Origin: an uncultured Clostridia bacterium
GTDB taxonomy: Bacteria; Bacillota; Clostridia; Oscillospirales; UBA644
DNA: 64,000 bases
Assembly: GCA_948443805.1 (NCBI GenBank)
Contig: CAOJUB010000009.1
Span: forward strand, 1-64,000
Reading direction: 5' to 3'
A program made the translations under genes and the position numbers. The stretch's first letter is position 1; every line of letters begins with the position of its first letter. The notes below the pieces were generated by a model. The model searched no databases. It had not been told where the DNA came from and worked only from the letters and a program-made list of their open reading frames with translations. Below are positions 1 to 64,000 of the stretch, piece by piece.

Positions 1-55
1 CATACATGAACCACAATTGGGTGTCGCCGTAGCTCTCCCGGATCAGGTTTCCGCC

Positions 56-196
56 TTAATATTGAACCCCTCGATAATAAACCGACTCCTTTTTTCGGCT
101 TTCTTCAAACCGTTCATATTCTTCTTCTGTAAAAGCGTCAAATTGAAAAAACTCTTTCACATTGCTATATGGCATTCTTTCTCCCAATTCGTTCAT
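56..196 (-). CDS. Small hypothetical protein, 46 aa
   Basis: The 46-residue frame is acidic and charged, with FTEEEYERFEESRKKE in the middle. The start at 196 overlaps the stop of the upstream 12-codon ORF. An internal ATG at 175 has its own GGGAG site and could be the true start (39 aa). After the TAA, the same frame stays open to the window edge with residues that look coding (GGNLIRESYGDTQLWFMY). The stop may therefore be a nonsense mutation in a longer gene, or the right edge of another gene. I do not recognise a family. Confidence 0.35.
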   Translation of the reverse strand: MNELGERMPYSNVKEFFQFDAFTEEEYERFEESRKKESVYYRGVQY

Positions 197-234
197 TATC
201 TGTATATAGCACTTTTTTCAATATTTAATTTCAT
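196..234 (-). CDS. 12-residue leader-like ORF
   Basis: A 12-codon reading frame (MKLNIEKSAIYR) follows a GAGGGA ribosome binding site and lies about 55 nt downstream of the promoter at 293-321. Its TAA stop overlaps the next ATG (TAATG), a usual arrangement for translational coupling. It could be a leader peptide or simply a chance frame. There is no recognisable family and no distinctive codon run. Only its position supports it. Confidence 0.25.
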   Translation of the reverse strand: MKLNIEKSAIYR

Positions 235-292
235 ATAGTTCCCTCTTTTTAATTCCTTTTATAAAAGAATACGCCCCTTGCTTTCTCTCTTA

Positions 293-321
293 ATTTTACC
301 GGAAAAAACATGGTTTGTCAA
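293..321 (-). promoter_or_regulatory. Sigma-A-type promoter, leftward
   Basis: On the minus strand TTGACA (316-321) and TAAAAT (293-298) are separated by exactly 17 nt. It points towards the small ORFs at the left edge and supports real transcription there. Between it and the start at 494 I see only AT-rich sequence and no further gene. Confidence 0.6.
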
Positions 322-493
322 TATTTTTTTCTTTTTTATACAATTTTTATTCTTTTTTCTCTGGTATTTTCACGTCTTGAAACAAATAGTACTCTTTTTT
401 TCGGAATACTATGATCTGTACAAAAAAGATTATAAAATAAGCGCATTGAAGATGAAACAAACAAGCATATTATCTGAAAAAAAGGAGAAAACA

Positions 494-928
494 ATGATTG
501 AGCAAGATACGATAAGGCTGCTGCGGGAATGCGACGCCGGAATCAAAATGGGGACGTCGTCCATCAACGATGTTCTGAATTATGTTCACAACGATACCTT
601 TCGAAAATGTTTGACAGACTGCAGAAATGAACATGAAAAATTAAATACGGAAATACAGACGCTGCTGGATACCTTTCATGACGACGGCAAAGAACCAAAC
701 CCCATGGCGAAAAGCATGTCATGGATGAAAACGAACATGAAACTAACACTCAACGAATCTGACAAAACAGTTGCCGATCTGATTACCGACGGCTGTAATA
801 TGGGAGTAAAATCTCTCAGCCGATACCTGAATCAGTATGAAGCTGCCGATGAAAAAAGCAAAGAACTTACAAAACGTCTGATAAAATCAGAAGAAAAGCT
901 GACGGTCGATATCCGGCCTTTCCTATAA
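494..928 (+). CDS. Ferritin-like helical hypothetical protein, 144 aa
   Basis: The start was set at ATG 494, preceded by AAAGGAG; the frame remains open upstream but that part is low-complexity and Phe-rich. The protein is predicted all-helical and resembles the four-helix DUF2383/ferritin-like proteins common in Clostridia. It has acidic helices with scattered E/D and H, the segment DGKEPNPMAKSMSWMKTN and a conserved-looking NMGVKSLSRYLNQY. The function is unknown; metal binding would be a guess. It appears monocistronic, followed by a three-hairpin array ending in a terminator (936-1034). Confidence 0.75.
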   Translation: MIEQDTIRLLRECDAGIKMGTSSINDVLNYVHNDTFRKCLTDCRNEHEKLNTEIQTLLDTFHDDGKEPNPMAKSMSWMKTNMKLTLNESDKTVADLITDGCNMGVKSLSRYLNQYEAADEKSKELTKRLIKSEEKLTVDIRPFL

Positions 929-935
929 AGATAAA

Positions 936-993
936 AACCCATTGTCCGTATACAATGGGTTGTCTGCTGCCGAATTTATATTCGGAAAAGCAG
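936..993 (+). other. Two consecutive strong hairpins after the ferritin-like gene
   Basis: Positions 936-961 are a near-perfect inverted repeat with 10-bp arms (AACCCATTGT/ACAATGGGTT). Positions 964-993 form a second nested hairpin (CTGCT...AGCAG enclosing CCGAA...TTCGG). Neither has a T-tract. A third hairpin with a T-tract follows at 1003-1034. This could be a 3' UTR stabilising structure or a small RNA. Confidence 0.5.
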
Positions 994-1002
994 CGGAACG
1001 AA

Positions 1003-1034
1003 GGAAGTCCGAGAAATTCCGGACTTTCTTTTTT
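1003..1034 (+). terminator. Intrinsic terminator of the ferritin-like gene
   Basis: Seven-bp stem AAGTCCG/CGGACTT followed by TCTTTTTT. Confidence 0.7.
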
Positions 1035-1161
1035 GCATAAATTTCGTAGCAAGAACTTGTGGCAAGTAACACTATTTTTTTAGTAAAAAACATCATTTTC
1101 TGGAGAATAAATAATTTTTATTTCTGAAAAAAATTATTTAGCTCTCTGAAATTCTGGGCAT

Positions 1162-1195
1162 AAAAAAGTGAAACAACGATCTCGCGCTGTTTCAC
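1162..1195 (-). terminator. Terminator of the tRNA operon
   Basis: Read leftwards, GTGAAACA...TGTTTCAC forms an 8-bp stem followed by six T. It lies directly downstream of tRNA-Arg. Confidence 0.75.
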
Positions 1196-1199
1196 AAAA

Positions 1200-1276
1200 T
1201 GGTCCGTCCTGCGGGACTCGAACCCACCACCTTCAGAATCGGAATCTGACACTCTATCCAGATGAGCTAAGGACGG
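1200..1276 (-). tRNA. tRNA-Arg (anticodon CCG)
   Basis: Cloverleaf with acceptor CCGTCCT/AGGACGG, anticodon loop TTCCGAT, T-loop GGGTTCGAGTCCC and an encoded 3' CCA. It reads CGG codons and is the last gene of a three-tRNA minus-strand operon. Confidence 0.95.
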
Positions 1277-1354
1277 ATATTTTTCTATTTTACCAAAGAA
1301 AAGCCCGTGTTTCTCTTCCTGTTTCCCTGCCGGACGAGAAACACGATACCGATT

Positions 1355-1430
1355 TGGTGGACGATAAGGGATTCGAACCCTCGACCTCTGCGTTGCGAAC
1401 GCAGCGCTCTCCCAACTGAGCTAATCGCCC
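1355..1430 (-). tRNA. tRNA-Ala (anticodon CGC)
   Basis: Acceptor GGGCGAT/ATCGTCC, anticodon stem CTGCG/CGCAG with loop TTCGCAA, T-arm GAGGGTTCGAATCCCTT and encoded CCA. It is the middle gene of the tRNA operon. Confidence 0.95.
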
Positions 1431-1480
1431 GAATCAAAAAGAAGGAAGAAACTCTGCAGTTTCTGTCACCGCAGAGTTTC

Positions 1481-1557
1481 TGGTGAAGATGAGTGGGCTC
1501 GAACCACCGACCCCCTGCATGTCAAGCAGATACTCTAACCAGCTGAGCTACACCTTC
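1481..1557 (-). tRNA. tRNA-Val (anticodon GAC)
   Basis: Acceptor GAAGGTG/CATCTTC, anticodon loop TTGACAT and encoded CCA. It is the first gene of the operon, about 49 nt downstream of a consensus promoter. Confidence 0.95.
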
Positions 1558-1605
1558 CTATCCAACGCTGACAGAAATCAATCAAAAATTCCCGAAAGCT
1601 TAATT

Positions 1606-1634
1606 ATTATACACAAAAAAGGCCGAAATGTCAA
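1606..1634 (-). promoter_or_regulatory. Promoter of the tRNA-Val-Ala-Arg operon
   Basis: Minus strand TTGACA (1629-1634), 17-nt spacer and TATAAT (1606-1611), a perfect sigma-A consensus. Confidence 0.85.
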
Positions 1635-1716
1635 GGGTAAAAAAAAGAAAAGCGGGAAATTTTACAAATTTGTTGATTTCATAAACAAATACAAAACAGA
1701 AACACGAAAGCTTTCG

Positions 1717-2232
1717 TTATCCGTTCATATCTATTTCGTACGCATTATCTATCAAAATATAATTTACTCCGGCTTTCCGAGCCTGCTCCAATCTATGAGC
1801 ATTCTCTGCCAAAACGCTTTCTAAAGTGCAATCATCATCGCCGAAACGATTTTCAATAATGCTCGCATATCGCTTGATATCGTGAAAATGCTCTTTGATA
1901 TATTTCTCGCTCATAACCAGGCAATAGTATTTTATATTTTCAAGATATTCTTTTGCAAAATCCTTTCCCCAGTCAAATGGAATATAGCATCCCTCAACAA
2001 TAAGATTTTGCCGGTTCTCTATGGCTGTTTTTATCATTTCGCGCACAATAGGCCATAAATATGCCGTAAGAGCAGCTTCATTGCTCTTTGCAGTAAGTCC
2101 GGTATTTCCGCTTCGAATCAAACCCATTTTCAAATGGTCTATTGATAAATAGGGATATTGATATTTTTCAAGCATTTTTTGAGCAAGAACCGTCTTGCCG
2201 GTATGAGATGCGCCTGTTATTAAAAGAACCAT
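1717..2232 (-). CDS. P-loop adenylate kinase-like ATPase, 171 aa
   Basis: The N-terminus carries a Walker A motif, GASHTGKT at residues 7-14, directly after a hydrophobic strand. This is the layout of small nucleotide or zeta-toxin-like kinases. A later IVEGCYIPFDW resembles the strand-plus-acceptor-binding region of kinases that phosphorylate small molecules. The substrate cannot be read from the sequence. It lies alone between the tRNA operon and hisE, all minus strand. ATG at 2232 follows a weak GGAGG-containing region. It could be an accessory or antibiotic-modifying kinase, but nothing shows that. Confidence 0.7.
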   Translation of the reverse strand: MVLLITGASHTGKTVLAQKMLEKYQYPYLSIDHLKMGLIRSGNTGLTAKSNEAALTAYLWPIVREMIKTAIENRQNLIVEGCYIPFDWGKDFAKEYLENIKYYCLVMSEKYIKEHFHDIKRYASIIENRFGDDDCTLESVLAENAHRLEQARKAGVNYILIDNAYEIDMNG

Positions 2233-2377
2233 TTCTGCGATCGCCTCCGGCGTTTACCAATTCTTCTTCCCTGCGTATGCCATCTAACAGGCGGCCCGCG
2301 TTTCCTGCGCCGCTGTGCTTCTTTCCGCTTTTATTTTTCTCCCCAAAAACAGAGCCGGCATGACCAAACCGCTTCTT

Positions 2378-2710
2378 TTATGTATTCCGGTCAACCACCT
2401 TCATTTGTTTCAGGTTTCCGATTTTTTTCGCCCGCTGATCCAGTTCGGCAAGAATATCCTCAAGAGGAAGTTCTTTTTCCGCCGCCATTACCAACAAATG
2501 ATACACCAGGTCACAAATCTCGCCGGTCAACGCCTGTCGATCCTCCTCTTTGGCGGCAATAATCGTTTCGGCACACTCTTCGCCGACTTTTTTCAGGATT
2601 TTATTTAAACCCTTATCAAAAAGATAACAGGTATATGAACCTTCTGCCGGATTTTGTTTCCGGTCAAGAATTACCTGATATAAATCATTCAAAACTTTGT
2701 CGTTCATCAT
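2378..2710 (-). CDS. hisE: Phosphoribosyl-ATP pyrophosphatase
   Basis: Hydrolyses phosphoribosyl-ATP to phosphoribosyl-AMP, the second step of histidine synthesis. The MazG-like metal-binding helix VGEECAETIIAAKEED and the following EICDLVYHLLV are typical. At 110 aa the length is normal. The ATG at 2710 was chosen because GGAGGAG lies 7 nt upstream; the frame is open further but that part lies inside hisI. It is separate from HisI here, whereas many bacteria fuse the two. It is the last gene of the his operon, one base after the hisI stop. Confidence 0.93.
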   Translation of the reverse strand: MMNDKVLNDLYQVILDRKQNPAEGSYTCYLFDKGLNKILKKVGEECAETIIAAKEEDRQALTGEICDLVYHLLVMAAEKELPLEDILAELDQRAKKIGNLKQMKVVDRNT

Positions 2711-2711
2711 T

Positions 2712-3047
2712 TTATTTCTCCTCCTGATAAATCGTTTTAAAAAAGCAGCTTCTGTTTCCGGTATGGCAGGCCGCCCCCACCTGCTCAACCGAAATCAGCA
2801 GAGTGTCATTATCACAATCGGCCTTTATACTTTTTACATACTGCAAATGGCCTGAAGTCGCGCCTTTATTCCACAACTCCTGACGGCTCCGACTGTAAAA
2901 CCAAGTCATTTTTGTTTCCAGGGTTTTCTGATAACTTTCCCGATTCATATAGGCCAGCATCAAAACTTCTCCGTTTTTAACATCGGTAATGATAGCGGGA
3001 ATCAGGTCGCTTTTTGCAAAAAGCTCTTCGACAGTAACTTGTTCCAT
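2712..3047 (-). CDS. hisI: Phosphoribosyl-AMP cyclohydrolase
   Basis: Opens the adenine ring of phosphoribosyl-AMP, the third step of histidine synthesis. Diagnostic residues are the metal-binding DCDNDTLL followed by [15 protein letters not shown] with the zinc cysteines. At 111 aa it is the monofunctional length, and the pyrophosphatase activity sits in the adjacent hisE. ATG 3047 has GGAG upstream and begins 17 nt after the hisF stop. Confidence 0.95.
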
Positions 3048-3063
3048 TTTTCAAGACTCCTTC

Positions 3064-3840
3064 TCAAATCAATAAAGAATTTTCCTCCCGCACCGGAATC
3101 TTTTCCGCGCGTAAATATTCTTTTACTTGAGGAACCGTTAAAATTCCGAAATGGAAAAGCGATGCAACCAGAGCCGCCGAAGCCTCGGTTTTTTGAAATA
3201 CTTCGGAAAAATCCTCTAATTTTCCGCATCCGCCGGAAGCAATTACCGGGATATGAACCGCTTCGGAGATTATCTTTGTAATCTCAATGTCAAATCCGTT
3301 TTTGGTTCCGTCTGCATCCATCGATGTAAGCAAAATTTCCCCGGCGCCGAGCCTTTCCGCTTCCAGCGCCCATGTCAGCGCGTCAAGGCCGGTATCGATC
3401 CGTCCGCCGTTTACCACAACATGAAATGCCCCGTCGATTCTTTTGGTATCGATTGCAACGACAACACACTGGCTGCCAAATTTATCTGCCGCTGCACCGA
3501 TCAGCGACTTATCCCTGACGGCCGCAGAATTCAGAGACACTTTATCCGCTCCGGCATTCAGAACCGTCCGGATATCCTCAACCGACCGAAGACCGCCGCC
3601 GACAGTGACGGGAATAAACGCTTCCTCCGCCGTCCGCTCAATCACATCAACGATATTTTTTCTTCCCTCATGCGTCGCGGCAATATCCAGGAATACAATT
3701 TCATCCGCGCCCATTCTGTTATATTCTTTCGCCGCTTCTACCGGATCGCCAGCGTCGATGAGATCAACAAAATTAACGCCTTTTACCACACGACCGTCAC
3801 TGGAGATATCCAAACACGGTATAATCCTTTTTGCAAGCAT
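3064..3840 (-). CDS. hisF: Imidazole glycerol phosphate synthase, cyclase subunit
   Basis: A (beta/alpha)8 barrel that uses ammonia from HisH to make imidazole glycerol phosphate and AICAR. The start [11 protein letters not shown] with catalytic Asp11 and the second catalytic Asp131 (VVAIDTKR) are present, as are the phosphate-binding GGGLRS and ASGGCG loops. At 258 aa it has the family length. It follows hisA by about 56 nt in the operon, one of the few spaced junctions. Confidence 0.97.
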
Positions 3841-3896
3841 ACAATTTCCAACCTATCTTCATCCGATCCAACGATCAAACTCATCCGAACCGGCTT

Positions 3897-4598
3897 TTAT
3901 AATATTTCCGAAAGCGAAAGCGTTCCCGCATACAGTGACTTCCCGCATATCGCCCCATACAGTCCCATCTTTTTCAGGCGATCAATATGACTCTTATCCC
4001 GGATTCCGCCAGAAGCGGTAATATCCATCGAAACAGCATTCTGCAAAACCGACAAATGATCAAAATTAGGGCCCTGCAGCGTCCCATCGGTCGCGATATC
4101 CGTATAGATCAAATGACGCAAACCGATTTGTTCCATTTCTCTGGCAAAATCAACATAATGCACCTGACTGGTCTCCAGCCACCCTTCAGCACAGACCATG
4201 CCGTCTTTGGCGTCAATACCGACGGAAATCAGCGAACCAAACGTCTGAACCGCCTGACGGACGAACCCCGGGTCACGCAGAGCGGCAGAACCGAGAATCA
4301 CGCGGGAAATTCCGCTTTTTTCATAAAGCTCTATATCTTTCATGGTTCGGATACCGCCGCCGACCTCACAGAACAAACCGGTCTGCCGGCAAATCTCTGC
4401 AATAATCGAATCATTTACCGGTTTTTTTTCAAGCGAACCGTCAAGGTCGACAAGATGAAGACAGTCGGCGCCCTGTTCCTTAAAATTCAGAGCAGAAGCA
4501 AGCGGACTTTCATAAACGGTTTCAGCAGTAGAAAATTCGCCCCGCAAAAGCCGTACGCAACGGCCGTCTTTAATATCTACCGCAGGAAATATTTTCAT
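3897..4598 (-). CDS. hisA: ProFAR isomerase
   Basis: 1-(5-phosphoribosyl)-5-[(5-phosphoribosylamino)methylideneamino]imidazole-4-carboxamide isomerase, a half-barrel relative of HisF. Catalytic Asp8 (FPAVDIKDG) and Asp129 (VGIDAKDG) are visible, with phosphate loops GGGIRT and ASGGIRD. Family length (233 aa). The start overlaps the hisH stop by 4 nt, indicating translational coupling. Confidence 0.96.
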   Translation of the reverse strand: MKIFPAVDIKDGRCVRLLRGEFSTAETVYESPLASALNFKEQGADCLHLVDLDGSLEKKPVNDSIIAEICRQTGLFCEVGGGIRTMKDIELYEKSGISRVILGSAALRDPGFVRQAVQTFGSLISVGIDAKDGMVCAEGWLETSQVHYVDFAREMEQIGLRHLIYTDIATDGTLQGPNFDHLSVLQNAVSMDITASGGIRDKSHIDRLKKMGLYGAICGKSLYAGTLSLSEIL

Positions 4599-5212
4599 CC
4601 GGCATGCCTCCCGTAATCACAAAAATTTTTCAGCATTTTCAAACCGGTCTCCCCGCTTTTTTCCGGATGAAACTGCGTGCCGAACACGTGTCCCCGGCAA
4701 ACAGCCGCTGTAATCGGCTGCCCGTAATCAGAAACCGCAACAATATTTTCAGGAGCAGTCTTTGCCCCGTATGAATGAACAAAATAAACATATTCGCCCC
4801 CGGAAAGTCCCTCGGTCAGGGGACATTTATTTTGATATTCCAGGGAATTCCATCCCATATGCGGAATTTTCAGACCGGCAGAAAAAGAGAGTTTTTCCAC
4901 AGTTCCGGGAATCAGCCCCAATCCCTCACAGGTTTCAAATTCCAGCCCCGTTTCAAAAAGCAGCTGCATTCCCAGACAAATACCGAGAAAGGGCTTGTTG
5001 TCCGCTTCTTCTTTTAAGAAATCAAAAAGCTCCGCCCTTTTTAAGGAACGAACCGCATCGGGAAACGCACCGACGCCGGGAAGAACAACCGCACCGCAGT
5101 TCCGAATCTGATCTTTCTGCGAGGTGACGCAAACATCTTCTCCAATATAACAAAGCGCTTTAGAAACCGATTTCAGATTTCCCGCGCCATAATCAACGAC
5201 AGCAATCTTCAT
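4595..5212 (-). CDS. hisH: Imidazole glycerol phosphate synthase, glutaminase subunit
   Basis: A class I glutamine amidotransferase that supplies ammonia to HisF. The triad is Cys79 in GICLGMQLLF with His182 and Glu184 in FHPEKSG. Length is 205 aa. It overlaps both hisB (4 nt) and hisA (4 nt). Confidence 0.97.
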   Translation of the reverse strand: MKIAVVDYGAGNLKSVSKALCYIGEDVCVTSQKDQIRNCGAVVLPGVGAFPDAVRSLKRAELFDFLKEEADNKPFLGICLGMQLLFETGLEFETCEGLGLIPGTVEKLSFSAGLKIPHMGWNSLEYQNKCPLTEGLSGGEYVYFVHSYGAKTAPENIVAVSDYGQPITAAVCRGHVFGTQFHPEKSGETGLKMLKNFCDYGRHAG

Positions 5213-5793
5213 TCCAAAGCTCCCTTAGCGCTGAGAACGCCGCCGTCAGAGGAAAAAGAAACCGATTCTTTCAACGCATGGGCAAACGCTTTAAACAGCG
5301 CTTCGATCCCATGATGCGTATTCTCGCCGTAAAGAAGGGAAAGATGGAGCGTAAGTCCGGCGTTAAAAGCAACAGCACGGAAAAATTCCTTGACCATACA
5401 ACTGTCCATATCGCCGACCCTTCCATCGGAAAAATCAGCGGAGAAAACAAGAAACGGGCGGCCGCTGACATCGATAACCGCTCGGGCAAGCGCTTCGTCC
5501 ATCGGAATCAGCGAATCTCCGTACCGGAGAATACCGGCTTTTTCACCAAGCGCTTCTCCAAGCGCTTTGCCGAGAACAATACCGATATCTTCAATCGTAT
5601 GATGGCAGTCGACCTGAAGGTCGCCGGTGCAGTCAAGAGACAAATCAAACCCGGAATGCACAGCAAAAGAATTCAGCATATGATCGAAAAATCCAATCCC
5701 GCTCCCGCCTTTAAAATTCCCGGTTCCGTCAAGGTTTAACGTAAGAAAAATATCTGTTTCCTTGGTTTTTCTTGCTACTGTAGAAGTTCTCAT
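5209..5793 (-). CDS. hisB: Imidazoleglycerol-phosphate dehydratase
   Basis: Monofunctional IGPD, 194 aa, without the phosphatase domain found in enterobacterial HisB. It has the N-terminal FFDHMLNSFAVHSGFD and the manganese-binding CHHTIEDIGI, with a second metal motif ENTHHGIEALFKAFA near the C-terminus. Four-base overlaps join it to hisC and hisH. Because the phosphatase is not fused, histidinol-phosphatase must be encoded elsewhere. Confidence 0.97.
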   Translation of the reverse strand: MRTSTVARKTKETDIFLTLNLDGTGNFKGGSGIGFFDHMLNSFAVHSGFDLSLDCTGDLQVDCHHTIEDIGIVLGKALGEALGEKAGILRYGDSLIPMDEALARAVIDVSGRPFLVFSADFSDGRVGDMDSCMVKEFFRAVAFNAGLTLHLSLLYGENTHHGIEALFKAFAHALKESVSFSSDGGVLSAKGALE

Positions 5794-6860
5794 TCCAAAA
5801 CCGCTTCCTTTCCCTGTTGTATGATCTGTTTCAATGCCCGCAGCAGCTGTCTGTTTTCCTCAGCCGTACCGGCGGTGATACGGAGATACTGCCCGTTCAG
5901 GCACCGGATAACAATATTCCGTTCCAGCAACGCCTGATAATATGCAGACGCTTTTTCTGTTTTTATGTAAACGAAATTGGCATTTGAAGAATAAATCTGA
6001 AAATCACTGCCGGAAAAAACCTGCAAGGAAGATTCCAATTGTTTTCGGCCGTCAACGATGGTTTCGCTGATTTTTTGCAGATATGCGCCGTTTTCAAAAA
6101 GGACAGCAGCGGCAGCCTGCGAAAGAGAATTCAGATTATACGGAGATTTTGCTTTTTTTATCGCCGCAATATTTTCGGCAGCCGAAACGGCAAATCCCAC
6201 GCGACCGGCGGCAAAACCGATATTTTTCGACATTGTTTTCAAGATGATCAGATTTGGATACCGGTTGATTTCAGACAACAGACTTCCCGAAGAAAAATCC
6301 ATATACGCTTCGTCAACGCAAACAGTGCAGTCCGTATTTTCCAGAAGACGGCAAAGATCGGATTCCGAAACCTGAAGCCCGGTCGGATTACAGGGATTGG
6401 AAAAAATAAAAAAGGAGATTTGATGTTCCTGAATATACCGGCAGACCGCATCGGCATCGAACGTTAAATCCTCTTCTTTAGAAAAAACATCCACCTTTCG
6501 GCCATAAGTTTCACAGTAGATCCGATACATCGAGAAATCCGGCTGTAAAACAAGAACACGGTCTTTTTCACCCAGAACGCCGCCGAAAATCACCGACAAA
6601 AGTTCGTCCGATCCGTTTCCGGCCACCACCGTTTCCGGCGCTACGCTATAATAGGAAGCAAAAGCCCGGCAAAGTTTTATTGCGTCCGGATCGGGATACC
6701 GGTTAAAATCAACTGCGGCAACCGCCTCCAGCATTTTTTTCCGGATATCTTCCGGAAGTTCATAACCCGACTCATTTGCATCCAGACGAATCTGACCGGC
6801 ATACGGAAAAGGCGTGTACGCTTCAACTGAAGCGAGCTTTTCACCGAATTTCATTTTCAA
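5790..6860 (-). CDS. hisC: Histidinol-phosphate aminotransferase
   Basis: Fold-type I PLP enzyme, 356 aa. The PLP lysine is Lys212 in LKTMSKNIGFAAGRVGF; SNPCNPTG and CVDEAYMDF are the classical cofactor motifs. It converts imidazole acetol phosphate to histidinol phosphate. Its start overlaps hisD by 20 nt and its stop overlaps hisB by 4 nt. Confidence 0.96.
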   Translation of the reverse strand: MKMKFGEKLASVEAYTPFPYAGQIRLDANESGYELPEDIRKKMLEAVAAVDFNRYPDPDAIKLCRAFASYYSVAPETVVAGNGSDELLSVIFGGVLGEKDRVLVLQPDFSMYRIYCETYGRKVDVFSKEEDLTFDADAVCRYIQEHQISFFIFSNPCNPTGLQVSESDLCRLLENTDCTVCVDEAYMDFSSGSLLSEINRYPNLIILKTMSKNIGFAAGRVGFAVSAAENIAAIKKAKSPYNLNSLSQAAAAVLFENGAYLQKISETIVDGRKQLESSLQVFSGSDFQIYSSNANFVYIKTEKASAYYQALLERNIVIRCLNGQYLRITAGTAEENRQLLRALKQIIQQGKEAVLE

Positions 6861-8139
6861 ACCTCACCTTCACCGACTGTGCATGCGCGGTCAGCCCTTC
6901 GGCTTCGGCAATTTTAATAACATCCTCTGAAACTTTTTCCAGAGCCTCTCGGGTATAGTAAATATAAGAAGATTTTTTCACAAAACAATCCACCGAAAGC
7001 GGTGAGAAAAAGCGGGCGGTTCCCGATGTGGGAAGGACATGATTCGGTCCGGCAAAATAATCGCCTAACGGTTCGGGCGCGTTTTCCCCCATAAATACCG
7101 ATCCGGCATTTTCCACAGCGTCCAGATAATCGAAAGGATTCTTCACCATCAGTTCCAGATGTTCCGGTGCAAAAAGATTCGCCAAATCAAGCTGCTTTTC
7201 GACCGAATCACAAACCACAATTGCAGAAGCGCCCGAAATTGCCTGTCCGGCGATCTCTTTCCGGGAAAGAAGCAATAACTGTTTTTCCAGTTCATCCGCC
7301 GTCTTTTCCGCCTGACTGTCGGAACGGCAAAGCAAAATAGAAGATGCCAGCGTATCATGCTCCGCCTGAGAAAGCATATCCGCCGCAAGGTAACGCGGTT
7401 TGGCGCTGTCATCGGCAAGAATCAGAATTTCCGATGGACCGGCAATCATATCGATATCGACCGATCCGTACAAAAGCCGTTTGGCCGTCGCCACATAAAT
7501 ATTCCCCGGCCCGACGATTTTATCGACCTTCGGAAGTGTCTCAGTTCCCAGACAAACCCCGGCAACACCCTGAGCTCCGCCGACCGAAAAAACCCGGTCA
7601 ACGCCTGCGATATATGCCGCGGCAAGAATATTCGTATCCACCTGTCCATTTTTGGCAGGCGGCGTAATCATTACAATCTCTTTCACGCCGGCAACCTTTG
7701 CGGGAATCGCGTTCATCAAAACCGACGAAGGATAGGCGGCCGTTCCGCCCGGGACATACAGCCCGACGCGGTGCAGCCCCCGAACCCGCTGTCCGATAAA
7801 CACACCTTCCCGGGTCATAGAATATCCGTTCTGTTTCTGTTTTTCATGGTAGGCAAAAATATTTTCCGCGGCGCGGGAAAGAGAATCACGGATCGAACAC
7901 GCTTCATAGGCCTTTTTTAACGCTTCTTTCGGCACTTCAAAAGAAGAAAGCGACACCTTGTCAAATTTTTCGGTATACGCCCGAATGGCCTCGTCTCCGT
8001 GCTGCCGGACCTGATCAATAATTTCCGTAACAGAAAGAACCACCGCATCTTCTACTTCGCGGCTCCGCTGTTTCAGCTGCTCTATCAGTTCAAATTCTTT
8101 CTTTCCGTCTGCTTTTATAATTTTGACGGTTCGGTTCAT
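6841..8139 (-). CDS. hisD: Histidinol dehydrogenase
   Basis: NAD-dependent zinc enzyme for the last two oxidations of histidine synthesis. The signature region VGPGNIYVATAKRLLYG...DMIAGPSEILI...SQAEHD is intact, as is NHVLPTSGTARF. The start was set at ATG 8139: an AAAGG element lies 8 nt upstream. The GTG at 8148 also opens the frame but sits directly on that Shine-Dalgarno. The result is 432 aa, normal for the family. hisG ends 31 nt upstream. Confidence 0.95.
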   Translation of the reverse strand: MNRTVKIIKADGKKEFELIEQLKQRSREVEDAVVLSVTEIIDQVRQHGDEAIRAYTEKFDKVSLSSFEVPKEALKKAYEACSIRDSLSRAAENIFAYHEKQKQNGYSMTREGVFIGQRVRGLHRVGLYVPGGTAAYPSSVLMNAIPAKVAGVKEIVMITPPAKNGQVDTNILAAAYIAGVDRVFSVGGAQGVAGVCLGTETLPKVDKIVGPGNIYVATAKRLLYGSVDIDMIAGPSEILILADDSAKPRYLAADMLSQAEHDTLASSILLCRSDSQAEKTADELEKQLLLLSRKEIAGQAISGASAIVVCDSVEKQLDLANLFAPEHLELMVKNPFDYLDAVENAGSVFMGENAPEPLGDYFAGPNHVLPTSGTARFFSPLSVDCFVKKSSYIYYTREALEKVSEDVIKIAEAEGLTAHAQSVKVRFENEIR

Positions 8140-8170
8140 ATGCGACACCTTTCTTTCTGAAAACCGGGCG

Positions 8171-8833
8171 TTAAAGCCCCAGTTTTTTTATAACAGAATC
8201 TATTTTATTATTTTTCATTTTCATCGAAGCAATGTTTACAATCAGCCTTGCGGAAATTTCACAGATATTTTCCAGAACCTCCAGCCCGTTTTCCTTTAAC
8301 GTTGTCCCGGTTTCAACAATGTCCACAATTCCATCGGCAAAACCAAGAAGGGGCGCGATTTCTACCGAACCCTCAATTTTGATGATTTCAATATCTTTCT
8401 GTTTTCCGGCAAAAAATTCCCGGGCGATATTTTCAAATTTCGTAGCGATTACCTTTTTCCCGTATCCGTGATAGAACTGTTCCGGATTTTGCAGATATTC
8501 CGCCTTGGCGGCAAGAGCCATCCGGCATTTTCCGAAACCAAGGTCGGCGACTTCATAGAAACTCTTTCCATGTTCCATAATCGTGTCTTTCCCGACAATA
8601 CCCAAATCACAAAAACCATGTTCTACATACGTAATCACGTCATACGGTTTGACCAACAAAACCTCCGCAACAATGCTATTCCCGAAATCCAGCGGGAACA
8701 CCAGTTTTCTTCCCTTATCACGAAGATTGGCGCAGTCAACGCCGTGCTCCTCAAAAAGTGCAATGGTGTTTTTTTCCAGCCGTCCTTTTGTCAAAGCAAT
8801 ACGCAGGGGAGCATCATTCTTTTCGTTATACAT
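8171..8833 (-). CDS. hisG: ATP phosphoribosyltransferase catalytic subunit, short form
   Basis: First, committed step of histidine synthesis. At 220 aa it lacks the C-terminal ACT-like regulatory domain of long HisG. This matches the presence of hisZ immediately upstream; the two form the hetero-octameric enzyme. Family elements include IALTKGRLEK near the N-terminus, DLGIVGKDTIMEHG, and the PRPP-binding VDIVETGTTLKENGL. It overlaps hisZ by 8 nt. Confidence 0.97.
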   Translation of the reverse strand: MYNEKNDAPLRIALTKGRLEKNTIALFEEHGVDCANLRDKGRKLVFPLDFGNSIVAEVLLVKPYDVITYVEHGFCDLGIVGKDTIMEHGKSFYEVADLGFGKCRMALAAKAEYLQNPEQFYHGYGKKVIATKFENIAREFFAGKQKDIEIIKIEGSVEIAPLLGFADGIVDIVETGTTLKENGLEVLENICEISARLIVNIASMKMKNNKIDSVIKKLGL

Positions 8834-9992
8834 TTTCTATCCTCCTGCTCCCTTTTGTAATATAGCAAATGTCGCGGATTCCCCGTTTTTCTGCTTCGCA
8901 GCGCGCTTCTTCCCTAGCCTCTCCGCAGAAAAACAAAACGGTTTTCCCCGCGCCGTTCACCTCTTCGGCAAAATCCAGTGCCTGCCGGTGACAGCCCGCT
9001 TCGTAATACACCAGATAATCGGGAACCGATTTTTCAGAAGACGCCGCTTTTAAAATATCAAACGCATGTTCAATAAAAATCCCGAAACCTACCGCAGGAA
9101 ACGGCCGTCCGTAATTTACCAGCAGATTATCATACCGGCCGCCCGACAGCATTGTCTGACCGGAACCGGAAACATAGCCCCGGAAAATAATCCCGGTATA
9201 ATAATCCAACCGGTGAACCAGGCCAAGGTCAAAGCAGATCGAATCCCCGCATCCGTTTTCTGCAAGAATATCGTAAATTTTCCGCAGATAACAAAGAATT
9301 TCATCCACCCGCGAATTTTGAACCAGCGCCGAATAAGAATCCAAAACCGAAACATCGCCGAACATACGGGGCAGCAATTTGATTGCTTCGGGAAGTTCCA
9401 TCGCCTGTATCGCGGCAAAATTTTTCTGCTCAATAAATTCCCGCGCCTTCAAAGCGGTCTGCTCGTCAATCTGAAATTCTTCCATCAAAACGCCGAACAG
9501 TTTCCCATGGCCAAGCTCGATCCGGAATTTTCCATCGAAAAATTCTTTTTGGCTCTTCACCGCCAAAGTAAGAATTTCAATATCGGCGCGAATATCGTCA
9601 GCGCCGATCAACTCCACCCCACACTGAGAACCTTCAATCTGCATAGCCGATGCGTTAAAAACCTTCTGATCATAGCAAAGCCGGTAAGGCGCCGGATAGT
9701 GATCCAGCTTGGAAGCGACAACTCGGGCAATCGGCATTGTGCAGTCGGCGCGAAGAGCCAGCAGGCGGTTTTTTTCATCGGTCAGTTTATAAATATCTTC
9801 AATGTTGACCATGCCGTCGATACTGCCGCCGGAAAAAACATTTAAAAATTCAAGTTCGGGCGTCATAATCTCATCATAGCCCCATTTGCGGAATAAACTC
9901 AGATACCGGGTAGAAATGCTCCGCTTTAATTCGCACTCTCCGAAAATAAAATCCCGGGTTCCATCCTTAATCGCCGTTTTCCAATCTTTCAT
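8826..9992 (-). CDS. hisZ: ATP phosphoribosyltransferase regulatory subunit
   Basis: A histidyl-tRNA synthetase-like protein without aminoacylation activity; it activates short HisG and carries the histidine feedback site. Class II synthetase features remain (RADCTMPIARV, YYTGIIFRGYVSGSGQTMLSGGRYDNL), while it is only 388 aa and lies directly before hisG. It is the first gene of the operon; GGGAAG precedes ATG 9992. Confidence 0.95.
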   Translation of the reverse strand: MKDWKTAIKDGTRDFIFGECELKRSISTRYLSLFRKWGYDEIMTPELEFLNVFSGGSIDGMVNIEDIYKLTDEKNRLLALRADCTMPIARVVASKLDHYPAPYRLCYDQKVFNASAMQIEGSQCGVELIGADDIRADIEILTLAVKSQKEFFDGKFRIELGHGKLFGVLMEEFQIDEQTALKAREFIEQKNFAAIQAMELPEAIKLLPRMFGDVSVLDSYSALVQNSRVDEILCYLRKIYDILAENGCGDSICFDLGLVHRLDYYTGIIFRGYVSGSGQTMLSGGRYDNLLVNYGRPFPAVGFGIFIEHAFDILKAASSEKSVPDYLVYYEAGCHRQALDFAEEVNGAGKTVLFFCGEAREEARCEAEKRGIRDICYITKGSRRIENV

Positions 9993-10113
9993 CCGTTTCT
10001 TCCCTTCTTTTTATCCGCCGCACAAGATTTCCACATCATAACGAAAATACAAAAACACGGTATGGTGCAAAACGAACCGCTTTAGCACTTTATCGCTTTA
10101 TTTAAGTAAAATA

Positions 10114-10142
10114 ATTATACAGGAAAACTTCTGCCTTGTCAA
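10114..10142 (-). promoter_or_regulatory. Promoter of the histidine operon
   Basis: TTGACA (10137-10142), 17-nt spacer and TATAAT (10114-10119) on the minus strand. It leaves about 115 nt of leader before hisZ. The leader has a small inverted repeat (GTGC...GCAC, about 10060-10090). I find no T-box core and no histidine-rich leader peptide. Confidence 0.85.
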
Positions 10143-10173
10143 CAGAGTTTTCAAAATGTTCAATTATACGGTT

Positions 10174-11235
10174 TTAAAGAAATTTCCGCTTTTCAAGTAA
10201 AGCAATCTCTTCACCGATCACCGCGCGGATCTCGCTCTCCGGAACCTTTTTTGTTATTTTACCTTCTTTAAAAATCATATATTCCCCTTTGGCGCCGGTC
10301 ACCCCAAAATCGCAGCCTCGCGCTTCTCCCGGGCCATTCACCACACAGCCCATCACCGCAATGCGCATCGGCGTTTTCACCTGCTGGAAATTTGTTTCTA
10401 TGTATTCGGCAAGAGAAAGCGTATCGGCGGTTGTTCTTCCGCAGGTGGGGCAGGAAACGACCTCAATCCCTTCCCGCCGAAGCCCGATCGCTTTGAGCAA
10501 ATCTTTCGCCGCACGGATTTCCGCAACCGGATCGGCCGTCAGAGAAACCCGGATGGTATCCCCGATCCCGTCAAGAAGCAACGAACCGATCCCGACAGCA
10601 GATTTCAGCAAACCGAGCGACGGCGTACCGGCTTCGGTAACGCCGACATGCAGCGGATAAGAAAAATCTTTGTTCCGGACAAAAAGCCGATAGCTTTCCA
10701 CCATCGTTTTCACCTCGGAGGATTTCATGGACACAACGATATTGCTGAAACCGGCGTCTTCAAGCATGACGGTATTCATAAACGCGCTTTCTGCAATAGC
10801 TCTTGCATTCGGGGTACGATACCGCTCGAGCAGACTTTTTTCAAGCGAACCGCCGTTTACGCCGACACGGATTGGAATCCCCGCCCGCTGCGCCGCGTGA
10901 GCGACCTCATAAACCTGCTCTCTTCCACCGATATTTCCCGGATTAATCCGAATCTTGTCCGCACCGGAATCAATAGAGGCAAGCGCTAAGCGGTAATCAA
11001 AATGGATATCGGCGACAAGCGGAATGCGAAGGGCGTTTTTCAGTTTTTTCAATCCTGAGGCAGATTCCTGATCGGGAACCGATACGCGAAGGATCTCACA
11101 CCCGGCTTCCTGCAAAGCCAACGCCTGTTCTTCCAATTCGCCGTACCGGGAAAAAGGAATATTGCACATAGACTGAATCGCGACGGGATAGCCGCCGCCG
11201 ATCGTAACCGAACCGATTTTTACTTTCTTTCTCAT
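10174..11235 (-). CDS. ispG: 4-hydroxy-3-methylbut-2-en-1-yl diphosphate synthase (GcpE)
   Basis: The 4Fe-4S enzyme of the methylerythritol phosphate pathway, converting MEcPP to HMBPP. It shows an N-terminal TIM barrel (residues 1-240) and a C-terminal cluster domain with VSCPTCGRT and MGCVVNGPGEARGCD cysteines. It has 353 aa. It is the last gene of the pyrH-to-ispG operon, 39 nt after rseP. A hairpin (CTTCCCTG...CAGGGAAG) lies between the genes, just ahead of the AACGGAG ribosome binding site. Confidence 0.97.
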   Translation of the reverse strand: MRKKVKIGSVTIGGGYPVAIQSMCNIPFSRYGELEEQALALQEAGCEILRVSVPDQESASGLKKLKNALRIPLVADIHFDYRLALASIDSGADKIRINPGNIGGREQVYEVAHAAQRAGIPIRVGVNGGSLEKSLLERYRTPNARAIAESAFMNTVMLEDAGFSNIVVSMKSSEVKTMVESYRLFVRNKDFSYPLHVGVTEAGTPSLGLLKSAVGIGSLLLDGIGDTIRVSLTADPVAEIRAAKDLLKAIGLRREGIEVVSCPTCGRTTADTLSLAEYIETNFQQVKTPMRIAVMGCVVNGPGEARGCDFGVTGAKGEYMIFKEGKITKKVPESEIRAVIGEEIALLEKRKFL

Positions 11236-11274
11236 ACTATTCTCCGTTCTGAAAAATGGCCGCTTCCCTGCTCC

Positions 11275-12315
11275 TTAAGAAACAGGGAAGAAAATATCCT
11301 TAAAAGTAATCAGAATCATCAGCGAAAAAAGAAGGATAATTCCCGTAAAATGAATGGCGGCTTCAATCTTTTTACTCACCGGTTTTCTTCGGATCAGTTC
11401 AATCAGTAAAAACAGAATCCGTCCGCCGTCAAGCGCCGGCAAAGGAAGGATATTAACGACAGCCAGATTCACTGAAATCAAGGCAACCAAATAGAACAAG
11501 GTATACGCGCCGGTAGACGCTGCCTGTGCAATCACATTCGACGTGCCGACCGGGCCGGAAAGATACTGCGCCGAAACACGACCGGTAAGGATATCAAACA
11601 GCGTTCCGTAAACGGTTTTTACAAAGGAACCCGTCTGAAAAAACGCATTTTTCAAAACGGTTCCCACATTTTTATCTTCCGCGTAAACCTTAAAATCGAA
11701 ATCGATCACCGAAAGATTTTCCGCTGCCTCAAAGGTCGGGAACTTCACGCCGGCCAGCGTTATCTTTTCTCCGTCCCGGAGAACCTCCAAGTCAACGGTA
11801 TCCGTATTGTAGCACCGGGTAAAGGCTGCGGAAAGATCGGAATAACTGTTGACTTTCATACCATTGATGCGTACAATCTCATCGCCGGTTTCCAAACCGT
11901 ACTGACAGGAAACCGCCCCCTCGGAAAATTCCGCAACGGTATGCGACGGCAATTTCGGCATGAACGAAACAAGAAAAACAGTAATAATAAAACCGAGCAG
12001 CAAATTCATCGCAACACCCGCAACGGTAACCAACATTCTCGCCCAAACCGGTTTTTTATCAAAAGAATTCGGAGAATCCGATTCCTCGTCTTCTCCCGCC
12101 ATACTGACAAACCCGCCGATCGGAAGCAACCGAAGCGTGTAAGCTGTTCCGCTTTTCTTACTGACTTTTTGCAATAATTTTGGTCCCATACCAAGAGAAA
12201 ATTCCAAAATTTCAATCCGGACAGCTCTGGCAGCAAGAAAATGACCCAATTCATGGATAAAAATTAAAGCGCCGAGTACCAGCACGGTATAAATAATTTG
12301 AAGAACAATATTCAT
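11275..12315 (-). CDS. rseP: Site-2 membrane metalloprotease
   Basis: Intramembrane zinc protease that cleaves anti-sigma factors and signal peptide remnants. HELGH (His21, Glu22, His25) lies in the first membrane segment. A PDZ domain spans about residues 115-190, and the second zinc motif NILPLPALDGG lies in a C-terminal membrane segment. It has 346 aa. Its start overlaps the dxr stop by 4 nt. Confidence 0.95.
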   Translation of the reverse strand: MNIVLQIIYTVLVLGALIFIHELGHFLAARAVRIEILEFSLGMGPKLLQKVSKKSGTAYTLRLLPIGGFVSMAGEDEESDSPNSFDKKPVWARMLVTVAGVAMNLLLGFIITVFLVSFMPKLPSHTVAEFSEGAVSCQYGLETGDEIVRINGMKVNSYSDLSAAFTRCYNTDTVDLEVLRDGEKITLAGVKFPTFEAAENLSVIDFDFKVYAEDKNVGTVLKNAFFQTGSFVKTVYGTLFDILTGRVSAQYLSGPVGTSNVIAQAASTGAYTLFYLVALISVNLAVVNILPLPALDGGRILFLLIELIRRKPVSKKIEAAIHFTGIILLFSLMILITFKDIFFPVS

Positions 12316-13463
12316 AACATCTTTTTCTCCCTTATTTTCCTGTCGGTTAACAAAATATCCTCTAACGAAGGCTGGCTGATAATCTCTGTCCGGTTCAATA
12401 CATCTTCCACAGAATCGGCAATTTCCAAAAAGCCGATTTCATCCCGCAGGAATTTTTCAACGGCAACTTCATTCGCCGCGTTCAAAACCGTCGGCGCCGT
12501 TCCCCCTGTACGAACCGCCTGCCTCGCCAAAGTTAATGCTTTAAAAGTCACCGGATCAGGCGAATAAAACGACAGCCGGGAAAGTGCGGCAAGATCCAGC
12601 GGCTTGGCCGGCGATTCCGTCCGGTTCGGATAGGTCAGCCCATACTGGATCGGAACCCGCATATCCGGAACGCCCAACTGCGCAATCGTTGAAAAATCTT
12701 CATATTCAATCATTGAATGAATAATGCTCTCCCTGTGAACCAGCACATCAATACGGTCTTCCGACAAACCGAAAAGCCGGACAGCCTCAATAATTTCCAG
12801 ACCTTTATTCATCAGCGTGGCGGAATCCACCGTAATTTTCGGTCCCATTTTCCAACTCGGATGTTTCAAGGCGTCTTCTTTTTTTATTGTGCGCAAATTT
12901 TCCCAATTCATACCAAAAAAAGGCCCGCCTGAAGCCGTAAGAATAATTCTTCGAACCGCCTTATTGCCGCCCTGCAAACATTGGAAAATTGCCGAATGCT
13001 CGCTGTCAAGCGGTAATATCCGGCAATGCTTTTCCCGGGCAAGCCGCATCACCTGCTCCCCTGCTGAAACAATCGTCTCTTTATTGGCAAGCGCAACGTC
13101 AATCCCTCTGGAAAGCAGCTCTGCTGTTGGCTCCAGCCCGGCAATTCCAACAATACCGTTTACACACAAATCGCACTCGGCGTTCCGGCACAGATAAAAA
13201 AGTCCTTCTCTTCCGGAAAGGACTTTGGTTTTTACATCCGGCGGAAGTCGGTTTTCCAGCTCTTTTGCAGCTTCCGGATCAACAACCGCTGCAAATTCCG
13301 GCAAGAATTCCGAAATCAACCGTTCTGCAAAATCGATACTCCGGTAAACCGAAAAACCGGAAAGAGTATAAGCGTATTCTGTATCTTTCAAATGACGCAG
13401 AACTTCTACAGTTTGCGTACCGATAGAACCGCTTGCGCCCAGAAGCAAAAGATTTTTCATCAT
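12312..13463 (-). CDS. dxr: 1-deoxy-D-xylulose 5-phosphate reductoisomerase
   Basis: Second step of the MEP isoprenoid pathway, NADPH dependent. It has the N-terminal Rossmann motif LLGASGSIGTQT, the central NKETIVSAGE and LPLDSEHSA with metal ligands, and HPSWKMGPKITVDSATLMNK. The start was set at 13463, giving 383 aa, with AAGGA upstream. The longer open frame to 13562 overlaps cdsA and is not credible. An alternative start is the next ATG at 13460. Confidence 0.96.
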   Translation of the reverse strand: MMKNLLLLGASGSIGTQTVEVLRHLKDTEYAYTLSGFSVYRSIDFAERLISEFLPEFAAVVDPEAAKELENRLPPDVKTKVLSGREGLFYLCRNAECDLCVNGIVGIAGLEPTAELLSRGIDVALANKETIVSAGEQVMRLAREKHCRILPLDSEHSAIFQCLQGGNKAVRRIILTASGGPFFGMNWENLRTIKKEDALKHPSWKMGPKITVDSATLMNKGLEIIEAVRLFGLSEDRIDVLVHRESIIHSMIEYEDFSTIAQLGVPDMRVPIQYGLTYPNRTESPAKPLDLAALSRLSFYSPDPVTFKALTLARQAVRTGGTAPTVLNAANEVAVEKFLRDEIGFLEIADSVEDVLNRTEIISQPSLEDILLTDRKIREKKML

Positions 13464-13473
13464 AAAAATTCCT

Positions 13474-14295
13474 TTAAAAAAAGATTGGATAGTGCACGAC
13501 CAGCAGATAAAAAGCCGGGGCGGCGAAGACGACGCTGTCGAACCGATCCATGATACCGCCATGACCGGGAATAATATTGCCGAAATCCTTAATATTAAAA
13601 TTCCGTTTAATAACAGAAGCTATCAAATCACCGACAATAGAAAGTATGCTGCAGAGAAGGGCGCAGACAAACAGCCAGACATAATTGACGGAAAGCGCTG
13701 GATCAAACAGATCCAGAATATAAGCAATACAAAAAGAAATCACAAGAGCAGAAGCAACGCCTCCGACAGAGCCTTCCACCGTTTTTTTCGGAGAAATTAC
13801 CGGCGCCAGTTTATACCGGCCGAATAGCCTTCCGAAAACATAACCGCCGACATCGGTAGCCCAAGGCAGAAGAAAAACAAGAATCAAATTGTAAAGCCCG
13901 TTAGGAAGATCCCGGGAATACAAAATCGTGGAAAAAAACATCGGTATAATCAGAGACAGAAGAAATATAACGCTCAAATGTTCCAAGCTGAATTTTTTAT
14001 GCCAGATTAAAAGAGAAATGAATAAAACCATGGCAAACAAAAACACTCCGGCAGAAAAAGAAGTTCTTAATTTTTCCGGAGTGTAATGAGTAAAAGGAAC
14101 AATCACAGCAAACAAAAGAGAGATCACGATCAAAGACTTACTCTCCACATATTTCGTCGCTACCAGTACTTCATAAAGAGCCGCTGCAGAAAGAAGCGAA
14201 ATCACAAAACTCATAAATAAAGGGACATCTGAGAAAATAAATAACAAAATCAGAAGAAACACCAGTACGATTGAGGAAAGAACTCTTGTCTTCAA
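13474..14295 (-). CDS. cdsA: Phosphatidate cytidylyltransferase
   Basis: Integral membrane enzyme making CDP-diacylglycerol. Multiple hydrophobic segments end in the family signature SPKKTVEGSVGG and a GDLIASVIKRNFNIKDFG/PGHGGIMDR tail. I place the start at TTG 14295 (MKTRVLS...), because GGTGG lies 7 nt upstream and the protein then begins like other CdsA proteins (273 aa). A GTG at 14307 is in frame but has no ribosome binding site. It lies between uppS and dxr in the usual order. Confidence 0.93.
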   Translation of the reverse strand: MKTRVLSSIVLVFLLILLFIFSDVPLFMSFVISLLSAAALYEVLVATKYVESKSLIVISLLFAVIVPFTHYTPEKLRTSFSAGVFLFAMVLFISLLIWHKKFSLEHLSVIFLLSLIIPMFFSTILYSRDLPNGLYNLILVFLLPWATDVGGYVFGRLFGRYKLAPVISPKKTVEGSVGGVASALVISFCIAYILDLFDPALSVNYVWLFVCALLCSILSIVGDLIASVIKRNFNIKDFGNIIPGHGGIMDRFDSVVFAAPAFYLLVVHYPIFF

Positions 14296-14317
14296 ATCAC
14301 ACACCACCCGTTAAAAA

Positions 14318-15043
14318 TTACACGCCCCCGAATCTGCGGGACCGGGATGAATAAGCTGTCAAAGCCTCGTTAAAAGACTTCGGAGAAAAATCCGGCCATA
14401 ATGTCGCTGTCGAATAAAATTCCGAATAAGAGGATTCCCACATCAGAAAATTCGAAAGCCGCATTTCTCCGCCGGTCCGGATAATCAAATCCGGGTCAGG
14501 CTGCCCGGCAAAATATAAATAGGAAGAAAGCGCCTTTTCGTCGATCTGTTTCCCCGGATTTTCTGAGATAAACCGGTTCACAGCATGAACAATTTCATCT
14601 TTTCCGCCGTAATTAAAAGCAATATTTACATGCGTACGGATCTCCGGTTTCGAACGGCAAAACGCTTCGGAAACCGCAATCTTTTCTCTCATTTCCTCTG
14701 AAAGCGGCGTAAGATCGCCCAGAAAACGGATCGCGGCGTAGCGGTAAACCGGATTATCCTCCCGAAGCCGGGAAACCAAACGATCCAAATAAGAGTTCAA
14801 TAAATTTAACAATCCGGAAACTTCTGATTCCGGCCGTTTCCAATTCTCAGTGGAAAACGCATATAACGTTAAATATTCCAAACCGATCTTACAGGAATAT
14901 TCGATAATTTTTTCTGTTGTTCTCACACCGGCCACATGCCCGGCACTCCTCGGAAGCGCTCTTTTTTTCGCCCAACGTCCATTGCCGTCCATAATAATGG
15001 CGGCGTGACGGAGCGGCAGCGTTCCGGTTGTCATCTCTGCCAT
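14318..15043 (-). CDS. uppS: Undecaprenyl diphosphate synthase (isoprenyl transferase)
   Basis: Cis-prenyltransferase producing the lipid carrier for cell wall synthesis. The N-terminal IIMDGNGRWAKKR contains the catalytic Asp and the diphosphate-binding residues. FSTENWKRP and the C-terminal RTGGEMRLSNFLMWESSYSE motif are complete. It has 241 aa. A 160-nt spacer separates it from frr. Confidence 0.97.
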   Translation of the reverse strand: MAEMTTGTLPLRHAAIIMDGNGRWAKKRALPRSAGHVAGVRTTEKIIEYSCKIGLEYLTLYAFSTENWKRPESEVSGLLNLLNSYLDRLVSRLREDNPVYRYAAIRFLGDLTPLSEEMREKIAVSEAFCRSKPEIRTHVNIAFNYGGKDEIVHAVNRFISENPGKQIDEKALSSYLYFAGQPDPDLIIRTGGEMRLSNFLMWESSYSEFYSTATLWPDFSPKSFNEALTAYSSRSRRFGGV

Positions 15044-15202
15044 ATTAAAAACCTTTTCATTTTAAAATAAAAATCGCAGACAAAAGGTGCTGGCTCCGGG
15101 GAATTACAAAAAAACAAAGCTATCCATGTCTGCAGTTCCAACAAAACTTCCGCGGATGTTCTGGCAGATACGGACTGCCGGAACATCCGAAACGAACCTT
15201 TT
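15044..15202 (-). promoter_or_regulatory. Structured spacer between frr and uppS
   Basis: Read leftwards it holds a long hairpin GGATGTTC-CGGCAG...CTGCC-AGAACATCC (about 15154-15188). A second pair, GCAGAC...GTCTGC (15075-15134), encloses about 45 nt and is followed by a T-rich stretch. One or both may be partial terminators or processing sites between the pyrH-frr part and the downstream part of the operon. Confidence 0.4.
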
Positions 15203-15766
15203 TTATACCGAGAGAATTTCCTTTTCCTTTTCAGAAACAAGAGCATCGATTTCTTTCACATACTGATCGGTACCGTCCTGAATATCTTTTTCGGCGGATT
15301 TCAGATCGTCTTCGGTAATCTCGCCTTTTTTCTTATCGGCTTTAAACTTTTCAAGCGCGTCTCTCCGGATATTTCGAAGAGCAACTTTTGCTTCTTCGCC
15401 GGTTTTATGAATACTTTTTACAATTTCTTTTCTTCTCTCCTCCGTCAGCGGCGGAAAGACAAGGCGGATTACTTTCCCGTCGTTTTGAGGATTGATGCCA
15501 AGATCCGATGCCTGAATCGCTTTTTCTATTTCCTTCAAGATAGACATGTCATACGGCTGAATCACCAAAATCCGGGCTTCCGGATTGGAGATACTCGCCA
15601 TTTGATTCACAGGCGTTACTGCGCCGTAATAATCCACTGAAATTTTATCCAAGACAGCCGCATTCGCAACACCGGCACGAATCTGCGAAAACTCACGGGC
15701 AAGAGCCGCGGAAGTTTTTTTCATTTTTTCCTCTATTTCTTTATATTGCGGTTTCATCGTTTTCAT
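15203..15766 (-). CDS. frr: Ribosome recycling factor
   Basis: Releases ribosomes from mRNA with EF-G after termination. It has 187 aa, the normal length. [16 protein letters not shown] near the N-terminus and [17 protein letters not shown] and NIRRDALEK in the long helices are typical. It follows pyrH by 26 nt, as in most bacteria. Confidence 0.98.
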
Positions 15767-15792
15767 ACCTCCGTTTTATCTTTTATCAAAAA

Positions 15793-16512
15793 TTATTCCT
15801 CGTTTTCAAGAAGTGTTCCCACCGAATCGTTGCCGGAAACAGCTTTTACAATATTGCTGCCGTCGCCCAATTCGAATAAAAGGACTTTTAAGGCATTATC
15901 CCGGCACATAGCCGCCGCAGCAGCATCAATGACCTTTAAATCCCGGCGAAGAAGTTCTGCGTAAGAAATTGTTGACAATTTTACCGCCGAAGGGTCTTTT
16001 TTCGGATCTGCAGTATAGACGCCATCGATATTTTTTGCCAGAAGAGCCACATCGACACCCAGTTCAACGGCACGAAGCACCGCGCCGGTATCCGTAGTAA
16101 AATAAGGATTCCCCGTACCGCCGCCTAAAAGAACCACTCTTCCCTTTTTCAAATGAGAAACAGCTTTTTCCCGGCAATACGTTTCGGCAAACTTCTCCAT
16201 CGGCACCGCAGACATTGCACGGGCGTCAACGCCAATCCGAAGGAAGGTATCCTGCAAAGCAAGCACATTCATCATCGTTGCCATCATTCCCATATTGTCT
16301 GCACGGAACTGCTCCATTTCATTGCCGTTCCGTCCGCGCCAAAAATTCCCCGCGCCGACGACCACAGCAACCTGGCATCCCATCTCGCAGCATTTTTTGA
16401 TCTGAGAACACACGCCTTCAAGCACTCCGAAATCCAAACCGTGCCCACATTCTCCGGCTAACGCTTCACCGCTGATTTTAACCAGAATTCGTTCATATTT
16501 CAGCTGATTCAT
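15793..16512 (-). CDS. pyrH: UMP kinase
   Basis: Amino acid kinase-fold enzyme phosphorylating UMP. KISGEALAG at the N-terminus, VVVGAGNFWRG, GGGTGNPYFTTDT and TADPKKDP are the family motifs. The start was set at ATG 16512 with AAAGGAAG upstream, giving 239 aa. The open frame to 16551 is unlikely to be used. It is the first gene of the operon and has an unusually long leader (about 310 nt) rich in palindromes. Confidence 0.97.
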   Translation of the reverse strand: MNQLKYERILVKISGEALAGECGHGLDFGVLEGVCSQIKKCCEMGCQVAVVVGAGNFWRGRNGNEMEQFRADNMGMMATMMNVLALQDTFLRIGVDARAMSAVPMEKFAETYCREKAVSHLKKGRVVLLGGGTGNPYFTTDTGAVLRAVELGVDVALLAKNIDGVYTADPKKDPSAVKLSTISYAELLRRDLKVIDAAAAAMCRDNALKVLLFELGDGSNIVKAVSGNDSVGTLLENEE

Positions 16513-16587
16513 AATTCTTCCTTTCATCTTGTCATACCGCCAGAAAAACAAATTTTATTCGAAATAAGCGAAACGCTTTTTTATAAC

Positions 16588-16851
16588 ATGAATTTCGCGC
16601 CGAAAAAAGCGGGCATCCGGAACGGATTTTTAACCGAACGGTTGAAACGCTTTTTTCCCAAGAACAGCTTGCTGTTCTTTATTATACCATGAAGCAAAAA
16701 TGTTTGCTTCATGCAAATAGTATTTGCATTGGCATTCTTTGCGACGTGATTCAATATCGCAGCCGTGCTCCGCACGGAGTGGCAAAGCCACAAAGTCTTG
16801 CTATGCAAGGCTTTCTGCGTATATTATACCATAGTTCTCTATTTTTGTCAA
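16588..16851 (-). repeat. Modular promoter-hairpin element, copy A (pyrH leader)
   Basis: Read leftwards it starts with TTGACA (16846-16851), 17 nt, TATAAT (16823-16828). Six short palindromes follow (16797-16809, 16779-16791, 16763-16777, 16741-16760, 16711-16729, 16689-16712), then a second ATGGTATAAT (16681-16690 region). Next come a GAACAG/CTGTTC hairpin (16660-16679) and an A6GCG...CGCT6 branched structure (16603-16656). The last two modules recur at 32.3 kb and the hairpin recurs at 57.1 kb. It makes up most of the pyrH 5' UTR. Confidence 0.7.
16823..16851 (-). promoter_or_regulatory. Promoter of the pyrH-ispG operon
   Basis: TTGACA-17-TATAAT, perfect consensus on the minus strand. A second TATAAT at 16682-16687 has no good -35. 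Confidence 0.8.
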
Positions 16852-16884
16852 TCTTTTTTTCCGGTGAATTCTTTCACAAAAGAC

Positions 16885-16921
16885 AAAAAAGAAAAGGCGG
16901 CCAATGGCCGCCTTTTCTTTT
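16885..16921 (-). terminator. Bidirectional terminator after the DUF4838 gene
   Basis: Near-perfect inverted repeat AAAAGGCGGCCA/TGGCCGCCTTTT flanked by A- and T-tracts. It directly follows the DUF4838 stop and insulates it from the pyrH promoter. Confidence 0.85.
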
Positions 16922-19821
16922 TATTTCCATCTCGGTTCAATCGTATCGATATTATAATACATCTTCATGGGATTTGCCGTAATTTCGGCCGTTGCCGGAA
17001 TCGAAGGATCGCCGACTGAAGCATTGTATTTCTTCAGGATATTGTAGAACGCTTCATACCTTGCAGTATAAGCAGCCTTCTGTTCCTCTGTACCGTTTTC
17101 ATACTGCGCTTCATACTGTCCGCACAGCGCAAGGAATTCCATATGGCTGCTTGCCAGCTCGATCAAACGCTGCTGATCCGAATTGTTCGCCATTGCAAGC
17201 GCTTTATCAAACAGTTCACGCATCTTTTCATAATTCTCCGCGTAATATTTCACGCTGAGAACCTCCTGCGGCTGCGAGAAGTTACTCAACCAGCATCCAA
17301 GCTGATCGCCGGCTTCAATCCACATATCCATATACTCCAGCAGATAACGCCAGCCGTCGCCGTAAGTCATGCGATAATATTCTTCAATCAGAAGCTGATA
17401 ATTTTCCTCTGACATATACGGATTCCACAGACAGTTTGAAATCAGATAACTGTGCGCTTTTTCCAGACCTTTGAAGTCCGAAGCGCTCTGCGATTCCGCA
17501 TAAATACCGTCGCATCCGTTTTCCGCAAACCAGAAGAAATCGTAATGAATATTGTAAGTTGTGGACAGCGGTGCAAGATACGCATAATAGTTTGTGCTGT
17601 AATACCATGCGTAAATTTCGGAACATTGATCCGACCATTTCTGGAAATATTTCGAATCATCCTTATTTTGGAAACGTTTATCGCCTCCCGTTCCGCCGGA
17701 AGAACAAGCCGAGCCGTCAAAACGATGGTTGTTGCAGCCGTTCCAGCAGTAACAGAGAACCACGTTGTCACGTAGCGCCGTTACCGTTGGCTTTCTCGCT
17801 TCCGTTCCGTAGGCAATCGTAAAGATCGTCATTTCGGGATGCGTATCTTCCAGCCATTCCGCCACTTTATTGACGAAACGAACCAATGTGCCGGAGATAC
17901 TTCCCTCTTCCCGATTTACGTTCGTACAGGAATTTCCGCGTCCCGAACAAGTATGATATTCTTCATTATCGTTCCATGCAACCGTCAGCTGCTGCATACC
18001 GGGTTCGCCGGGAACATAACCCATCTTCAGGCGGCGCTGGATTTCTTCCTCCGCCTTGCGGATAAATTCTTCGTAGTTCGCCTCTTTTGTCAGACAGGGC
18101 TGGGTATTCTCATAAATATCCTTGCCAAGCGTTCCGCGGGAAGAATCGTTCTGCTCAAAATATTCCGTAATCAAACTGTAGAAAGAATGAGCGTGCCAGA
18201 ACATGGTTCCAACCGCATCGCCGTAATTCGAATTGTTCACCTTCTGCAGCTCGGTTGCATTCAGTTTTCTCGGCGCATAATAATAGTCTTCAATCTCACC
18301 CATAGACCGGGGACCGCCGACATAACGATAATCAAACGCCGGAACTTCTTTATGTTTCAGACCGGCCGGAATGTCCGTCTTATCCGCCACATACATATAC
18401 TGATCGGTATCAAGGAAACGCATTCCGACAAATTCTTCGCCGAATTCAAACGCACCGTACAGGTTTCCTGCGTCGGCGCCGCCGGTAATAAGAACTCCAC
18501 CGTCGTCCGAAACCTCAATCAGATACCCGGCGCGTTTCAGTTCGCCATAGCTTTCAACGACATGATACCCTTTTTCCGTCAGCTGGTTCTTGCCGTCCTC
18601 GGTTTTTGCAATTTTTGCCGTCGGATCGACAACAAACCGAATCTGTTTCTTTCCTTCGGTCGCTTCAGACGCCGTTTTCACATCCAGATAGAGACCTGTT
18701 GAGAGAACAATGCAACGACGAAGCATTTTCGCTGCGTTCTCTATACTCGGCGAATAATCGTCCGGGATAACCAATTCATATTGATCGATCGGGTTGCCGG
18801 CAATGGTCAGAGCCTTGACCGCCGCGCCTTGACCAATCACAATATCGGTCGTTTTGGCAATGCTGATCGTTCCGGAAATCGCCGCATAATTTTTAATCAG
18901 ATAACGAACCGCGCTGTCCAGACCTTTTTCAGATTTTGCCGCAACAAAAATCTTTTCACCGGAAACCTTTACCCGATAACCGGAATCCTGCAGTCCGTCC
19001 ATGGTGAGGCCTTCATCAGCAATCGCGCCGACGGAAAGAACAATTTCTTTCGCCGCAACTTCGCTGCTGAGATTCATCGCCGTGCCCCTGTCGGACAATT
19101 CCTGCTTCAGATAATCCGCGTAGCTATTGGCATTGCTTGTCATGGCACGAATTGTATAATCTGCACCGGCCGTCAGCTTTTCACCGGAATCCACAACGGT
19201 AATATCCATCGATTTGCTGACGTTCGATGTTTCTCCGGTTTCTTCGTCATACATCCAAGCGGTAACAACCACTGTGGAGACGCCAACCGCCTTTGCGGTC
19301 AACAAGCCTTTTGCCTCGCCGTCCGCAGCCGCGTCTACAATATCTCCGTTCGAAGAACGATAGGTATACACCACGTTCGTCGGTTCTTTTTCAGCAGCAA
19401 AATCAAAGGTCAGCGGCTGTGTCGAACCCTTTTCCATCTCGGCAGAAACCTTCAGCGTAATCGACGCTTTGTCCGTCGGCAGTTCCGGATGATCGACATG
19501 CTGTTTACCGATCGGCTGTCCGATCAACGAATTTTCCAGCGTCCATTTGGCAAGATGTCTCGCCAGAAGAACGGCGTCCTTGACGTCGACTTCAGAACTC
19601 CCGTCAACATCCGCTGCGCGGGGATCAATCTGTTCCGCCACCGCCCATTTCGCGTTATACCGGTTCAAAAGAACGCTGTCAGCCGTCGTAATATTTCCGT
19701 CGCCGTTCAGGTCGCCGTAAAGTTTGCTTTCCACTGTGGCCTGCATGGCAAAGCCTGTCAGCGCCGAAGCGATAATTCCCAGCGACAGCAGCGCCGACAG
19801 AAGTCTCTTTTTCCCTTTCAT
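16921..19821 (-). CDS. Secreted dockerin-like / DUF4838 protein, 966 aa
   Basis: ATG 19821 follows GGAGGGAAAAG. A signal peptide (KGKKRLLSALLSLGIIASA) comes first. Residues of about 32-95 hold two F-hand calcium loops (DLNGDGNITTADSVLL and DVDGSSEVDVKDAVLLARH), which is a type I dockerin-like module. A bacterial Ig-like domain follows, with SSNGDIVDAAADGEAKGLLTA. Next is a glycosidase accessory-like domain, then a large DUF4838 region with CYCWNGCNNH and NDNEEYHTCSGRG. DUF4838 proteins are associated with extracellular polysaccharide breakdown, but the activity is unproven. The dockerin is N-terminal, whereas it is more often C-terminal. The gene is monocistronic with its own promoter and terminator. 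Confidence 0.85.
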   Translation of the reverse strand: MKGKKRLLSALLSLGIIASALTGFAMQATVESKLYGDLNGDGNITTADSVLLNRYNAKWAVAEQIDPRAADVDGSSEVDVKDAVLLARHLAKWTLENSLIGQPIGKQHVDHPELPTDKASITLKVSAEMEKGSTQPLTFDFAAEKEPTNVVYTYRSSNGDIVDAAADGEAKGLLTAKAVGVSTVVVTAWMYDEETGETSNVSKSMDITVVDSGEKLTAGADYTIRAMTSNANSYADYLKQELSDRGTAMNLSSEVAAKEIVLSVGAIADEGLTMDGLQDSGYRVKVSGEKIFVAAKSEKGLDSAVRYLIKNYAAISGTISIAKTTDIVIGQGAAVKALTIAGNPIDQYELVIPDDYSPSIENAAKMLRRCIVLSTGLYLDVKTASEATEGKKQIRFVVDPTAKIAKTEDGKNQLTEKGYHVVESYGELKRAGYLIEVSDDGGVLITGGADAGNLYGAFEFGEEFVGMRFLDTDQYMYVADKTDIPAGLKHKEVPAFDYRYVGGPRSMGEIEDYYYAPRKLNATELQKVNNSNYGDAVGTMFWHAHSFYSLITEYFEQNDSSRGTLGKDIYENTQPCLTKEANYEEFIRKAEEEIQRRLKMGYVPGEPGMQQLTVAWNDNEEYHTCSGRGNSCTNVNREEGSISGTLVRFVNKVAEWLEDTHPEMTIFTIAYGTEARKPTVTALRDNVVLCYCWNGCNNHRFDGSACSSGGTGGDKRFQNKDDSKYFQKWSDQCSEIYAWYYSTNYYAYLAPLSTTYNIHYDFFWFAENGCDGIYAESQSASDFKGLEKAHSYLISNCLWNPYMSEENYQLLIEEYYRMTYGDGWRYLLEYMDMWIEAGDQLGCWLSNFSQPQEVLSVKYYAENYEKMRELFDKALAMANNSDQQRLIELASSHMEFLALCGQYEAQYENGTEEQKAAYTARYEAFYNILKKYNASVGDPSIPATAEITANPMKMYYNIDTIEPRWK

Positions 19822-19885
19822 CTTTTCCCTCCGTCCTATTTTTTCTTCCAAATTTAATTCCGAACCCGAATCCGGTTCTAATGCC

Positions 19886-19914
19886 ATTATATCATAACTT
19901 ATCTACCCTGTCAA
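19886..19914 (-). promoter_or_regulatory. Promoter of the dockerin/DUF4838 gene
   Basis: TTGACA (19909-19914), 17-nt spacer and TATAAT (19886-19891) on the minus strand. I saw no obvious operator. Confidence 0.8.
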
Positions 19915-20043
19915 TCTTTTTTTTTCATTTTTTTCACTTTTTTTCAGAAAATCATACACAGGAAAAAGGAGGCTGTCCCGGTTCGGATTCTTGAACATTT
20001 TCCGAATTATGCAAAAAGGCTATTTTTTGTAATAAAATTTCTG

Positions 20044-20049
20044 TATAAT
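20044..20049 (+). promoter_or_regulatory. -10 element for the GH65 operon
   Basis: TATAAT about 38 nt before the start codon. The -35 region is T-rich without a clear TTGACA, which suggests activator dependence. The regulator is not in the window. Confidence 0.45.
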
Positions 20050-20086
20050 AGCCAAAGACCAGCTGAAATACACGGGAGGATTTACT

Positions 20087-22375
20087 ATGATTTATAATAA
20101 AGGAACAGGCGAACTGAAAAACTGGATCATTGAAGAGGAAATTTTTGACAGCGGCGCGCTCGGCAAATGCGAATCGATTTTCTGCCAGGGAAACGGTTAT
20201 CTCGGCCTTCGGGCAGCGGCGGAAGAAGAATATGAAAATACGCGCCGAAGCCTTCTTGTTGCCGGAACCTTCGACAAAATGCCCGATGATGCAACGGAAC
20301 TGCCGAACGCCGCAGACGTTACCGCAATGGACATCCGGATCAACGGAGAACCGCTTGACCTGACGAAAGGCGAATGCAAAAATTACAGCCGAACCCTGAA
20401 TTTAAAAAACGGAATACTGAAACGCTCCTTTCTCTGGACAAGCGAAAAAGGCGATGAAATCCAATTTGAAGCATGGCGGGTCGTTTCGCTGAAAGACCTC
20501 CATCTGATCGCGTCTAAAATTCAGATCACCGCGCTGAACCAAGATATTTCCCTTTCCGTCCGCTCCGGCATTGACGGAGACAGGATTCCCGCGCCGGTGC
20601 ATTTTTCCCTGCAAGGCAAACAGGAAAATAACGGCATGCTGAACCTAACGGCGAAAACCAACGAGTCCGGCGTCCTGTTTTCGCTGTCTTCCGTACAAAA
20701 AGCGGAAATCGGCGGAAAACAGACGGAAATCACCGCACGGACGCAGGCCGAAAGCGGAATGAAAATCTATACCGAAACGGCGGCGGCCGTCGCCAAGGGC
20801 GAAACCTTTTCGCTCACCAAGCTTTCCAATGTCTTTACAACGAGAGACAAGGGCGCGGATTCCCTTTCCCAGGAAGAACTGCAGGCTCGTTCGCTGGAAC
20901 ACCTGCAAGCCGTCCGGGAACGGACCTTCCAATCTATAGCAGAAGAATCGGAAAAAGAATGGAAAGAACGGATCTGGGACACGCGGGATATTCTCATCGA
21001 CAGTAACCGCGAAGAAGACCAGCTGGCGATTCGTTTCGCCATTTACCACCTGACCATTATGACGCCGTCGCATGACAACCGCATGAACATCGGTGCAAAA
21101 GGCTTTTCCGGTCCCGGCTATAAAGGCCATTCTTTCTGGGATACTGAAATTTTCATGCTCCCCTATTTTATCTTCTCCAGCCCGAAAGAAGCCCGTTCGC
21201 TTCTGGAACACCGCTACAACAGCCTGGAAGCCGCACAGAAAAACGCGGCCAAAAACGGTTATAAAGGAGCGATGTACCCCTGGGAAAGCGCCTGGATCAC
21301 CGATGGAGAAGTAACGCCGGAATGGGCGCTGACTGGGTTGATGGAACATCATATCACCGCTGACGTTGCTTTCGGCGTTTATTCCTATTATACCGTATCG
21401 GGCGACCTTGAATTTATGGAACGATACGGATACAAAATGATTTTTGAAACGGCAAAATTCTGGATTTCCCGTCTGGAATACAACGAAGAACTGGATCGGT
21501 ACGAAATCAACCACGTCATCGGACCGGACGAATACAAAGAAGATGTCAACAACAACGCATATACCAATTACATGGCGCATCTGAATATCATGCTCGCCGT
21601 TCAGTATGCGGAATCATTGCGGACAAACAAACCCTATGCCTTTGAAGCCTTCGATCAGGACGGTTCGCTCTCGCATATTCTTTCCGAGGGACGCGCGAAA
21701 GCAGAAAAAATATATCTGCCGCGGGAAAACGCCGACGGACTGGTTCCCGAAGACGACACTTTCCTGACCCTGCGGGATATTGCAGACAAAGACTACAGCC
21801 TGTCAGAAAGAATTGAAGAATCACAGAAAATCGCAGGCCAATACGGCTATTTCAACGTACAGATTTCCAAGCAGGCCGATGTTATGGTGCTGTTCTTCCT
21901 GCTGGAAGACCTGTTCTCTCCGGAAATTAAGAAAAAGAACTTTTATTATTACGAAAAACGCTGTTTCCATGATTCTTCCCTGAGTCTCTCAACCCATTCG
22001 ATCCTGGCAAACGATCTCGGAGAAAAAGAACAGGCCTACAAATTGTATACACGCGCTTCCATGATTGATCTCGGGCCTAAAATGAATTCCTCCAATCCCG
22101 GCATTCACGCCGCTTCTCTCGGCGGAATCTGGCAGTGCACCGTTTTTGGTTTCGGCGGCGTCCGGCTTTACGGCGATGATCTGAGAATTCAGCCGGCGCT
22201 CCCCGACAACTGGTCGGAACTCAAAGCCCCGATTTACTGGAAAGGCCAGCGCCTTTCCCTGACAATCTCCCACCAGGAATTTACCGTCGTAAACGAAACG
22301 GCCGAAGAACCGGTAACCATTCTGAACAACGGAAAACGGTATACCTTTACCGACAAACTGACCCTTCCCTGCTGA
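20087..22375 (+). CDS. GH65 disaccharide phosphorylase (maltose/kojibiose phosphorylase family)
   Basis: A 762-aa glycoside hydrolase family 65 enzyme. The first third is the beta-sandwich domain (FCQGNGYLGLRA), followed by the (alpha/alpha)6 barrel with GHSFWDTEIFMLP and YPWESAWITDGEVTPEWA. The general acid is Glu482 in HVIGPDEYKEDVNNNAY. Such enzymes split an alpha-glucoside with phosphate to beta-glucose 1-phosphate and a sugar. The gene for beta-phosphoglucomutase follows at once, so the product enters glycolysis as glucose 6-phosphate. The linkage specificity cannot be read from the sequence. GGGAGG precedes the ATG. Confidence 0.9.
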   Translation: MIYNKGTGELKNWIIEEEIFDSGALGKCESIFCQGNGYLGLRAAAEEEYENTRRSLLVAGTFDKMPDDATELPNAADVTAMDIRINGEPLDLTKGECKNYSRTLNLKNGILKRSFLWTSEKGDEIQFEAWRVVSLKDLHLIASKIQITALNQDISLSVRSGIDGDRIPAPVHFSLQGKQENNGMLNLTAKTNESGVLFSLSSVQKAEIGGKQTEITARTQAESGMKIYTETAAAVAKGETFSLTKLSNVFTTRDKGADSLSQEELQARSLEHLQAVRERTFQSIAEESEKEWKERIWDTRDILIDSNREEDQLAIRFAIYHLTIMTPSHDNRMNIGAKGFSGPGYKGHSFWDTEIFMLPYFIFSSPKEARSLLEHRYNSLEAAQKNAAKNGYKGAMYPWESAWITDGEVTPEWALTGLMEHHITADVAFGVYSYYTVSGDLEFMERYGYKMIFETAKFWISRLEYNEELDRYEINHVIGPDEYKEDVNNNAYTNYMAHLNIMLAVQYAESLRTNKPYAFEAFDQDGSLSHILSEGRAKAEKIYLPRENADGLVPEDDTFLTLRDIADKDYSLSERIEESQKIAGQYGYFNVQISKQADVMVLFFLLEDLFSPEIKKKNFYYYEKRCFHDSSLSLSTHSILANDLGEKEQAYKLYTRASMIDLGPKMNSSNPGIHAASLGGIWQCTVFGFGGVRLYGDDLRIQPALPDNWSELKAPIYWKGQRLSLTISHQEFTVVNETAEEPVTILNNGKRYTFTDKLTLPC

Positions 22376-22390
22376 AAAGGAGAAATGAAA

Positions 22391-23041
22391 ATGAAAACGA
22401 AAGCCATTATTTTTGATCTGGACGGCGTTTTGACTGACTCCGCCAAATATCACTACCTAGCCTGGAAAACCCTTTCCGAAGAACTGGGGCTGACATTCAA
22501 CAAAGAAATTAACGAACGGCTCAAGGGCGTAAGCCGTATGGATTCTTTCCAGATCATTCTGGAAGTCAACCACGCAGAAGACCGGTTTTCCGTTCAGGAA
22601 AAAGAAAAACTGATTGAAAAAAAGAACCGTATCTATGTCGACTACATAAAAACCATGACGCCGGACGACATCCTTCCGGGAATTCTTCCTTTTATCGGCC
22701 ATGCAAAAAAAGCCGGGCTGAAACTCGCCGTAGCGTCGGTCTCAAAAAATGCAGGCGCTCTGCTTTCCGCACTGGGAATCGCCGATCAGTTCGACTACAT
22801 TGCCGATGCGGCAAAAATCAAAAAATCGAAACCGGATCCCGAAATTTTCCTGGACTGCGCCCAGGGACTCCGGGTCGAACCGGAAAACTGCGTTGGAATT
22901 GAAGATGCCCAGGCAGGAATTGAAGCGATCAAAGCCGCCGGCATGCAGGCTATCGGCATTCATGTTACCATAACCTCGCAAGAGCCGGACATCCATCTGC
23001 AGTCAACGGAAGAACTGGATTTCGAACAGATGATCCGCTGA
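22391..23041 (+). CDS. pgmB: Beta-phosphoglucomutase
   Basis: HAD-superfamily enzyme converting beta-glucose 1-phosphate to glucose 6-phosphate. The nucleophile and acid aspartates are in IIFDLDGVLTDSAKYH; VASVSKNA and KSKPDPEIFL and the C-terminal GIEDAQAGIEAIKAAGM are the remaining HAD motifs. I use ATG 22391 because the AGGAG is 8 nt away; ATG 22385 is only 2-3 nt from it. It lies 15 nt after the GH65 gene and is its functional partner. Confidence 0.94.
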   Translation: MKTKAIIFDLDGVLTDSAKYHYLAWKTLSEELGLTFNKEINERLKGVSRMDSFQIILEVNHAEDRFSVQEKEKLIEKKNRIYVDYIKTMTPDDILPGILPFIGHAKKAGLKLAVASVSKNAGALLSALGIADQFDYIADAAKIKKSKPDPEIFLDCAQGLRVEPENCVGIEDAQAGIEAIKAAGMQAIGIHVTITSQEPDIHLQSTEELDFEQMIR

Positions 23042-23079
23042 AAAAGAATTTTAGTTTTAAAAGGATCGGAGAAACGAAC

Positions 23080-23766
23080 ATGAGCGAACATATCTATACC
23101 ATTCCCCTCAACGACCATTTTTCAAAACATGACGGATGCCCTCTCTGCAGCCTGTTCGATATGCTGGAAAAGAACGAAATCGAAACCATTACCGGCGCGT
23201 CAATGATGGAACCGTCCGTTCGGGTCAAAACAAACAGCGAGGGTTTTTGCCATAAACACTTCGAACTGATGCTAACCGTTGGAAAACGTCTGCCGATCGC
23301 GCTAATTATGCAGTCCCATCTGGAAGAAATCCGGGACAAAACGAAAAAGAAGAACGGAAAAGATACGGCGAAATTTTTCGCGGCGCTGGAACAGAACTGT
23401 TACGTCTGCAACCGGATAAAAAAAAACATGGACAGCATTTTCAGCAATTTTTTCCATCTGTATAAAAACGAAAAAAATTTCAGAGAACGGTTCCTGTCGC
23501 AGGAAATGTTCTGCCTGCCGCATTACCGGGAGTTACTGGAATACGGCCAAAAATTTCTTTCAAAAAAAGAATATGACGTCTTTGCCAAAGAACTGCAGGA
23601 AATCGAAAACCGGTATCTGGAAACCCTGCAGGGAGATATCGACTGGTTCTGCAAAAAATTTGACTATCGGTACAAGGAAGAAGACTGGAAAAACAGCCGT
23701 GACGCGATCGAACGGACCGTTTATACGTTAACCGGAATCAAAATCAAAAAAGAAGAAAACGAATAA
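23080..23766 (+). CDS. DUF6062 family cysteine-motif protein, 228 aa
   Basis: Soluble, highly charged protein with two repeated Cys/His units: DGCPLCSLF...EGFCHKHF in the N-terminal half and QNCYVCNRI...EMFCLPHY in the second half. This CxxC...CxxH duplication suggests metal or cofactor binding and is typical of the DUF6062 family found in Clostridia. The function is unknown. It lies 38 nt downstream of pgmB and may be cotranscribed. A clean ribosome binding site (GGATCGGAG) precedes ATG 23080. Confidence 0.75.
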   Translation: MSEHIYTIPLNDHFSKHDGCPLCSLFDMLEKNEIETITGASMMEPSVRVKTNSEGFCHKHFELMLTVGKRLPIALIMQSHLEEIRDKTKKKNGKDTAKFFAALEQNCYVCNRIKKNMDSIFSNFFHLYKNEKNFRERFLSQEMFCLPHYRELLEYGQKFLSKKEYDVFAKELQEIENRYLETLQGDIDWFCKKFDYRYKEEDWKNSRDAIERTVYTLTGIKIKKEENE

Positions 23767-23793
23767 TGTCGATTTCCGGCGGCAAAATACGGC

Positions 23794-23822
23794 TTGACAG
23801 CCGCGTTTGCCGGTGCTATAAT
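23794..23822 (+). promoter_or_regulatory. Promoter of acpP
   Basis: TTGACA (23794-23799), 17-nt spacer, TATAAT (23817-23822). It separates the ACP gene from the carbohydrate operon. Confidence 0.85.
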
Positions 23823-23881
23823 AAAAATAATCAACCCACACCAACCAACAGGAAAAATAAGAAAAAGGAAGGTACATTTCA

Positions 23882-24103
23882 ATGATGGAATTTGAAGAGT
23901 TTAAAACATTGGTGGCGGAAAAATTCAGCAAATCGCCCGAAGAAATCACAGCGGAAACAACGATTATGGAAGACCTCGGCGCCGACTCGCTCGATATCGT
24001 CGACCTGCTGATGACGCTGGAAGATGATTACGGCGTTGTTATCCCCGATGAAGAAGCGCAGGAACTGCGGACGATCGGCGAAGTGTATGAATATTTTAAA
24101 TAA
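23882..24103 (+). CDS. acpP: Acyl carrier protein
   Basis: Small acidic carrier protein, 73 aa, for fatty acid synthesis or a related pathway. The phosphopantetheine serine is in DLGADSLDIVDLLM. The length and acidity fit primary-metabolism ACP, but no fab genes are adjacent, so its pathway is inferred only from similarity. It is monocistronic, with its own promoter and terminator. ATG 23885 is an alternative start. Confidence 0.9.
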   Translation: MMEFEEFKTLVAEKFSKSPEEITAETTIMEDLGADSLDIVDLLMTLEDDYGVVIPDEEAQELRTIGEVYEYFK

Positions 24104-24113
24104 TCCGGCAGGC

Positions 24114-24160
24114 ATCCGAAACAGCTCCGCAAAAGCGGGGCTGTTTCGGATTTCTCTTGT
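24114..24160 (+). terminator. Terminator of acpP
   Basis: Stem CCGAAACAGC-CCGC/GCGG-GCTGTTTCGG with a loop AAAA and a T-rich tail. Confidence 0.85.
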
Positions 24161-24316
24161 ATTCGATCTTCTGTAAAAAAACACTTGTTTTTCAAGTTTT
24201 TTTCACATTCAGATGATACAATAACGAAAACAGAAAAAAGAACAAAACCGGAACCAACCAGAATTTCTCCGGTTTTTGTATTCTATACCGGCAGAAAAAG
24301 AAAGGATTGTATTGCT

Positions 24317-26161
24317 ATGGCAGAAAAAGGCGGCATTTCGGTACAGACCGAACATATTTTCCCGATTATCAAAAGATGGCTTTATTCTGAAAAGGAAATT
24401 TTTCTCAGAGAACTTGTCTCCAATGCGTGTGACGCAGTAGCGAAATTAAAACATCTGGTTTCCATCGGGGAAGCACAGGGAATCGGCGACGATTTTCAAA
24501 TTACGGTAAAAGCCGATAAAGAAAAAAACACGCTGACAATCACCGATAACGGGATTGGAATGACCGAAGAAGACGTAAAAAAATACATCAATCAGATCGC
24601 CCTTTCCGGCGCGCTGGATTTTATTCAGAAATACGATAATGCAGAAACCGAAAAGGAAGCGAACCCGGACGGCATTATCGGGCATTTCGGCCTTGGTTTC
24701 TACTCTGCTTTCATGGTAGCCGACGAAGTGGAAATTCAGACCAAATCCTTTACCGGAGCGCCGGCAGTCAGCTGGAAATGCTCCGACGACGGCGATTATG
24801 AAATGGCGGAAGGTGCCCGGGCAGAAAGAGGCACCGATATTATCCTTCATATCGCGGAAGAAGAAAAAGAATATCTTGACAACAATAAACTGCGCTCGGT
24901 TCTGGAAAAATACTGCGCTTTCATGGCAACGCCGATTTATCTTGCTGAAGAAAAAAAAGAAGAAGACAGCGGCGAACAAAAGCCGATCAACGATGCCGAT
25001 CCACTGTGGCTGAAAAATCCCTCGCAGTGCACCGAAGAAGAATATAAGGAATTTTACCGGAAAGCATTCCACGATTATAAAGAACCGCTCTTTTCGATCC
25101 ACATCAACGCCGACTATCCGCTCAATTTCAAAGGTATCTTGTATTTTCCCAGAATTTCGCATGAATATGAAACCCTGGAAGGGCAGGTCAAACTTTTTTA
25201 TAATCGGGTTTTTGTCGCCGATAATATCAAAGAAATTATTCCGGAATATCTGCTGATGCTCAAGGGCGTTGTCGATTGTCCCGAACTGCCGCTGAACGTT
25301 TCCAGAAGTTCTTTGCAGACAAACAGCTATGTCGCCAAAGTTTCGGCGCACATTACCAAAAAAGTCTGCGACAAACTCAATGCGCTTTTCAATACCGACC
25401 GGGAAAAATATGAAAGTTTTTACGAAGATCTGAAAACGTTTGTGGAATACGCCTGCCTCAGGGAACGGAAATTTTTTGAAAAGGTTCATGGCATTGCTCT
25501 TTTCAAAACGGTTGACGGCGAGTATCTGACACTGCGGGAACTGCTTGGAGAGAAAGCCGATTCCGAGGAAGAGAAAAAAATCTATTATACCGATGATCCG
25601 ACGCGCCAGGCGCTTTATGTCAACCTCTTCAAAAAAGAAGGCGTAAAAATCGTCGTGCTCAACTCCATGATCGACACGAACTTTATCTCTTTGCTGGAGC
25701 AGGAAGAAAAAAATCTTCGGTTTTTCCGGGTTGACGCCGACTCCGATGCCATTAAAACCGATGCGAAAAACGCGGAAAACGAGAATTTCCAAAAACTGTT
25801 CCAGAAGGTTTCCGGCAACGAAAAGCTGAAAGTTTCAGTAACCGAACTCAAAGACGAGACCGTTCCCGCCGTTCTCAACCTTTCGGAAGAAAGCCGCCGC
25901 TTTAACGACATGATGAAAATGTATGCCCGAGTTTCCGAATCCATGCCGGGATCGCCGCTTTCGGAAGAGTCTACCCTGCTGCTCAACCGGCAGAATTCTT
26001 TGATCCATAAAATTGAAACGCTGGCCGAAGATGCGCCCGAAACCGCCGAAACCATTGCCAAACAGATTTATCTGCTGACCCTGATGGGGCAGCGGCAGCT
26101 GACAGCCGACGAACTTTCCGGTTTTGTCAGCAACAGTTTCGGTCTTTTGGAAAAACTCTAA
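24317..26161 (+). CDS. htpG: Molecular chaperone HtpG (Hsp90 family)
   Basis: ATP-dependent chaperone, 614 aa from ATG 24317. The GHKL ATPase domain shows SEKEIFLRELVSNACDA, DNGIGMTEEDV and GHFGLGFYSAFMVADEVEI. The middle domain holds the catalytic arginine region LPLNVSRSSLQTN, followed by the C-terminal dimerisation domain. The open frame extends to 24185, but conserved sequence begins at MAEKGG. The AAAGGA ribosome binding site lies 13 nt from the ATG, longer than usual. It appears monocistronic. Confidence 0.96.
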   Translation: MAEKGGISVQTEHIFPIIKRWLYSEKEIFLRELVSNACDAVAKLKHLVSIGEAQGIGDDFQITVKADKEKNTLTITDNGIGMTEEDVKKYINQIALSGALDFIQKYDNAETEKEANPDGIIGHFGLGFYSAFMVADEVEIQTKSFTGAPAVSWKCSDDGDYEMAEGARAERGTDIILHIAEEEKEYLDNNKLRSVLEKYCAFMATPIYLAEEKKEEDSGEQKPINDADPLWLKNPSQCTEEEYKEFYRKAFHDYKEPLFSIHINADYPLNFKGILYFPRISHEYETLEGQVKLFYNRVFVADNIKEIIPEYLLMLKGVVDCPELPLNVSRSSLQTNSYVAKVSAHITKKVCDKLNALFNTDREKYESFYEDLKTFVEYACLRERKFFEKVHGIALFKTVDGEYLTLRELLGEKADSEEEKKIYYTDDPTRQALYVNLFKKEGVKIVVLNSMIDTNFISLLEQEEKNLRFFRVDADSDAIKTDAKNAENENFQKLFQKVSGNEKLKVSVTELKDETVPAVLNLSEESRRFNDMMKMYARVSESMPGSPLSEESTLLLNRQNSLIHKIETLAEDAPETAETIAKQIYLLTLMGQRQLTADELSGFVSNSFGLLEKL

Positions 26162-26163
26162 AA

Positions 26164-26197
26164 AATGATGCCCGCTGAGGCTTCAGCGGGCATCATT
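26164..26197 (+). terminator. Bidirectional terminator between htpG and trmB
   Basis: Perfect inverted repeat AATGATGCCCGCTGA/TCAGCGGGCATCATT with a 4-nt loop between two convergent genes. The T-tract is weak. Confidence 0.7.
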
Positions 26198-26203
26198 CAA
26201 ATA

Positions 26204-26905
26204 TTATCTTTCCGGAACCGAATCCAGTTCTATGTTCCTTTCGGAATCTTCTGTTCCGGCAACTGGCCGTTCATCTTCCGGCGGTTCATACCCGGGAACA
26301 GGCCGTGCTTTTAAATGAAAAATCGGCTGACCAAGCGCCGTGAACCGGTCTTCATACTCGGTGGTAAAGCAATTTTCGACATCCGACGCATGCAGATCGC
26401 GAACCACGTCAAAAAGTTCATAGCCATACCGGCGGAACTCGGCAAGAGAAAAATCAAAAAGCCCCTGATTATCCGTCTTCATAAAAATAACGCCGTCCGG
26501 CGCAAGAATCTTCCGATATTTTTCCAGATAAGTATGATAGGTCAGCCGCTTCCTCGCCCCTTTTTTCTTCGGCCAGGGATCGGAAAAATTCAGGTAAATT
26601 CCCCGAATAGAACCGGCCGGACACAATTCCGGAAGATCGTCGGCATCGGCAAGAAGGAATTTTAGATTCGTCAGTTCTTTCGCCTTGGCTTTTTCTGCGG
26701 CCATAACCAGAACGTCAGGGACTTTTTCAACGGCATAAAAAAAATCGTCCGGACGGCTTTCGGCAAGCGACGTAATAAACTTCCCTTTTCCGCAGCCGAT
26801 TTCGATATAAAAATCCCGCCCGGTTTCGCTGACAATCTGTTCCGTTAAATATTCGGAACACCGTTCCAGCCGGGGAATTGTATTTTTCTTTTTTCTTGCA
26901 CGCAT
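26204..26905 (-). CDS. trmB: tRNA (guanine-N7-)-methyltransferase
   Basis: SAM-dependent enzyme forming m7G46 in tRNA. The SAM motif IEIGCGKGKFI and the family signature NFSDPWPKKKGARKRLTY are intact; the C-terminal FTTEYEDRFTALGQPI is typical. The start was set at ATG 26905 with GGAGG 5 nt away, giving 233 aa. The frame stays open to 27106, but that part overlaps the next gene on the other strand. A C-terminal tail of about 30 residues rich in Pro and Glu exceeds the usual domain. Confidence 0.95.
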   Translation of the reverse strand: MRARKKKNTIPRLERCSEYLTEQIVSETGRDFYIEIGCGKGKFITSLAESRPDDFFYAVEKVPDVLVMAAEKAKAKELTNLKFLLADADDLPELCPAGSIRGIYLNFSDPWPKKKGARKRLTYHTYLEKYRKILAPDGVIFMKTDNQGLFDFSLAEFRRYGYELFDVVRDLHASDVENCFTTEYEDRFTALGQPIFHLKARPVPGYEPPEDERPVAGTEDSERNIELDSVPER

Positions 26906-26990
26906 AAACGCCTCCGTGTATTTTTTAGTCAGTATAGCACAAATCCGGAAAAAATGCAACCAATAAAACTTAAAAAATGGAGAAATTACT

Positions 26991-28229
26991 ATGAATTTTA
27001 CGGCAAACGCCATTATCGGGCAGTCGGGCGGACCGACTTGTGCAATTAACGCAACACTGGCAGGCGTAATACAGGGTCTGCAAAAAAATAAAAGCATACA
27101 TACCATATACGGAATGAAAAACGGAATCGAAGGGTTTCTTCAGGAAAAAATGATCGATCTTACCAAGCTGACCCAAGACGAACTCTCCCTGCTTTCGGTC
27201 ACCCCGTCGGCGGCGCTTGGTTCCTGCCGGAAAAAACTGCCGCAGCCGGAAGAAGATCCCGGTTTTTTCGAAACACTTTTTTCGTTGTTCCGTCAGTACA
27301 ATATCCGGTATTTCTTTTATATCGGCGGAAACGATTCCATGGATACCGTGGACAAACTCTCCCGCTATGCGCAAACTCCGGCAGGAAAAACCTGGCCGAT
27401 AAAACTGATGGGCGTACCGAAAACTATCGACAACGACCTGGCCTGCACCGACCATACGCCGGGATACGGTTCAGCGGCAAAATACGTTGCCACAACCCTG
27501 CAGGAAATTGCCTGCGACTGCGCGGTGTACACCGTAAAAGCCGTGACGCTGGTGGAAATTATGGGCCGAGACGCGGGGTGGCTGACAGCGGCCGCCGGCC
27601 TTCCCCGCCTTTCCGGACAGCCGACGGCAGACCTCATCTACCTGCCGGAAACCATATTTGATGAAGAAGCCTTTCTTGCCTCCGTACAGAAATGCCTGAA
27701 CGAAAAGCCGAATGTTGTCGTCGCCCTTTCAGAAGGAATCCGGGACAAAGACGGAAACTATATCGGTGAAGGCGGCCAGAGCGGCGCCGTTGATATTTTC
27801 GGACATAAGTATCTGGCCGGCGCGGCAAGAGTTCTTGAAAGCCTGATCCGGGAAAAAATCAGCTGCAAAGTACGGGCGGTCGAACTCAGTCTTCCGCAGC
27901 GCTGCGCGGCGCACTGTCTTTCCGGCTGTGATATCGAAGAATCGCTGACGATCGGAAGAACGGCGGCAACGATGGCGGAAAAAGCAGAACCGGGCGAAGG
28001 GAATATCGCCGTCTTCCGGAGAAAACCCGGAAACGACTATCAAGTTACCGTTGAAACGGCCAACGTGGCTCTGGTCGCGAACCAGGTTTCCAACGTTAAC
28101 AGAAACGGAATCAACGCCGAAGGAAACAACGTAACCGATGAACTGCTCCGCCAGCTGCTTCCGCTGATTCAGGGCGAAGTGGAAATTCCGAAAAAGAACG
28201 GTCTGCCCCTTCATTTTACTTTTCAATAA
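26991..28229 (+). CDS. PPi-type 6-phosphofructokinase
   Basis: Glycolytic enzyme, 412 aa, of the phosphofructokinase superfamily. The start IIGQSGGPTCAINA, the GGNDSMDT loop, the substrate motif PKTIDNDL and MEIMGRDAGWL are visible. The replacement of the ATP-type GGDGS by GGNDS and the length above 400 indicate the pyrophosphate-dependent subgroup, so I infer reversible PPi use. GGAG precedes ATG 26991. It is followed 75 nt later by the GH127 gene. Confidence 0.9.
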   Translation: MNFTANAIIGQSGGPTCAINATLAGVIQGLQKNKSIHTIYGMKNGIEGFLQEKMIDLTKLTQDELSLLSVTPSAALGSCRKKLPQPEEDPGFFETLFSLFRQYNIRYFFYIGGNDSMDTVDKLSRYAQTPAGKTWPIKLMGVPKTIDNDLACTDHTPGYGSAAKYVATTLQEIACDCAVYTVKAVTLVEIMGRDAGWLTAAAGLPRLSGQPTADLIYLPETIFDEEAFLASVQKCLNEKPNVVVALSEGIRDKDGNYIGEGGQSGAVDIFGHKYLAGAARVLESLIREKISCKVRAVELSLPQRCAAHCLSGCDIEESLTIGRTAATMAEKAEPGEGNIAVFRRKPGNDYQVTVETANVALVANQVSNVNRNGINAEGNNVTDELLRQLLPLIQGEVEIPKKNGLPLHFTFQ

Positions 28230-28304
28230 AAAAGACCTGAAGACTTTTAGGAAAAATCGTATACCGCCAACAAGAACAACAAAAAGAAAAGGAACATAAA
28301 AATA

Positions 28305-30023
28305 ATGAAAACCGCTTCTCTTCTCTCTCCGGAATTCGGAGGCGCCGTCGGGAAACTGGCCGACAATATTACAAACAATTGGCTGATTGGGTTGAGGGAA
28401 AGCAACCCTGCCATTTTGGATATGTTTCACGACCGGGACAAAAAACCGTACCGCGACATGCTGCCGTGGTCGGGTGAATTCGCCGGAAAATATATTACCG
28501 GCGCCTACTATATCTATCAAATGAACCGAAACGAAAATTTACGCGCCTATATTCTGAACTTTATCAACGAACTGCTGACCTGCATCGACAGCGACGGATA
28601 CGCCGGCTGTTACCGAAAAGAATGCCGGATGACCGGCGCATTTTCGCAGTCCCCTGAAAAAACCGGAGAGACCTGGGACGCATGGGCGCACTATCACACC
28701 ATGTTCGGCCTGTTCTTATGGTATAAAGAAACCAACGATAAGCGCCTTTTTGACGCGGTTAAAAAAATTGCGGACTTTTTCCTGACTCATTTTTATGACG
28801 GAAAAAAACGGCTTGCCGAAATCGGTTCAACCGAAATGAATCTGGCGCCGATTCATATTTTTGCGCTGCTTTATCAGGAAACCAAAAATGAAAAATATCT
28901 TGCCTTTTCCCGGGAAATAGAAAAAGACCTTTCCCTTCCGGAGGCGGGAAACTACATGGAATATGCCCGGAACGGAACCCCCTTTTATCAATGTCCGAAA
29001 CCGCGTTGGGAAAGCATGCATATCATTATGGGAATCGCCGAAATGTATCGGGCTACCGGCGAGGAAAAATATAAAACATCCGCAGAACAGATTTTCCGTA
29101 GCATTCTGCAGACCGATATTCACAATACCGGCGCCTTTTCCACCGATGAACAGGCAGTCGGCACGCCGTTTAAAAAAGGAAATATTGAACTTTGCTGCGT
29201 AATCGCCTACAACGCGCTCGCCTGCTCGCTCTTCCGGATAACCGGCGATCCGGCAATCGCCGATTTTCTGGAACTTTCGTTCTATAACGCGGTCATGGGT
29301 TCTTTTTCTCCGAGCGGACGGTGGTCAACCTACAACACCCCGATGGAGGGCGAAAAAGACGCCAATCATCACAGTATCTGGTTCCAGTGCCGCCCCGGTT
29401 CCCCCGAACTGAACTGCTGTTCGGCCAATGCCGCGCGGGGGATCGGCATGCTGACGGAATGGGCGGTAACCGAACAGGACGAAACGGTTTACCTGAACTA
29501 TTTCGGCCCCTTTTCCTGCCAAACCACAAACGGCCTTACCATGATCGTTACGGGAGATTATCCGGCAAGCGGAGAGGTTACCGTCCTTCTCCGGTCAAAG
29601 AAGCCGCAAAAAGTGGCAATCCGGATTCCTGCCTGGTCAAAAAATACGGTAATCACCATCGGAAAAAAATCCTTCTCTCCCCCGGCCGGAACCTATTTTC
29701 TGCTGGAACAGCTTCCGGAAGAAAAAATACAAATCCGCTTTGATTTCTCTCTGAGAACTCTCAAAGGCGAAGAAGATTTCGCCGGAAAACACAGTCTTTA
29801 TTACGGACCGATTCTTTACGGATATGATCTTTCGGAAAAGAACGGGCCGGCTTTGGACGCGTTGCCGGAACTTTCCCTCTCCGAAATGGAAAACCTTCGT
29901 CCGAAACGGAGAGAAAACGGAAAAATTGTGTTGGAAACAAAAGACATGACGCTCTGCGATTTTTATCGCCTCGGAACCACCGGAAGCGCTTATACAACAT
30001 GGTTTTCCTGTAGAGAAAAATAA
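28305..30023 (+). CDS. GH127 family (DUF1680) glycosidase, probable beta-L-arabinofuranosidase
   Basis: A 572-aa cytoplasmic enzyme (no signal peptide). The GH127 zinc-thiolate site is recognisable: Glu295-Leu-Cys297 in IELCCVIAYNAL, and the NCCSANAARG motif with Cys371 and Cys372. One of these cysteines is the nucleophile in characterised GH127 members. An (alpha/alpha)6 barrel is followed by a C-terminal beta-sandwich. The family acts on beta-L-arabinofuranosides, but many members are untested. No transporter or other arabinose gene is nearby. Confidence 0.85.
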   Translation: MKTASLLSPEFGGAVGKLADNITNNWLIGLRESNPAILDMFHDRDKKPYRDMLPWSGEFAGKYITGAYYIYQMNRNENLRAYILNFINELLTCIDSDGYAGCYRKECRMTGAFSQSPEKTGETWDAWAHYHTMFGLFLWYKETNDKRLFDAVKKIADFFLTHFYDGKKRLAEIGSTEMNLAPIHIFALLYQETKNEKYLAFSREIEKDLSLPEAGNYMEYARNGTPFYQCPKPRWESMHIIMGIAEMYRATGEEKYKTSAEQIFRSILQTDIHNTGAFSTDEQAVGTPFKKGNIELCCVIAYNALACSLFRITGDPAIADFLELSFYNAVMGSFSPSGRWSTYNTPMEGEKDANHHSIWFQCRPGSPELNCCSANAARGIGMLTEWAVTEQDETVYLNYFGPFSCQTTNGLTMIVTGDYPASGEVTVLLRSKKPQKVAIRIPAWSKNTVITIGKKSFSPPAGTYFLLEQLPEEKIQIRFDFSLRTLKGEEDFAGKHSLYYGPILYGYDLSEKNGPALDALPELSLSEMENLRPKRRENGKIVLETKDMTLCDFYRLGTTGSAYTTWFSCREK

Positions 30024-30106
30024 AGAACCGGGGGTTTTTATAAACCGCCGATCAAAAAACCTGTATTCTATATGACAAAATTTGATAAAATTGTCCCATA
30101 ACAAAC

Positions 30107-30142
30107 AACAATCAGCCGAATCTTTTCTTTCGGCTGATTGTT
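30107..30142. terminator. Bidirectional terminator between GH127 and DUF3592 genes
   Basis: Inverted repeat AACAATCAGCCGAA/TTCGGCTGATTGTT with a T-rich loop, between convergent genes. A second small hairpin, GCTTTCCCC/GGGGGAAGC, lies at about 30159-30178. Confidence 0.6.
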
Positions 30143-30216
30143 TCGTTCATAGGAATCGCTTTCCCCATGGGGGAAGCAATTGGATTTTCAGCACAAACAA
30201 GAAAGGCGACAGACGA

Positions 30217-30654
30217 TCAAAAAAAACACTCGCTTACCCAATAAGCAAACAAAATTGCGCCGGCAAAAATCAAAGGAATGCCGACATACAAGGGCAGCCG
30301 GATATTGTGCGTATCATTGAGTAACGCATAATCCGGCGCTTCTTTATAAACCCGGAGTTTTACCGGATCGCCTATTTTATACTTGGAATTCGGTTCGGGT
30401 TTTATTCCCTTTCCGTACCGAAAAGACGAAATCCGGTGCCGCTTCTGATAGGTTTTTCCCGCATACTCATATTCAAAAACAGGGACATAGCTTCTTTTGA
30501 TGAATCTCTCGGCTGTAATCTTTTTTTTCAGATCATACCGGATCACTCTTCCGTACAGAAGAATATATTCCCGCCGTTCATCACGGAAGTAGAGCCAAAG
30601 CCAGACAATGCCCAGACAAAGAAAACTAACACTCATACAAACCAGAAAAAACAT
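30217..30654 (-). CDS. DUF3592-like membrane protein, 145 aa
   Basis: Two predicted membrane segments, at residues 1-22 and about 120-140, flank a soluble part with FEYEYAGKTYQKRH and YKIGDPVKLRVYKEAPDYAL. That is the usual layout of DUF3592 proteins. The function is unknown. It starts 11 nt after the stop of the radical SAM gene upstream, so the two probably form an operon. Confidence 0.7.
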   Translation of the reverse strand: MFFLVCMSVSFLCLGIVWLWLYFRDERREYILLYGRVIRYDLKKKITAERFIKRSYVPVFEYEYAGKTYQKRHRISSFRYGKGIKPEPNSKYKIGDPVKLRVYKEAPDYALLNDTHNIRLPLYVGIPLIFAGAILFAYWVSECFF

Positions 30655-30665
30655 CGGTTATAACT

Positions 30666-31601
30666 TCATGTAATAAAATTTGAATGAAAATTTTTTCCCT
30701 GAAAAGAACCCCGCTTTTCCAGCGTATCGTTGATCGTATTCAGGATCGTCCATTTCTGTTCCGACCATGCCGGAGCAACAAGAAGCCCATGCGGACTGTC
30801 TCCGGTAATCCGATGAATCACAATCGAAGGATCCAGCCGTTCGATACAGCCGATAACCAAATCGACATATTCCGCCATCGTCAGCGGCATATATTCCCCC
30901 GCCCGGTAAATTTCTTCCAGTTTTGTATCTTTCAGGACATGCAGAAGCTGCAGTTTAATCCCATCAATACCAATTTGGGAAAGATAGTCCATCGTCTCAA
31001 AAATCATGGTGTCCGTTTCCCCGGGAAGGCCCAGTATCGTATGGACAACGACTTCAATTCCCGCCTTTTTCAAAGCAAAAAACGCAGACTCAAAACAAAA
31101 AAGCGAATACCCCCGATGAATAAAATCGGCAGTCGGCTGGTGGATCGTCTGCAAACCGAGTTCGACCCAGACCGGCTTGATCCGGTTCAGCCGTTCCAAA
31201 AGAGAAAGAACTTCGTCCGGCAAGCAATCCGGACGGGTGGCAACCGAAAGAACGGCGACGTCGGGATGACAAATGGCCTCCGTAAAAATTTTTTCCAGAT
31301 AATCTACCGGCGCATAAGTATTGGTAAACGCCTGAAAATATGCAATATACCGGCCGTTTTTGATTTTCTTTCCAACCGAACGCTTCCCCTGTTCAATCTG
31401 ATCGGTAATCGAAAGCGTACGATCCGATGCAAACTCACCGGAACCGCCCCGGCTGCAGAAAATACAGCCGCCGGTACCGATCGTCCCATCCCGGTTCGGG
31501 CAGGACATCCCCCCGTTCAGGGCAATTTTATAAATTTTTTCCCCGAAACGTTCCCGGAGCGTTTCATTCAAAGAACGAAACCGTTTTTTCTGATAATCCA
31601 T
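30666..31601 (-). CDS. Radical SAM protein, YhcC/TIGR01212 family
   Basis: 311 aa. The radical SAM cluster motif is CPNRDGTIGTGGCIFCSRGG, in the longer-spaced CxxxxxxxxxCxxC form typical of this family. YIAYFQAFTNTYAP and HTILGLPGETDTMIFETMDY are further family segments. The biological role is not established; a tRNA or nucleotide modification is often suggested. No own promoter is obvious; one possible leftward promoter is that of element copy B at 32.4 kb. Confidence 0.88.
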   Translation of the reverse strand: MDYQKKRFRSLNETLRERFGEKIYKIALNGGMSCPNRDGTIGTGGCIFCSRGGSGEFASDRTLSITDQIEQGKRSVGKKIKNGRYIAYFQAFTNTYAPVDYLEKIFTEAICHPDVAVLSVATRPDCLPDEVLSLLERLNRIKPVWVELGLQTIHQPTADFIHRGYSLFCFESAFFALKKAGIEVVVHTILGLPGETDTMIFETMDYLSQIGIDGIKLQLLHVLKDTKLEEIYRAGEYMPLTMAEYVDLVIGCIERLDPSIVIHRITGDSPHGLLVAPAWSEQKWTILNTINDTLEKRGSFQGKNFHSNFIT

Positions 31602-31630
31602 TTGACATTTCCTACCATTTATGCTATACT
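31602..31630 (+). promoter_or_regulatory. Promoter of the nitroreductase gene
   Basis: TTGACA (31602-31607), 17 nt, TATACT (31625-31630), starting one base beyond the divergent radical SAM start codon. Confidence 0.8.
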
Positions 31631-31703
31631 AAAATAAAGATCCGGCGTTGGAAACAGCCTTTCCTGCCGCCAAACAAAACTGATATAAAAAGAGGAACCG
31701 ATA

Positions 31704-32276
31704 ATGCTGATCGACCTGGTTAAAAAAAGCAGAAGCTGCCGAAAATTCGATGAAAGCGTTCATTATACCAAGGAGACTCTGGCTCAGCTGATCGAAACTG
31801 TCCGGTTCGCCCCGTCCTCGATCAATCTGCAACCGCTCAAATACCGGCTGGTTTTCAAGAAAGAAGAAACCGACTGCGTCTTTCCGCTGACAAAATGGGC
31901 CGGGCTGATTAAAAATGAGAAATTGCCGCCGGACGGCCACCGGCCGACCGCTTATATCCTGATCTGTCATGATACGACAATCCATCCCTCCCCCGAAATT
32001 TTTCTGAAGGATGTTGGCATCTGCGCACAAACCATTATGCTTGCGGCGGCAGAAAAAGAAATCGGCGGCTGTATGATCGGAAGTTTTGAAAAAGAAGCAA
32101 TCAAAAAAGAACTCCGTCTGCCGGAGAATCTGATACCCATGCTGCTCTTGGCGCTCGGAAAATCAGAAGATTCGGTCCTGCTGACCGATGCTGCCGACGG
32201 AAACGTTGCCTATTCCAGGGAAAACGGAAAACAAACCGTTCCCAAAAGAACCGCCGAGGAACTGATACTATACTAA
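31704..32276 (+). CDS. Nitroreductase family protein
   Basis: 190-aa FMN-binding fold. The N-terminal KKSRSCRKFDES with the FMN-binding Arg-Ser-x-Arg and RFAPSSINLQPLKY are typical, as is DVGICAQTIMLAAAEKEIGGCMIGSF. These are NAD(P)H-dependent flavin reductases with varied substrates; the physiological one is not evident. It is monocistronic from its own promoter. Element copy B lies immediately downstream. Confidence 0.88.
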   Translation: MLIDLVKKSRSCRKFDESVHYTKETLAQLIETVRFAPSSINLQPLKYRLVFKKEETDCVFPLTKWAGLIKNEKLPPDGHRPTAYILICHDTTIHPSPEIFLKDVGICAQTIMLAAAEKEIGGCMIGSFEKEAIKKELRLPENLIPMLLLALGKSEDSVLLTDAADGNVAYSRENGKQTVPKRTAEELILY

Positions 32277-32324
32277 AGTTACAGATGAAATACCACCGTT
32301 ATTTCTGTTCCCATTAACGTTCAC

Positions 32325-32460
32325 TTGCACCGGAAAAAAGCGGTTATCCGAAACGGAACTTCAACCGAACGGTTGAAACGCTTTTTTCATAAGAACAGCT
32401 TGCTGTTCTTATGAACAACTTGCTGTTCTTTATTATACCATAACCGGAGGTTATCGTCAA
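32325..32460 (-). repeat. Modular promoter-hairpin element, copy B
   Basis: Read leftwards: TTGACG (32455-32460), 17 nt, TATAAT (32432-32437). Two tandem GAACA/TGTTC palindromes follow (32391-32410 perfect, 32411-32430 imperfect), then the A6GCG...CGCT6 branched structure (32334-32387) containing CCGAACGG. The core (about 25 bp, CCGAACGGTTGAAACGCTTT) is identical to copy A. The promoter faces the 3' end of the nitroreductase gene. Confidence 0.65.
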
Positions 32461-32462
32461 GA

Positions 32463-32732
32463 ATGAAAAAAGAAACCGTTTATCTTCTCCAGAGAACTGC
32501 GGTCACGGGGTTGTCCGCCATCATTGCCGTCTTACTCTGGATGTTTATTCCTACTGCTGAGGGAAACCGGATTTTCAATTTCATACTGGCCGGTATTGCA
32601 ACCCTGCTGCTGATTGGCTATGCTGTTTTTTTCTGGCTCAGAAAAGAAACGGAAAAAACCAGAACAACCCGCGCGCTGATTCTTCTCACCGCCGCGCTGG
32701 CTATTCTGGTCTATTATAATTTTATTGTTTAG
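32463..32732 (+). CDS. Small membrane protein, 89 aa
   Basis: Three hydrophobic segments (about residues 13-29, 36-55 and 69-87) separated by a basic loop. No family is recognised. GGAGG lies about 13 nt before the ATG. It ends 4 nt inside the convergent spoIID stop. It begins right after the promoter of element copy B on the other strand. Confidence 0.55.
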   Translation: MKKETVYLLQRTAVTGLSAIIAVLLWMFIPTAEGNRIFNFILAGIATLLLIGYAVFFWLRKETEKTRTTRALILLTAALAILVYYNFIV

Positions 32733-33793
32733 CCTTCCTTTTTCTGTTCGAAAATGTTCATTTCAGTAAATTCAATACCGGTATAATAATGCTGAAGAAT
32801 TTCCTGATAGGTTTTCCCTTCTTTGGCCAGGCAGTTCGCCCCATACTGGCTCATGCCAACGCCGTGACCATATCCCTTTACATGAAAAAGAACCTGACCA
32901 TTCGAAAATTCCACGGTAAAATTCGCCGAACGAAGCCCGAAAAGCGTCCGAACCTGTGTGCCCTTTATTTCAATTCCGCCGATTTTCATCGCTAAAACAC
33001 CGCCGGAATCGGAACGGGTGATTTCAACCGCCGGATCACCGGAATCCGGGAAGACGATCGTCCCGTCATAATTTTTCAGCGTATTTTTAAATTCTTCAAG
33101 CGAAACGCTTTTTTCCGATAAAAAATCCTCTGCCGTTTCATCAAAAGAACTGTCGACCTCCTGCAAGTAGGGGATATCATATTCCCAGACATCTTTAGCG
33201 GCCTCGGTTTTCCCGGAAGAAAGGCTGTGAAACACCGCATTGATCGGCATGCTCTGACAAACCATCGTCTGATAAAGCGTTTCGGTAACGGCATTCCGGA
33301 CGCGGTCTTTATACTTATCAAACCAGGCGTCTCCCCAGGAAGCCCGCGCGTCTTTCTCACTGAGATACGCTTTGCAGTGAGACGGATCGGTACAGATCCA
33401 GGCGTCTTTATGAGCTTCCCGTTTGGTCTCATAGTTATCGGTATACTGATACATCAGATACGTATAGGCGGCAACCGCCTGCGCTTTCAGCGCTTCGGGT
33501 TCATAATTCGGCTGCATTTCGCCATTCAGAACGCCGCAAAGATACGTTACGATATCGATCTTCTCCACCCGGTCTTCCTCGTGCAGATAAACCGGGACGC
33601 AATGTTCCTGAACTTTCGCGAGATTTTCTCCGGTTTGCTGCTCTTTCTCCTGAGGATAAACCGTACCGGAAGCAACCGGCGCCGAAACATTTTTTTCCGG
33701 ATCGGCGGTCAGTTCCAGTGCGGTCACACAGAGAATGGGGACCGATAAAAAAGACAGGATCAAAACCAATGCTGTCTGAACAATTTTTTTCAT
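32729..33793 (-). CDS. spoIID: Stage II sporulation protein D
   Basis: Peptidoglycan lytic transglycosylase needed for engulfment during sporulation. After a signal anchor (residues 3-25) come LCGVLNGEMQPNYEPEALKA, with the catalytic Glu, then QAVAAYTYLMYQ and the C-terminal GYGHGVGMSQYGANCLA. It has 354 aa from ATG 33793, which has AAGGAAGGA upstream. The larger open frame is not used. A possible sigma-E-like promoter (GTATATC at 33881-33887, CATAAG at 33861-33866) lies upstream but matches only partly. Confidence 0.93.
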   Translation of the reverse strand: MKKIVQTALVLILSFLSVPILCVTALELTADPEKNVSAPVASGTVYPQEKEQQTGENLAKVQEHCVPVYLHEEDRVEKIDIVTYLCGVLNGEMQPNYEPEALKAQAVAAYTYLMYQYTDNYETKREAHKDAWICTDPSHCKAYLSEKDARASWGDAWFDKYKDRVRNAVTETLYQTMVCQSMPINAVFHSLSSGKTEAAKDVWEYDIPYLQEVDSSFDETAEDFLSEKSVSLEEFKNTLKNYDGTIVFPDSGDPAVEITRSDSGGVLAMKIGGIEIKGTQVRTLFGLRSANFTVEFSNGQVLFHVKGYGHGVGMSQYGANCLAKEGKTYQEILQHYYTGIEFTEMNIFEQKKEG

Positions 33794-33925
33794 GACTTGT
33801 CCTTCCTTTCGTTTCAGAGAAAAGCCGACAGACACTTCTCGGAATTCCTTTTGTTTCATTCTTATGCGAAAAAAACGAAGGATATACCCAAAAAGAAAAT
33901 TTTTACGGAAAAAAAGCACGACAAC

Positions 33926-33954
33926 TTGACTAAACAACAAAAAAATAGTATACT
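33926..33954 (+). promoter_or_regulatory. Promoter of the TPR/LRR gene
   Basis: TTGACT (33926-33931), 17 nt, TATACT (33949-33954). Confidence 0.75.
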
Positions 33955-34022
33955 GATATAGATAGACAATATATTTGATCTTGTTTTTCAGGCCGTTACG
34001 GTACGGCGGAACGGAGATTTCT

Positions 34023-35918
34023 ATGGCAAAAAAAATCACAAAAAAAGAAAACCATAAAAAACAGCCGAAAACCGAAAAAATAAAGAAGCGTTATTTCCGG
34101 ACTTTCTATTGTTCCTTCTGCGCGTCGTTTATTCTTTTCGGCTTGATTGCCGTTTTAATTTTTGTCTACAGCAATGACAAACGGTTTTTTGGATTCAGCC
34201 GGCGGCACTATGAGAAAGCCGAAGAATATATGGCAGCCGAAGATTACGAAAAAGCGGAAAAAGAATATCTGGAAAGCCTGAAAAAAGACCCGGAATATTC
34301 CACGGCTCGGATTGCCCTTTCCGACTTGTATATTACAACCGGCCATTACGATAAGGCTTCTGATATTCTGAAAACGGGAATTGAACTTCATCCCCGCAAT
34401 CAGGAATTCTATATCCTTTATATCAAAGCGCTTGTCAAACAGAACAGGGTCAAAGAAGCCAACGATTTTATCAATTCGATTTCCTCGAGCTATATCACCA
34501 TAAAACTCGCCGCCGTCCGTCCGTCAAACTTTGTATCATCGCCCGACCCGGGGATCTATGACGCGGCAATTTCGGTTACGCTCAATGTTCCGGAAGGCTG
34601 CGAAGTATACTATACCCTTGACGGAAGCGATCCGACGACCGAAACCGGAAAATATATGGGTGACCCGATCGTTATATCCTCCGGAACTGCAAATCTTCGA
34701 GCTTTTGCTATCAATCAGGCCGGTCTGATCAGCGATGAATATTCTGCCACCTACCGTATTTATAACAGCAATTCCCCCTATCTTTTTAAAGATGAAAAAA
34801 CCGAACAGATCGTGCGCAGTATGATCGGAAAACCGACCGGAAACATCCTGTACGGAGACCTGGAAGATATCGGCGTTTTTTCCAATGAAATCAGCGGACA
34901 GACATTTTCCGGCGCTATGACAACCCTTGAAGACCTCGCAGCCATGCCGAACCTGACGGGAATCACAATAAAAAATGAAACCGGTATTACAGATTTTTCG
35001 CCGCTACTGACAATGAAAAATCTGACCGACCTGGAGCTTTCCGGCTGCGCGATTACGGATGATGCCGTAAAAAACAGCCTGACGTCGCTGATCTGGCTCA
35101 AGAACCTGACACTGAATGACAACCAGATCACTACGCTTACTTCTTTTTCCGGCATGAATAAACTTTCCGCCCTTTCCCTCAACCGAAACGCCATTAAAAC
35201 CCTTGACGGAATTTCCGGTTTTACCGGACTGACAAAATTCTCGGTTTCCGGAAATGGCCTCGGCGATATTGCAGACCTCTCCGACCTGACAGCGCTGCGG
35301 GAAATTGATCTGTCAGACAATATCATCAATGATATTTCGCCCCTTGCGGTTCTTCAGACGGTCAGCGACCTTAACCTTTCTGCCAACAGCATTTCTTCGG
35401 CCGAACCGCTGAAAAATCTTTCCCGATGCAAAACGATCAACCTTTCAGGAAATACCGGATTATCAAGCATCGATTTTGCCGCTTCATGCCAATCTCTGAT
35501 GAACCTGAATATTTCAGATACAGGAGTCGCGAATCTTGCGCCTTTATCCGCCCTTTCCTCTTTGGCAAATCTGAATTTTTCTAAAACCAAGGTTACCGAT
35601 CTGTCCCCGATACTCTCCCTGCCGCTGAAAAGCCTTTATGCTGCCGGGCTTTCTATCGGAGATCAGGGGCTTTCCGTTGTCTGTTCGGTGCCGACCCTGG
35701 AAACGCTTGATTTAAGCGACAACGGAATTACCGACGTATCGGCAATTATCAAACTGAAATATCTGAAGGTTTTGAATATCAGCGGAAATACCGCATCGAA
35801 TATTTCTGTTCTGACAGGATGTTCTTCTCTGGAAACCGTCAGCTGTGCAAGAACAGGGATCACAAGAAACGATATGGCAAACCTCGGAAAATTCAATATC
35901 ACCGCAATTACTGACTAA
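34023..35918 (+). CDS. Membrane-anchored TPR-chitobiase-like-LRR protein, 631 aa
   Basis: ATG 34023 follows AACGGAG. A basic cytoplasmic tail (about 25 residues, Lys-rich) leads to one membrane segment at about residues 33-48. Outside are TPR units (YEKAEKEYLESLKKDPEYSTA; DKASDILKTGIELHP), a chitobiase C-terminal-like repeat (VYYTLDGSDPTTETGKY), then about ten leucine-rich repeats of 20-23 residues with the LxxLxxLxLSxNxI pattern of bacterial internalin-like LRRs. No catalytic site is seen; protein-protein or surface binding is the likely role. Confidence 0.8.
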   Translation: MAKKITKKENHKKQPKTEKIKKRYFRTFYCSFCASFILFGLIAVLIFVYSNDKRFFGFSRRHYEKAEEYMAAEDYEKAEKEYLESLKKDPEYSTARIALSDLYITTGHYDKASDILKTGIELHPRNQEFYILYIKALVKQNRVKEANDFINSISSSYITIKLAAVRPSNFVSSPDPGIYDAAISVTLNVPEGCEVYYTLDGSDPTTETGKYMGDPIVISSGTANLRAFAINQAGLISDEYSATYRIYNSNSPYLFKDEKTEQIVRSMIGKPTGNILYGDLEDIGVFSNEISGQTFSGAMTTLEDLAAMPNLTGITIKNETGITDFSPLLTMKNLTDLELSGCAITDDAVKNSLTSLIWLKNLTLNDNQITTLTSFSGMNKLSALSLNRNAIKTLDGISGFTGLTKFSVSGNGLGDIADLSDLTALREIDLSDNIINDISPLAVLQTVSDLNLSANSISSAEPLKNLSRCKTINLSGNTGLSSIDFAASCQSLMNLNISDTGVANLAPLSALSSLANLNFSKTKVTDLSPILSLPLKSLYAAGLSIGDQGLSVVCSVPTLETLDLSDNGITDVSAIIKLKYLKVLNISGNTASNISVLTGCSSLETVSCARTGITRNDMANLGKFNITAITD

Positions 35919-35943
35919 TTTTAACGGCAAAACGGAGAATATA

Positions 35944-36330
35944 ATGAATTACTGCGAAAACTGCGGAAAAAACAATCCGGAAACGGCGGTCTTCTGTTCC
36001 GCTTGCGGTGTCAACCTGGAAGAAGAAAAAAAGAAAACGGAAGAGAAAAAAAAGGCGAATCTACAAAAGAAAGTACCCCTCACGGCTTTTCTTTTATCCT
36101 GCTGCGGCTGTCTCTGCTTTCCTGCTCTGCCGGTGCAGCTTCTTAGCCTGGGGCTGGGTATTTACGGACTGAAACTGAATCATCATAAAAGTTCGTTTTC
36201 CTGGGCGGCAATTTTTCTTTCACTACTGGGAATTCTTCTTTTCACAGCAATGGCAATCGGAATCGCACTGCATTGGGATACCATATTGGAATGGGAAATT
36301 TTCGGTCTCATCGGCCGCTATCTGAACTGA
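35944..36330 (+). CDS. Zinc-ribbon membrane protein, 128 aa
   Basis: The N-terminal zinc ribbon MNYCENCGKNNPETAVFCSA (CxxC...CxxC) is followed by a Lys/Glu-rich linker. Two to three hydrophobic segments then begin with LLSCCGCLCFPALP. This is a common layout of uncharacterised Gram-positive membrane proteins. GGAG precedes ATG 35944. It lies 25 nt after the LRR gene, so both may be expressed together. Confidence 0.75.
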   Translation: MNYCENCGKNNPETAVFCSACGVNLEEEKKKTEEKKKANLQKKVPLTAFLLSCCGCLCFPALPVQLLSLGLGIYGLKLNHHKSSFSWAAIFLSLLGILLFTAMAIGIALHWDTILEWEIFGLIGRYLN

Positions 36331-36414
36331 TTTTCCAATTTTCTGTATAAACCGGTTTATTCCTGTCAAAAATAATAGCAGAACCGCATCATCACTACCG
36401 GAAAGGAAACGGTT

Positions 36415-36597
36415 ATGTTAAAGACAGAAAAAAAAATCAAGATCAGAAACCGGCTACGGGAAATGAACGAACAGAAAAATGTCCTGCTTCACAACCTGAA
36501 CTTCGTTCCGGAAGAAACGGCCGTCCTCTATTTTGAAAAACTTCAACAGTACGATCAAAATATTGCAACGGCCTACCGGCAGCTGAAAACATCCTGA
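36415..36597 (+). CDS. Small helical hypothetical protein, 60 aa
   Basis: Charged, probably helical (EKKIKIRNRLREMNEQKNVL). AAAGGA lies 8 nt before the ATG, and a strong terminator follows immediately after the stop. Both support a real gene. No family is recognised. Confidence 0.6.
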   Translation: MLKTEKKIKIRNRLREMNEQKNVLLHNLNFVPEETAVLYFEKLQQYDQNIATAYRQLKTS

Positions 36598-36648
36598 AAA
36601 ACAGAAAACCCGCAGTGGAATTTACCGCTGCGGGTTTTCTGTTTTTCC
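36595..36648. terminator. Bidirectional terminator between the small gene and cotJC
   Basis: AAAAACAGAAAACCCGCAG...CTGCGGGTTTTCTGTTTTT, a long stem between convergent genes with A/T tracts on both sides. Confidence 0.9.
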
Positions 36649-36681
36649 CAAAAAGTCCGGCTGAAAAGATGCTGAAAAACG

Positions 36682-37281
36682 CTATTTCTGATCGAAAGAC
36701 GGATTAAAGGCATAGAAATTCTTACAGTCCATCCGTTCCTGCGCAATACGAAGCGCTTCGCCAAACCGCTGATAGTGAACAATTTCCCGTTCTCTTAAAA
36801 ATTTGATCGGTTCCCGAACATCGGGGTCGTCAACCAGGCGCAGGATATTGTCATAGGTCAGCCGCGCCTTCTGCTCTGCCGCCAAATCTTCGTTCAGATC
36901 GGAAAGAAGGTCACCGGTTACGGCAAAGGTTGCCGCCGAAAACGGAACGCCGGCAGAGTCCTGCGGATAGACGCCTGCGGTATGATTGACAAAATAATCT
37001 TCAAAACCGCCTTGTTTAATCTGCTCTTCGGTCAGTCCTCTTGTCAGCTGATGAACCATAGATGCCACCATTTCAAAATGACCCAGTTCTTCCGTCCCGA
37101 TATCGGTCAGAATAGCCCGGAGTTCCGGATAGGGCATCGAGTAACGCTGGCTCAGATAACGAAGCGAAGCGCCGATCTCTCCGTGCGGTCCGCCGTACTG
37201 GCTGATAATCACTTTTGCGGCTTTGGGATTTGCCTTTTTTATATGAAGCGGATATTCCAATGATTTATCGTAAAAAAACAT
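36682..37281 (-). CDS. cotJC: Manganese catalase family spore coat protein CotJC
   Basis: 199-aa ferritin-like di-manganese catalase relative. ILTDIGTEELGHFEMVASMVHQL carries a metal-ligand ExxH, and GDLLSDLNEDLAAEQKARLTYD and REREIVHYQRFGEAL give the others. In Bacillus it is deposited in the inner spore coat. It is the third gene of cotJABC, 14 nt after cotJB. Confidence 0.95.
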   Translation of the reverse strand: MFFYDKSLEYPLHIKKANPKAAKVIISQYGGPHGEIGASLRYLSQRYSMPYPELRAILTDIGTEELGHFEMVASMVHQLTRGLTEEQIKQGGFEDYFVNHTAGVYPQDSAGVPFSAATFAVTGDLLSDLNEDLAAEQKARLTYDNILRLVDDPDVREPIKFLREREIVHYQRFGEALRIAQERMDCKNFYAFNPSFDQK

Positions 37282-37295
37282 TTTCTTTTTCCTCC

Positions 37296-37541
37296 TTATT
37301 GCCAGGGCCAGGGGTCATTGACCCAACACCATGAAGTTTCCGACGGATTTTCGGAAAACGGGGTGAGAGGTCCGAATTTCTTTTCAAATTCCCGCCGGGA
37401 AACCAAATATTTTTCCCGGTAATCGCCGAAAGCGGCAAGCGCTTCTCGGTCGGACGGATGCGTATCAAGGTACAACGTAATCTCTAAAAGAGAAAACCTT
37501 GCTTCCATCAATTTTTTCAGCATAAAATCTCTTTCGCTCAT
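37296..37541 (-). CDS. cotJB: Spore coat protein CotJB
   Basis: 81 aa from ATG 37541, chosen for the GGGAGGG upstream. LMEARFSLLEITLYLDTHP and a C-terminal WCWVNDPWPWQ, rich in Trp and Pro, are typical of CotJB. It overlaps the cotJA stop by 4 nt and precedes cotJC. Confidence 0.93.
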   Translation of the reverse strand: MSERDFMLKKLMEARFSLLEITLYLDTHPSDREALAAFGDYREKYLVSRREFEKKFGPLTPFSENPSETSWCWVNDPWPWQ

Positions 37542-37864
37542 CGCCGTTCCCTCCCCTGGCATCCGCCTAAAAAGGGCAAATCAAGTTCCTTGAAAAGCGT
37601 ACCGGATTCCAGCGCCTGTTCCGGCGAATGCAGACACCGGAAAGCCTGCATGGGAACATACGCCATCGCGAGAGGAAGACTGTTTATCGCCTGGTTTTCT
37701 CTGCTGGTCTTCTGCTTACAGTCGCACGGACCGCAGGGATGATTCCCTTTTCCGCAAACGGCGGCGTTCACCATTTCTGCGGTTTCTTCGATTTTGTCGT
37801 CATGCACCGCCGGACCGTAGACCGAGAAAGCCGGGTCTCTATCATCAAAAAAATCTTTTAACAA
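37538..37864 (-). CDS. cotJA: Spore coat protein CotJA (extended N-terminus)
   Basis: The C-terminal half has the CotJA core LPLAMAYVPMQAFRCLHSPE and FKELDLPFLGG. The start is uncertain: a TTG at 37864 with AAAGGA 11 nt upstream gives 108 aa. The frame stays open to a GTG at 37951 without a good site. The N-terminal half has a Cys-rich stretch, CGKGNHPCGPCDCKQK, not usual in short CotJA proteins, and could bind metal. Confidence 0.8.
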   Translation of the reverse strand: MLKDFFDDRDPAFSVYGPAVHDDKIEETAEMVNAAVCGKGNHPCGPCDCKQKTSRENQAINSLPLAMAYVPMQAFRCLHSPEQALESGTLFKELDLPFLGGCQGRERR

Positions 37865-38107
37865 TATTTTTTCGTTCCTTTCTATTCTGTTCTGAGAAGG
37901 CGCTACCGCCTCCCGATACCAGCATATGACGCGGCGCTGGGTTATGTGCACTTTCCCGATAACGTCCCCTGCCGATGGAAATCATAAGATACAAAGGGAA
38001 AATTTTTCTATTATTTTCACTTTATAGAAATATTTACTCATTATTTGCTAAATTTCGTCGATATTTTGTGCATTATGAAGATAAATCGAAAAAAAATGTG
38101 TCCCCTA
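37865..38107. other. AT-rich intergenic region between cotJA and xpt
   Basis: Divergent promoter region without genes. The cotJ promoter should be of a sporulation sigma type and I cannot pick one out reliably. The xpt promoter follows at 38108-38135. Confidence 0.4.
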
Positions 38108-38135
38108 TTGATATTTGAAGTTTTTATGATATAAT
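38108..38135 (+). promoter_or_regulatory. Promoter of the xpt locus
   Basis: TTGATA (38108-38113), 16 nt, TATAAT (38130-38135). The leader of about 90 nt can form TTGCC...GGCAA around CCGG...CCGG just before the ribosome binding site. It does not match the purine riboswitch consensus. Confidence 0.65.
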
Positions 38136-38233
38136 TATAACATAAGCGTTATCTTCTATATAGATATAGAAAATAATAAAGAAACGGTTGCCGGCTTTAG
38201 AACCGGAATGTAGACGAAAGGCAAGGTGCGGAC

Positions 38234-38809
38234 ATGCAGCTTCTCAAAGACAGAATTCTTAACGAGGGGCAGGTCGTCGGCGATGATGTTCTGAAGGTAG
38301 ATATGTTCCTCAACCATCAGATTGATATTCCGCTTCTGGACGAAATGGGAAAAGAATTTCACCGGCTTTTCGGCGACAGGGAAATTAACAAAATCGTCAC
38401 TATTGAATCTTCCGGTATCGCGATTGCCTGCATGGCGGCCCGTTATTTCCAGGTTCCGGTAATTTTTGCCAAAAAAGGCAAATCCCGCAATATCGGGGAC
38501 GATCTCTACGTCAGCAGCGTCTATTCCTTCACCCGGCTGGATTCTTATCTGATTACGGTTTCGAAAAAATATCTTTCGGCGCAGGACAATATTCTGATCA
38601 TTGACGATTTCCTCGCGAACGGACACGCCCTGTCCGGAATCCTGGATATCGCCAATCAGGCGGGCGCAACGGTCAAAGGAATCGGCATCGCTATTGAAAA
38701 AGCGTTTCAGGGCGGCGGCGACCGGCTTCGGAAAAAAGGGTTGGACATTCAGTCTCTGGCAACGATCGAAAGTATCCGGGACGGAAAAATCACACTGGCA
38801 GACCAATAA
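38234..38809 (+). CDS. xpt: Xanthine phosphoribosyltransferase
   Basis: 191-aa purine salvage enzyme joining xanthine and PRPP to XMP. N-terminal LLKDRILNEGQVVGDDVLKV, the KKGKSRNIGDDLYVSSVYSFT segment and the PRPP loop ILIIDDFLANGHALSG are diagnostic. It stands upstream of the BMP-ABC nucleoside transporter, consistent with purine uptake and salvage. AAGGCAAGGTG precedes the ATG at about 8 nt. Confidence 0.95.
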   Translation: MQLLKDRILNEGQVVGDDVLKVDMFLNHQIDIPLLDEMGKEFHRLFGDREINKIVTIESSGIAIACMAARYFQVPVIFAKKGKSRNIGDDLYVSSVYSFTRLDSYLITVSKKYLSAQDNILIIDDFLANGHALSGILDIANQAGATVKGIGIAIEKAFQGGGDRLRKKGLDIQSLATIESIRDGKITLADQ

Positions 38810-38891
38810 CACCGCAAAACGAAGGGCGGAGAATTTCATTTTGGTGTAAATATTTTACATAAAATCTGCCGAAAGGCAAGGAGGAATTTTC

Positions 38892-40163
38892 ATGAAAAAG
38901 TTTTTTGCAGTACTGCTGGCCGTATGTCTCACTTTCGCCATGGCCGCATGTACAAAAACCCCGGCGCCCGATGAAAACAAACCGGGACAGGACAGCGCCG
39001 ACAAAGATTTCAAAATCGGTATTATCCTGCTCCACAACGACACGGTCGGATACGACAAAAACTTCATTGACGCCATTGACGCTGCGGTCAAAGAGCTCGG
39101 CCTGAGCCAGTCGCAGGTCATCTACAAAAAAGACGTGCCTGAAGACGCAAAATGTTATGACGCCTGCGTAGAATTGGCGGAGGAAGGCTGCGACGTTATC
39201 TTTGCAGACAGTTTCAGCCATGAAGCGCATGTGCTGAAAGCCGCAAAGGAATACCCCGATATTCAATTCCTCCACGCGACAGGTCAGAATGCCCAGATTG
39301 AAAACCTGCCGAACTTCCATAATGCATTCGCCAAAATTTATGAAGCAAGATATCTTGCCGGCGTTACCGCAGGCCTTCAGCTCAACAAAATGATCGCCGA
39401 CGGCGTTATCACCGCTGAGCAGGCAAAAATCGGCTATGTAGGCGCATGGCCCTTTGCCGAAGTTATCTCCGGTTACACCTCCTTCTTCCTCGGCGCAAGA
39501 AGCATCTGCCCCAGCGCTACAATGGAAGTCACCTACACTTCGTCCTGGGCAGACTATGCGCTCGAAAAAGAAGCGGCCAACAAATTGATTAACGACGGCT
39601 GCGTTCTGATCAGCGAGCACGCGGATACCAACGGTTCTCCGGAAGCCTGTGAAGAAGCGATGAAAAACGGCAAGCTGGCCTACCATGTCGGATATAACAT
39701 CGACTTTACCAACGTAGCGCCCACAGCCAATCTGGTATCTTCCAAAATCAACTGGACGCCTTATTTTGTTTACGCTTTCGGCAACATCATGAAAGGCGAA
39801 AAAGTAGACACCGACTGGTGCGGCGGATTTGCGGAAGGTTCAACTTTGCTGATCGGTTATAACAACGCCAATGTTACCGAAGAAATGAAAGCTGATATCA
39901 ACGCCGTTGAAGAAAAAATCAAAGCCGGAGAAATCAAAGTCTTTGATACTTCGACCTTTACTGTAACCGCAGTTGCCAACGACAGCGCAAAAACCGACGC
40001 CGACGGCCATCTGACCGAATATATGGCAGACGCTGTTGCCGATGAAGCCTTCACCCCCGACACGCAGGTCGTAAACAACGGAGAGTTCCAGGAATCCACC
40101 GTTCGTTCGGCGCCTTACTTCAATATTATCATTGACGGGGTTACCGCTGAAAATCCCAGCTAA
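38892..40163 (+). CDS. BMP family nucleoside-binding lipoprotein
   Basis: 423 aa with a lipoprotein signal peptide and lipobox (MAAC, Cys20). It has the PnrA/BMP-fold domain with DVIFADSFSHEAHVLKAA and AKIGYVGAWPFAEVISGYTSFFLGA. These extracellular proteins bind nucleosides for the ABC system encoded next. A strong hairpin follows the stop, so the binding protein is probably made in excess over the membrane components. Confidence 0.93.
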   Translation: MKKFFAVLLAVCLTFAMAACTKTPAPDENKPGQDSADKDFKIGIILLHNDTVGYDKNFIDAIDAAVKELGLSQSQVIYKKDVPEDAKCYDACVELAEEGCDVIFADSFSHEAHVLKAAKEYPDIQFLHATGQNAQIENLPNFHNAFAKIYEARYLAGVTAGLQLNKMIADGVITAEQAKIGYVGAWPFAEVISGYTSFFLGARSICPSATMEVTYTSSWADYALEKEAANKLINDGCVLISEHADTNGSPEACEEAMKNGKLAYHVGYNIDFTNVAPTANLVSSKINWTPYFVYAFGNIMKGEKVDTDWCGGFAEGSTLLIGYNNANVTEEMKADINAVEEKIKAGEIKVFDTSTFTVTAVANDSAKTDADGHLTEYMADAVADEAFTPDTQVVNNGEFQESTVRSAPYFNIIIDGVTAENPS

Positions 40164-40176
40164 GAAGCCTACATTC

Positions 40177-40211
40177 CGATTTAGCGGAGAGTTGATCTCT
40201 CCGCTAAATCG
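40177..40211 (+). terminator. Hairpin between binding protein and ABC ATPase
   Basis: Perfect 15-bp arms CGATTTAGCGGAGAG/CTCTCCGCTAAATCG with a 5-nt loop, followed by CTTTCCC rather than a T-run. This is typical of mRNA stabilisers or partial terminators behind solute-binding protein genes. Confidence 0.65.
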
Positions 40212-40328
40212 CTTTCCCTGCAAAAACCTCTCCCTTGTGGGATTTCCGTCTTTTATCTCAAGCTTGTCTGTCTTAATTAAGCAAAGTTATTAAAGATGCT
40301 GCCGCAAAGCGGCGGAATGGAGCATATC

Positions 40329-41876
40329 ATGGAAAACAAAGCGGCAATAGAACTCCGTGGAATCACCAAACGGTTCGGTTCGGTAGTAGCCAACGAAAAT
40401 ATATCTTTGACAATCCGGAAAGGAGAAATCCTCTCGGTTTTAGGTGAAAACGGAAGTGGCAAAACAACCCTGATGAACATGATCGCGGGTATTTATCATC
40501 CGGATGAAGGCCAAATACTGGTAAACGGAGAAGAAGCCGCCATCCACTCCCCCAAAGACGCTTACGATTATAAAATCGGCATGATCCACCAGCATTTCAA
40601 ACTGGTCAACGTACTGACGGCGACAGAAAATATCATTCTCGGCTTGAAGGAAAAAGGCCGGTATAACGTAGAAAAATCAGCCGAACGCATTAAACAAATA
40701 TCCAACGCATACGGCTTTGAAATAGATCCCCATAAAAAAATATATGAAATGAGCGTTTCCGAAAAACAGACGGTAGAGATCATCAAAGTCATCTACCGCG
40801 GCGCGGAAATTTTGATTCTTGACGAACCGACAGCCGTTCTGACGCCGCAGGAAACGGTAAAGCTTTTCCAGATTCTCCGCAATATGAAACAGGACGGGAA
40901 AGCCATTGTTATCATCACCCATAAACTTCACGAAGTTCTCTCGATCTCAGATAAAGTCGCGGTTCTTCGGAAAGGAAAATATATCGGCACGGTAGAAACC
41001 CAAAACGCAACCGAAAAATCCCTGACGGAAATGATGGTAGGAAAAGCGGTCAGCCTGAATATTGAACGGCCGGAAACGAAAAATCAGGAAGTCCGGCTTT
41101 CCCTGACAAACGTCAACATGACCAATAAAGAAGGGGTCGCTATGCTGAAAAACGTCAGCTTTACTGCTAAATCCGGGGAAATACTCGGCATTGCCGGGAT
41201 TGCCGGAAGCGGGCAGAAAGAATTGCTGGAATCCATTGCGGGTCTGCGCCAGATTCAGAGCGGCAGTATTCTTTATCAAAATCCGCAGACCGGCAAGGAA
41301 GAAAACCTTCGGGACAAGACCCCCATGCAGATCCGCAATCTCGGCGTACGCCTCTCCTTTGTTCCGGAAGACCGGCTGGGAATGGGACTGGTTGGGAATA
41401 TGGGCATTACCGATAACATGATGCTTCGAAGCTATAAAAAAGGAAAAGGCGCCTTCCTGCAAAGAAAACAGCCAAAAAGCCTGGCGGAAAAAATTATCCG
41501 GGAACTGGAAATCGTCACCCCAGGAAGCGACACGCCGGTACGGAGACTGTCCGGAGGCAATGTTCAGAAAGTTCTTGTCGGACGGGAAATCGAAGCCGCG
41601 CCAACGGTTCTCATGGCGGCCTATCCGGTACGGGGGCTGGACATCAACTCCTCCTATACGATATATAATCTGCTCAATAAACAAAAAGAAAACGGAACGG
41701 CGGTTATTTTTGTCGGAGAAGACCTTGATGTGCTGATCGAACTCTGCGACCGTATTCTGGTTATGTGTCACGGACAAATCAGCGGCATTGTGGACGGAAG
41801 AAAAACCACAAAAGAAGATATCGGAATCATGATGACAACCGTGAAAAACGAAACGGGAAATGAGGAAAGCAAATGA
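40329..41876 (+). CDS. Nucleoside ABC transporter ATP-binding protein (two NBDs)
   Basis: 515 aa from ATG 40329, GGAG 6 nt upstream. The first domain has GENGSGKTT, a degenerate signature EMSVSEKQTVEI and LILDEPTAVLTPQE. The second has a relaxed Walker A (GIAGSGQKE), a proper LSGGNVQKVLVGREI and AYPVRGLDI. This matches the YufO/NupO-type duplicated ATPase of BMP systems. A GC-rich hairpin (40301-40313) sits just before the Shine-Dalgarno. Confidence 0.93.
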   Translation: MENKAAIELRGITKRFGSVVANENISLTIRKGEILSVLGENGSGKTTLMNMIAGIYHPDEGQILVNGEEAAIHSPKDAYDYKIGMIHQHFKLVNVLTATENIILGLKEKGRYNVEKSAERIKQISNAYGFEIDPHKKIYEMSVSEKQTVEIIKVIYRGAEILILDEPTAVLTPQETVKLFQILRNMKQDGKAIVIITHKLHEVLSISDKVAVLRKGKYIGTVETQNATEKSLTEMMVGKAVSLNIERPETKNQEVRLSLTNVNMTNKEGVAMLKNVSFTAKSGEILGIAGIAGSGQKELLESIAGLRQIQSGSILYQNPQTGKEENLRDKTPMQIRNLGVRLSFVPEDRLGMGLVGNMGITDNMMLRSYKKGKGAFLQRKQPKSLAEKIIRELEIVTPGSDTPVRRLSGGNVQKVLVGREIEAAPTVLMAAYPVRGLDINSSYTIYNLLNKQKENGTAVIFVGEDLDVLIELCDRILVMCHGQISGIVDGRKTTKEDIGIMMTTVKNETGNEESK

Positions 41877-42973
41877 AAGTCAAACACACCGGAAAGGAAC
41901 CTCTTATCCGCCTTTCCAAAAGAACGGATATTTCTATTTTTCAGGCGATTGCCGTCCGCGCCGCCGCCATTCTGATCGCGCTGCTTCTCTGTTCTCTTAT
42001 TGTCATGGCCATTACCGGCGGAAATACCGGATTTTTTCAGGTTTACGCAGATATGTTCAAAGGCTCGTTCGGTTCCTCCCGCCGTATTATGATGTTCCTG
42101 CGAGATATTTCGGCGCTCCTCTGCCTGGGGCTTGCTTTAGCGCCGGCTTTCCGGATGAAATTCTGGAATATCGGCGCTGAGGGACAGGCAATTATCGGCG
42201 CGCTGGCCGCCGTAACCGTCATAAAAAAAATGCCCTTCCTGCCGCCGGCTGCCATGCTTGCGGTGATGCTCTGCGCCAGTGTGATAGCCGGCGCTGTCTG
42301 GGGAATCATTCCGGCCATTTTCAAAGCAAAATATAATACCAATGAAACGCTTTTTACCCTGATGATGAATTACGTGGCAATGCAGCTGGTCCGCTGCTGC
42401 GTCATTCTCTGGGAAAGACAGCCCGGATCAAACGATGTAGGTATTCTTCCGGCAGGAAATTTCCCGAAACTGTTCGGCGTGGATTACGGAATCAATATTC
42501 TTGTTGTTGCCGTTCTGACGGTTGTCGCCTATATTTATCTGAAATATTCGAAACAGGGGTATGAAATCGCCGTTGTCGGAGAAAGCGTCAATACGGCCAA
42601 ATACACGGGCATTAACGTAAAAAAAGTAATTATCCGAACCATGGCTATTTCCGGCGCTATCTGCGGAATCGCAGGATTTTTGCTGATCGCCGGAACGCAT
42701 CACACCATCAACACCGGAATTGTGGGCGGCGAAGGCTTTACCGCGATCATTGTTGCCTGGCTTGCCAAACTGAATCCGTTTTATATGCTGCTAACCTCTT
42801 TTCTTGTTGTTTTCCTGAACCGCGGCACGGCTCAGATCGCCTCGGCCTGCGGCCTGAACAGCTATGCTTCCAATATTATCATCGGCGTTGTTCTTTTCTT
42901 TATTATCGGGTGTGAATTTTTTATTCAATATAAATTATTTTTAAGACATCCTCGCAAAAAGGAAGGTGTATAA
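41873..42973 (+). CDS. Nucleoside ABC transporter permease 1
   Basis: 366 aa, about nine to ten membrane segments, BPD_transp_2 family. GLALAPAFRMKFWNIGAEGQ and FKAKYNTNETLFTLMMNYVA and GVVLFFIIGCEFF are YufP-like. It overlaps the ATPase gene by 4 nt. Confidence 0.93.
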   Translation: MKVKHTGKEPLIRLSKRTDISIFQAIAVRAAAILIALLLCSLIVMAITGGNTGFFQVYADMFKGSFGSSRRIMMFLRDISALLCLGLALAPAFRMKFWNIGAEGQAIIGALAAVTVIKKMPFLPPAAMLAVMLCASVIAGAVWGIIPAIFKAKYNTNETLFTLMMNYVAMQLVRCCVILWERQPGSNDVGILPAGNFPKLFGVDYGINILVVAVLTVVAYIYLKYSKQGYEIAVVGESVNTAKYTGINVKKVIIRTMAISGAICGIAGFLLIAGTHHTINTGIVGGEGFTAIIVAWLAKLNPFYMLLTSFLVVFLNRGTAQIASACGLNSYASNIIIGVVLFFIIGCEFFIQYKLFLRHPRKKEGV

Positions 42974-42974
42974 C

Positions 42975-43952
42975 GTGGACGCGATCGCTTATTTTCTGCA
43001 AAGAACCATCGCACAGGCATTGCCGTTGCTTTTTGGTTCGACAGGAGAAATCCTCACCGAAAAATCAGGAAATCTGAATCTCGGGATTCCGGGCATTATG
43101 GTCGCGGGAGGCGTGGCCGGGATGATCAGCGCGACGGTTTATGAAAAAACCGCAGCCAATCCCATCGGCATTGTCAGCGTCTGCATTTCGTTTCTTTTTG
43201 CCATACTCTGCGCCGGACTTGTTTCCCTCATCTACTGTTTTCTTACCGTGACCCTCCGCGCCAACCAAAATGTAACGGGACTGGCCATTACCATTTTTGG
43301 AACCGGTTTCGGAAATTTCTTCGGCGGAGCAATCGGTAAATTGATGGGAATTAACGATATCTCGATTCTAATGACGGTTGATACCTATAAAAAAACACTG
43401 CCGTTTGCCAAAAATCTCGGCTGGTTCGGAACGATCTTTCTCGAACACGGATTTCTGTTCTATCTCAGTATCATTATCGCCGTGCTGGCGGCATATATAT
43501 TAAAGCATACGCGCACCGGGCTGAATCTGCGGGCAGTCGGAGAAAACCCGGCAACCGCCGATGCAGCCGGCATCAGCGTGACAAAATATAAATATCTGGC
43601 CACCTGTATCGGCGGTTCGATAGCCGGACTCGGCGGACTGTATTACGTTATGGATTACTCCCGCGGGACATGGGACACGCAGAGTTTCGGTGAACGGGGC
43701 TGGCTTTCAATCGCCCTGGTTATTTTCGTTATTTGGAATCCGGATCTTGCCATTCTTGGCGCGGCGCTTTTCGGCGGACTTTACATTGCCGATGTTTATG
43801 TTCCCGGTCTGTCCGGCGCACAAAAAGAACTCTTTAAAATGCTGCCCTATGTGGTTACCATTCTGGTTCTGATTCTGACAAGCCGCACCAAGAAAAAGAA
43901 AAACCAGCCGCCGGAAAGCTTGGGTATCCCCTATTTCAGAGAAGACCGATAA
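42975..43952 (+). CDS. Nucleoside ABC transporter permease 2
   Basis: 325 aa, BPD_transp_2 family, YufQ-like. Near the N-terminus is LTEKSGNLNLGIPGIMVAGG; AVGENPATADAAGISVTKYK is in the middle. I use GTG 42975, with GGAAGG 9 nt away; GTG 42966 is in frame but overlaps that site. It follows permease 1 by one base. Confidence 0.92.
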   Translation: MDAIAYFLQRTIAQALPLLFGSTGEILTEKSGNLNLGIPGIMVAGGVAGMISATVYEKTAANPIGIVSVCISFLFAILCAGLVSLIYCFLTVTLRANQNVTGLAITIFGTGFGNFFGGAIGKLMGINDISILMTVDTYKKTLPFAKNLGWFGTIFLEHGFLFYLSIIIAVLAAYILKHTRTGLNLRAVGENPATADAAGISVTKYKYLATCIGGSIAGLGGLYYVMDYSRGTWDTQSFGERGWLSIALVIFVIWNPDLAILGAALFGGLYIADVYVPGLSGAQKELFKMLPYVVTILVLILTSRTKKKKNQPPESLGIPYFREDR

Positions 43953-44020
43953 GCAAACGGCTCTTCCCATCCCTAAATACACAGAAACCGCCGTCCCGGC
44001 AAAAAAGAATGGAGACAGAA

Positions 44021-44737
44021 ATGAAACTGAAAACCTTAGCCGTCCTGCTTCTTGCCTGTCTGTTGTCCGCAGGGGTTGTTTTCCTTTCATACGGCTTTGA
44101 AAAAAGCGGAAAAATATCAAAAATCAAATCGCAGTTTGAAACCTACGGCCTTACGGTAACCGAAGTAAAAACCGCAAACAATCAGGTTTGTTTCTTTTTC
44201 AAATCGCTGAATATCGCCCTGACAGAAGAAGACATGCTGTTATTCCGATATATTCTGGAAACGGCGGAAAAACTGCATTTTGACCCGAACTGGGAAATTG
44301 TTCTGGAAAATGAAGACCGGCTGAATCTCTGCGGAACGGTTTTTGCCGAATTTAACGGAACGGCTTCTGCGTTGGAATATAAAAGCACCCCTTCGGAAAG
44401 AGACCCCAGCCTGCTGGAATTTGAACTCCGTTCCGATCTCGCGCAGGCCGATTATTCCTGTACGGGGATCAAAATAGCCGCTTATCCACAGATTTATATC
44501 AAGAATAATTTACCGCAAAGAAAAGAAGTTTCGGTCAATATCCGGATTTCCACAAGCCTTTCCGGTGAAGAGGCTCTGACAAAAATCCATTCCGATGTGC
44601 AGGAAGCGGTAAAAACACAAAACCGGAACGGCGGCGGCATTGCCCAATGCAATGTATCCATTACCGATCCGGAAGGAAAAATTCTTTATCTCTGTTCCAC
44701 GGATTTTCTCCGGAACAATGTGCTTCGGCTGATATAA
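44021..44737 (+). CDS. Membrane-anchored hypothetical protein, 238 aa
   Basis: An N-terminal hydrophobic anchor (residues 5-24) and a soluble outside domain. No family is recognised. ATG 44021 has GGAG 6 nt upstream; the upstream ATG 44009 overlaps that site. It lies 68 nt after the permease gene and one base before the next gene, so it may be part of the transporter operon. Confidence 0.65.
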   Translation: MKLKTLAVLLLACLLSAGVVFLSYGFEKSGKISKIKSQFETYGLTVTEVKTANNQVCFFFKSLNIALTEEDMLLFRYILETAEKLHFDPNWEIVLENEDRLNLCGTVFAEFNGTASALEYKSTPSERDPSLLEFELRSDLAQADYSCTGIKIAAYPQIYIKNNLPQRKEVSVNIRISTSLSGEEALTKIHSDVQEAVKTQNRNGGGIAQCNVSITDPEGKILYLCSTDFLRNNVLRLI

Positions 44738-44738
44738 A

Positions 44739-45437
44739 ATGCTGTTAATAACAGAAAAAGCGCCGGAAGCCATCAAAAAACGGGCGCATGAGATTTTCGG
44801 AGAAACCCATTACTTGCCGGACGCACCGTTGTTGCCGCCGGAACTCGCCTATCATACCGACCTAAGCTGCTGCAAAATGAAAAATACACTTGTTTGTTCC
44901 CCCTCCTGCTTTCTGTATCTCAAAAACCAAAAACTATCCTGGCCGCTCCTTTGCGGAACAAAAGAACCGACCTCCGGATATCCGAACGATATCGCCTATA
45001 ATGCGGCGGAGGTCGGAGACTTTCTTTTCTGTTTTCACTGCGCAACCGAACCGGAAATCCTTAAAACCGCCGGCCAAACAGGAATGAAAATTTTAGATAT
45101 CAACCAGGGATACGCAAAATGCAGCATCATTCCGGTTACAGACCGCGCATTGATTACCGCAGATCTAAAAATTGCGGAAAAAGCCGAGGGAAACGGCCTG
45201 GATTTTCTTCTGACAACAAATGACGGGGTTTATTTGGAGGGATTTTCAAACGGACTGATCGGCGGCGCTTCCGTCAGCGGAAACGGCGTTGTTTTTTTTA
45301 CCGGAGATATTACCCGGCACAGGGATTTTGAAAGAATACAAGAATTCTGCCGAAAACATAAAAAAGAACTTTGCTGGACGCCCTCCCTTCCGCTTTATGA
45401 CCTGGGCAGTCCTGTCTTTTTGGAAAACAAAAGATAA
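44739..45437 (+). CDS. DUF6873-like GME-fold protein, 232 aa
   Basis: No signal peptide. Contains NDIAYNAAEVGDFLFC, ILDINQGYAKCS and GLIGGASVSGNGVVFFTGD. These pseudo-symmetrical segments resemble the guanidino-modifying-enzyme-like fold annotated as DUF6873 in Clostridia. The usual catalytic set is not evident, so activity cannot be assigned. It begins one base after the preceding gene and is the last gene of the locus. Confidence 0.65.
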   Translation: MLLITEKAPEAIKKRAHEIFGETHYLPDAPLLPPELAYHTDLSCCKMKNTLVCSPSCFLYLKNQKLSWPLLCGTKEPTSGYPNDIAYNAAEVGDFLFCFHCATEPEILKTAGQTGMKILDINQGYAKCSIIPVTDRALITADLKIAEKAEGNGLDFLLTTNDGVYLEGFSNGLIGGASVSGNGVVFFTGDITRHRDFERIQEFCRKHKKELCWTPSLPLYDLGSPVFLENKR

Positions 45438-45470
45438 ATATGGCAAAAATGAAAACATTTAAAAAACCTC

Positions 45471-45499
45471 TTGACAAATCATCGGCAGTATAGTATAAT
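45471..45499 (+). promoter_or_regulatory. Promoter of tRNA-Thr
   Basis: TTGACA (45471-45476), 17 nt, TATAAT (45494-45499), a perfect consensus 16 nt before the tRNA. Confidence 0.9.
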
Positions 45500-45515
45500 A
45501 GTCAGGTCGATAATT

Positions 45516-45591
45516 GCTGATGTAGCTCAGTCGGTAGAGTGCGTCCTTGGTAAGGACGAGGTCGTCGGTTCAATCCCGATCATCAGCTCCA
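45516..45591 (+). tRNA. tRNA-Thr (anticodon GGT)
   Basis: Acceptor GCTGATG/CATCAGC, anticodon stem CGTCC/GGACG with loop TTGGTAA, T-loop GGTTCAATCCC and encoded CCA. It is a single-gene transcript with its own promoter and terminator. Confidence 0.96.
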
Positions 45592-45593
45592 AA

Positions 45594-45631
45594 AACGGTA
45601 GGTTTTCCTGTAAAAACCTATCGTTTTTTTT
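45594..45631 (+). terminator. Terminator of tRNA-Thr
   Basis: ACGGTAGGTTTT/AAAAACCTATCGT stem followed by eight T. Confidence 0.9.
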
Positions 45632-45756
45632 CATTAAAGAAAAAAAATACCACCATGCAATTGCCATATGAAATACGGTAAGCCTGCCAAGAAAAAAAAT
45701 GCCGTGATTCGATTTTGCGCTGAAATTAGAATTTCGACTTTACATGCTCCGGTTAA

Positions 45757-45789
45757 AAGAACCTCATGATATTCATGAGGTTCTTTTTT
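45757..45789. terminator. Terminator before the metallophosphoesterase 3' end
   Basis: AAGAACCTCATG/CATGAGGTTCTT stem with T6 on the plus side and A4 on the other, so it can serve both directions. The 45632-45756 stretch holds no convincing gene. Confidence 0.75.
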
Positions 45790-45849
45790 GTTTCTAAATA
45801 AAAGAAGGGAAACAGAATTTCCGACGTTCGTTTTTTCCCAGAGAAACGC

Positions 45850-46737
45850 TCAATAATCGGCCAAATTTTCCGCGCCGGACAAAACCTCGCGCTCAACATA
45901 AAGCGTCCGATCCGGACGAGTTGAAATAAACCATTTCACTAAACTAATCTGATTGTTTTCAATCTCAATCGCCGTCATGCAGCGGGGGTGAACACAGCTA
46001 CCGTCGTTAAAATACAGCCCTTCCCCCGGGTGCGAAAATACCGGGCGGTGCGTATGGCCGGCAATCAGAATATCCCCATTCTTTTCTGCAAATTCCGCCA
46101 GATTTTTCTCAATATGGTCTTTCGTCCGGTTCGAACGACCTGCGCCGACCGGCGCTATAAACCCGACGGTTTCCAGAGGCCGCCAAAAATAGCGGACCAA
46201 AAACCGAGCCGCCGGCCACAGGGTATCGTTTAATAAACTGCCCTGATGCCCGTGTACAAGAAAAATCCGCCTCTTCAAACAGGGATTCTCTAAAATCAGC
46301 CCTTCGGAAACACAAATACCGGGAAACAAAGGCACGCAGCTGTTTCGGGAATAACAATAATACTGGCTGCACCGTTTTAAAATAAAAGACGGACGCTGTT
46401 TTACAATATCGTGATTTCCGTAAATCATAAAAAACCGGTTTTCCCGATAAAAACGGGACATCAGACCGAAAGCCTCGCTATGCGCCTCGGTAATCGATTC
46501 AATTTTCCGGTTTTCCCACAGTTCGTCGCCATCGCCGAGTTCAATATAGATAAACCCCCGGTGATTATAATATTCCAGTGCGCCTAAAAACAAATTCTGA
46601 TTTTTCAGAAAATTATCGCCTTCTGTTCCCTGCCCCCGGTGACAGTCGCTCATCAGCACTATCCGAGAAGAAGAGTCAAAAGAAATAACGGGAGACTTGT
46701 TATAAACTTCCTGCAACCGCCGATTCATCCGCGACAC
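45850..46737 (-). CDS. Calcineurin-like metallophosphoesterase, 295 aa
   Basis: Metal-binding motifs in order: VLMSDCHRG (DxH), ELGDGDELWE (GDxxD-like), YGNHDIV (GNHD), VHGHQGS and AGHTHRPVF. That is a complete di-metal site, although the first motif is DCH. The substrate is unknown. It lies two bases downstream of the DUF4474 gene on the minus strand, so they are probably cotranscribed. Confidence 0.88.
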   Translation of the reverse strand: MSRMNRRLQEVYNKSPVISFDSSSRIVLMSDCHRGQGTEGDNFLKNQNLFLGALEYYNHRGFIYIELGDGDELWENRKIESITEAHSEAFGLMSRFYRENRFFMIYGNHDIVKQRPSFILKRCSQYYCYSRNSCVPLFPGICVSEGLILENPCLKRRIFLVHGHQGSLLNDTLWPAARFLVRYFWRPLETVGFIAPVGAGRSNRTKDHIEKNLAEFAEKNGDILIAGHTHRPVFSHPGEGLYFNDGSCVHPRCMTAIEIENNQISLVKWFISTRPDRTLYVEREVLSGAENLADY

Positions 46738-46739
46738 AG

Positions 46740-48056
46740 TTAATCATCCCAAAATGCGGATTCCGGATTAAAAATCGGAGGTTCAGGGATTGTATTTTCT
46801 CTCCGGTTTTTTGACTTTATCTTTTCTGGCGTCAATCCGCATAAATTTTCACTGTTATCAGAATTTTTTTCTGGAGCGCTGTTATTTCTCTCATTATGAC
46901 AACTCCCATGATTTACTGAACAAGACCGGTCGCAGGGGTTACACGAATGCGGCCGGCAGGAACAGCACGGCGGCGTCGGAGGTTCAGGCGGACAAGGGTC
47001 AACCGGAGGACACGGCGGCGTCGGAGGCTCGGGCGGACAAGGGTCAACCGGAGGGCACGGCGGCGTCGGAGGCTCGGGCGGACAAGGATCAACCGGAGGA
47101 CACGGCGAAGGCGCGGGCGATTTCCCAAAAATCAACTCAAGCAACCAAGAAAAGACATCGAAAAAAGCTTTCGAGTAAAGAGATTTCAGGAAAAAATGAT
47201 ATAAACCCGGAAACATTGCTTTCAGATACTCTAATTTATCGGGCGCATCACAATAATCTTTTGTGGCCTCTTGAAAAATTTTACAGTTTTTCTTATTCAA
47301 CTCCTGTGCGGTAGCAGCGGTCAAACCTTTTTGGGGAAGAGGCTGCTTTGTATGGGGCGAAGAAAAATGAAGCGACACAAGATTTCCCAAAACAGAAACC
47401 TCACCTCGCCGATAACCAAGTTTTTCAAGAGCTTCACAAAACGCACGGCACATTCCCCGTTCACGGAATTTTATCTTTACATCAAGCGTAAGATCCGAAG
47501 GATCTGAAAATTCTCCCAGTTTAAAACCAGTAAGCCACCAATGAATACCGCTTCGGCGAATTAATACCTTTCCGTTCTTTTTCAGGATAAAAGAAATCGG
47601 AAGCATGTCATAATTTGAAACGCTCTCATAAAAAGTTCCGTGAAACCGGTCAGCCGATATATCGCTTCGGGAAGTACTGTAAATTCCGACTTCCGCTCCG
47701 GTTGTAAGACCGTATTGACCTTTCCATAATTCGATCAGCCAACGCTTTCCGGCATAAGAAAATGTTACAGGCTCGCAATCCATAACCATATTAAATGCGG
47801 CAGCCCCTTCATCATAAAGCCGGCAATACCCGGCTTTTCTCTGCCAACAATCTATTAAAGCATAAAAATAATCACCATAAGGAGAATAAGCAAAACCGGA
47901 AGGAAAAAGATCCTGATTTAAATTTTCGAGCTGTTTTTGTTTATCGGAAGTAGGAATAAAAGTCTTTTTGCGGTAAAGAAAAACACCAACTACAGCCGCA
48001 AACAACAACAGCGCAACAACACCGGCCGTTATTAAAAATATGGTAGTAAAATTCAT
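46740..48056 (-). CDS. DUF4474 membrane protein with Cys/Pro repeats, 438 aa
   Basis: An N-terminal membrane segment (residues 5-28) anchors the DUF4474 domain. That domain has FAYSPYGDYFYALIDCWQRK, KRWLIELWKGQYGL and GAEVGIYSTSRSDIS, about residues 50-180. After a linker there are three tandem copies of a 15-residue unit, CPPVDPCPPEPPTPP. A Cys-rich CCSCRPHSCNPCDRSC and a charged tail follow. The Pro/Cys part may be a wall-spanning or metal-rich stalk; no function is established. Confidence 0.8.
   Translation of the reverse strand: MNFTTIFLITAGVVALLLFAAVVGVFLYRKKTFIPTSDKQKQLENLNQDLFPSGFAYSPYGDYFYALIDCWQRKAGYCRLYDEGAAAFNMVMDCEPVTFSYAGKRWLIELWKGQYGLTTGAEVGIYSTSRSDISADRFHGTFYESVSNYDMLPISFILKKNGKVLIRRSGIHWWLTGFKLGEFSDPSDLTLDVKIKFRERGMCRAFCEALEKLGYRRGEVSVLGNLVSLHFSSPHTKQPLPQKGLTAATAQELNKKNCKIFQEATKDYCDAPDKLEYLKAMFPGLYHFFLKSLYSKAFFDVFSWLLELIFGKSPAPSPCPPVDPCPPEPPTPPCPPVDPCPPEPPTPPCPPVDPCPPEPPTPPCCSCRPHSCNPCDRSCSVNHGSCHNERNNSAPEKNSDNSENLCGLTPEKIKSKNRRENTIPEPPIFNPESAFWDD
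46966..47100 (-). repeat. Three 45-bp tandem repeats in the DUF4474 gene
   Basis: Units start at 46966, 47011 and 47056, differ by only a few bases and encode the 15-residue Cys/Pro unit. A seven-base partial copy follows. In-phase length suggests copy number changes by slippage. Confidence 0.9.
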
Positions 48057-48325
48057 TTATTAACCATTCCTTTCTATGAAGTTTCGAAAAATACCGGAAA
48101 CTTCATTATCTGCCAAATCGTTCCCCCCAAAAGAGTTCTCATTTTACCCAAGGAAACGATCCGGTTATTTTCATTTTATTCCGAGGAAGCAAAACCGTTC
48201 GTCTTCCGTCATAAAAGAAACGGCCGCATGCCGCAAAAAATAAAATTCTCCCGGCGGAAAATCCGGGAAAACAAAGATTTTGTTTTTTGATAATTAAAGT
48301 GTTAAAAAATTGACATATTCAATCA
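48057..48325. other. Intergenic region upstream of the DUF4474 gene and serC
   Basis: A GAAGTTTC...GAAACTTC hairpin lies at about 48076-48101 in the DUF4474 leader. The rest shows no gene. A TTGACATATT at 48310-48319 is an extra -35-like sequence close to the serC promoter. Confidence 0.4.
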
Positions 48326-48354
48326 TTGACAAAAATCACGACATATTGTATACT
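48326..48354 (+). promoter_or_regulatory. Promoter of serC-serA
   Basis: TTGACA (48326-48331), 17 nt, TATACT (48349-48354). The leader of about 135 nt has a TTTGCCT/AGGCAAA hairpin near 48388-48404 and AGGAG before the start. Confidence 0.8.
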
Positions 48355-48493
48355 AATAAATAATGGGTAATATTAGGATTTTTGTCTGTTTGCCTCAGGC
48401 AAAACAAACAAATTCTCATAAGAACAAGCGCATTTTTCGGGGATTTTCCCGATTCAAATAAAAACGATAAACTATTTTAGGAGATGTAACGGA

Positions 48494-49573
48494 ATGAACA
48501 GAGTTTACAATTTTTCGGCCGGGCCTTCCGTACTGCCCGAAGCGGTTCTGAAAAGAGCGCAGGAAGAAATGCTTTGCTACGGAGACAGCGGCATGTCCGT
48601 CATGGAGATGAGCCACCGTTCCAAAGTGTATGAAAGCATCATCAACGGAGCGGAATCCCTGCTCCGCGAAGTCATGAATATTCCTGATAACTACAAAGTG
48701 CTGTTTCTTCAGGGCGGCGCTTCCTCGCAGTTTGCCATGATTCCTCTCAATCTGATGAGAAAAGGAAAAATCGACCTGGTTCTTACCGGTCAGTGGGCAA
48801 AAAAAGCAAAAGCGGAAGCTTCCCGTTACGGCGAAGTAAATGTTGTTGCCAGTTCCGAAGACAAAACCTTCAGTTATATTCCGGAACTCGACAGTTCTAA
48901 ATTCAACCCCGACGCAGACTATTTCTACATCTGCGAAAACAACACCATTTACGGAACCAAATTCCATAAACTGCCGGAAACAGGAAACGTACCGCTGATT
49001 TCCGACCTGTCTTCCTGTATTCTCAGCGAACCGATCGACGTATCGAAATACGGCCTGATTTTTGCCGGCGCGCAGAAAAACATGGGACCTGCAGGGCTGA
49101 CCGTTGTTATCGTCAGAGAAGACCTTCTGGGTTACTGCAAAGACTTTACGCCGACCATGTTCAAATATTCCACGCATGTTGAAAACGGGTCGATGTTCAA
49201 CACCCCGCCGACCTATGCTATCTATATCTGCAAACTGGTTCTGGAATGGATCAAAAACGACATCGGCGGCCTTGAAAAAATGAAGGAAATCAATGAAAAG
49301 AAAGCCAAAATGCTGTATGATTTCCTGGATTCTTCCAGCATGTTCAAAGCAACGGTTTCTCCGGAAAGCCGATCGCTCATGAATGTTCCTTTCGTTACCG
49401 GAAATGAAGAGCTTGACGCTAAATTTGTAAAAGAAGCCGCAGCCGCCGGTCTTGTCAATCTGAAAGGGCACCGCTCCGTCGGCGGCATGAGAGCCAGCAT
49501 TTATAATGCGATGCCGGTTGAAGGCGTAGAAAAACTGATTGCCTTCATGGCAGATTTTGAAAAAAACAACTAA
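48494..49573 (+). CDS. serC: Phosphoserine aminotransferase
   Basis: PLP enzyme, 359 aa, converting 3-phosphohydroxypyruvate to phosphoserine (and possibly serving vitamin B6 synthesis). YNFSAGPSVLPEAVL at the N-terminus, LFLQGGASSQFAM and the PLP lysine in FAGAQKNMGPAGL are present. It lies 18 nt before serA, so the first two steps of serine synthesis form one operon. serB is not in the window. Confidence 0.97.
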   Translation: MNRVYNFSAGPSVLPEAVLKRAQEEMLCYGDSGMSVMEMSHRSKVYESIINGAESLLREVMNIPDNYKVLFLQGGASSQFAMIPLNLMRKGKIDLVLTGQWAKKAKAEASRYGEVNVVASSEDKTFSYIPELDSSKFNPDADYFYICENNTIYGTKFHKLPETGNVPLISDLSSCILSEPIDVSKYGLIFAGAQKNMGPAGLTVVIVREDLLGYCKDFTPTMFKYSTHVENGSMFNTPPTYAIYICKLVLEWIKNDIGGLEKMKEINEKKAKMLYDFLDSSSMFKATVSPESRSLMNVPFVTGNEELDAKFVKEAAAAGLVNLKGHRSVGGMRASIYNAMPVEGVEKLIAFMADFEKNN

Positions 49574-49591
49574 GCGCAGGGAGGAAAACAA

Positions 49592-50764
49592 ATGTACCAG
49601 ATAAAAACTCTTAACAAAATAGCAGCCGTCGGAACCGACCGTTTCGACAAAGCAGTATTCTCCTGTTCGGACAGTACGGAAAATCCTGATGGAATTCTTG
49701 TCCGCTCCGCTTCTCTGCACGAATATGATTTTGATGCGAACAGCAACCTTCTCGCTATTGCCAGAGCCGGCGCCGGCGTCAACAACATTCCGCTGCCGAA
49801 ATGCACCGAAAAAGGAATCTGCGTTTTCAACACCCCCGGTGCGAACGCAAATGCTGTAAAAGAACTGGTTCTCTGCGGTCTGTTTTTGAGTTCCAGAAAA
49901 ATCGTAGACGGAATCAACTGGGCCGCCGGATTAAAAGGCAAAGGCGATGAAATCGCTCCGATGGTGGAAAAAGGCAAAAGCACCTTCGTCGGTCCTGAAA
50001 TTCAGGGTAAAAAACTTGGCGTTATCGGCCTGGGCGCGATCGGCGCCATGGTAGCTTCCGCCGCCACCCATCTGGGAATGGAAGTTTACGGTTACGACCC
50101 GTTTATTACCGTTGATTCCGCATGGCACCTTTCCCGTTCGGTACATAAAGCGGCCGATAAAAAAGAAATTTATGAGAAATGCGACTATATCACCTATCAC
50201 GTACCGCTGAACCCCGACACCAAAGGCTCTATCAATGCCGAAGCCATTGCCATGATGAAAGACGGCGTTCGTCTGTTGAATTTCTCCCGCGGTGAAATTG
50301 CCAATTACGATGATTTGGCGGCAGCGCTTGAAAGCGGAAAAGTTGCAGGTTATGTAACCGATTTCCCGAACGAAAAAGTTCTGGCCATGAAAAATGTAAC
50401 GGCAATCCCCCACCTGGCAGCCTCCACTCCGGAATCGGAAGACAACTGCGCCGTCATGGCGGTCAATGAAATTTCTGAATATATCTGTAACGGAAATATC
50501 ATCAACAGTGTGAATCTGCCTTCTGTTTCCTGCGAAAGAACCGCCGGAAGCAGAATCTGTGTAATCCACAAAAATGTTCCGAACGTCATTTCCCAGGTTT
50601 CCGATATCCTCGGCAAAAACAATATCAATATCGAAACCATCACAAGCAAAAGCCGCGGCGATGTTTCTTATGCAATTATTGATACAAGCGAAAAAACCGA
50701 AGAAGCAAAAGTTTCCGCGCTTTCCGCAATTGAAGATGTAATCAAAGTCAGATTTATCGACTAA
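49592..50764 (+). CDS. serA: D-3-phosphoglycerate dehydrogenase with ACT domain
   Basis: 390 aa. The NAD-binding GVIGLGAIGAMVAS, the substrate motif NFSRGEIANYDDLAAAL and the His-containing IPHLAASTPESEDNC are intact. A C-terminal ACT domain begins at about residue 320 (ICVIHKNVPNVISQVSDIL) and probably binds serine. It is the shorter type without the intervening domain. A hairpin TTCGGCGGGA/TCCCGCCGAA (50779-50802) follows the stop. Confidence 0.95.
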   Translation: MYQIKTLNKIAAVGTDRFDKAVFSCSDSTENPDGILVRSASLHEYDFDANSNLLAIARAGAGVNNIPLPKCTEKGICVFNTPGANANAVKELVLCGLFLSSRKIVDGINWAAGLKGKGDEIAPMVEKGKSTFVGPEIQGKKLGVIGLGAIGAMVASAATHLGMEVYGYDPFITVDSAWHLSRSVHKAADKKEIYEKCDYITYHVPLNPDTKGSINAEAIAMMKDGVRLLNFSRGEIANYDDLAAALESGKVAGYVTDFPNEKVLAMKNVTAIPHLAASTPESEDNCAVMAVNEISEYICNGNIINSVNLPSVSCERTAGSRICVIHKNVPNVISQVSDILGKNNINIETITSKSRGDVSYAIIDTSEKTEEAKVSALSAIEDVIKVRFID

Positions 50765-50828
50765 AAAACAGCACAATTTTCGGCGGGAGTATTCCCGCCG
50801 AACCCATGAAAATGAAAAGAAAGGGGGA

Positions 50829-50846
50829 TACCTGACCCTACAGGTA
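50829..50846 (+). promoter_or_regulatory. Hairpin between Shine-Dalgarno and start of the gamma subunit
   Basis: TACCTG/CAGGTA with a 6-nt loop lies between AAAGGGGGA (50820-50828) and ATG 50854. The Shine-Dalgarno is 25 nt from the start; folding of the hairpin would shorten it to about 7 nt. Confidence 0.55.
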
Positions 50847-50853
50847 CCGAAAG

Positions 50854-51123
50854 ATGAGTATTGTTAGCGTATGTCTTATGGGAATCGGCGTCGTTTTTGC
50901 CGGCCTGATCTGTATCATTATGCTCTGCTATATCATGAGCTTTTTCTGCCGAAAAACGATCAAAGAAACGCCCCAGAAAAATACGGCGCCGGCGGCTCAG
51001 TCCGTGACTGAAGCACCGATTCAGAACAAGCAGGAAATGATCGCGGCCATTGCGGCGGCAGTAGCCGAGGATCTGGGAACCGATGTTTCCGCACTCCGGA
51101 TTCTTTCCGTGAAAAAAATCTAA
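50854..51123 (+). CDS. Na+-translocating decarboxylase gamma subunit (OadG family)
   Basis: 89 aa with one N-terminal membrane helix (residues 3-30: IGVVFAGLICIIMLCYIM), an Ala/Pro linker and a conserved C-terminal AIAAAVAEDLGTDVSALRI. It is the small stabilising subunit of oxaloacetate or related decarboxylase pumps. It is the first gene of the pump set; no usable start exists upstream because of an in-frame TGA. Confidence 0.85.
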   Translation: MSIVSVCLMGIGVVFAGLICIIMLCYIMSFFCRKTIKETPQKNTAPAAQSVTEAPIQNKQEMIAAIAAAVAEDLGTDVSALRILSVKKI

Positions 51124-51201
51124 ATTTTCCTGAAACAGAATCTACGAACAAAAAAATACCTACGGACGACGCCGCAGAACCGCGGCAGAATGGAGATTGT
51201 T

Positions 51202-51546
51202 ATGAAAAAGTATAAAGTAAATGTAAACGGAAACCTTTATGAAGTTTCTCTTGAAGTAATCGACGAAAACGACGTCAAAACCGTTCCCGCAGCCGCTCCT
51301 GCGCCGGCAGCAGCGCCCGCAGCCTCCGGCGCGGGTGAAGAAGTCAAGGCGCCGATGCCCGGAAATATCCTTGCCGTCAACGTTTCAGCCGGCAGCCAGG
51401 TAAAAAAAGGCGATGTACTGATGATTCTTGAAGCAATGAAAATGGAAAATGAAATTATGTCCCCCAGAGACGGTAAAATCGTTGCAGTCAATACTTCCAA
51501 AGGCGCAACTGTTGATTCCGGAGCGGTTCTCTGCGTTATTGAATAA
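51202..51546 (+). CDS. Biotin carrier protein of the decarboxylase
   Basis: 114 aa from ATG 51202 (GGAG 6 nt upstream; ATG 51190 overlaps the site). An N-terminal stretch is followed by an Ala/Pro hinge and a biotinyl domain with EAMKMENE; the biotinylated residue is Lys80. The domain is separate here, and the alpha subunit lacks it. A GCCGC/GCGGC hairpin (51171-51186) stands just before the ribosome binding site. Confidence 0.93.
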   Translation: MKKYKVNVNGNLYEVSLEVIDENDVKTVPAAAPAPAAAPAASGAGEEVKAPMPGNILAVNVSAGSQVKKGDVLMILEAMKMENEIMSPRDGKIVAVNTSKGATVDSGAVLCVIE

Positions 51547-51567
51547 GGACAGCGGAGGATTGTAAGA

Positions 51568-52827
51568 ATGGATGCTATTTTAGATTTTATAAAAGGCACG
51601 GGCTTTGCCATGCTCGCAGACAACTGGCTGAATCTGGCTATGATCGCCGTTGCTTGTTTTCTGGCATGGCTGGCAATCGTGAAAAAATTCGAACCGCTTC
51701 TGCTGCTGCCGATCGCGTTCGGAATGCTGCTGACCAATCTTCCGGGAGCGGAAATGTTCCACGAAGTACTTTTTGCCGGCGGTCATATCCATTGGGATCT
51801 TTTCGGAGGAAACCCGATTACACAAGCAACCGTAGACGCATTTAGACAGGCGGAAGTCAGCGAAACGATTCTGACGTATCTGCAGAACAATATCGGGAAT
51901 TCCATTACAGCCGGTTTGGTTGACTATCTGTACCTCGGCGTAAAACTGGGAATTTATCCCTGCCTGATCTTCCTCGGCGTCGGCGCGATGACCGATTTCG
52001 GTCCGCTGATCGCCAATCCAAAAAGCCTGCTTCTCGGCGCGGCTGCGCAAATCGGTATTTTTATGACGTTTGCCGGAACAAGGCTGATGGGATTTACCGA
52101 AGCACAGGCTTCTTCCATCGGTATCATCGGCGGAGCCGACGGACCTACCGCAATTTTTGTTACCACGAAACTGGCGCCGGAACTGCTTGGCCCGATTGCC
52201 GTCGCCGCCTATTCGTATATGGCGCTCGTACCGGTTATTCAGCCCCCCATCATGAAAGCGCTGACAACAAAAAAAGAACGAATGATCGTTATGAAGGAAC
52301 TCCGCACGGTTTCCAAGAGAGAAAAGATTCTCTTTCCGATTATCGTCACCATTTTTGTTGCGCTTCTGGTGCCCTCCGCAGCGCCCCTTGTCGGCTGCCT
52401 GATGCTGGGTAACCTCTTTAAAGAAAGCGGCGTTGTTGAGAGAATCAGCAAAACGGCGCAGAACGAACTGATGAACATTGTAACGATTTTCCTCGGCATA
52501 TCTGTCGGCGCAACGGCCACGGCTTCTACTTTCCTTAACTGGGGAACGCTGAAAATCCTCTGCATGGGAATCGTAGCGTTTGGTTTCGGTACGGCCGGCG
52601 GCGTATTGCTTGCCAAATTTATGAACCTGTTCCTAAAGAACAAAATCAATCCCCTTATCGGCTCAGCCGGAGTTTCGGCGGTTCCTATGGCGGCGAGAGT
52701 TTCGCAGACCGTAGGGCAGAAAGAAAACCCCTCGAATTTCCTTCTGATGCACGCTATGGGTCCGAATGTTGCCGGAGTTATCGGTTCTGCCATTGCAGCC
52801 GGAATTCTCCTGTCCATGTTCGGTTAA
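51568..52827 (+). CDS. Na+-translocating decarboxylase beta subunit
   Basis: 419-aa membrane protein that couples decarboxylation of carboxybiotin to Na+ export. FLGVGAMTDFGPLIANPK, IIGGADGPTAIFVTTKLAPEL and AAYSYMALVPVIQPPIM carry the conserved aspartate, asparagine and tyrosine. FLNWGTLKIL is in the last third. It is typical of OadB/MmdB/GcdB; the sequence does not decide the substrate. Confidence 0.94.
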   Translation: MDAILDFIKGTGFAMLADNWLNLAMIAVACFLAWLAIVKKFEPLLLLPIAFGMLLTNLPGAEMFHEVLFAGGHIHWDLFGGNPITQATVDAFRQAEVSETILTYLQNNIGNSITAGLVDYLYLGVKLGIYPCLIFLGVGAMTDFGPLIANPKSLLLGAAAQIGIFMTFAGTRLMGFTEAQASSIGIIGGADGPTAIFVTTKLAPELLGPIAVAAYSYMALVPVIQPPIMKALTTKKERMIVMKELRTVSKREKILFPIIVTIFVALLVPSAAPLVGCLMLGNLFKESGVVERISKTAQNELMNIVTIFLGISVGATATASTFLNWGTLKILCMGIVAFGFGTAGGVLLAKFMNLFLKNKINPLIGSAGVSAVPMAARVSQTVGQKENPSNFLLMHAMGPNVAGVIGSAIAAGILLSMFG

Positions 52828-52850
52828 TCGGATAAGGAGGAACCGATATC

Positions 52851-54299
52851 ATGTCTGAAAAAAAACCTTTATTGATAACAGATACCATACTCCGTGATGC
52901 ACACCAGTCACAGGCCGCAACCCGTATGCGTCTGGAAGATATGCTTCCCGCCTGTGAACTGCTCGACAACATGGGGTACTGGTCCCTGGAGTGCTGGGGC
53001 GGCGCAACATTTGATTCCTGCATGCGTTTTTTGAACGAAGACCCCTGGGAAAGACTCCGCGCGCTGAAAAAAGCAATGCCCAAAACAAAACTGCAGATGC
53101 TTCTCCGCGGACAGAATATCCTCGGGTATAAACATTATGCCGACGATGTTGTCGATGCCTTCGTCCGTCTTTCCATCAAAAACGGAATTAATGTCATCCG
53201 TATTTTTGACGCGCTCAATGATACAAGAAATATGCGTCAGGCTATGCAGAGCACGAAAAAATACGGCGGTGTCTGCGAAGCGGCTATCAGTTATACGACA
53301 AGCCCGGTACACAGCGAAGAATATTTTGTCAATCTTGCTTCACAGCTTGAAGAAATGGGCGCCGACGTTATCTGTATTAAAGATATGGCGAACCTTCTTC
53401 TGCCGATCGATGCGTATCATTTGGTCAAGAAATTAAAAGAAAAAGTTTCCGTACCGATCCATCTGCACACCCACAATACAACCGGTACCGGAGATATGAC
53501 AAACCTGATGGCGGCCTGGGCAGGCGTGGATATTGTCGACTGTGCCCTCTCCCCTCTTGGAAACGGTACTTCCCAGCCGGCAACCGAAGCGCTTGTTGCC
53601 ACCCTGAAAGGCAGCGACAGAGACACCGGGCTGGATCTGGCAAAACTCAGCGAAGCGGCGGCGCATTTCAGAAAGGTCGCGGCAAAGCTCAAAGAACAGG
53701 GCAGTCTTGACCCGAAGGTTCTCAACGTTGATACCAACACCCTGCTTTATCAGGTTCCCGGCGGTATGCTTTCCAACCTGATCTCGCAGCTGAAGCAGGC
53801 GAACGCCGAGGATAAATATTATGACGTTCTAGCCGAAATCCCGAATGTCAGAAAAGATTTCGGTTATCCCCCGCTGGTCACGCCGACGAGCCAGATTGTT
53901 GGATCGCAGGCAGTTCTGAACGTTCTTGCCGGCGAGCGGTATAAAATGATTACCAAGGAATCGAAAGGCCTTCTCCGCGGAGAATACGGTCAGGTTCCGG
54001 GCGAAGTAAACGAAGAAGTCCGTAAAAAAGCAATCGGAAACGACGAAGTCATCACCTGCCGGCCGGCCGATTTGCTGCAGCCGGAATTGGAAAAATACAC
54101 CGAGGAAACAAAAGAAATCGCAAAATGCGAAGAGGATGTCCTCAGCTATGCTCTTTTCCCTCAGGTAGCTTCTAAATTCTTCGATTACCGGGATCATCCC
54201 GAAAAACGCGAACCGGCAACGCCCGCAGCAGAAAAAGCGGCGGCAAAACCGACTTCCGCAGACGGTGTAAGAACCATCTACGTAGAAGACCGTTCCTGA
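52851..54299 (+). CDS. Carboxyltransferase (alpha) subunit, oxaloacetate decarboxylase type
   Basis: 482 aa. It begins with the TIM-barrel of the pyruvate carboxylase/OadA family (TDTILRDAHQSQAATRM, LECWGGATFD, RIFDALNDTRNM, IHLHTHNTTGTGDM) with metal-binding Asp and His. The biotin-binding Lys and PycB-like domain follow. It stops before a biotinyl domain, which is supplied by the gene at 51202. The family suggests oxaloacetate as substrate. It is the last gene of the set and is followed by a terminator. Confidence 0.93.
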   Translation: MSEKKPLLITDTILRDAHQSQAATRMRLEDMLPACELLDNMGYWSLECWGGATFDSCMRFLNEDPWERLRALKKAMPKTKLQMLLRGQNILGYKHYADDVVDAFVRLSIKNGINVIRIFDALNDTRNMRQAMQSTKKYGGVCEAAISYTTSPVHSEEYFVNLASQLEEMGADVICIKDMANLLLPIDAYHLVKKLKEKVSVPIHLHTHNTTGTGDMTNLMAAWAGVDIVDCALSPLGNGTSQPATEALVATLKGSDRDTGLDLAKLSEAAAHFRKVAAKLKEQGSLDPKVLNVDTNTLLYQVPGGMLSNLISQLKQANAEDKYYDVLAEIPNVRKDFGYPPLVTPTSQIVGSQAVLNVLAGERYKMITKESKGLLRGEYGQVPGEVNEEVRKKAIGNDEVITCRPADLLQPELEKYTEETKEIAKCEEDVLSYALFPQVASKFFDYRDHPEKREPATPAAEKAAAKPTSADGVRTIYVEDRS

Positions 54300-54311
54300 T
54301 AAAAACAAAAT

Positions 54312-54353
54312 CCCTCTTCCGGTTTGCATTCGGAAGAGGGGTTCTTTTTTTTA
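54312..54353 (+). terminator. Terminator of the decarboxylase operon
   Basis: CCCTCTTCCG/CGGAAGAGGG stem with a T8 tail. Confidence 0.9.
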
Positions 54354-54358
54354 TTGTA

Positions 54359-55840
54359 TCAGCAGTCCATTGCAACAATCCGCGTTGCGGCACGGGAAAC
54401 AAACGCATGGTCATGCTCGACAAAAACCATTGTCGGAGAAGACTCAGCAAGCAGGTTTTCCAATTGAATCCTCGAAAAAACATCCAGATAATTCAGCGGT
54501 TCATCCCAGAGATACAAATGAGCCGGCCGACAGAGCGACGAAGCGATCAGAACCTTCTTTTTCTGTCCGTCGCTGAGTTTTTCCAACCGCTTTTCAAAAG
54601 AAGAACGCGGAAAATCAAGTTTCCGTAAAATCGAAAAAAAGAGCGTACGGTCGATTTGAGAAGTAAGCAGATATTCGGAAAAACTTCCCGACAAAAAAGA
54701 AATATCCTGCGGAAGATACGAAATAACCAGCTCTGGAAGAAAAATTTCACCGGTATGAAAATGCTTTTCTCCATTAATAATTTTCAGCAAAGTAGACTTT
54801 CCGCATCCGTTTTTTCCGCAAAGGGCAATCCTCTCTCCCTGATGAACCGAGAAAGAAAACGAATCCAGGATTTTCCTTCCGTCAAATGATACCGAACAAT
54901 CACGGAACGCCAGCAAAGTTTCGGAATGAAACGGCTGGGGCGAAAGAATCAGCCGTTCGGTTTCTTCGATATTTTTCAGCAAATTCCGCGCTTCTTCCGC
55001 AGCCGCCGTTTTCCGCCTTTCTATCGATTTGGAACGGCTCATCATCTTCGCTGCTTGATGGCCGATATATCCGCGGTCGGAGCGAAGTCCCGAATTTTTT
55101 GTTCCTTTTTTTGTTTTTTCAGTTTGTTCGGCCCACCCTGCCGCCTGCCGGGCGGAACGCTCCAGCTTTTCAACCGATTTTTTCAATTTTTCATTCGTTG
55201 CAGCCTCAAAAGCATCCTGCCGTTCTTTATTTTCAAACCAAGAGGAATAATTGCCCTTTTGCAGATCCATCCCTTCCCGGTTCAGGGCAAGCACATGATC
55301 GATACAGCCGTCAAGGAAATCTCTGTCGTGCGAAACCAGCAAAAATCCCTCTTTGCGGCCAAGATAAGCCGATACCGTTTTTCGGGATTCCGAATCCAGA
55401 TGATTGGTCGGTTCATCAATCAAAGGAAAGGAATTGTCTTTTAAAAACAGCGCGGTAAGCAATACTTTGGTCTGCTCCCCCTGAGAAAGAGCCGAAAATA
55501 TACATTCTGGAACATTCTCGGAAAGCCCAATCATAGAAAGTTCTCGCCGTATCTCCCATTCGGCCCGATCCGGAAGTAAAGCAAGGAGAATAGAAAGCAC
55601 CTTATCCTCCGGATTTTCAATCGAATAAGGAAAATATTCCAGTTTCCGGTCGGAAAGAATCTTTCCCTGATAAGCAAAATGCCCGGCCAAAAGACGAAGC
55701 AGCGTTGTTTTTCCTTTCCCGTTTCTTCCCACTAACCCGAGTTTCCAGGAAGTATCCAAAGAAAGAGACAAATTGTCAAAGACATTCTCCGCGCTGCCCT
55801 CATAACCAAACATACAATCTAATATTTGAATCAAAGACAT
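54359..55840 (-). CDS. ABC-F ATPase, Lsa-like ribosome protection family
   Basis: 493 aa, two ABC domains without membrane segments. GRNGKGKTTLLRLLAG, LSQGEQTKVLLTALF and LIDEPTNHLDSES form the first. A charged interdomain linker of about 80 residues follows. GKNGCGKSTLLKII, LSDGQKKKVLIAS and LWDEPLNYLDVFS form the second. The sequence of the first domain and the ending NYLD resemble Lsa(A/B/E) proteins, which protect ribosomes from lincosamides, streptogramin A and pleuromutilins. Resistance is inferred by family. An attenuator-like leader lies upstream. Confidence 0.88.
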   Translation of the reverse strand: MSLIQILDCMFGYEGSAENVFDNLSLSLDTSWKLGLVGRNGKGKTTLLRLLAGHFAYQGKILSDRKLEYFPYSIENPEDKVLSILLALLPDRAEWEIRRELSMIGLSENVPECIFSALSQGEQTKVLLTALFLKDNSFPLIDEPTNHLDSESRKTVSAYLGRKEGFLLVSHDRDFLDGCIDHVLALNREGMDLQKGNYSSWFENKERQDAFEAATNEKLKKSVEKLERSARQAAGWAEQTEKTKKGTKNSGLRSDRGYIGHQAAKMMSRSKSIERRKTAAAEEARNLLKNIEETERLILSPQPFHSETLLAFRDCSVSFDGRKILDSFSFSVHQGERIALCGKNGCGKSTLLKIINGEKHFHTGEIFLPELVISYLPQDISFLSGSFSEYLLTSQIDRTLFFSILRKLDFPRSSFEKRLEKLSDGQKKKVLIASSLCRPAHLYLWDEPLNYLDVFSRIQLENLLAESSPTMVFVEHDHAFVSRAATRIVAMDC

Positions 55841-55870
55841 AAAATCACTCCGTTTCTACCGCTTTTGCAG

Positions 55871-55957
55871 CTAAAAATAGGTTGCAGGAAGTATTTCCCG
55901 CAACCTATTCCGGAATGATAAAAAAATCCGGTCTGCGGAAAAAATGCGCCTTCCTGC
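55871..55957 (-). promoter_or_regulatory. Attenuator-like leader of the ABC-F gene
   Basis: Minus strand: hairpin AATAGGTTGC-GGAA/TTCC-GCAACCTATT followed by TTTT (55873-55909), 30 nt before the start region. The 8 nt GCAGGAAG at 55950-55957 is a perfect complement of CTTCCTGC within that hairpin (55884-55891), so an alternative antiterminator fold exists. A tiny ORF upstream (56038-56067, MESGEKMRK, with an inner MRK) could be the sensor. Confidence 0.65.
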
Positions 55958-56037
55958 CGGTATATCTTCAAGGAGATAAGACACCCCGCCCGGCAGAGAC
56001 TTCCGCCGGTTATCCGATATAACCTTTTATGCAGGAT

Positions 56038-56067
56038 TTATTTGCGCATTTTTTCACCGCTTTCCAT
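56038..56067 (-). CDS. Possible leader peptide for the ABC-F gene
   Basis: Nine codons, MESGEKMRK, ending TAA, or a three-codon MRK from the internal ATG (56049). No strong ribosome binding site for the first ATG; GGTGA precedes the second. Only its position between degV and the attenuator supports it. Confidence 0.3.
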   Translation of the reverse strand: MESGEKMRK

Positions 56068-56082
56068 TTTTTTTATAAATTT

Positions 56083-56940
56083 TTATTTTCTGATAAAGAG
56101 TACGCCAAGCGTATTTTTACCGCAATGCGATGTAACGGTCGAACCGGCCGTCGTAACCAGTATTTCATCAAAAATCCCTTTTGATGCAACATAATCCCGG
56201 ATCATCAGAGGAATCCGATCTTTCGTACAGGTAGAAGTAATAAAAACCCGTTTTGTTTCATATGCTTCCGCAGGCTGAGACAACCGGTCGTCAACATATT
56301 TTTTCAGAACATCTTCCAAATTTCCCCGGTACTTTTTCGCAACGCCCATCGCACCGTCTTTTACTTCAATGCATGCCTTCAAATTCAGCAAATTGGCGCC
56401 GAGAACCGCAACGGAAGAACAACGGCCGCCCTTTTTCATATATTCCAGGTTTCCCAAAATAAAGCTGGCGTCAACGCGGGGAATTACCTCTTTTATTTTT
56501 TCCGGAATGTCTTCCGGCGCAACGCCGTTTTCAAGAAAATCAATAACCGAAAGAACAATATGCCCGCTGCCGGTCGATAAATTTTCCGAATCGATCACAA
56601 AAACCTTTCCGGCGCCGACCTCTTCCGCAGCAAGGCGCGCATTTTGACCGGTACTAGAAAACTGGGAACCGATATTGATATGGATCACCTGCCTGCCCGA
56701 CGAAACCAAAGAAGAAAAAACTTCGGCATATTCGGAGATGCTGACCGCCGAAGTTTTGGGGAGAATTCCGGTTTTTGAAACATAATCAAAAATCTGAGGC
56801 GCGGAAAGATCAACGCCGTCTGTATAGGTATCCTCCCCCATCGTCACATGCAAAGGGATGATCCGAATCCCATACCGAGCAATCAAATCAGGCGAAAGGT
56901 CGCAGGTGCTGTCTGCGGTAATCGCAACATTTTCAATCAT
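56083..56940 (-). CDS. DegV family fatty-acid-binding protein
   Basis: 285 aa. ITADSTCDLSPDLIARYGI at the N-terminus, the DGVDLSAPQIFDYVSKTGILPKTSA segment and FVIDSENLSTGSGHIV define the DegV fold. Such proteins bind a fatty acid and are FakB-like, feeding exogenous fatty acid to FakA kinase. No FakA is adjacent. AAAGGA precedes ATG 56940. It is driven from the promoter of element copy C with a leader of about 200 nt. Confidence 0.9.
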   Translation of the reverse strand: MIENVAITADSTCDLSPDLIARYGIRIIPLHVTMGEDTYTDGVDLSAPQIFDYVSKTGILPKTSAVSISEYAEVFSSLVSSGRQVIHINIGSQFSSTGQNARLAAEEVGAGKVFVIDSENLSTGSGHIVLSVIDFLENGVAPEDIPEKIKEVIPRVDASFILGNLEYMKKGGRCSSVAVLGANLLNLKACIEVKDGAMGVAKKYRGNLEDVLKKYVDDRLSQPAEAYETKRVFITSTCTKDRIPLMIRDYVASKGIFDEILVTTAGSTVTSHCGKNTLGVLFIRK

Positions 56941-57028
56941 TTTATGTAAATCCTTTCTGAAAAAAAGAACAAAGTAATGTGTGCTATCAAACCATCCAAT
57001 TTGCCGAAAAACAGTTTTTTTCTTGTGC

Positions 57029-57172
57029 TATGAATTTCGCACCGGAAAAACACCAGCGGCGAACGCGCTGTTCGGCTGGATAGCCGAAAGAGGTTGTTCT
57101 AAAGAACAGTAAACTGTTCTTGGGAACAAACTTGCTGTTCTTTATTATACCATAAACCGGAAAAAAAGTCAA
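57029..57172 (-). repeat. Modular promoter-hairpin element, copy C (degV leader)
   Basis: Read leftwards: TTGACT (57167-57172), 17 nt, TATAAT (57144-57149), a GAACA/TGTTC half-palindrome, then the perfect palindrome at 57102-57121 (AAGAACAGT/ACTGTTCTT). A CCAGC...GCTGG stem and CCGGTGCGAAATTCATA, shared with copy A, follow. The palindrome differs from copies A and B by a compensated C-G to T-A pair. The branched A6GCG...CGCT6 module is not present. Confidence 0.65.
57144..57172 (-). promoter_or_regulatory. Promoter of degV
   Basis: TTGACT-17-TATAAT on the minus strand, within element copy C. Confidence 0.75.
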
Positions 57173-57177
57173 GCCGT

Positions 57178-57209
57178 AAAAAAGAACCCCGCCAAAAACG
57201 AGGTTCTTT
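57178..57209 (-). terminator. Terminator of the rpmG-rplA operon
   Basis: Read leftwards, AAAGAACCTCG/CGGGGTTCTTT with a T6 tail, directly after rplA. Confidence 0.85.
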
Positions 57210-57245
57210 CAATTGATTCGTCAAAACGAAAAAGATTTGATAAAA

Positions 57246-57938
57246 TCAAAGGTATTTCGCACTGTTGATCTTAATACCCGGCCCCATGGTGGAAGCAATT
57301 ACACAGCTCTTGATATACTGACCTTTTGCCGCAGCCGGTTTTGCTTTTACAATAGCGCCGATGATTGCGTCAAAGTTTTCGGAAAGCTTTTCTTTTCCGA
57401 AAGAAACTTTACCAATCGGACAATGAATAATATTGGTTTTGTCCAAACGATACTCAATCTTACCGGCTTTTACTTCCTGAACAGCCTGCGCAACATTAGG
57501 CGTAACCGTTCCGGCTTTCGGGTTCGGCATCAGGCCTTTCGGGCCAAGCACTTTACCGATACGGCCGACAAGACCCATCATATCGGGAGAAGCGATCATA
57601 ACGTCGAAATCAAACCAGTTTTCGCTCTGGATTTTGGTGATATATTCTTCTGCGCCGACATATTCTGCACCGGCATCTTCCGCAGCTTTCACATTGTCGC
57701 CCTTGGTAATAACAAGAACCTTCACCGATTTACCGGTTCCGTGCGGAAGAACAATCGAACCTCTGACCTGCTGATCGGCATGACGGGAATCAACGCCGAG
57801 CTTTACATGCAGCTCAACGGTTTCATCAAATTTTGCCTTTGCTGTCTGGCAAACCAAATCGGCAGCTTCAGCGGAATCATAAAGTTTTGTTCTATCAACA
57901 AGCTTTTCGCTTTCCAAATATTTCTTACCTTTTTTCAT
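57246..57938 (-). CDS. rplA: 50S ribosomal protein L1
   Basis: 230 aa. [20 protein letters not shown] at the start, the signature [20 protein letters not shown] and [18 protein letters not shown] are complete. It forms the L1 stalk and may repress the L11 operon mRNA. It is the last gene here; rplJ and rplL, the usual followers, are not present. Confidence 0.98.
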
Positions 57939-58019
57939 GTTTTTTCCTCCTATGTGGTATAAAAGGCTTTCGCCTTACGGATAAAAATCCTCCCACTGCT
58001 ATTCTGAAAGTGGATGATC

Positions 58020-58445
58020 TTATTCAGCGACCTCTACGCCCATGCTTCTGGCCGTTCCGGCAATCATGCTCATAGCCGCTTCAACGGTATTGGCGTTCAG
58101 GTCGGGCATTTTCTGTTCCGCAATCTGCTGCAGCTGCGCTTTGGTAATTTTGGCAACCTTCGTTTTATTGGGAACACCGGATCCGCTTTCAATTCCGCAG
58201 GCCTTTTTAATCAGAACCGCGGCGGGCGGAGTTTTTGTAATAAAGGAGAACGAATGGTCGGCATAAACGGTAATAACAACCGGAATAATCAGCCCCATAT
58301 CGTTTTTGGTTCTCTCATTGAATTCTTTGGTGAAGGCCATGATATTAACGCCGTGCTGACCGAGAGCCGGGCCGACAGGCGGTGCAGGATTTGCCTTACC
58401 TGCGGGGATCTGCAATTTTATATAACCTATAATTTTCTGAGCCAT
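58020..58445 (-). CDS. rplK: 50S ribosomal protein L11
   Basis: 141 aa. [20 protein letters not shown] and the C-terminal RNA-binding domain with [12 protein letters not shown] are typical. It is part of the GTPase-associated centre. 81 nt of spacer with small hairpins separates it from rplA. A GC-rich stem closes just before its AACGGAG site. Confidence 0.98.
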
Positions 58446-58533
58446 AATAATCTCCGTTCTGCCGCGACAGAATCCGTAACTTGATACGGTCTTGCGGCGA
58501 TTTTATTTTACGATGGTAGACTGCCTGAAAAAA

Positions 58534-59058
58534 TCAGAGAAGTTCCAGCTGACCGATCGGCAATTCAACCGGGGTTTCTCTTCCGAACATGGAAATGATA
58601 ACCCGAACCTTTCCGGTCTGCAGATTAATCTCTTCCACCACACCGGTAAAGCCCTTCATCGTTGAACCGTCGGCGACTTTTACATTGTCTCCCACCTGAT
58701 AAGGAACCTCAACCGTTTCCTGCCGCATGCCGAGAGCCGCGATTTCCTCTTCCGTCAGGGGAATCGGTTTTCCCTCCGGTCCGACAAATCCGGTAACGCC
58801 TCGGATTCCTTTAATCAGAATCCAGGTATCGTCATCAACGATCATATGCAAAAAAACATATCCGGGAAAAAGCTTGCGCTCAATCTCAACCTGTTCATTG
58901 TTTCTGATTTCTGTAACCTTTGTCATAGGAACAAGAATATCCAGAATAATATCTCCCAGATTTCTGTTGGCTACGATCTTCTCAATACTCGTGGCAACTT
59001 TATTTTCATATCCTGAGTAGGTATGGATAATATACCACTTCGCATCTTCCTTGCCCAT
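58534..59058 (-). CDS. nusG: Transcription antitermination factor NusG
   Basis: 174 aa. The NGN domain (WYIIHTYSGYENKVATSIE; FPGYVFLHM) is followed by the KOW domain (VADGSTMKGFTGVVEEIN). Normal length, 88 nt before rplK, in the canonical secE-nusG-rplK order. Confidence 0.97.
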   Translation of the reverse strand: MGKEDAKWYIIHTYSGYENKVATSIEKIVANRNLGDIILDILVPMTKVTEIRNNEQVEIERKLFPGYVFLHMIVDDDTWILIKGIRGVTGFVGPEGKPIPLTEEEIAALGMRQETVEVPYQVGDNVKVADGSTMKGFTGVVEEINLQTGKVRVIISMFGRETPVELPIGQLELL

Positions 59059-59081
59059 CTGCCGTTCCTCCGTTTATTTTA

Positions 59082-59321
59082 TTACGCCAGAAAACCAACG
59101 ATGAATTTAAACAGAGAATCAACAACCCCGATAAATACCGCAGAAAGGATGACAACAACCAAAACGACCAAGGTATTGTTCAGCAACTGCTTCGGGCTGG
59201 GCCAAACGACTTTTTTCAGTTCGCTTTTTATTTCTCTGAAAAAAGAAAAGAACTTTTTGATTTTGCCGGGTTCTTTTTTCTTTTCTGTTTTTTTCTCGAC
59301 CGCCTTTTTCTCTTCAGCCAT
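59082..59321 (-). CDS. secE: Preprotein translocase subunit SecE
   Basis: 79 aa. A Lys/Glu-rich N-terminal tail leads to SELKKVVWPSPKQLLNNT, the SecE signature, and a single C-terminal membrane helix. GGAGGGA precedes the ATG. Confidence 0.96.
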   Translation of the reverse strand: MAEEKKAVEKKTEKKKEPGKIKKFFSFFREIKSELKKVVWPSPKQLLNNTLVVLVVVILSAVFIGVVDSLFKFIVGFLA

Positions 59322-59335
59322 TGTGATTCCCTCCT

Positions 59336-59488
59336 TTATTTGGTTTCTTTGTGCAGGGTATGCTTTCGACAGAACTTGCAGTATTTGTTCATCTCCAGCC
59401 TGTCAGGATTATTTTGTTTGTTTTTGGTAGTGTTATAATTTCTGCGCTTGCATTCACCGCATGCGAGAACTACCTTGTCTTTACCCAT
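59336..59488 (-). CDS. rpmG: 50S ribosomal protein L33
   Basis: 50 aa from ATG 59488 with GGAGGTG upstream. The zinc pairs CGEC and CKFC are both present, so this is the zinc-binding form. It is the first gene of the rpmG-secE-nusG-rplK-rplA operon. Confidence 0.97.
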
Positions 59489-59552
59489 TATTTCGGCACC
59501 TCCTGTAAAAATTAAGCCTCCCTTGCCAAAACGGCAAAGCATTTTCTGCAAC

Positions 59553-59577
59553 AAAAAAAAACACCTTGCTGCAAGGT
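59553..59577 (-). promoter_or_regulatory. Terminator-like hairpin at the start of the rpmG leader
   Basis: Minus strand: ACCTTGCAGCAAGGT (59563-59577) followed by GTGTTTTTTTTT. It lies immediately after the predicted transcription start. Confidence 0.5.
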
Positions 59578-59583
59578 AATGTC

Positions 59584-59612
59584 ATTATACCATAAAAATA
59601 CCGGAAAATCAA
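59584..59612 (-). promoter_or_regulatory. Promoter of the rpmG-rplA operon
   Basis: TTGATT (59607-59612), 17 nt, TATAAT (59584-59589). The spacer ends in ATGG, as in element copies A-C. From 59613 to 59894 I see only an AT-rich region with a TTGACA (59713-59718) that lacks a good -10 for icd. Confidence 0.75.
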
Positions 59613-59894
59613 GAGAATTTCCCGAAAAAAAACCGGGATTCTGTGACAAAAAACCGAAATATATCCTTTTTCTGCCATCAGCCAACTTTTTCCGAACCTG
59701 CTTATCCATTTCTTGACAACCGTGAAAATTCTTAATTCTGTAACAAATCAAAAGATAAAATTTTCACATATCTATGATAAAATAAATCCAAAATCGGAAC
59801 GATTTCCGGTTCGGCAGCCAAACCGATCTGCGGCAGCCGGAAAACCGGAGAAAACCTGTTCCCGTCCTGAAGAAAATACAAGGAGGTCAAGACA

Positions 59895-61103
59895 ATGAAG
59901 AAGATACAGATGAAAACACCGCTGGTCGAAATGGACGGCGACGAAATGACAAGAATTGTTTGGCAATGGGTCAAACAGCTTCTGCTCGAACCTTACATAG
60001 ACCTGAAGACCGAATATTACGACCTCGGTCTGAAAAACCGGGACAAAACCGATGACAAAGTCACCGAGGAATCGGCGCTGGCAACTAAAAAATACGGCGT
60101 TGCCGTAAAATGCGCCACCATTACCCCCAATGCCGACCGCGTGAAGGAATATGACCTGAAAAAAATGTGGAAAAGCCCGAACGGAACCATCCGCGCCATT
60201 CTGGACGGAACGGTTTTCAGAACTCCGGTTCTGATAAACGGGATCACGCCGTTTATCCCGACCTGGAAAAAGCCGATCTCGATTGCCCGCCATGCATACG
60301 GAGATATTTACAAAGGGGTGGAAATGCAGGTAAAAGGGCCGGCGAAAGCGGAGCTTGTTGTAACCAAGGAAAACGGAGAGGTTATCCGTGAAACGATTCA
60401 CGATTTTACTTCCGACGGGATTATTATGGGCATGCACAATATCGACGCCAGCATTGAAGGCTTTGCAAGAAGCTGCTTCAACTATGCGCTGGATATGAAG
60501 GAAGACCTCTGGTTTTCAACCAAAGATACCATTTCCAAAAAATATGATCACCGCTTCAAAGATATTTTCGCCGAAATTTTCAAGAATGAATATGCAGAAA
60601 AGTTCAAAGCCGCGGGAATCGAATATTTTTACACCCTGATCGACGATGCCGTAGCAAGGGTAATCCGTTCGGAAGGCGGTTTTATCTGGGCCTGCAAAAA
60701 CTATGACGGCGATGTGATGTCGGATATGATCGCAACCGCTTTCGGAGACCTGGCGATGATGACCTCGGTTCTCGTCTCCCCTGATGGATGCTATGAATAC
60801 GAAGCGGCACACGGAACGGTTACCCGTCATTATTATCAGCACCTGAAAGGGGAAAAACCGGCGACCAATCCGATCGCGACTATTTTTGCCTGGACCGGCG
60901 CTCTGAAAAAACGCGGCGAACTCGACGATATTCCAGAACTTTCCGAATTTGCGGAAAAACTGGAAAAGGCCTGCGTGGAGACCATTGAAAACGGCATTAT
61001 GACAAAAGGCCTGGCAGCCCTTTCGACCATTGAAAACAAAACAATCGTCGATGGCGAGGCCTTTACCAAAAAAATCGCTGAAAATCTGGAAAAGAAACTG
61101 TAA
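59895..61103 (+). CDS. icd: NADP-dependent isocitrate dehydrogenase (eukaryotic-type subfamily)
   Basis: 402 aa; converts isocitrate to 2-oxoglutarate. [17 protein letters not shown] at the start, [18 protein letters not shown] and [18 protein letters not shown] place it with the IDH1-like class II enzymes rather than the E. coli type. An AAGGAGG site precedes ATG 59895. It lies 31 nt before gpmI. Confidence 0.94.
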
Positions 61104-61134
61104 GTATTCCATTGGAAAGGAACGGAAAGAAAAC

Positions 61135-62709
61135 ATGAAAAAACCGGTTGTTCTTATTGTTATGGACGGCGTTGGAGAAAACGAAAACGCCTTTGGAAAC
61201 GCTGTAAAAAGCGCTTATACACCCACCCTTGATTATCTGAAAGAAACCTGCCCGCACACAACGATCAAAGCGCACGGCGTTGCGGTTGGCCTGCCGACCG
61301 ACGACGACATGGGCAACAGCGAAGTCGGCCATAACGCGCTCGGCTGCGGCCAATGCTATGCGCAGGGCGCAAAGTTGGTCAACCAATCGATTGAATCAAA
61401 AAAAATGTATCAGTCGGAAACCTGGAAAGAACTGATCGAAAACTGCAAGGCAAAAAAATCAACGCTTCATTTCCTCGGGCTTCTTTCCGACGGAAACGTG
61501 CATTCCAACATCACGCATCTGAAAGCCATGCTCGCGGAAGCAAAAGAAGAAGGAATCGAAAAATGCCGCGTGCATATCCTGCTTGACGGCCGAGATGTTC
61601 CCGCTACTTCGGCGCAGATTTATATTCAGGATCTGGAAGATACCCTCGCCGGTTTGAACGACGGAAAATTTGAAGGGAAAATCGCTTCCGGCGGCGGAAG
61701 AATGAAAATCACAATGGACCGCTACGAAGCAAACTGGGATATGGTAAAACTCGGCTGGGACACGCATGTGCTGGGCAAAGGACCGCAGTTTGCCACGGCC
61801 ATGGAAGCCCTCGAGACACTCCGGAAAGAAACCGGCGCCATCGACCAGGATCTGCCCCCGTTCGTGATAGCGGAAAACGGGACGCCGGTCGGAACAATCG
61901 AAGACGGCGACAGCGTCATCCTCTTTAACTTCCGGGGAGACCGCGCCATTGAAATCAGCAAAGCGTTTGAACAGGAAACCTGCCCGATCGACCGGGAAAG
62001 ATTCCCCAAAGTGTTGTTTGCAGGCATGCTGGAATATGACGGAGACCTGAAAATCCCGTCCAAATATCTGGTCAGCCCGCCGGACATACAGAACACCCTT
62101 TCCGAACTGCTGGTAAAAAACAACATCAAACAGTACGCCGTTTCCGAAACGCAGAAATTCGGCCACGTCACCTATTTCTGGAACGGAAACCGGAGCGAAA
62201 AATTCAGCGAGGAACTGGAAATTTTTGAAGAAGTTCCGTCCGATGTTGTTCCTTTTGAACAAAGGCCTTATATGAAAGCTGCGGAAGTAACCGATAAAAT
62301 TATCGCGGCCATCAACAGCGGCGAATATGGGTTTATCCGCGCCAATTACCCCAACGGAGATATGGTCGGGCATACCGGGAACTACCTTGCGGCACAAATT
62401 GCGGTGGAAATGGTTGATCTTTCACTGGCAAGAGTGCTGGAAGCGGCGAAAGCCAACAACGTTTATGTCTGCATTACCGCTGACCACGGAAACGCCGACG
62501 AAATGTACGAAAAAGCCAAAAACGGCGGCGATCCGAAGCCCAAAACCGCACATACCCTCAATCCGGTTCCTTTTATCATTTATGATCCGGAAGGAAGCGA
62601 GCTCAAAATAAAGCAGGGAAATTTCGGTCTTGCCAACGTTGCGGCAACCGTTGCAACCCTCCTGGAATTAGATCCCCCTTCGGTCTGGGAAGAAAGCATG
62701 ATTGATTGA
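61135..62709 (+). CDS. gpmI: 2,3-bisphosphoglycerate-independent phosphoglycerate mutase
   Basis: Manganese-dependent phosphoglycerate mutase of the alkaline phosphatase superfamily, 524 aa from ATG 61135. VLIVMDGVGEN carries the first metal Asp, and the phosphorylated serine is in DDMGNSEVGHNALG. VHILLDGRDVPATSA, RDRE-like sequences and ITADHGNADEMYEK complete the metal sites. The upstream open frame overlaps icd and is not used. Confidence 0.96.
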   Translation: MKKPVVLIVMDGVGENENAFGNAVKSAYTPTLDYLKETCPHTTIKAHGVAVGLPTDDDMGNSEVGHNALGCGQCYAQGAKLVNQSIESKKMYQSETWKELIENCKAKKSTLHFLGLLSDGNVHSNITHLKAMLAEAKEEGIEKCRVHILLDGRDVPATSAQIYIQDLEDTLAGLNDGKFEGKIASGGGRMKITMDRYEANWDMVKLGWDTHVLGKGPQFATAMEALETLRKETGAIDQDLPPFVIAENGTPVGTIEDGDSVILFNFRGDRAIEISKAFEQETCPIDRERFPKVLFAGMLEYDGDLKIPSKYLVSPPDIQNTLSELLVKNNIKQYAVSETQKFGHVTYFWNGNRSEKFSEELEIFEEVPSDVVPFEQRPYMKAAEVTDKIIAAINSGEYGFIRANYPNGDMVGHTGNYLAAQIAVEMVDLSLARVLEAAKANNVYVCITADHGNADEMYEKAKNGGDPKPKTAHTLNPVPFIIYDPEGSELKIKQGNFGLANVAATVATLLELDPPSVWEESMID

Positions 62710-62744
62710 AACAAAGAAAACCAACGTTTTAAACGATAACAAAG

Positions 62745-62776
62745 AAAAACCGCGAACATTTTGTTCGCGGTTTTTT
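62745..62776 (+). terminator. Terminator of icd-gpmI
   Basis: AAAAACCGCGAAC/GTTCGCGGTTTTTT stem with a 4-nt loop. Confidence 0.9.
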
Positions 62777-62837
62777 ATAACAGAAATTATGAATACCCAA
62801 ACAGATTTCTATAATCATCTGCTGAACAAATTGGTAT

Positions 62838-63554
62838 TTAATGATTGCTCTTATAATTAATATTTGCCAGCCTTGCCTGTTTCATCAAATCTTTTGTCTG
62901 CAATTGATATTGCTTCCCATCTTTTATAAAATAAGTTCCGCATTGTCTGAATTCAAAATTGACATTTTTTCTAATACATTGTGCTCTGATATTTAATACC
63001 CAATCAAATTCCAGTGGTCTGGCATTTCTATCAGATTCACCGCCAACAACGACAAGTTCAATATCATCAAGATATTTTTCTATCTCAATATTCTCTAATA
63101 ATGGCTGTGCTGTAATACATTTATGCTTTATCGGCAAATCTTTAAATATTGATAATTTAGAATCTGCATTTTTTTGATTTTCAACCGTACAGCATACAAC
63201 TACATTCTCATATCCATCTTCCCAGTCATTGGGAATACAACTCATAAACCGATCAATTCTTTTTGTTAAAAATAAAAAAGTGCAATCCTGTCTTTCCCTT
63301 ATCATATTCCAGCAATCTTTTCGCCACGCATCGGCTTCTTCAATTAGGAAGTCGGTAGAAAAACATAAATAAACAATACCGGATTTCATTTTGTAATTTC
63401 CATTTTTTAATTTCGCTACAGGCTTTTCAAAATCTTTTGTTTTGATAATTTCATTTGTATTTATTTTTCTTTTTAAATCTCCTTTATGAATATAGCAATG
63501 CAAACACCCATCACTACATTTTTTACAGCCTCGCCAAGGATTCCACATCGCCAT
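62838..63554 (-). CDS. DUF5131 (Gp37/Gp68-like) protein, 238 aa
   Basis: MWNPWRGCKKCSDGCLHCYI at the N-terminus is the conserved start of the DUF5131 family, with a CxxxCxxC cluster typical of radical SAM-type iron-sulfur proteins. FSTDFLIEEADAWR, FLFLTKR and VVVGGESDRNARP follow. The family is frequent in phages and mobile elements. The gene is markedly AT-richer than its neighbours and uses A/T-ending codons, which suggests transfer. The function is unproven. Confidence 0.85.
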   Translation of the reverse strand: MAMWNPWRGCKKCSDGCLHCYIHKGDLKRKINTNEIIKTKDFEKPVAKLKNGNYKMKSGIVYLCFSTDFLIEEADAWRKDCWNMIRERQDCTFLFLTKRIDRFMSCIPNDWEDGYENVVVCCTVENQKNADSKLSIFKDLPIKHKCITAQPLLENIEIEKYLDDIELVVVGGESDRNARPLEFDWVLNIRAQCIRKNVNFEFRQCGTYFIKDGKQYQLQTKDLMKQARLANINYKSNH

Positions 63555-63702
63555 ATGATTTTGCTCCTAAAATCCTGATTTTTCATCATTGTAAGGAATT
63601 GTACCTACAACGTATCATCTCTATAAAGAAATCCGCCAAAAGAAAACAACAAAAACTTTCGCCCTTATTATTTGTCTAAAAAACGGTTATTTCACAAAAC
63701 CT

Positions 63703-64000
63703 TTACCCCGGCAAAAACCTGTTCTTTGCAACAGGAGACAGATCCTCCCCGAACTTTCGGTTCAGCGCATGATGAATCGCCCAAAGATACGGCAGTCCCA
63801 TATTCGTTTCCAGAAGAGAATTCACGATAAAGGTCTGCAAGCTCAGGTTCCGGATGCCAGTAATGGCCAACACAAATTCCCAGCCTCCCTGCACCAGTAT
63901 GCCGATGGCAAGAATCCAAAGGATATCGATTTTTTCGCCGAACCGGATATTCCGGAGAATCAGCCATAGATATCCGGCAAACAGCAAAAAAGCCATCACG
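63703..64000 (-). CDS. Membrane protein, 3' part (truncated by window edge)
   Basis: The frame continues beyond 64000, so only the last 98 residues are visible. At least three hydrophobic stretches are seen (MMAFLLFAGYLWLIL, ILWILAIGILVQGGWEFVLA, LQTFIVNSLLETNMGLPYLW) and a charged tail. No family is recognised. It ends 149 nt before the DUF5131 start. Confidence 0.6.
   Translation of the reverse strand, partial: VMAFLLFAGYLWLILRNIRFGEKIDILWILAIGILVQGGWEFVLAITGIRNLSLQTFIVNSLLETNMGLPYLWAIHHALNRKFGEDLSPVAKNRFLPG

Follow-up and report, generated by a model that had tools for sequence, protein, structure and literature searches.

Small folded repeats, probably mobile, located directly after the -10 element of host promoters in an uncultured Clostridia bacterium

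The window analysed here, a 64,000-nucleotide stretch of DNA from an uncultured Clostridia bacterium, carries three copies of a structured intergenic element that belong to a larger repeat family, and we consider it probable that these are small promoter-targeting mobile repeats (MITE/BIME/BOX-like) that are non-coding, folded and transparent to transcription. Each unit would insert exactly 3' of the TATAAT of a host sigma-A promoter, in the direction of transcription and preferably at extended -10 promoters, and the host transcript would start inside the element and then read through to the gene. Since a -10 is present at both ends after insertion, the host promoter would stay intact; each copy would also leave a fresh TATAAT at its 3' end, so that further copies could enter and build up tandem or mosaic arrays. 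Arrays of the types -10/P-C/-10/P-C... and -10/T3/-10/P-C are found, where P, C and T3 are the modules described below.

The initial annotation of the window had described a promoter-plus-palindrome cassette in three copies (A, B and C). Its promoter boxes were confirmed by direct reading of the minus strand (Table 1), and the 17-nt spacer ends in ATGG in all three copies. The palindrome indeed belongs to the repeat; the promoter does not, as its -35 is that of the host and the repeat starts immediately 3' of the host -10. In copies B and C the GAACAG/CTGTTC palindrome follows the promoter as claimed, while in copy A a 142-bp T3 module separates it from the consensus promoter, and it is preceded by a second -10 without a -35. 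The replacement of C-G by T-A in the palindrome of copy C is real (AAGAACAGTTTACTGTTCTT). The branched A6GCG...CGCT6 stem with CCGTTCGG was recovered in copies A and B; copy C carries in its place a diverged subtype that the first reading had overlooked (GAACAACCTC..GGTGTTTTTCC), which has the same three-way fold and differs from the first subtype (T2 versus T1) by compensatory changes in 17 of 22 pairs. With at most one mismatch, TATGGTATAATA has 7 matches in the window, versus 0.09 expected.

Copy B lies antisense to both of its neighbours, a nitroreductase gene (31704-32276, +) and an 89-aa ORF (32463-32732, +), and its -35 adjoins the start codon of this opposite-strand ORF (32432-32463). 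Directly upstream of copy A, positions 16921-19887 encode a 988-aa protein with DUF4838, dockerin type I and GH20 domain 2, a possible candidate for a cellulosome-like component.

Table 1. Coordinates of the three copies and their neighbouring genes in the window, and of the 90-bp module of genome G041 (contig positions)
Feature	Position	Strand	Evidence
Copy A, host promoter TTGACA-17-TATAAT, extended -10 (TGG)	16823-16851	-	12/12 consensus
Copy A, T3: cloverleaf-like hairpin string and terminal hairpin, end TTCATGGTATAAT	16681-16822	-	R2 matches in 25 genera
Copy A, palindrome P AAGAACAGCAAGCTGTTCTT, directly 3' of second -10	16660-16679	-	read from sequence
Copy A, branched module C, subtype T1, three-way junction	16602-16658	-	R1 16579-16669, 98.2 bits; covariation
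Copy A, module tail GGCGCGAAATTCATG, decayed -10 TTATAA	16579-16601	-	sequence/alignment
pyrH (UMP kinase), downstream of copy A	15793-16512	-	PF00696; PyrH matches in relatives
Copy B, -35/-10 TTGACG-17-TATAAT	32432-32460	-	read from sequence
Copy B, two tandem P palindromes	32391-32430	-	read from sequence
Copy B, branched module C, subtype T1	32333-32388	-	R1 84.8 bits
rplA, before copy C promoter	57246-57938		Ribosomal_L1 domain
Copy C, host promoter TTGACT-17-TATAAT, after rplA	57144-57172	-	11/12 consensus
Copy C, two tandem P palindromes, second with T-A for C-G	57102-57142	-	sequence
Copy C, branched module C, subtype T2	57044-57099	-	R1 81.9 bits; aligned with T1
Copy C, module tail GGTGCGAAATTCATAG, decayed -10	57021-57043	-	sequence/alignment
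degV-family gene, downstream of copy C	56083-56940	-	PF02645
G041 90-bp module, loci L284-L286	C4:91400-92500, C3:107500-108200, C10:48500-49200		

That the cassette is not random intergenic sequence, as had been proposed, also holds for the genome as a whole, where it is multi-copy, modular and structured. Within the 1.81-Mb assembly (98.85% complete, 35 contigs), TATGGTATAATAAAGAACAG has 39 matches with up to three mismatches, versus none for the reversed sequence used as control, and chance was ruled out as the source of such copy counts. The search for further copies that had been suggested as a covariance-model check yielded about 46 branched C modules, with strong covariation, about 13 T3 copies and at least 40 arrays; the within-genus sample is one genome, and relatedness inflates some counts. 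Four clusters (C4:1133, C4:99723, C9:1269 and C9:28788) were dropped as chance. Several contigs end at or near modules (G050:C31, G344:C59, G344:C31, G165:C28, G000:C17 and C25), so that the modules probably interrupt assembly and the counts given here are too low.

The arrays follow a regular order. At the front stands the host promoter, with a unique -35, a spacer of 17 bp and usually TGNTATAAT, and it is followed by P palindromes plus C and/or a T3 string, each closed by a further -10 (TTCATGGTATAAT). After the promoter come one to five palindromes P (AAGAACAGYAARCTGTTCTT) and then the branched module C, either of subtype T1, laid out as GGAAAAAAGCG [TTCAACC..GGTTGAA] [ATCCG..CGGAT] CGCTTTTTTCC, or of subtype T2, GGAAAAACATC [TTCGGCT..AGCCGAA] [GCGC..GCGC] GGTGTTTTTCC. 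Module C leads into GGTGCGAAATTCATGGTATAATA, after which further P, C or T3 can come. T3 is a string of hairpins that likewise ends in TTCATGGTATAATA, and it occurs without P-C on contigs C26, C12, C4 and C1; the right end TTCATGGTATAAT is common to T3 and P-C. Identical tandem units exist (104-bp repeats at C7:50300-50508), and the T3 of copy A matches G000:C7:50171-50311, which has unrelated flanks, over 141 bp at 100% identity. Near-identical copies at unrelated sites (C9 and C7), together with a patchy distribution (33 of 394 genomes), are the marks of a mobile repeat, and from these features of the sequences we infer mobility. The multi-copy, structured and apparently mobile part of the original description, a mobile or selected regulatory leader cassette, therefore stands; nothing shows regulation.

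At their 5' junction the arrays meet the -10 of an ordinary sigma-A promoter. Indeed, TTGACA is matched at 5-6 of 6 positions in 31 of 45 cases, nearly always at 17 bp, and the probability of five matches or better in shuffled controls is 0.016. A -35 of at least 4/6 was found for none of the 13 internal -10s, and plain tandem promoters were rejected as an explanation for this reason. The genome holds 131 promoters of the type TTGAC-N17-19-TATAAT, versus 4 matches to a control pattern. The element occupies 14 of the 63 consensus promoters sampled in this genome; the sample was drawn partly around elements, so that the true fraction is lower. Within the same partly element-centred sample, TGN precedes the -10 in 12 of 14 occupied versus 21 of 49 unoccupied promoters, and TGG in 10 of 14 versus 3 of 49; the enrichment of TGG might reflect co-transfer instead of targeting. 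When the external T3 sites of all genera are considered, a -35 of at least 4/6 is present in 41 of 69 (13% when shuffled) and one of at least 5/6 in 23 of 69 (1.8% when shuffled), and the extended -10 TG stands before the host -10 at 42 of 44 T3 sites, versus the 21 of 49 noted above for unoccupied promoters of this genome. At the right end the bases before the -10 are element-like, with TGG in 27 of 44 T3 sites. At 15 of these 44 the two ends disagree in the base preceding the hexamer, which led us to discard TGGTATAAT as a strict part of the left end.

Other configurations were also seen. Three P-C units have no 5' -10 and lie 2-10 bp beyond a stop codon (C1:197686, L053; C12:26031, L067; C3:63747, L068), perhaps through another insertion route or use as terminators. 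At G000:C2:128942 and 129038 (L025 and L007), AAAGAACAG follows the -10 of both members of a divergent promoter pair, spaced by about 80 bp, and one of the two has just half a palindrome.

The 3' -10 may be either borne by the element or a target-site duplication. Three P-C units have the same variant hexamer at both ends (TAGAAT in L029, TACAAT in L006 and TAAAAT in L010), versus about 0.3 expected by chance according to our own estimate, and this fits a duplication, as would be left by a conventional MITE that is moved by a DDE transposase and whose 6-7 bp target-site duplication happens to be TATAAT(A). We nevertheless hold such an origin to be very unlikely. No terminal inverted repeats were seen when the ends were compared by eye (start AAGAACAG or TACGCAG, end TTCATGG/TATAAT), and the elements are thus not MITEs in the strict sense, which calls for such repeats. 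Other variant hexamers are unequal between the ends (TACAAT/TATAAT in G165, TATTAT/TATAAT in G384), the mismatch before the -10 at 15 of 44 T3 sites limits any duplication to the hexamer, and a DDE enzyme confined to TATAAT at promoters would be unusual.

Subtypes T1 and T2 align as one three-way junction. Over 46 distinct rows of module C, 92% of the cells are paired, with two-sided changes in 17 of 22 pairs, and the covariation score is 0.425, versus 0.183 for shuffled and at most 0.083 for slid alignments. As this alignment was fitted to a model of its own fold, the slid control and a MAFFT-based alignment, in which 9 of 19 pairs have two-sided changes, are the safer evidence. Palindrome P covaries as well (A-T replaces G-C at pair 8, and T-A replaces C-G at pair 9), and the folded unit has a z of -4.7. 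The rate of change in stems is about half that of loops, and pairing is preserved in about half of the pairs that have changed; this constraint after insertion could stem from host function or from homogenisation. The part of P-C that decays fastest is the 3' -10, with 0.30-0.34 substitutions/site versus about 0.08 in stems. Since the outer promoter is kept while this -10 decays, genes are probably read through the element by the host RNA polymerase.

The foot of the T3 fold reaches the first base after the host TATAAT. In 37 of 43 elements this base is complementary to the one that precedes ATTGA, and A:T, G:C, C:G and T:A pairs all occur (0 of 20000 permutations; p=0.00025 when each combination is counted once per genome). 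At standard spacing this foot base lies about six bases upstream of the expected transcript start, and RNA from that promoter cannot contain it; the pairing therefore points to a fold at the DNA level, although RNA from a promoter further upstream could possibly include this base. For promoter-targeting repeats, the folds would probably form in single-stranded DNA and be recognised by a putative mobilising enzyme provided in trans, and a single-stranded DNA intermediate would be expected. The circular junction of an excised single unit would be TTCATGGTATAAT joined to ATACGCAG or AAAGAACAG.

The same folds could in principle act in RNA. If the repeats were cis-regulatory leaders (attenuators or 5'-stabilisers) under selection in a regulon, P and the branched stem would work in the mRNA 5' end, for example with the P hairpins and the A6GCG...CGCT6 stem as a conditional terminator. 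Such a role agrees with the sense orientation of the arrays, 36 of 40 of which have a same-strand gene behind them (gene calls made for this analysis), with the position of the strongly covarying module C inside the transcript, with the constraint on stems, and with the z value and the T-tract after the stem. The genes behind the arrays are, however, unrelated (pyrH, degV, ispD, FAD-binding oxidase, MgtE, thioredoxin, LysR, Nudix, GNAT, amidohydrolase, a PAS protein and tRNA-Ala/Trp/Pro), and no common function or ligand pathway was found among them; there is no sense gene behind copy B or C10:51225; the number of units per site varies (1-5 P, 0-3 C); the T3 fold takes in bases upstream of the transcription start; and P-C was absent, under strict filters, from the 393 other genomes of the order. 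We thus regard an RNA leader as unlikely, and the regulatory role assumed in the initial annotation was not borne out. An empty site was sought at pyrH, where relatives without the element have their promoter about 40 nt upstream of the gene and show just a short native leader; at a PyrH identity of at most 61%, base-level alignment of this site is impossible.

A further view of the modules as RNA would have them as multi-copy small RNA genes, each with a promoter, a structured RNA of ~85-130 nt, its own terminator and a new promoter for the gene behind. The compact promoter-hairpin-T-tract layout and the lack of a gene behind copy B fit this view, which we consider extremely improbable: the 3' -10 decays and would be no dependable promoter for the gene behind a terminating module, the units of an array have no -35 boxes, and the T3 fold begins upstream of the transcription start.

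A blastn search with T3 gave matches in other families of the order. With a covariance model built from 15 copies, and with strict filters by which weak copies may be lost, T3 was detected in 33 of 394 genomes of the order, representing 25 of 168 genera, with up to 8 copies per genome. Its position in other genera is the same as here, after the host -10, and neighbouring T3 copies overlap by exactly 6 nt, the common TATAAT. In G050, T3 stands before genes that read by eye as parA-like and rluA-like. A T3 in the same genome (C43:20763-20895; L281, L275) lies a little over 150 bp upstream of cas9 (Cas9_REC, bridge helix). Orthologous T3 copies in two species (L306/L307; G325, G289) are 98.6% identical, with flanks at 85% upstream and 67% downstream; the sequence identity of the element could reflect constraint or homogenisation. 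P-C was found solely in this genome: an exact-pattern scan of 84,980 species and IMG/VR gave none elsewhere, and the 393 other genomes of the order had no R1 match under strict filters that could miss diverged forms. The expectation of further copies in the genome and in relatives was therefore met by many more copies in the genome and by T3 in 25 genera, and failed for P-C in relatives.

Genome G041, from another family of the order, carries a third, unrelated module of 90 bp (ACCGCACGGCGTTACC...GCCTCTTCATGGAATAATA) that is likewise bounded by a -10 on each side; five such units follow a host -10 in tandem. We tentatively raise the possibility that T3, P-C and the G041 units, with a -10 at both ends and served by the same type of enzyme, represent a class of mobile DNA that gains entry at the open complex of promoters, where RNA polymerase melts the DNA around the insertion point. 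Modules that are unrelated in sequence but fold as single strands would then use the same site across the order, and the -10 left at each end would spare the host gene. The question raised is whether DNA opened by transcription is a target for single-strand transposition. Small interspersed repeats of bacteria are usually described by sequence, whereas this family is defined by an exact address inside promoters, and a repeat family so addressed would be a new strategy for harmless spread. Its modules would reshape 5' UTRs and confound the annotation of promoters and transcription starts in a bacterial group with many uncultured species.

As stated in the initial annotation, the element matches no named family. 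Rfam gave only tRNAs in the window, the best weak match being rliE (20 bits versus a threshold of 90), and a search for a phage or plasmid origin gave no matches. We found no description of the T3 motif or of -10-directed insertion in the literature searched, the coverage of which was partial, so that an earlier description is possible. A LexA/SOS box was rejected, as GAAC and GTTC are spaced by 4 in that box and by 8 here. The repeats are shorter than 200 bp, non-coding, dispersed in many copies and strongly structured, as are small interspersed repeats in general. Assignment to REPIN/RAYT or IS200/IS605 calls for a Y1 transposase in the genome, and PF01797 had 0 matches in this one.

Non-autonomous elements derived from IS200/IS605 insert 3' of a fixed short target and have subterminal hairpins at both ends and no inverted repeats. 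The present repeats resemble them in hairpins, lack of inverted repeats and apparent insertion 3' of a fixed target; they differ in that no TnpA was found, the target would be TATAAT and the same sequence is present at both ends. REPINs and BIMEs, linked to the Y1 enzyme RAYT (PMC3116915, PMC2817692), are similar in their hairpin units, ordered tandem clusters, presumed movement as single-stranded DNA with an enzyme in trans, and a 'clover' fold discussed as substrate. Here, by contrast, no Y1 gene was found in the genome, the units are not organised as inverted REP doublets, the promoter position is fixed and a -10 stands at both ends. The Correia repeat-enclosed elements of Neisseria are MITEs with sigma70-like promoters, one copy of which lies immediately downstream of the mtrCDE promoter (reviewed in PMC10969869); unlike the present repeats, they have inverted repeats, show no systematic placement directly 3' of TATAAT and do not form tandem -10-linked arrays. 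The pneumococcal BOX, RUP and SPRITE repeats (PMC3049150) are likewise short and modular, with variable tandem internal units that fold if transcribed, and are clustered, nested and dispersed in intergenic DNA as presumed parasites. Their sequences are unrelated to those described here, BOX and RUP are bounded by terminal inverted repeats and duplicate their target, and a fixed place at the promoter -10 is not known to be reported for these repeats. The element would work most like the BOX/BIME/REPIN repeats (PMC3049150, PMC3116915, PMC10969869); what appears new, judging from the literature searched, is a module, T3, that recurs in 25 genera at a fixed promoter position and seems akin to these known repeats in its way of working.
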